Shown here piece by piece: positions 1-6,845 of a stretch of 6,845 nucleotides of DNA. The stretch is from an uncultured Asticcacaulis sp. (lineage in GTDB: Bacteria > Pseudomonadota > Alphaproteobacteria > Caulobacterales > Caulobacteraceae): positions 1 through 6,845 of the forward strand of contig CAMLPZ010000232.1 in assembly GCA_946482045.1 (NCBI GenBank). The letters run 5' to 3'. The notes beneath the pieces are model-generated. The model made no database searches. It was not told the origin of the DNA and saw only the letters and a program-made list of their open reading frames with translations. How positions within the stretch are numbered: position 1 is the stretch's first letter; the number at the start of each line of letters is the position of its first letter. A program made the translations under genes and the position numbers.

Positions 1-2108
1 CGTCCGAAGCCGGCACCATCCGTATCATCACCAACAAGCCGACGCGGTCGGGCACATTCGGCCGCTTCGACGTCGAAGCCAATTCGGTCGCCCATGGCGG
101 CACGGGCGGCAAGGTGGAAGGCATGTTCAACACGCCCATCGGCAGCAACGCGGCCCTGCGTCTGGTTGGCTGGGCCCAGCATGACGCCGGCTTCATCGAC
201 AACGTCCCCGGCACGCGCGCCTTCCTGCCGGTTCCGGGCGGGATCGTCGTCGACAATGACGCATTCGTCGAGGACAACTATAACGACAAGGACATTGTCG
301 GCGGCCGCGCGGCCCTGTTGATCGACCTGAACGACAACTGGACGGTCAACGCATCGCTGATCGGCCAGGACGCCAAGCGCAACGGCGCCGGCGGCTTCGA
401 CGAAAGCGTCGGCGATCTCGAGGTCCAGGCCTTCTTCCCGCAGTCGGGCCACGACCGCTTCGCCCAGGCCGCCCTGACGGTCCAGGGCAAGGTCGGTATC
501 TTCGACGTCACCTATGCCGGCGCCTACATGGAGCGCAAGGTCGACACCGAATCCGACTATACCGACTATGCCGAAGCCTATGACCAGCTCTACTCGGGTA
601 ACGGCGGTAACGCCGGCTACTTCTATTTCTACGACAACAACGGCGACATCACCGATCCGCGCCAGTGGATCGTCGCCAAGGACAAGTACACCAAGACCAG
701 CCACGAACTGCGCGTCGCGACACCGGCCGAGAAGCGCCTGCGCTTTGTCGGCGGCCTGTTCTTCCAGCACCAGACCCACGATATCTATCAGGACTACCGC
801 GTTCCCGGCCTGGCCGACGCCGTGTCGGTTAACGGCCATCCGGGTACGCTGTGGCTGACCAAGCAGGAGCGGATCGACCGCGACAGCGCCATCTTCGGCG
901 AACTCAGCTTCGACATTACGCCGGACCTGACGCTTACCGCCGGCGGCCGTGCCTTCTCTTACGACAACTCGTTGATCGGCTTCTTCGGCTTCGGTCGCAA
1001 CCCGGACTTCGCCAATGGCGCGCCGCCCAACGGCGCGGGTGGCTCATCGGGCGCGCGCCGCTGTTTCACCACCGACACAGTTGGCGCCATCAATCCGCGC
1101 GACCCGACCGGCACCTGGATCGCACCTGCTATTGATGGCACGCCTTGCACCAATCTTGGCGTGCAGAATGCCGACAGCTCGGTCAGCCCCAAGCACGCCA
1201 AGGGCGATGGCTTCTCTCCGAAGATCAACCTGACCTGGCGCGCGACGCCGGATACGATGATCTACGGCACCTTTTCCAAGGGCTTCCGTCCGGGCGGCAT
1301 CAACCGCCGCGGCACCATTCCGCCCTATGAGGCCGACTTCCTGACCAATTACGAATTCGGCTGGAAGACCAGCCTGTTCGACAAGTCCATCCGCTTCAAT
1401 GGCGCCATCTTCAGCCAGGACTGGGAGGACTTCCAGTTCTCCTTCCTGGGCGCCAACAGCTTCACCGAGGTGCACAATGGCCCGAACGCCAAGATCAACG
1501 GCATCGAGGCCGACCTGGTGTGGACGGCGACCGAACGCCTGACCATTTCGGCCAGCGGCGCCTATACCGACGCCAAGACAACCGAAAACCTATGCGGATA
1601 CCAGGACGATAACGATCCAACCTGCACGGGCATCGTCACGACCTATGAAACGAAATACGACACCGGCTCGCCGGTCCTGACGCCAACCGACGAGGATAAC
1701 TACGTCGCGGCGCCCAAGGGCACCCGCCTGCCGATCACACCTGAGCTGAAGCTCAGCGCCGTCGCCCGCTATACCTGGGAGATGGACAAGTACACACCCT
1801 ACTGGCAGCTCAAGATCGCCCACCAGTCGGATGCTACGTCCGACATCCGCACCCAGGCGATCGAAGTCGGTACGCAGGCCATCGTCAATCCGGCGGAAAA
1901 GCTCGGCAAGCTGAAGGGCTATACGACGATCGACTTCGCCATTGGCGCGTCATGGGACAGCTGGACGGCGGAACTGTTCCTCAACAACCTGACCGACGAG
2001 CGGGCGCAGCTGGGCCGTTATCAGCAGTGTGGCTCGTGCTATGAGCGCAACTACGTCATCACCAACACGCCGCGCACCCTCGGCGTCCGGTTGGGCTCGA
2101 AGTTCTAA
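1..2108 (+). CDS. TonB-dependent outer-membrane receptor, C-terminal part (5' end outside window)
   Basis: This is a ligand-gated outer-membrane transporter: such receptors import siderophores, vitamins or glycans using energy passed on by TonB-ExbB-ExbD. The frame is open from the left edge (first full codon at base 3), giving 701 residues to TAA 2106-2108; the signal peptide, TonB box and most of the plug are missing. Residues 4-13 (GTIRIITNKP) match the conserved end of the plug domain, and the remaining residues show the alternating, aromatic-rich pattern of a 22-strand barrel. A typical late-barrel block (GTFSKGFRPGGIN) lies around residues 421-433. The protein ends in GVRLGSKF, with the terminal Phe expected for recognition by the BAM assembly machinery. 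Six cysteines fall in three close pairs, 354/382, 531/541 and 676/679, probably in surface loops. The ATG at 114 is internal, not the start. The substrate cannot be told from the sequence. A terminator follows directly, so the gene ends its transcription unit. Confidence 0.95.
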   Translation, partial: SEAGTIRIITNKPTRSGTFGRFDVEANSVAHGGTGGKVEGMFNTPIGSNAALRLVGWAQHDAGFIDNVPGTRAFLPVPGGIVVDNDAFVEDNYNDKDIVGGRAALLIDLNDNWTVNASLIGQDAKRNGAGGFDESVGDLEVQAFFPQSGHDRFAQAALTVQGKVGIFDVTYAGAYMERKVDTESDYTDYAEAYDQLYSGNGGNAGYFYFYDNNGDITDPRQWIVAKDKYTKTSHELRVATPAEKRLRFVGGLFFQHQTHDIYQDYRVPGLADAVSVNGHPGTLWLTKQERIDRDSAIFGELSFDITPDLTLTAGGRAFSYDNSLIGFFGFGRNPDFANGAPPNGAGGSSGARRCFTTDTVGAINPRDPTGTWIAPAIDGTPCTNLGVQNADSSVSPKHAKGDGFSPKINLTWRATPDTMIYGTFSKGFRPGGINRRGTIPPYEADFLTNYEFGWKTSLFDKSIRFNGAIFSQDWEDFQFSFLGANSFTEVHNGPNAKINGIEADLVWTATERLTISASGAYTDAKTTENLCGYQDDNDPTCTGIVTTYETKYDTGSPVLTPTDEDNYVAAPKGTRLPITPELKLSAVARYTWEMDKYTPYWQLKIAHQSDATSDIRTQAIEVGTQAIVNPAEKLGKLKGYTTIDFAIGASWDSWTAELFLNNLTDERAQLGRYQQCGSCYERNYVITNTPRTLGVRLGSKF

Positions 2109-2129
2109 AAGACCTGTATCGTAACATAG

Positions 2130-2163
2130 AAGCGCGGCTCTTCATCGGAGCCGCGCTTTTTTT
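2130..2163 (+). terminator. Intrinsic (Rho-independent) terminator of the TonB receptor gene
   Basis: A perfect 11-bp GC-rich stem (AAGCGCGGCTC at 2130-2140 with GAGCCGCGCTT at 2148-2158) encloses a 7-base loop and runs into a T tract at 2157-2163. It begins 21 bases after the receptor stop codon. It separates the receptor from the downstream regulator gene and argues against read-through between them. Confidence 0.93.
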
Positions 2164-2186
2164 GTGTCATTTTTGTTGTCACAAAA
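2160..2186 (+). promoter_or_regulatory. Tandem TTTTGT-type repeats with an inverted copy; candidate operator
   Basis: TTTTGTGTCA (2160-2169) is repeated as TTTTGTTGTCA (2171-2181), starting 11 bases later, about one helical turn. ACAAAA (2181-2186) is the inverse of TTTTGT, so 2171-2186 is also an inverted repeat with a 4-base centre. The block lies about 80 bases before the regulator start, where an operator would be expected. The first copy overlaps the terminator T tract, so part of the likeness may come from T-richness. Binding by the regulator encoded next door is only a guess. Confidence 0.3.
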
Positions 2187-2190
2187 GACC

Positions 2191-2218
2191 TTTTGAAGCG
2201 GAGGAACATTGGTATATT
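2191..2218 (+). promoter_or_regulatory. Weak candidate promoter for the membrane regulator gene
   Basis: A TATATT hexamer at 2213-2218 resembles a sigma-70 type -10 box. The best -35 at suitable distance is TTTTGA (2191-2196, 16-base spacer), a poor match to TTGACA. Since a terminator ends just upstream and the gene starts at 2264, a promoter is expected in this gap. These hexamers are the best I can see, but they are weak. Confidence 0.25.
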
Positions 2219-2250
2219 CCACGCGTCAATACATCTCATGCCAGGCCGGG

Positions 2251-2266
2251 AAGGGGCGATGCGGTG
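2251..2266 (+). promoter_or_regulatory. Ribosome binding site that decides the GTG start of the regulator
   Basis: AAGGGG at 2251-2256 lies 7 bases before GTG 2264-2266. The reading frame stays open upstream to a TTG at 2162, but that codon lies inside the T tract of the preceding terminator and the extra 34 residues do not resemble part of a DNA-binding domain. The out-of-frame ATG at 2259 meets a stop after seven codons. Confidence 0.7.
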
Positions 2267-3580
2267 TCAACCAGTCGGTTAGATGGGTGGAAGTCCATCG
2301 GCGCGCATTTCGGGCGCGACCGCACAACCGTCATGCGCTGGGCGCGTGAACGCGGCCTGCCCGTCAAGCGCATTCCGGGCGGCAAGACCGGTACCGTCTA
2401 TGCCATTAAGGAAGAGCTCGACCGCTGGGCCGCCAGCCAGTCCAATCTGGACGACGAGACGGCAAAGACGGCGGCCGCACCGGCCAGCTTTCGCACAAAT
2501 TCGCGGCAGCTGTGGATCGGGGGCGCCGCAGCCGGCGTGATCTTGGCGGGCACCATCACCTCAATTATGCTATGGGATCGTACCGCGCCATCACGCGCCC
2601 CTCTGCCGTCCGACCCGGCGGTCAGCGCCGCCTATCTGAAGGCGCGCGACGACTGGGCAAGGCGCACACCCGACACGCTCAACGCCGCCATCGCCGGTTT
2701 CGAGCTGACCACCCGCAGCGATCCGAACTTTGCGCCTGGCTGGTCAGGCCTGGCCGACGCCTATCTGCTGTCGCGGGAATTCGGCGCCATGTCTGATGGC
2801 GATGCCTTCCCAAAGGCCAAGGCTGCCGCTCAACGCGCCCTGACGCTCGACCCAAACCTCCCCGGCGCGCACCGGGCACTGGGCTTCATCCTCTACTGGT
2901 GGGAAGGCAAGCCCGCCGAAGCCGGCCGAGCCTTCCGCCGGGCGCTGGAACTCGATCCGTCGTCTGCGCAGTCGCACTTCTGGTACGGCAACATCCTGGT
3001 CGACAACGGCCAGCATGTCGCCGCGCAAAAGGAGCTCAACGCCGCCCGCCTGATCGAGCCCGGATCGGTCGCCATCCAGACGGACCTCGCTTGGGCGCGC
3101 TGGTCGGCCGGCGATACGGACGGCGCGCGAACGGCCATGACCGACCTGGTGCGTAGCCATCCCGATTTCGCCACCCTGCACGACTGCCTGTCGGTCATCG
3201 CTCTGGCCGATGGCGACTATGTCGGCTACGTCCAGAATTTGAGCGAATATGCCCGCCTCAGGGAGGACAGCGGCCTGATCCGGCATACGGCGGAGCTGCG
3301 CCAAGCGCTGAAATCCGGGGCCGCCGACGTTCAGCGTGTACTGATGACGGCGTCCATGGAGGAGATAAAGGCGGGGACGCGCCGAACCCATCTGTGGCCC
3401 ATATTTCTGGCCTCGGTGGCGCAGGACCGGCAGCAGACCCTGACCCTGCTGAAAGCCGCCGACCAACGCGGCGAGGTCTGGGGACAGGCCGGCATCACGG
3501 CGCGCATACTGCAGCTTTGGATGGGCGATGCTGAGATCAGCCAGTTGGTCCGGCGCCGCAAGGCGGCCTCGGTCCTCTGA
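2264..3580 (+). CDS. Transmembrane transcriptional regulator: HTH domain, one membrane helix, TPR domain
   Basis: The 438-residue protein looks like a one-component regulator built on the ToxR/CadC plan, with a DNA-binding head in the cytoplasm and a sensing part outside the inner membrane. Residues 6-55 form a helix-turn-helix module (LDGWKSIGAHFGRDRTTVMR, then GLPVKRIP and a YAIKEELDRW end). From memory this type is frequent in acidobacterial proteins, also ahead of membrane helices and TPR or propeller domains. Residues 83-103 are a single hydrophobic segment; Arg77 and Arg81 on its N-terminal side favour N-in topology. Residues 120-300 hold about four TPR units, with typical helix ends ALTLDP (192-197), ALELDP (227-232) and ARLIEP (261-266). 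Residues 300-438 continue as helix-rich sequence without a clear repeat. There is no kinase or receiver domain. Targets are unknown; the flanking receptor, the downstream secretin cluster or its own promoter are candidates. The GTG start is chosen by its ribosome binding site. Confidence 0.85.
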   Translation: MSTSRLDGWKSIGAHFGRDRTTVMRWARERGLPVKRIPGGKTGTVYAIKEELDRWAASQSNLDDETAKTAAAPASFRTNSRQLWIGGAAAGVILAGTITSIMLWDRTAPSRAPLPSDPAVSAAYLKARDDWARRTPDTLNAAIAGFELTTRSDPNFAPGWSGLADAYLLSREFGAMSDGDAFPKAKAAAQRALTLDPNLPGAHRALGFILYWWEGKPAEAGRAFRRALELDPSSAQSHFWYGNILVDNGQHVAAQKELNAARLIEPGSVAIQTDLAWARWSAGDTDGARTAMTDLVRSHPDFATLHDCLSVIALADGDYVGYVQNLSEYARLREDSGLIRHTAELRQALKSGAADVQRVLMTASMEEIKAGTRRTHLWPIFLASVAQDRQQTLTLLKAADQRGEVWGQAGITARILQLWMGDAEISQLVRRRKAASVL

Positions 3581-3593
3581 TCCGCCGCTTTTT
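3560..3593 (+). terminator. Weak terminator-like stem overlapping the end of the regulator gene
   Basis: GCGGC (3563-3567) pairs with GCCGC (3584-3588). The stem can extend through AAG/TTT to about 8 bp with one G-U pair, followed by a run of five Ts at 3589-3593. The 16-base loop is long and most of the T run would be used in the stem, so termination is probably inefficient. The regulator stop codon lies in the loop. Partial read-through into the secretin cluster is possible. Confidence 0.25.
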
Positions 3594-3634
3594 GCAACCG
3601 GCCCGGGGCAACCACAAACCCCTGTTTGCAACAG
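3591..3634 (+). promoter_or_regulatory. GCAAC repeats and 13-bp inverted repeat before the secretin cluster
   Basis: GCAAC occurs at 3594-3598, 3608-3612 and 3628-3632; the first and last sit in a longer shared TTTGCAAC (3591-3598, 3625-3632). The last copy is the centre of an inverted repeat, CTGTT-TGC-AACAG (3622-3634). The site is 78 bases before the first gene of the cluster. A TATAAC hexamer at 3683-3688 could be a -10 box, but no convincing -35 precedes it. No regulator can be named from this pattern. Confidence 0.3.
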
Positions 3635-3711
3635 ATTACAACATGGCCATGACGGCACGAAAGGCTCACTTTTCCAGGGACTTATAACCCAGGACCGTGG
3701 AGCCGCCGTAT

Positions 3712-4284
3712 ATGGCCCATCCCACCCGCAGACTAACGCTAAAGGCGCTGATTGGCGCCACAGCCGCCGCGCCGTTCGCGTCCGGGGCAGCCGGCGCGCC
3801 GCGCTTCACGCCCTATCCGAACGTCAAGGCAGCGCTTATGGCGCGCCAGACCGGACTGTTCAAAATCGCCAGCCTGGGCGCCATTGAAATCATCCTCCTC
3901 TGCGTCAACGGCGCCGCGATCGATGTCCATGCCCGCCGCAACGGTATCTATCAACCGAAGGACGCTTCCCGCTCACACAGCCCGAAAGCGATGGCGCCGG
4001 TCGATTTCAACCGGCTCATCACCGCTGCCGGAGGGCTGAATACAGACGTCAACGGCAGCCCGCACCAAGCCGGCTTCTACGCACTTTACAACCGTCTCGC
4101 TGCCGCTCCCACGATTGACGCGTTCGGTGTGGTGCCCGTCGCCGGCGAGGTGGGTCAGCGCCTTGGTTTTTCCACCGACCCGTTCTTCGCCGGCTGGACC
4201 TTTGTCTATGACGCCCGCCCCGGCACCCTAACGTTCACCGCCGGAGATCTCCGCGCTCACTGGATTTTGGAGGGACATCCATGA
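3712..4284 (+). CDS. Small exported protein with twin-arginine-like signal, first gene of secretin cluster
   Basis: The product is a 190-residue protein of no family I recognise. It begins with T-R-R-L-T-L-K at residues 5-11, close to the Tat consensus S/T-R-R-x-F-L-K but with Thr in place of Phe. A short hydrophobic stretch and an AASGAAGA-type Ala/Gly region follow, with likely cleavage near residues 25-28. This suggests export through Tat, perhaps folded, but Sec export is not excluded. A second hydrophobic stretch (about 52-70, ending in LLCVNGAAIDV) could be a buried strand or a membrane segment. Cys64 is the only cysteine. The rest is mixed, with GWTFVYDARPGTLTF near the C-terminus looking like beta strands. 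The ATG at 3712 is preferred (GGAG ten bases upstream); a GTG at 3697 would add five residues before the signal. The stop codon overlaps the start of the secretin gene by ATGA, which implies coupled translation and a shared task. Confidence 0.75.
   Translation: MAHPTRRLTLKALIGATAAAPFASGAAGAPRFTPYPNVKAALMARQTGLFKIASLGAIEIILLCVNGAAIDVHARRNGIYQPKDASRSHSPKAMAPVDFNRLITAAGGLNTDVNGSPHQAGFYALYNRLAAAPTIDAFGVVPVAGEVGQRLGFSTDPFFAGWTFVYDARPGTLTFTAGDLRAHWILEGHP
4269..4284 (+). promoter_or_regulatory. Ribosome binding site and ATGA overlap coupling the Tat-type protein to the secretin
   Basis: GGAGGG at 4269-4274 lies six bases before ATG 4281. The start codon overlaps the TGA (4282-4284) of the upstream gene as ATGA. 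The strong site inside the upstream coding end and the overlap fix the secretin start and suggest termination-reinitiation that keeps the two products in proportion. Confidence 0.85.
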
Positions 4285-5891
4285 CCAAGATTTCACCTGT
4301 ACTGGCCTGCACCCTGCTGCTGGCCGGATTATCGGCCTGCGCCACAACCGGGGCCGGGCCTCACGCCACAGTGCCGGATACAGGGCTGAGCACTGCCGCT
4401 CGGGCCCTACTGGCGGGCGACACGGAAAAGGCGGTGCGCGGCTTCGGTGACGCGGCGGCGCGCAATCCGTCCGATGCCAATCGCCAGACCCTTCTGGCCC
4501 TCGCCTCGCAGCAGGCCGCTGGCGGCGATCCCGGCGCCCAGGACATTGCCGCCGCCGGCTACGATATGGCGCTGCGCAGTTCGCAAAACGCCTACTGGGC
4601 AGCGGTCCTGGCCGGCAAGGCGGCGCACGATCGCGGCCGCTACGTCCAGGCGCAAAGCTATTTTGCCCGCGCCGTGCTGGCACGCCCCGACGATCATCGC
4701 GCGCTGCTGGCTTTGGCCATCTCGGCCTATCTGGCCGGCGATCCGCAACTGGCGTCCTTGAGCGCTGCACGCGCCGCACAATCGGGTAACGCCACCTTGC
4801 GCAAGGACGCGCTGAAAATCAGCGCCCTGGCCCTTGCCGCCAGCGGCCGCGATGGCGAAGCCCACACGGTCCTCTCCGAGTTCCAAACCCTGGCCCCCAA
4901 TGAGGCGCCGACCATCCTCACTCGCGTCAACGAACTGATCCGCACCGGCGGCGCCGAGGCCGCAGCCGCTCCGGTGGAACCTACGGCGCCATCTACACCC
5001 GATCAGGTCTCCGTCGACGTCGCCATAATCCTGTCCCAGACCTCACAGCGCGACAGTATCGGGCTCAACCTGCTCGATGGCCTGCAGGCGCAATACGGCT
5101 TCCGCGAGGAAACGGTCGATAGCGGCGGCGGCAATATCGCGCGCACGGTGACCCAGGCGATTACCATTCCGCAGCTGACCTATAATCTCAATCTGTTCAA
5201 CCGCTTCGGCCAGTACTATCAGGTCGTCGCCCGGCCGATGCTGAGCGCCTATCGCGGCGAGCCCGCGGACTTCTTCGTCGGCCGCTCGGCCAAGGTCGCC
5301 GTTACGGGTATCAACTTCTCGCAACTGGAATCGATCGACATCGGCACCAATATCAAGGTGACGCCGCTTGACATCACGCCGGAACGCAGCCGGCTGAAGA
5401 TCGAGGTGACGCGCTCCTTTCTGTCGGGCGAACCGGCGGGTAACTTCAATGAATCGGTCAACACTTGGCGCCAGACGGTATCAACGACCGTCGAGGTCGA
5501 CTTCGGCAAGACGCTGATCCTGTCGGGCCTGTCCGAAAGCGTGCGCGACTCAAGCGCAACCAAGACACCGGTCATCGGTAATGCGCCAGTTGTCGGCTCG
5601 CTGTTTAACCGCCGCATCACCACCGATAAACGCGACGCCGTGCTGATCCTAGTGACGCCGTCGCCCGTCACCTCGTTCGATGCCCGGCCATGGGCGCGCC
5701 CTGCCGATGTCGAACGCCTGATCAGCCTGTGGAGCACGGTCGTCGCCCCCGGCAGCGATGCCGCCACCATTACCCAGCAGCTGGAACACGCCCGCCTGTT
5801 CACGCGCGGCCGCAAGGATGATGCCCGCCTCACCTGGCCCAGCCTGCCGCGCGACCAGGGCGAAATCGTCAAGGATTTGCTTATTCCGTAA
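4281..5891 (+). CDS. Lipid-anchored secretin with N-terminal TPR-like helices (outer-membrane channel)
   Basis: This 536-residue protein is predicted to form a multimeric outer-membrane channel, as in type II/III secretion, type IV pili and Tad systems. Residues 1-20 are a lipoprotein signal ending in the lipobox LSAC; Cys20 would be lipidated, and Ala at +2 fits outer-membrane sorting. Residues 35-225 are Ala-rich helical pairs of TPR type (for example RYVQAQSYFARAVLARPDD, 120-138). A Pro/Ala linker (229-241) leads to the secretin domain at about 243-464. This contains VVARPMLSAYRGEPADFFVG (315-334), then the family signature TPVIGNAPVVGSLFNRR (429-445) and an LILVTP strand end. From memory this block most resembles CpaC/RcpA-type secretins. 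No N0-N3 or BON domain is apparent. A 72-residue tail follows the barrel. The self-lipidated form recalls liposecretins such as HxcQ, which need no separate pilotin. No ATPase, pilin or platform gene is in view, so the system it serves is unknown. Confidence 0.93.
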   Translation: MTKISPVLACTLLLAGLSACATTGAGPHATVPDTGLSTAARALLAGDTEKAVRGFGDAAARNPSDANRQTLLALASQQAAGGDPGAQDIAAAGYDMALRSSQNAYWAAVLAGKAAHDRGRYVQAQSYFARAVLARPDDHRALLALAISAYLAGDPQLASLSAARAAQSGNATLRKDALKISALALAASGRDGEAHTVLSEFQTLAPNEAPTILTRVNELIRTGGAEAAAAPVEPTAPSTPDQVSVDVAIILSQTSQRDSIGLNLLDGLQAQYGFREETVDSGGGNIARTVTQAITIPQLTYNLNLFNRFGQYYQVVARPMLSAYRGEPADFFVGRSAKVAVTGINFSQLESIDIGTNIKVTPLDITPERSRLKIEVTRSFLSGEPAGNFNESVNTWRQTVSTTVEVDFGKTLILSGLSESVRDSSATKTPVIGNAPVVGSLFNRRITTDKRDAVLILVTPSPVTSFDARPWARPADVERLISLWSTVVAPGSDAATITQQLEHARLFTRGRKDDARLTWPSLPRDQGEIVKDLLIP

Positions 5892-5917
5892 TTCCTGAAA
5901 ATATGAAAGGTGATGTC

Positions 5918-6412
5918 ATGCGTAAAGTGCTTGTTGTACCGGCCATTCTGTCCACCTTGTTGCCGCTGAGCCTGCTGCAAAACGCGCCGGCCGAGGCCAA
6001 GCAGGACTGCGTTGCCGTCATGCAGTTGGTCGGCGTTCCCGCCGATGTTGCCGCCGCCTCCGACGAAAGTGAAGGGGACGAGGATGGCGATGGAGATGTC
6101 TGGGTCAACCAGGGCGGCGGCCGGATGATCGGCTTTATCGACTGCAAGAAGATGCCGGGCGCCAAGAATGGCGACACCTACACTCAAAATTACGACACCG
6201 GCAAAACGCGCAAGACCGGCAATGACCTGCACACCGCGCTGATCGGCGTCGACCTGCGCAGCCGCAGCACCGCCAGTTCGTCGCGGTCGGGTTCCAGCTC
6301 AAGCTCATCCAGCCAAACCGGCGCCAGCCGCCCCGCCACTTCGGGCAGCGACGACGGCGCGGCCCCCACCGTGCCGGGCAAGAAGCGCGCCCCCGTCAAG
6401 GCCACGCAATAG
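5918..6412 (+). CDS. Small secreted protein with acidic segment and serine-rich tail
   Basis: The 164-residue product is not recognised. Residues 1-27 form a Sec signal peptide (RK, hydrophobic core, NAPAEA end). The mature part has two cysteines (31 and 76), which may form a disulfide around a compact domain of about 50 residues. Between them lies an acidic run (49-60) containing D-E-D-G-D-G-D at 54-60; this fits the DxDxDG start of calcium-binding loops, but the usual acidic residue at loop position 12 is Gln65. Residues 115-132 are serine-rich with seven consecutive Ser (126-132), followed by a Pro/Lys/Arg-rich basic end (PGKKRAPVKATQ). Such a tail suggests a flexible spacer or an attachment to cell wall or polysaccharide. 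ATG 5918 is chosen because AAGG (5907-5910) lies seven bases upstream; an in-frame ATG at 5903 lacks such a site. It starts 26 bases after the secretin stop, so the two genes are probably co-transcribed. It could be cargo or an accessory part of the channel. Confidence 0.8.
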   Translation: MRKVLVVPAILSTLLPLSLLQNAPAEAKQDCVAVMQLVGVPADVAAASDESEGDEDGDGDVWVNQGGGRMIGFIDCKKMPGAKNGDTYTQNYDTGKTRKTGNDLHTALIGVDLRSRSTASSSRSGSSSSSSSQTGASRPATSGSDDGAAPTVPGKKRAPVKATQ

Positions 6413-6440
6413 TCCTTCAAATCTCAACAAGGAGATGATC

Positions 6441-6845
6441 ATGCGTACACTGACTATTCTGATAGCCACCCTCCTTCTTCCGGCGACCTCCGCCTACGCC
6501 TCGGTCGAAAGTATGGCCTATCCACGCGACGGCGACCGCAACTGTGCCACCGCCCAAGAAAACAACAACTTCGCCCTGTGGCGTCCGTCTGATGGCCGCC
6601 TGGTCATCGGCGGTGAAGGCAAGGCGCAGTTTGAATTTTACGGCCACGGCATCGACCTGTCGCCGGATGCCCAGCTTACCGGCATCAGCGGCGCAAAGGC
6701 GAAACGTGTCGAGGCCCGTGGTGGCGCGGTCAATGGCGCGCGCGGCTGCGGCAATATCGGTTCGATCATTGTCGAGATCGTTTTGCCGAACGTGGGCTCG
6801 GCGAATAACGGGACCCTGCGCATCGGCAGCGAAACCATTCCGTTC
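6441..6845 (+). CDS. Secreted, probably beta-rich protein of unknown function (3' end outside window)
   Basis: The frame stays open from ATG 6441 to the right edge, giving 135 residues so far. Residues 1-20 are a Sec signal peptide (MRTLTILIATLLLPATSAYA) with an A-Y-A cleavage site. The mature part has two cysteines (35 and 103) and several likely beta strands, such as GRLVIGG (52-58), AQFEFYGHGIDL (62-73), SIIVEIVLPNV (108-118) and GTLRIG (124-129). The spacing of Gly-ended strands recalls Ig-like IPT/TIG folds, but this likeness is weak and I do not assign a family. AAGGAG (6429-6434) lies six bases before ATG 6441; an in-frame ATG at 6435 is too close to that site. The gene starts 28 bases after the preceding stop with no terminator between, so it belongs to the same unit as the secretin. 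The cysteine count and small exported character parallel its neighbour. Confidence 0.8.
   Translation, partial: MRTLTILIATLLLPATSAYASVESMAYPRDGDRNCATAQENNNFALWRPSDGRLVIGGEGKAQFEFYGHGIDLSPDAQLTGISGAKAKRVEARGGAVNGARGCGNIGSIIVEIVLPNVGSANNGTLRIGSETIPF

Follow-up and report, generated by a model that had tools for sequence, protein, structure and literature searches.

Known secretins are the outer-membrane gates of larger machines that dock on their N-domains. The locus analysed here, a 6,845-nt stretch of Asticcacaulis DNA (the window), encodes a secretin with a lipobox, in which TPR-like helices stand where such domains would be expected.

Architecture and family of the TPR-secretin

The features of the window are collected in Table 1. 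The coordinates of the gene are exact, from an ATG at 4281 to a stop codon at 5889-5891; the sequence GGAGGG lies 5' of the start, and the ORF overlaps the preceding one (C5) by 4 bases. The initial annotation had read the product as a liposecretin whose N0-N3 or BON-type domains are replaced by TPR-like helices. As it had described, there is a lipobox (LSAC) with its Cys at residue 20, which marks a liposecretin by pattern, and the secretin signature TPVIGNAPVVGSLF was found. Pfam placed Secretin PF00263 at residues 313-461 (79.5 bits, cut-off 27.5), which assigns the protein to the secretin superfamily, and TPR_14 at residues 108-146 (31.2 bits, cut-off 23.5). The secretin core starts upstream of the Pfam match, since the alignment of TIGR02516 begins at residue 240. 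In an AlphaFold2 model (single chain, built from 43 sequences), 11 helices were predicted at residues 34-225 with pLDDT block means mostly of 85-95, and the first strand of the core at 242; confidence in the core is modest in this single-chain model, and the first 40 rows of a Foldseek comparison made with it are all secretins. Judged from its sequence, the window protein is an outer-membrane secretin with a helical-repeat module in place of the usual inner-facing domains. Rfam (gathering scores) and tRNA scans of the window found nothing, and only two entries of a viral library matched at E <= 0.001, an unnamed viral protein ranking first (1.4e-10).

Table 1. Features of the window, with coordinates, strand and evidence.
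Feature	Coordinates	Strand	Evidence
Terminator-like stem of 14 pairs and a T run, separating the TonB-dependent receptor from the operon	2128..2160	+	stem search
C4: putative DNA-binding helix-turn-helix, one hydrophobic segment, then TPRs	2264..3580	+	Pfam, ORF
C5: probably exported protein	3712..4284	+	twin-arginine near N-terminus
TPR-secretin CDS, 536 aa	4281..5891	+	ORF list, Pfam, AlphaFold2
Signal peptide and lipobox LSAC, putative lipid-acceptor Cys20 at 4338-4340	4281..4340	+	pattern; lipidation inferred
TPR module, residues 34-225, 11 helices	4380..4955	+	Pfam, AlphaFold2, fold comparison
Secretin core, residues 240-464 (about)	4998..5672	+	Pfam, NCBIfam, PDB sequence match, AlphaFold2, Foldseek
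C-terminal tail (conserved), residues 465-536, with helices predicted at 475-488, 494-502 and 522-534	5673..5888	+	alignment, AlphaFold2
C20: probably exported Ser-rich protein	5903..6412	+	ORF, cluster comparison
C1: Sec-exported protein, all-beta by prediction, truncated at the window end	6435..6845	+	ORF, clusters, structure prediction

STN, Secretin_N, BON and pil_N are absent among the 8 Pfam families that match the window protein with E up to 1. At a threshold of 1e-3, none of 48 TPR-secretins, window protein included, matches N0/N1/N3, STN, Secretin_N, pil_N or BON, and the replacement of these domains by TPR-like helices is thereby borne out. An N-domain family is matched over cut-off by all 26 ordinary secretins of 14 host genomes (Secretin_N in 16, pil_N in 10), several of which are N-terminally truncated where their locus stops; 10 of the 26 have both T2SS-T3SS_pil_N and a BON-type N-domain. 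The TPR-secretin set comprises the window, loci L001-L030 and 17 of 18 further loci (L100, whose gene was missed in ORF picking, was left out), with the near-duplicates L101/L108, L102/L103 and L104/L105. Of the 30 secretin loci L031-L060, four are TPR-secretins and the remaining 26 make up the ordinary set; 18 of 48 secretin matches had no locus, further TPR-secretins and ordinary secretins among them. In a tree that comes with a warning of long branches that meet (T_L113, T_L106, T_L111, T_L114, N_L059 and N_L060, among others), all 48 TPR-secretins fall on one side of a branch with support 100/100 and the 26 ordinary secretins on the other.

Known secretin classes fit the window protein poorly. 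Neither gspD_N0 (N0) with Secretin_N, as in T2SS GspD and T4P PilQ, nor T2SS-T3SS_pil_N with a BON-type domain, as in Tad CpaC/RcpA, was found in it, and its scores with TIGR02517 (54.5 bits, cut-off 351.35) and TIGR02515 (47.9 bits, cut-off 284.35) are below the cut-offs for GspD and PilQ. The absent N-domains, the low family scores and the gene context rule out an ordinary CpaC, GspD or PilQ. A T3SS secretin is ruled out by the score with TIGR02516, the SctC family (55 bits, cut-off 238.45). Of 11 hosts tested, 10 have a single FHIPEP match, which a flagellum would account for; G001 has two and could therefore still have a T3SS.

A search for homologues returned 107 at E <= 1e-3; their precomputed domains include both TPR and Secretin in most cases, Secretin alone in about 16 rows and TPR alone in one, and the architecture is therefore not a product of chance. 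The family is nevertheless sparse in Pseudomonadota, and the view that the architecture is uncommon was upheld: 15 of 398 phylum genomes matched, about 11 with both parts (G281, G290 and G302 have the secretin core only, G191 the TPR part only, and G040 the parts on separate contigs). Within Asticcacaulis, 11 of 25 genomes have a TPR-secretin. No paper on this family was found in the literature, as covered by a search that is thin for subscription journals.

An alignment of 43 sequences, in which the query is joined by 42 homologues hand-picked from the 107 to span identities, contains 29 strict lipobox patterns and one looser. Among the 13 sequences with neither, six are seemingly complete but lack a Cys in their first 60 residues, two are cut at the start, and five have, by eye, a Cys in a near-lipobox; to go by these patterns, lipidation is not general across TPR-secretins. 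In the window protein only 14 residues separate the putative lipid-anchor Cys from the first TPR helix, so that the TPRs would sit at the outer membrane, as in the TadD/PilF pilotins. TadD, as described in the available part of PMC10499894, is a TPR lipoprotein with 11 helices, a lipidated Cys17 and a flexible stretch, whose TPR groove takes the last four residues of the C-terminus of the secretin RcpA. The window protein likewise has a putative lipid-acceptor Cys (Cys20), a loose stretch and 11 helices, and it ends in a conserved tail of its own. In a fold comparison, the model ranges of four p67phox rows end at 535 or 536, hence some tail-helix residues rest against the TPRs in the model; with the TPR module, PilW/PilF do not stand out among TPR proteins.

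Platform genes in the host genomes

In almost every host tested, the TPR-secretin lies genomically apart from the platform genes of T2SS, T4P and Tad. T2SSF proteins are present in all 14 hosts of the first set, and in 13 of them no T2SSF platform gene lies within 10 kb of the TPR-secretin on its contig (that of G011 ends 1.4 kb from the gene). The exception, G009, has a Tad-like cluster with platform genes 6.4 kb away. In nine of 11 Asticcacaulis hosts the Tad pair are the only T2SSF genes, a second platform system being present in the other two (G002 and G508). Two T2SSF genes, side by side, are all that G001, G003, G004, G005 and G008 (of 14) and G444, G453, G488, G498 and G518 (of 25) contain, a third match in G518 being below cut-off. 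The window is not long enough for its own Tad or T2SS context to be judged; in L001, a close relative, no Tad or T2SS gene is listed within 15 kb, in a gene table that may be incomplete. The initial annotation had named an N-domain match, or an ordinary CpaC or GspD relative within a complete Tad or type II locus, as evidence against its reading, and neither appeared in these proteins and, G009 aside, neighbourhoods.

These distributions bear on two readings in which the TPR-secretin serves a known machine. It might be a second, exchangeable secretin of the Tad pilus, which assembles by itself and through which the Tad motor extrudes another filament or protein. The T2SSF proteins of all 14 hosts and the cluster of G009 are in keeping with this, as is the fact that RcpA is the best solved relative by sequence. 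However, the Tad cluster of G001, G003, G004 and G005 has its own secretin beside CpaF, the N-domain for docking is gone, and a platform gene within 10 kb was seen in a single host of the 14. Moreover, G371 and G375 (of 25) have no T2SSF protein and the TPR-secretin as sole secretin; both belong to a deep branch (22-30% identity) outside the window's own clade. We regard the Tad reading as improbable.

A T2SS secretin served by platform proteins encoded elsewhere would agree with the full-length T2SSE (>300 bits) of eight of the 14 hosts (G002, G006, G007, G010-G014). Yet no T2SSE above 230 bits was found in G001, G003, G004, G005, G008 and G009, each of which has another secretin, and the N0 domain for GspC binding is missing, and we give this explanation hardly any credence. 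We favour a built-in pilotin (below) over the TPR vestibule in contact with an inner-membrane partner that had been suggested from the letters: the putative anchor is close to the TPRs, and G371 and G375 are devoid of a type IV-filament platform protein.

Exported neighbours and a candidate export route

The TPR-secretin genes are located amid exported-protein and signalling genes. With a rough pattern of our own, applied to 24 of 31 sources, a signal peptide was found in 44 of 72 neighbours in the same-strand run and in 73 of 283 other genes. Of 25 Asticcacaulis genomes, 8 have C1, and each of these is one of the 11 with a TPR-secretin (hypergeometric 1.5e-4, within one genus and uncorrected for kinship); a search of a protein collection with C1 gave 11 matches, and its fold matches are Ig-like only and uninformative. 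Genes were called as mechanical ORFs, and neighbours were grouped by single-linkage clustering of BLAST matches. The starts of C5 (ATG 3712) and C4 (GTG 2264) were picked by eye, the mechanical ORFs beginning at 3697 and 2162. A twin-arginine ([ST]RR) lies near the N-terminus in all nine C5 members. In C4, which is kept upstream of the TPR-secretin in eight Asticcacaulis loci, the TPRs are over cut-off and HTH_17 scores 20.4 bits, below its cut-off of 27. C20 recurs only in L002 among 30 loci compared. Five terminator-like sites were found against 4.1 expected by chance, the stem of Table 1 being by far the longest. The neighbour proteins vary between clades. A common ancestry of the exported ones was considered and not upheld, since in a profile comparison only C1 and C35 exceeded 40% probability (44.9%, 92 columns). 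C16 appears by eye to combine a coiled coil with repeating short strands.

Family scans covered 133 of 139 neighbour proteins from 25 loci and all 64 in the wider clade. Neither T2SSE nor T2SSF is among the 25 commonest of 86 families in the former or the 25 commonest of 55 in the latter. These scans also bear on export of a non-protein polymer, with the periplasmic TPRs guiding a polysaccharide to an outer-membrane barrel as in PgaA or BcsC. BcsC joins a periplasmic TPR domain to an outer-membrane channel domain, and PgaA is a single-chain porin and no secretin. The common order of signal, TPRs and outer-membrane channel domain and weak matches of the TPR part to the NCBIfam families of PgaA and BcsC argue for such a role, as does the binding of PNAG by the PgaA TPR (available part of PMC9384988). 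But no polysaccharide synthase is among the 25 commonest families of the 133 neighbours, Glycos_transf_2 occurs just once among the 64 (again in the 25 commonest), and exported proteins are numerous around the gene; polymer export is in our view decidedly improbable.

We give roughly even chances to a lipid-anchored TPR-secretin that forms a self-piloting ring, a stand-alone gated channel for exported proteins of the same operon. The protein would be exported by Sec and carried to the outer membrane by the Lol pathway via a lipidated Cys20. The TPR module would be a built-in pilotin, its groove holding the C-terminal tail of its own or an adjacent subunit, and this binding, as of the RcpA tail by TadD, would drive assembly of the multimeric ring. 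The completed ring may work free of a pilus or pseudopilus motor; C1, C5 and other periplasmic proteins of the operon, delivered by Sec or Tat, would be the candidate cargo that reaches the surface through it, received by the ring of TPRs. Alternatively, the TPR-secretin could be no channel for soluble proteins but the base of a surface structure, in which C1, C6, C10, C11 and C16 polymerise or stack on the outer face. The predicted all-beta C1 with its Ig-like matches, the aspect of C16 and the linkage with exported neighbours are compatible with this, which we nonetheless think rather unlikely.

The self-piloting channel may belong to an undescribed protein export pathway of Pseudomonadota, in which a motor-less secretin brings Sec/Tat cargo to the surface under clade-specific envelope sensors (the HTH-TPR regulator, a histidine kinase with a LuxR regulator, or a DNA-binding Ser/Thr kinase with TPRs); this wider proposal is tentative and open to real doubt. 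If it is true, a secretin family without N-domains and with its own TPR module, which two hosts have without any type IV-filament platform protein, can act as a stand-alone exporter. As most relatives examined lie away from known secretion machines, the gene may mark such a route; the unannotated exported neighbours may form a surface-protein class of their own, hitherto undescribed, and TPR-secretins offer a small and tractable model in which to study the need for pilotins and N-domains.

Relation to known systems

A TPR-secretin fusion as such is already published, and the initial annotation was right about the Akkermansia case. In the available part of PMC4960237, Amuc_1098/PilQ is a protein of 907 aa whose TPRs span residues 71-239 and whose secretin domain spans 650-876; its TPRs are compared to pilotins, and a type IV pilus role is predicted. 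In the window protein, too, a single chain carries TPRs in its N-terminal part and a secretin in its C-terminal part. Akkermansia PilQ differs in the about 410 residues between its TPRs and secretin domain and in its predicted pilus role, and its family, NF042912, scores 27.9 bits against a cut-off of 750, in a match limited to residues 398-459.

HxcQ is a T2SS secretin that carries N-domains, and presumably the pilotin-independent lipidated secretin of earlier work. The window protein resembles it in a lipobox within the secretin itself and differs in its TPRs, its lack of N-domains and the absence of a T2SS context. Independence of a lipidated secretin from a pilotin is noted in the available part of PMC4311626, citing Viarre et al. 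2009. KilC of the Myxococcus Kil apparatus is, according to the available part of PMC8460266, likewise a short secretin without N0, but is encoded within a Tad-like locus; the main text of that paper does not contain the word TPR. PgaA, as the available part of PMC9384988 describes it, joins a periplasmic TPR domain to an outer-membrane channel domain; unlike PgaA and BcsC, the window protein is a secretin and not a polysaccharide porin. Its core is most like that of RcpA/CpaC, 8odn being the best PDB sequence match. In contrast to RcpA and TadD of the Tad system, both parts are in one chain, the N-domain is absent, the tail sequence is different, and the operon is without Tad genes.

Domain organisation and relationships of the TPR-secretin

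The open reading frame was confirmed with exact coordinates (4281-5891). The initial annotation had described a lipobox ending at Cys20, helical repeats and then a secretin core, and all three were recovered, by the lipobox pattern, Pfam and AlphaFold2. Pfam matches of the window protein to Secretin (79.5 bits) and TPR_14 (31.2 bits) were both above cut-off, and matches to NCBIfam secretin models were confined to the core and far under their cut-offs. Replacement of the N-domains by TPRs had also been proposed, and it stands: no N-domain family (N0/N1/N3, STN, Secretin_N, pil_N or BON) matched the window protein in Pfam at E values up to 1. An AlphaFold2 model built from 43 sequences (mean pLDDT 72.6, pTM 0.52) displays 11 confident helices (34-225), a short linker and a first core strand from 242; as modelled, the stretch between TPRs and core leaves no room for an N3 or BON domain.

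Features of the window protein and small exported proteins encoded near other TPR-secretins
Feature	Position	Basis
Signal peptide and lipobox	lipobox ends at Cys20	pattern match
TPR helices	residues 34-225	family match and predicted structure
Secretin core	residues ~240-464	family match and predicted structure
C-terminal tail	after core, to residue 536	
Small exported protein	L006:14019-14447	
Small exported protein	L024:11661-12053	
Small exported protein	L026:11646-12020	
Small exported protein	L017:11617-12033	

To test whether the missing N-domains reflect a mere detection failure, we used as controls 26 other secretins from 14 host genomes. All 26 carry an N-domain above cut-off, Secretin_N in 16 and pil_N in the remaining 10; BON matched the same 10 at E ≤ 1e-3 (above its own cut-off in 7), and gspD_N0, STN and AMIN matched 10, 6 and 4 of the 26, respectively. 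In contrast, the 15 Pfam families found in total in 48 TPR-secretins (the window protein and 47 loci) include no N-domain family, while Secretin matched all 48 and TPR_16 alone 36. In a tree of the cores of these 48 and the 26 controls, for which the program warned that some long branches meet, all 48 lie on one side of a single branch (support 100/100).

Homologues span 33-93% identity, with a deeper branch at 22-30%. Named loci come from Asticcacaulis, Caulobacter MAGs, sphingomonads, Aquisalinus, Aestuariibacter, Methylophilus, Inhella, Pseudoxanthomonas, Thiolinea and others; the closest tree neighbour of the window protein is that of Asticcacaulis solisilvae (89% identity), and Asticcacaulis sp. 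AND118 carries the gene on a 135-kb plasmid. The architecture is uncommon, as had been suggested: in the phylum, 15 of 398 genomes match at 1e-20, and about 11 of them have both parts. Within the Caulobacteraceae, 15 of 149 genomes matched at 1e-30 and 11 of these scored above 750 bits; the genus Asticcacaulis had 11 of 25 at 1e-10 and the family of host genome G007 6 of 298. A related TPR fragment (P0107) filed under the fungus Friedmanniomyces endolithicus is probably bacterial contamination of that assembly.

Secretion-machine genes of the hosts

All 14 hosts of the first set have some T2SSE (ATPase) and T2SSF (platform) genes. Against an ordinary Tad or type II secretin stand the N-domain counts (26/26 ordinary secretins versus 0/48) and the distances: only in G009 is the TPR-secretin less than 10 kb from a T2SSF gene (6.4 kb), the contig end in G011 being too close for this judgement. 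This G009 locus, from Novosphingobium arvoryzae (L122/L019), has a second Tad-like cluster within 10 kb. Five of the 14 genomes (G001, G003, G004, G005, G008) have exactly two T2SSF domains, adjacent like TadB/TadC, and in the first four of these an ATPase resembling CpaF and a second secretin, an ordinary one, adjoin the pair. Among 25 further hosts, G444, G453, G488, G498 and G518 again have the Tad pair (G518 with one additional match under cut-off). The pair is thus the only T2SSF in 9 of 11 Asticcacaulis hosts; the other two, G002 and G508, possess two further T2SSF domains. The profile search gave no T2SSF in two of the 25 hosts, G371 and G375, genomes that may be incomplete, and was positive in 13 of 14 control genomes. 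G371 and G375 are mutual close relatives of the deep branch, and the one secretin of each is the TPR-secretin.

We also noted in G005 a short secretin with Secretin_N (L040, G005:C11:249134-249604) on a contig devoid of T2SSF, possibly another orphan secretin, outside the TPR family in the tree.

Regulatory and exported neighbours

The window gene belongs to a same-strand run in which genes for C4 (HTH-TPR) and C5 (twin-arginine) precede it and those for C20, a small protein, and C1, of which the window has only the start, follow; the run sits after a terminator-like stem that follows a TonB-dependent receptor. C4 and C5 occur together in 9 of 31 sources, i.e., the window and eight Asticcacaulis loci; the ninth Asticcacaulis locus, L009, has a kinase and a regulator in their place. 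The C4 product (2264-3580), with a putative DNA-binding part, a single hydrophobic segment and TPRs that are probably periplasmic, resembles a one-component membrane sensor. In most loci of sphingomonads, Caulobacter and Aquisalinus, C2, a histidine kinase, and C3, a regulator of the LuxR type, are encoded. Five loci (L012, L023, L027, L028, L030) have C9, a Ser/Thr kinase with TPRs, which in at least L023 and L027 includes a DNA-binding part, and L024 and L026 have a histidine kinase that matches 7TM weakly. The DNA-binding Ser/Thr kinase likewise has its TPRs at its end. The commonest Pfam families among 133 neighbour proteins were response regulators (16), HATPase (13) and LuxR (10), and among 64 deep-branch neighbours cyclic-nucleotide binding (6), MscS (5), pentapeptide (3) and SBP_bac_3 (3). 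Family D7 adjoins the deep-branch genes of L102, L103, L104, L105, L112, L116 and L117, and its members in L104 and L112 are MscS channels that bear a cyclic-nucleotide domain; L104 additionally has a pentapeptide-repeat lipoprotein and an SBP_bac_3 protein. In L101 and L108, from the T2SSF-free G371 and G375, large proteins of two shared families flank the gene, both bearing Tectonin domains in L108.

Signal peptides, counted by a rough rule in 24 loci, are predicted for 44 of 72 genes of the same-strand runs versus 73 of 283 others (Fisher p 4e-8, a guide only as the loci are related). Recurring exported families in the 31 sources are C1 (13), C6, C7 and C8 (5 each) and C10 (4); C6, C7 and C10 are found across clades. 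The small proteins of L006, L024, L026 and L017 are encoded immediately or closely downstream of the TPR-secretin and show, by eye, a coiled coil and after it a series of repeated short strands that look like a needle tip; that of L024 matches DUF2345 weakly (12.9 bits; cut-off 30.7).

C1, a Sec-exported family with no Pfam match above cut-off, occurs in 8 of the 149 family genomes and in 8 of the 25 genus genomes. These eight all belong to the 11 TPR-secretin genomes of the genus, three of which are without C1, an overlap with a chance of 1.5e-4 if genomes were independent, which does not hold here. In G003 and G004, C1 is unlinked to the TPR-secretin (97 kb off and on another contig, respectively); as its neighbourhood is the same in both, they were counted as one event, but this event shows that the association persists without physical linkage. 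The C1 gene of Asticcacaulis currens (G498; L008:13104-14384) is broken by a stop and may be decaying.

A proposed self-piloting secretin and its relation to known systems

The Tad pilotin TadD is an 11-helix TPR lipoprotein with a lipidated Cys17 and a flexible stretch, its groove holds the C-terminal end of RcpA, and no secretin forms when the last four residues are removed (PMC10499894). The window protein repeats this order (Cys20, loose stretch, 11 helices), but in one chain with the secretin. Its tail and its TPR part are about equally conserved (column identities in the 43-sequence alignment average 0.553 and 0.573; core 0.723), and many of the 48 tails have, by eye, an F-x-R...D pattern. 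Four p67phox rows of a fold comparison cover model ranges from residues 25-30 to 535 or 536 (rmsd ~3); as these rows report only first and last residues, they show no more than that, in the model, some residues of the tail helix lie against the TPRs. From the likeness to TadD, the conserved tail and this modelled packing, we favour a self-piloting secretin. With the anchor directly ahead of the TPRs, a position at the outer membrane is more natural than a deep vestibule. In a ring, the TPRs would surround the channel entrance as well and could select cargo, for which the operons suggest candidates. Six of the 43 aligned sequences appear complete and have no Cys in their first 60 residues; these members must be placed without lipid.

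No paper on this family was found in the literature searched, most subscription journals lying outside it, and there is a real chance that the family marks a new export route. As the initial annotation had mentioned for Akkermansia pilus loci, a TPR-secretin fusion is already described, in Akkermansia PilQ (PMC4960237); KilC has been described as a secretin that lacks N0 (PMC8460266). New here are (i) TPRs fused directly to a bare secretin core, (ii) a single large family of such proteins, (iii) two hosts with zero T2SSF platform proteins and (iv) the linkage of the TPR-secretin to exported proteins.
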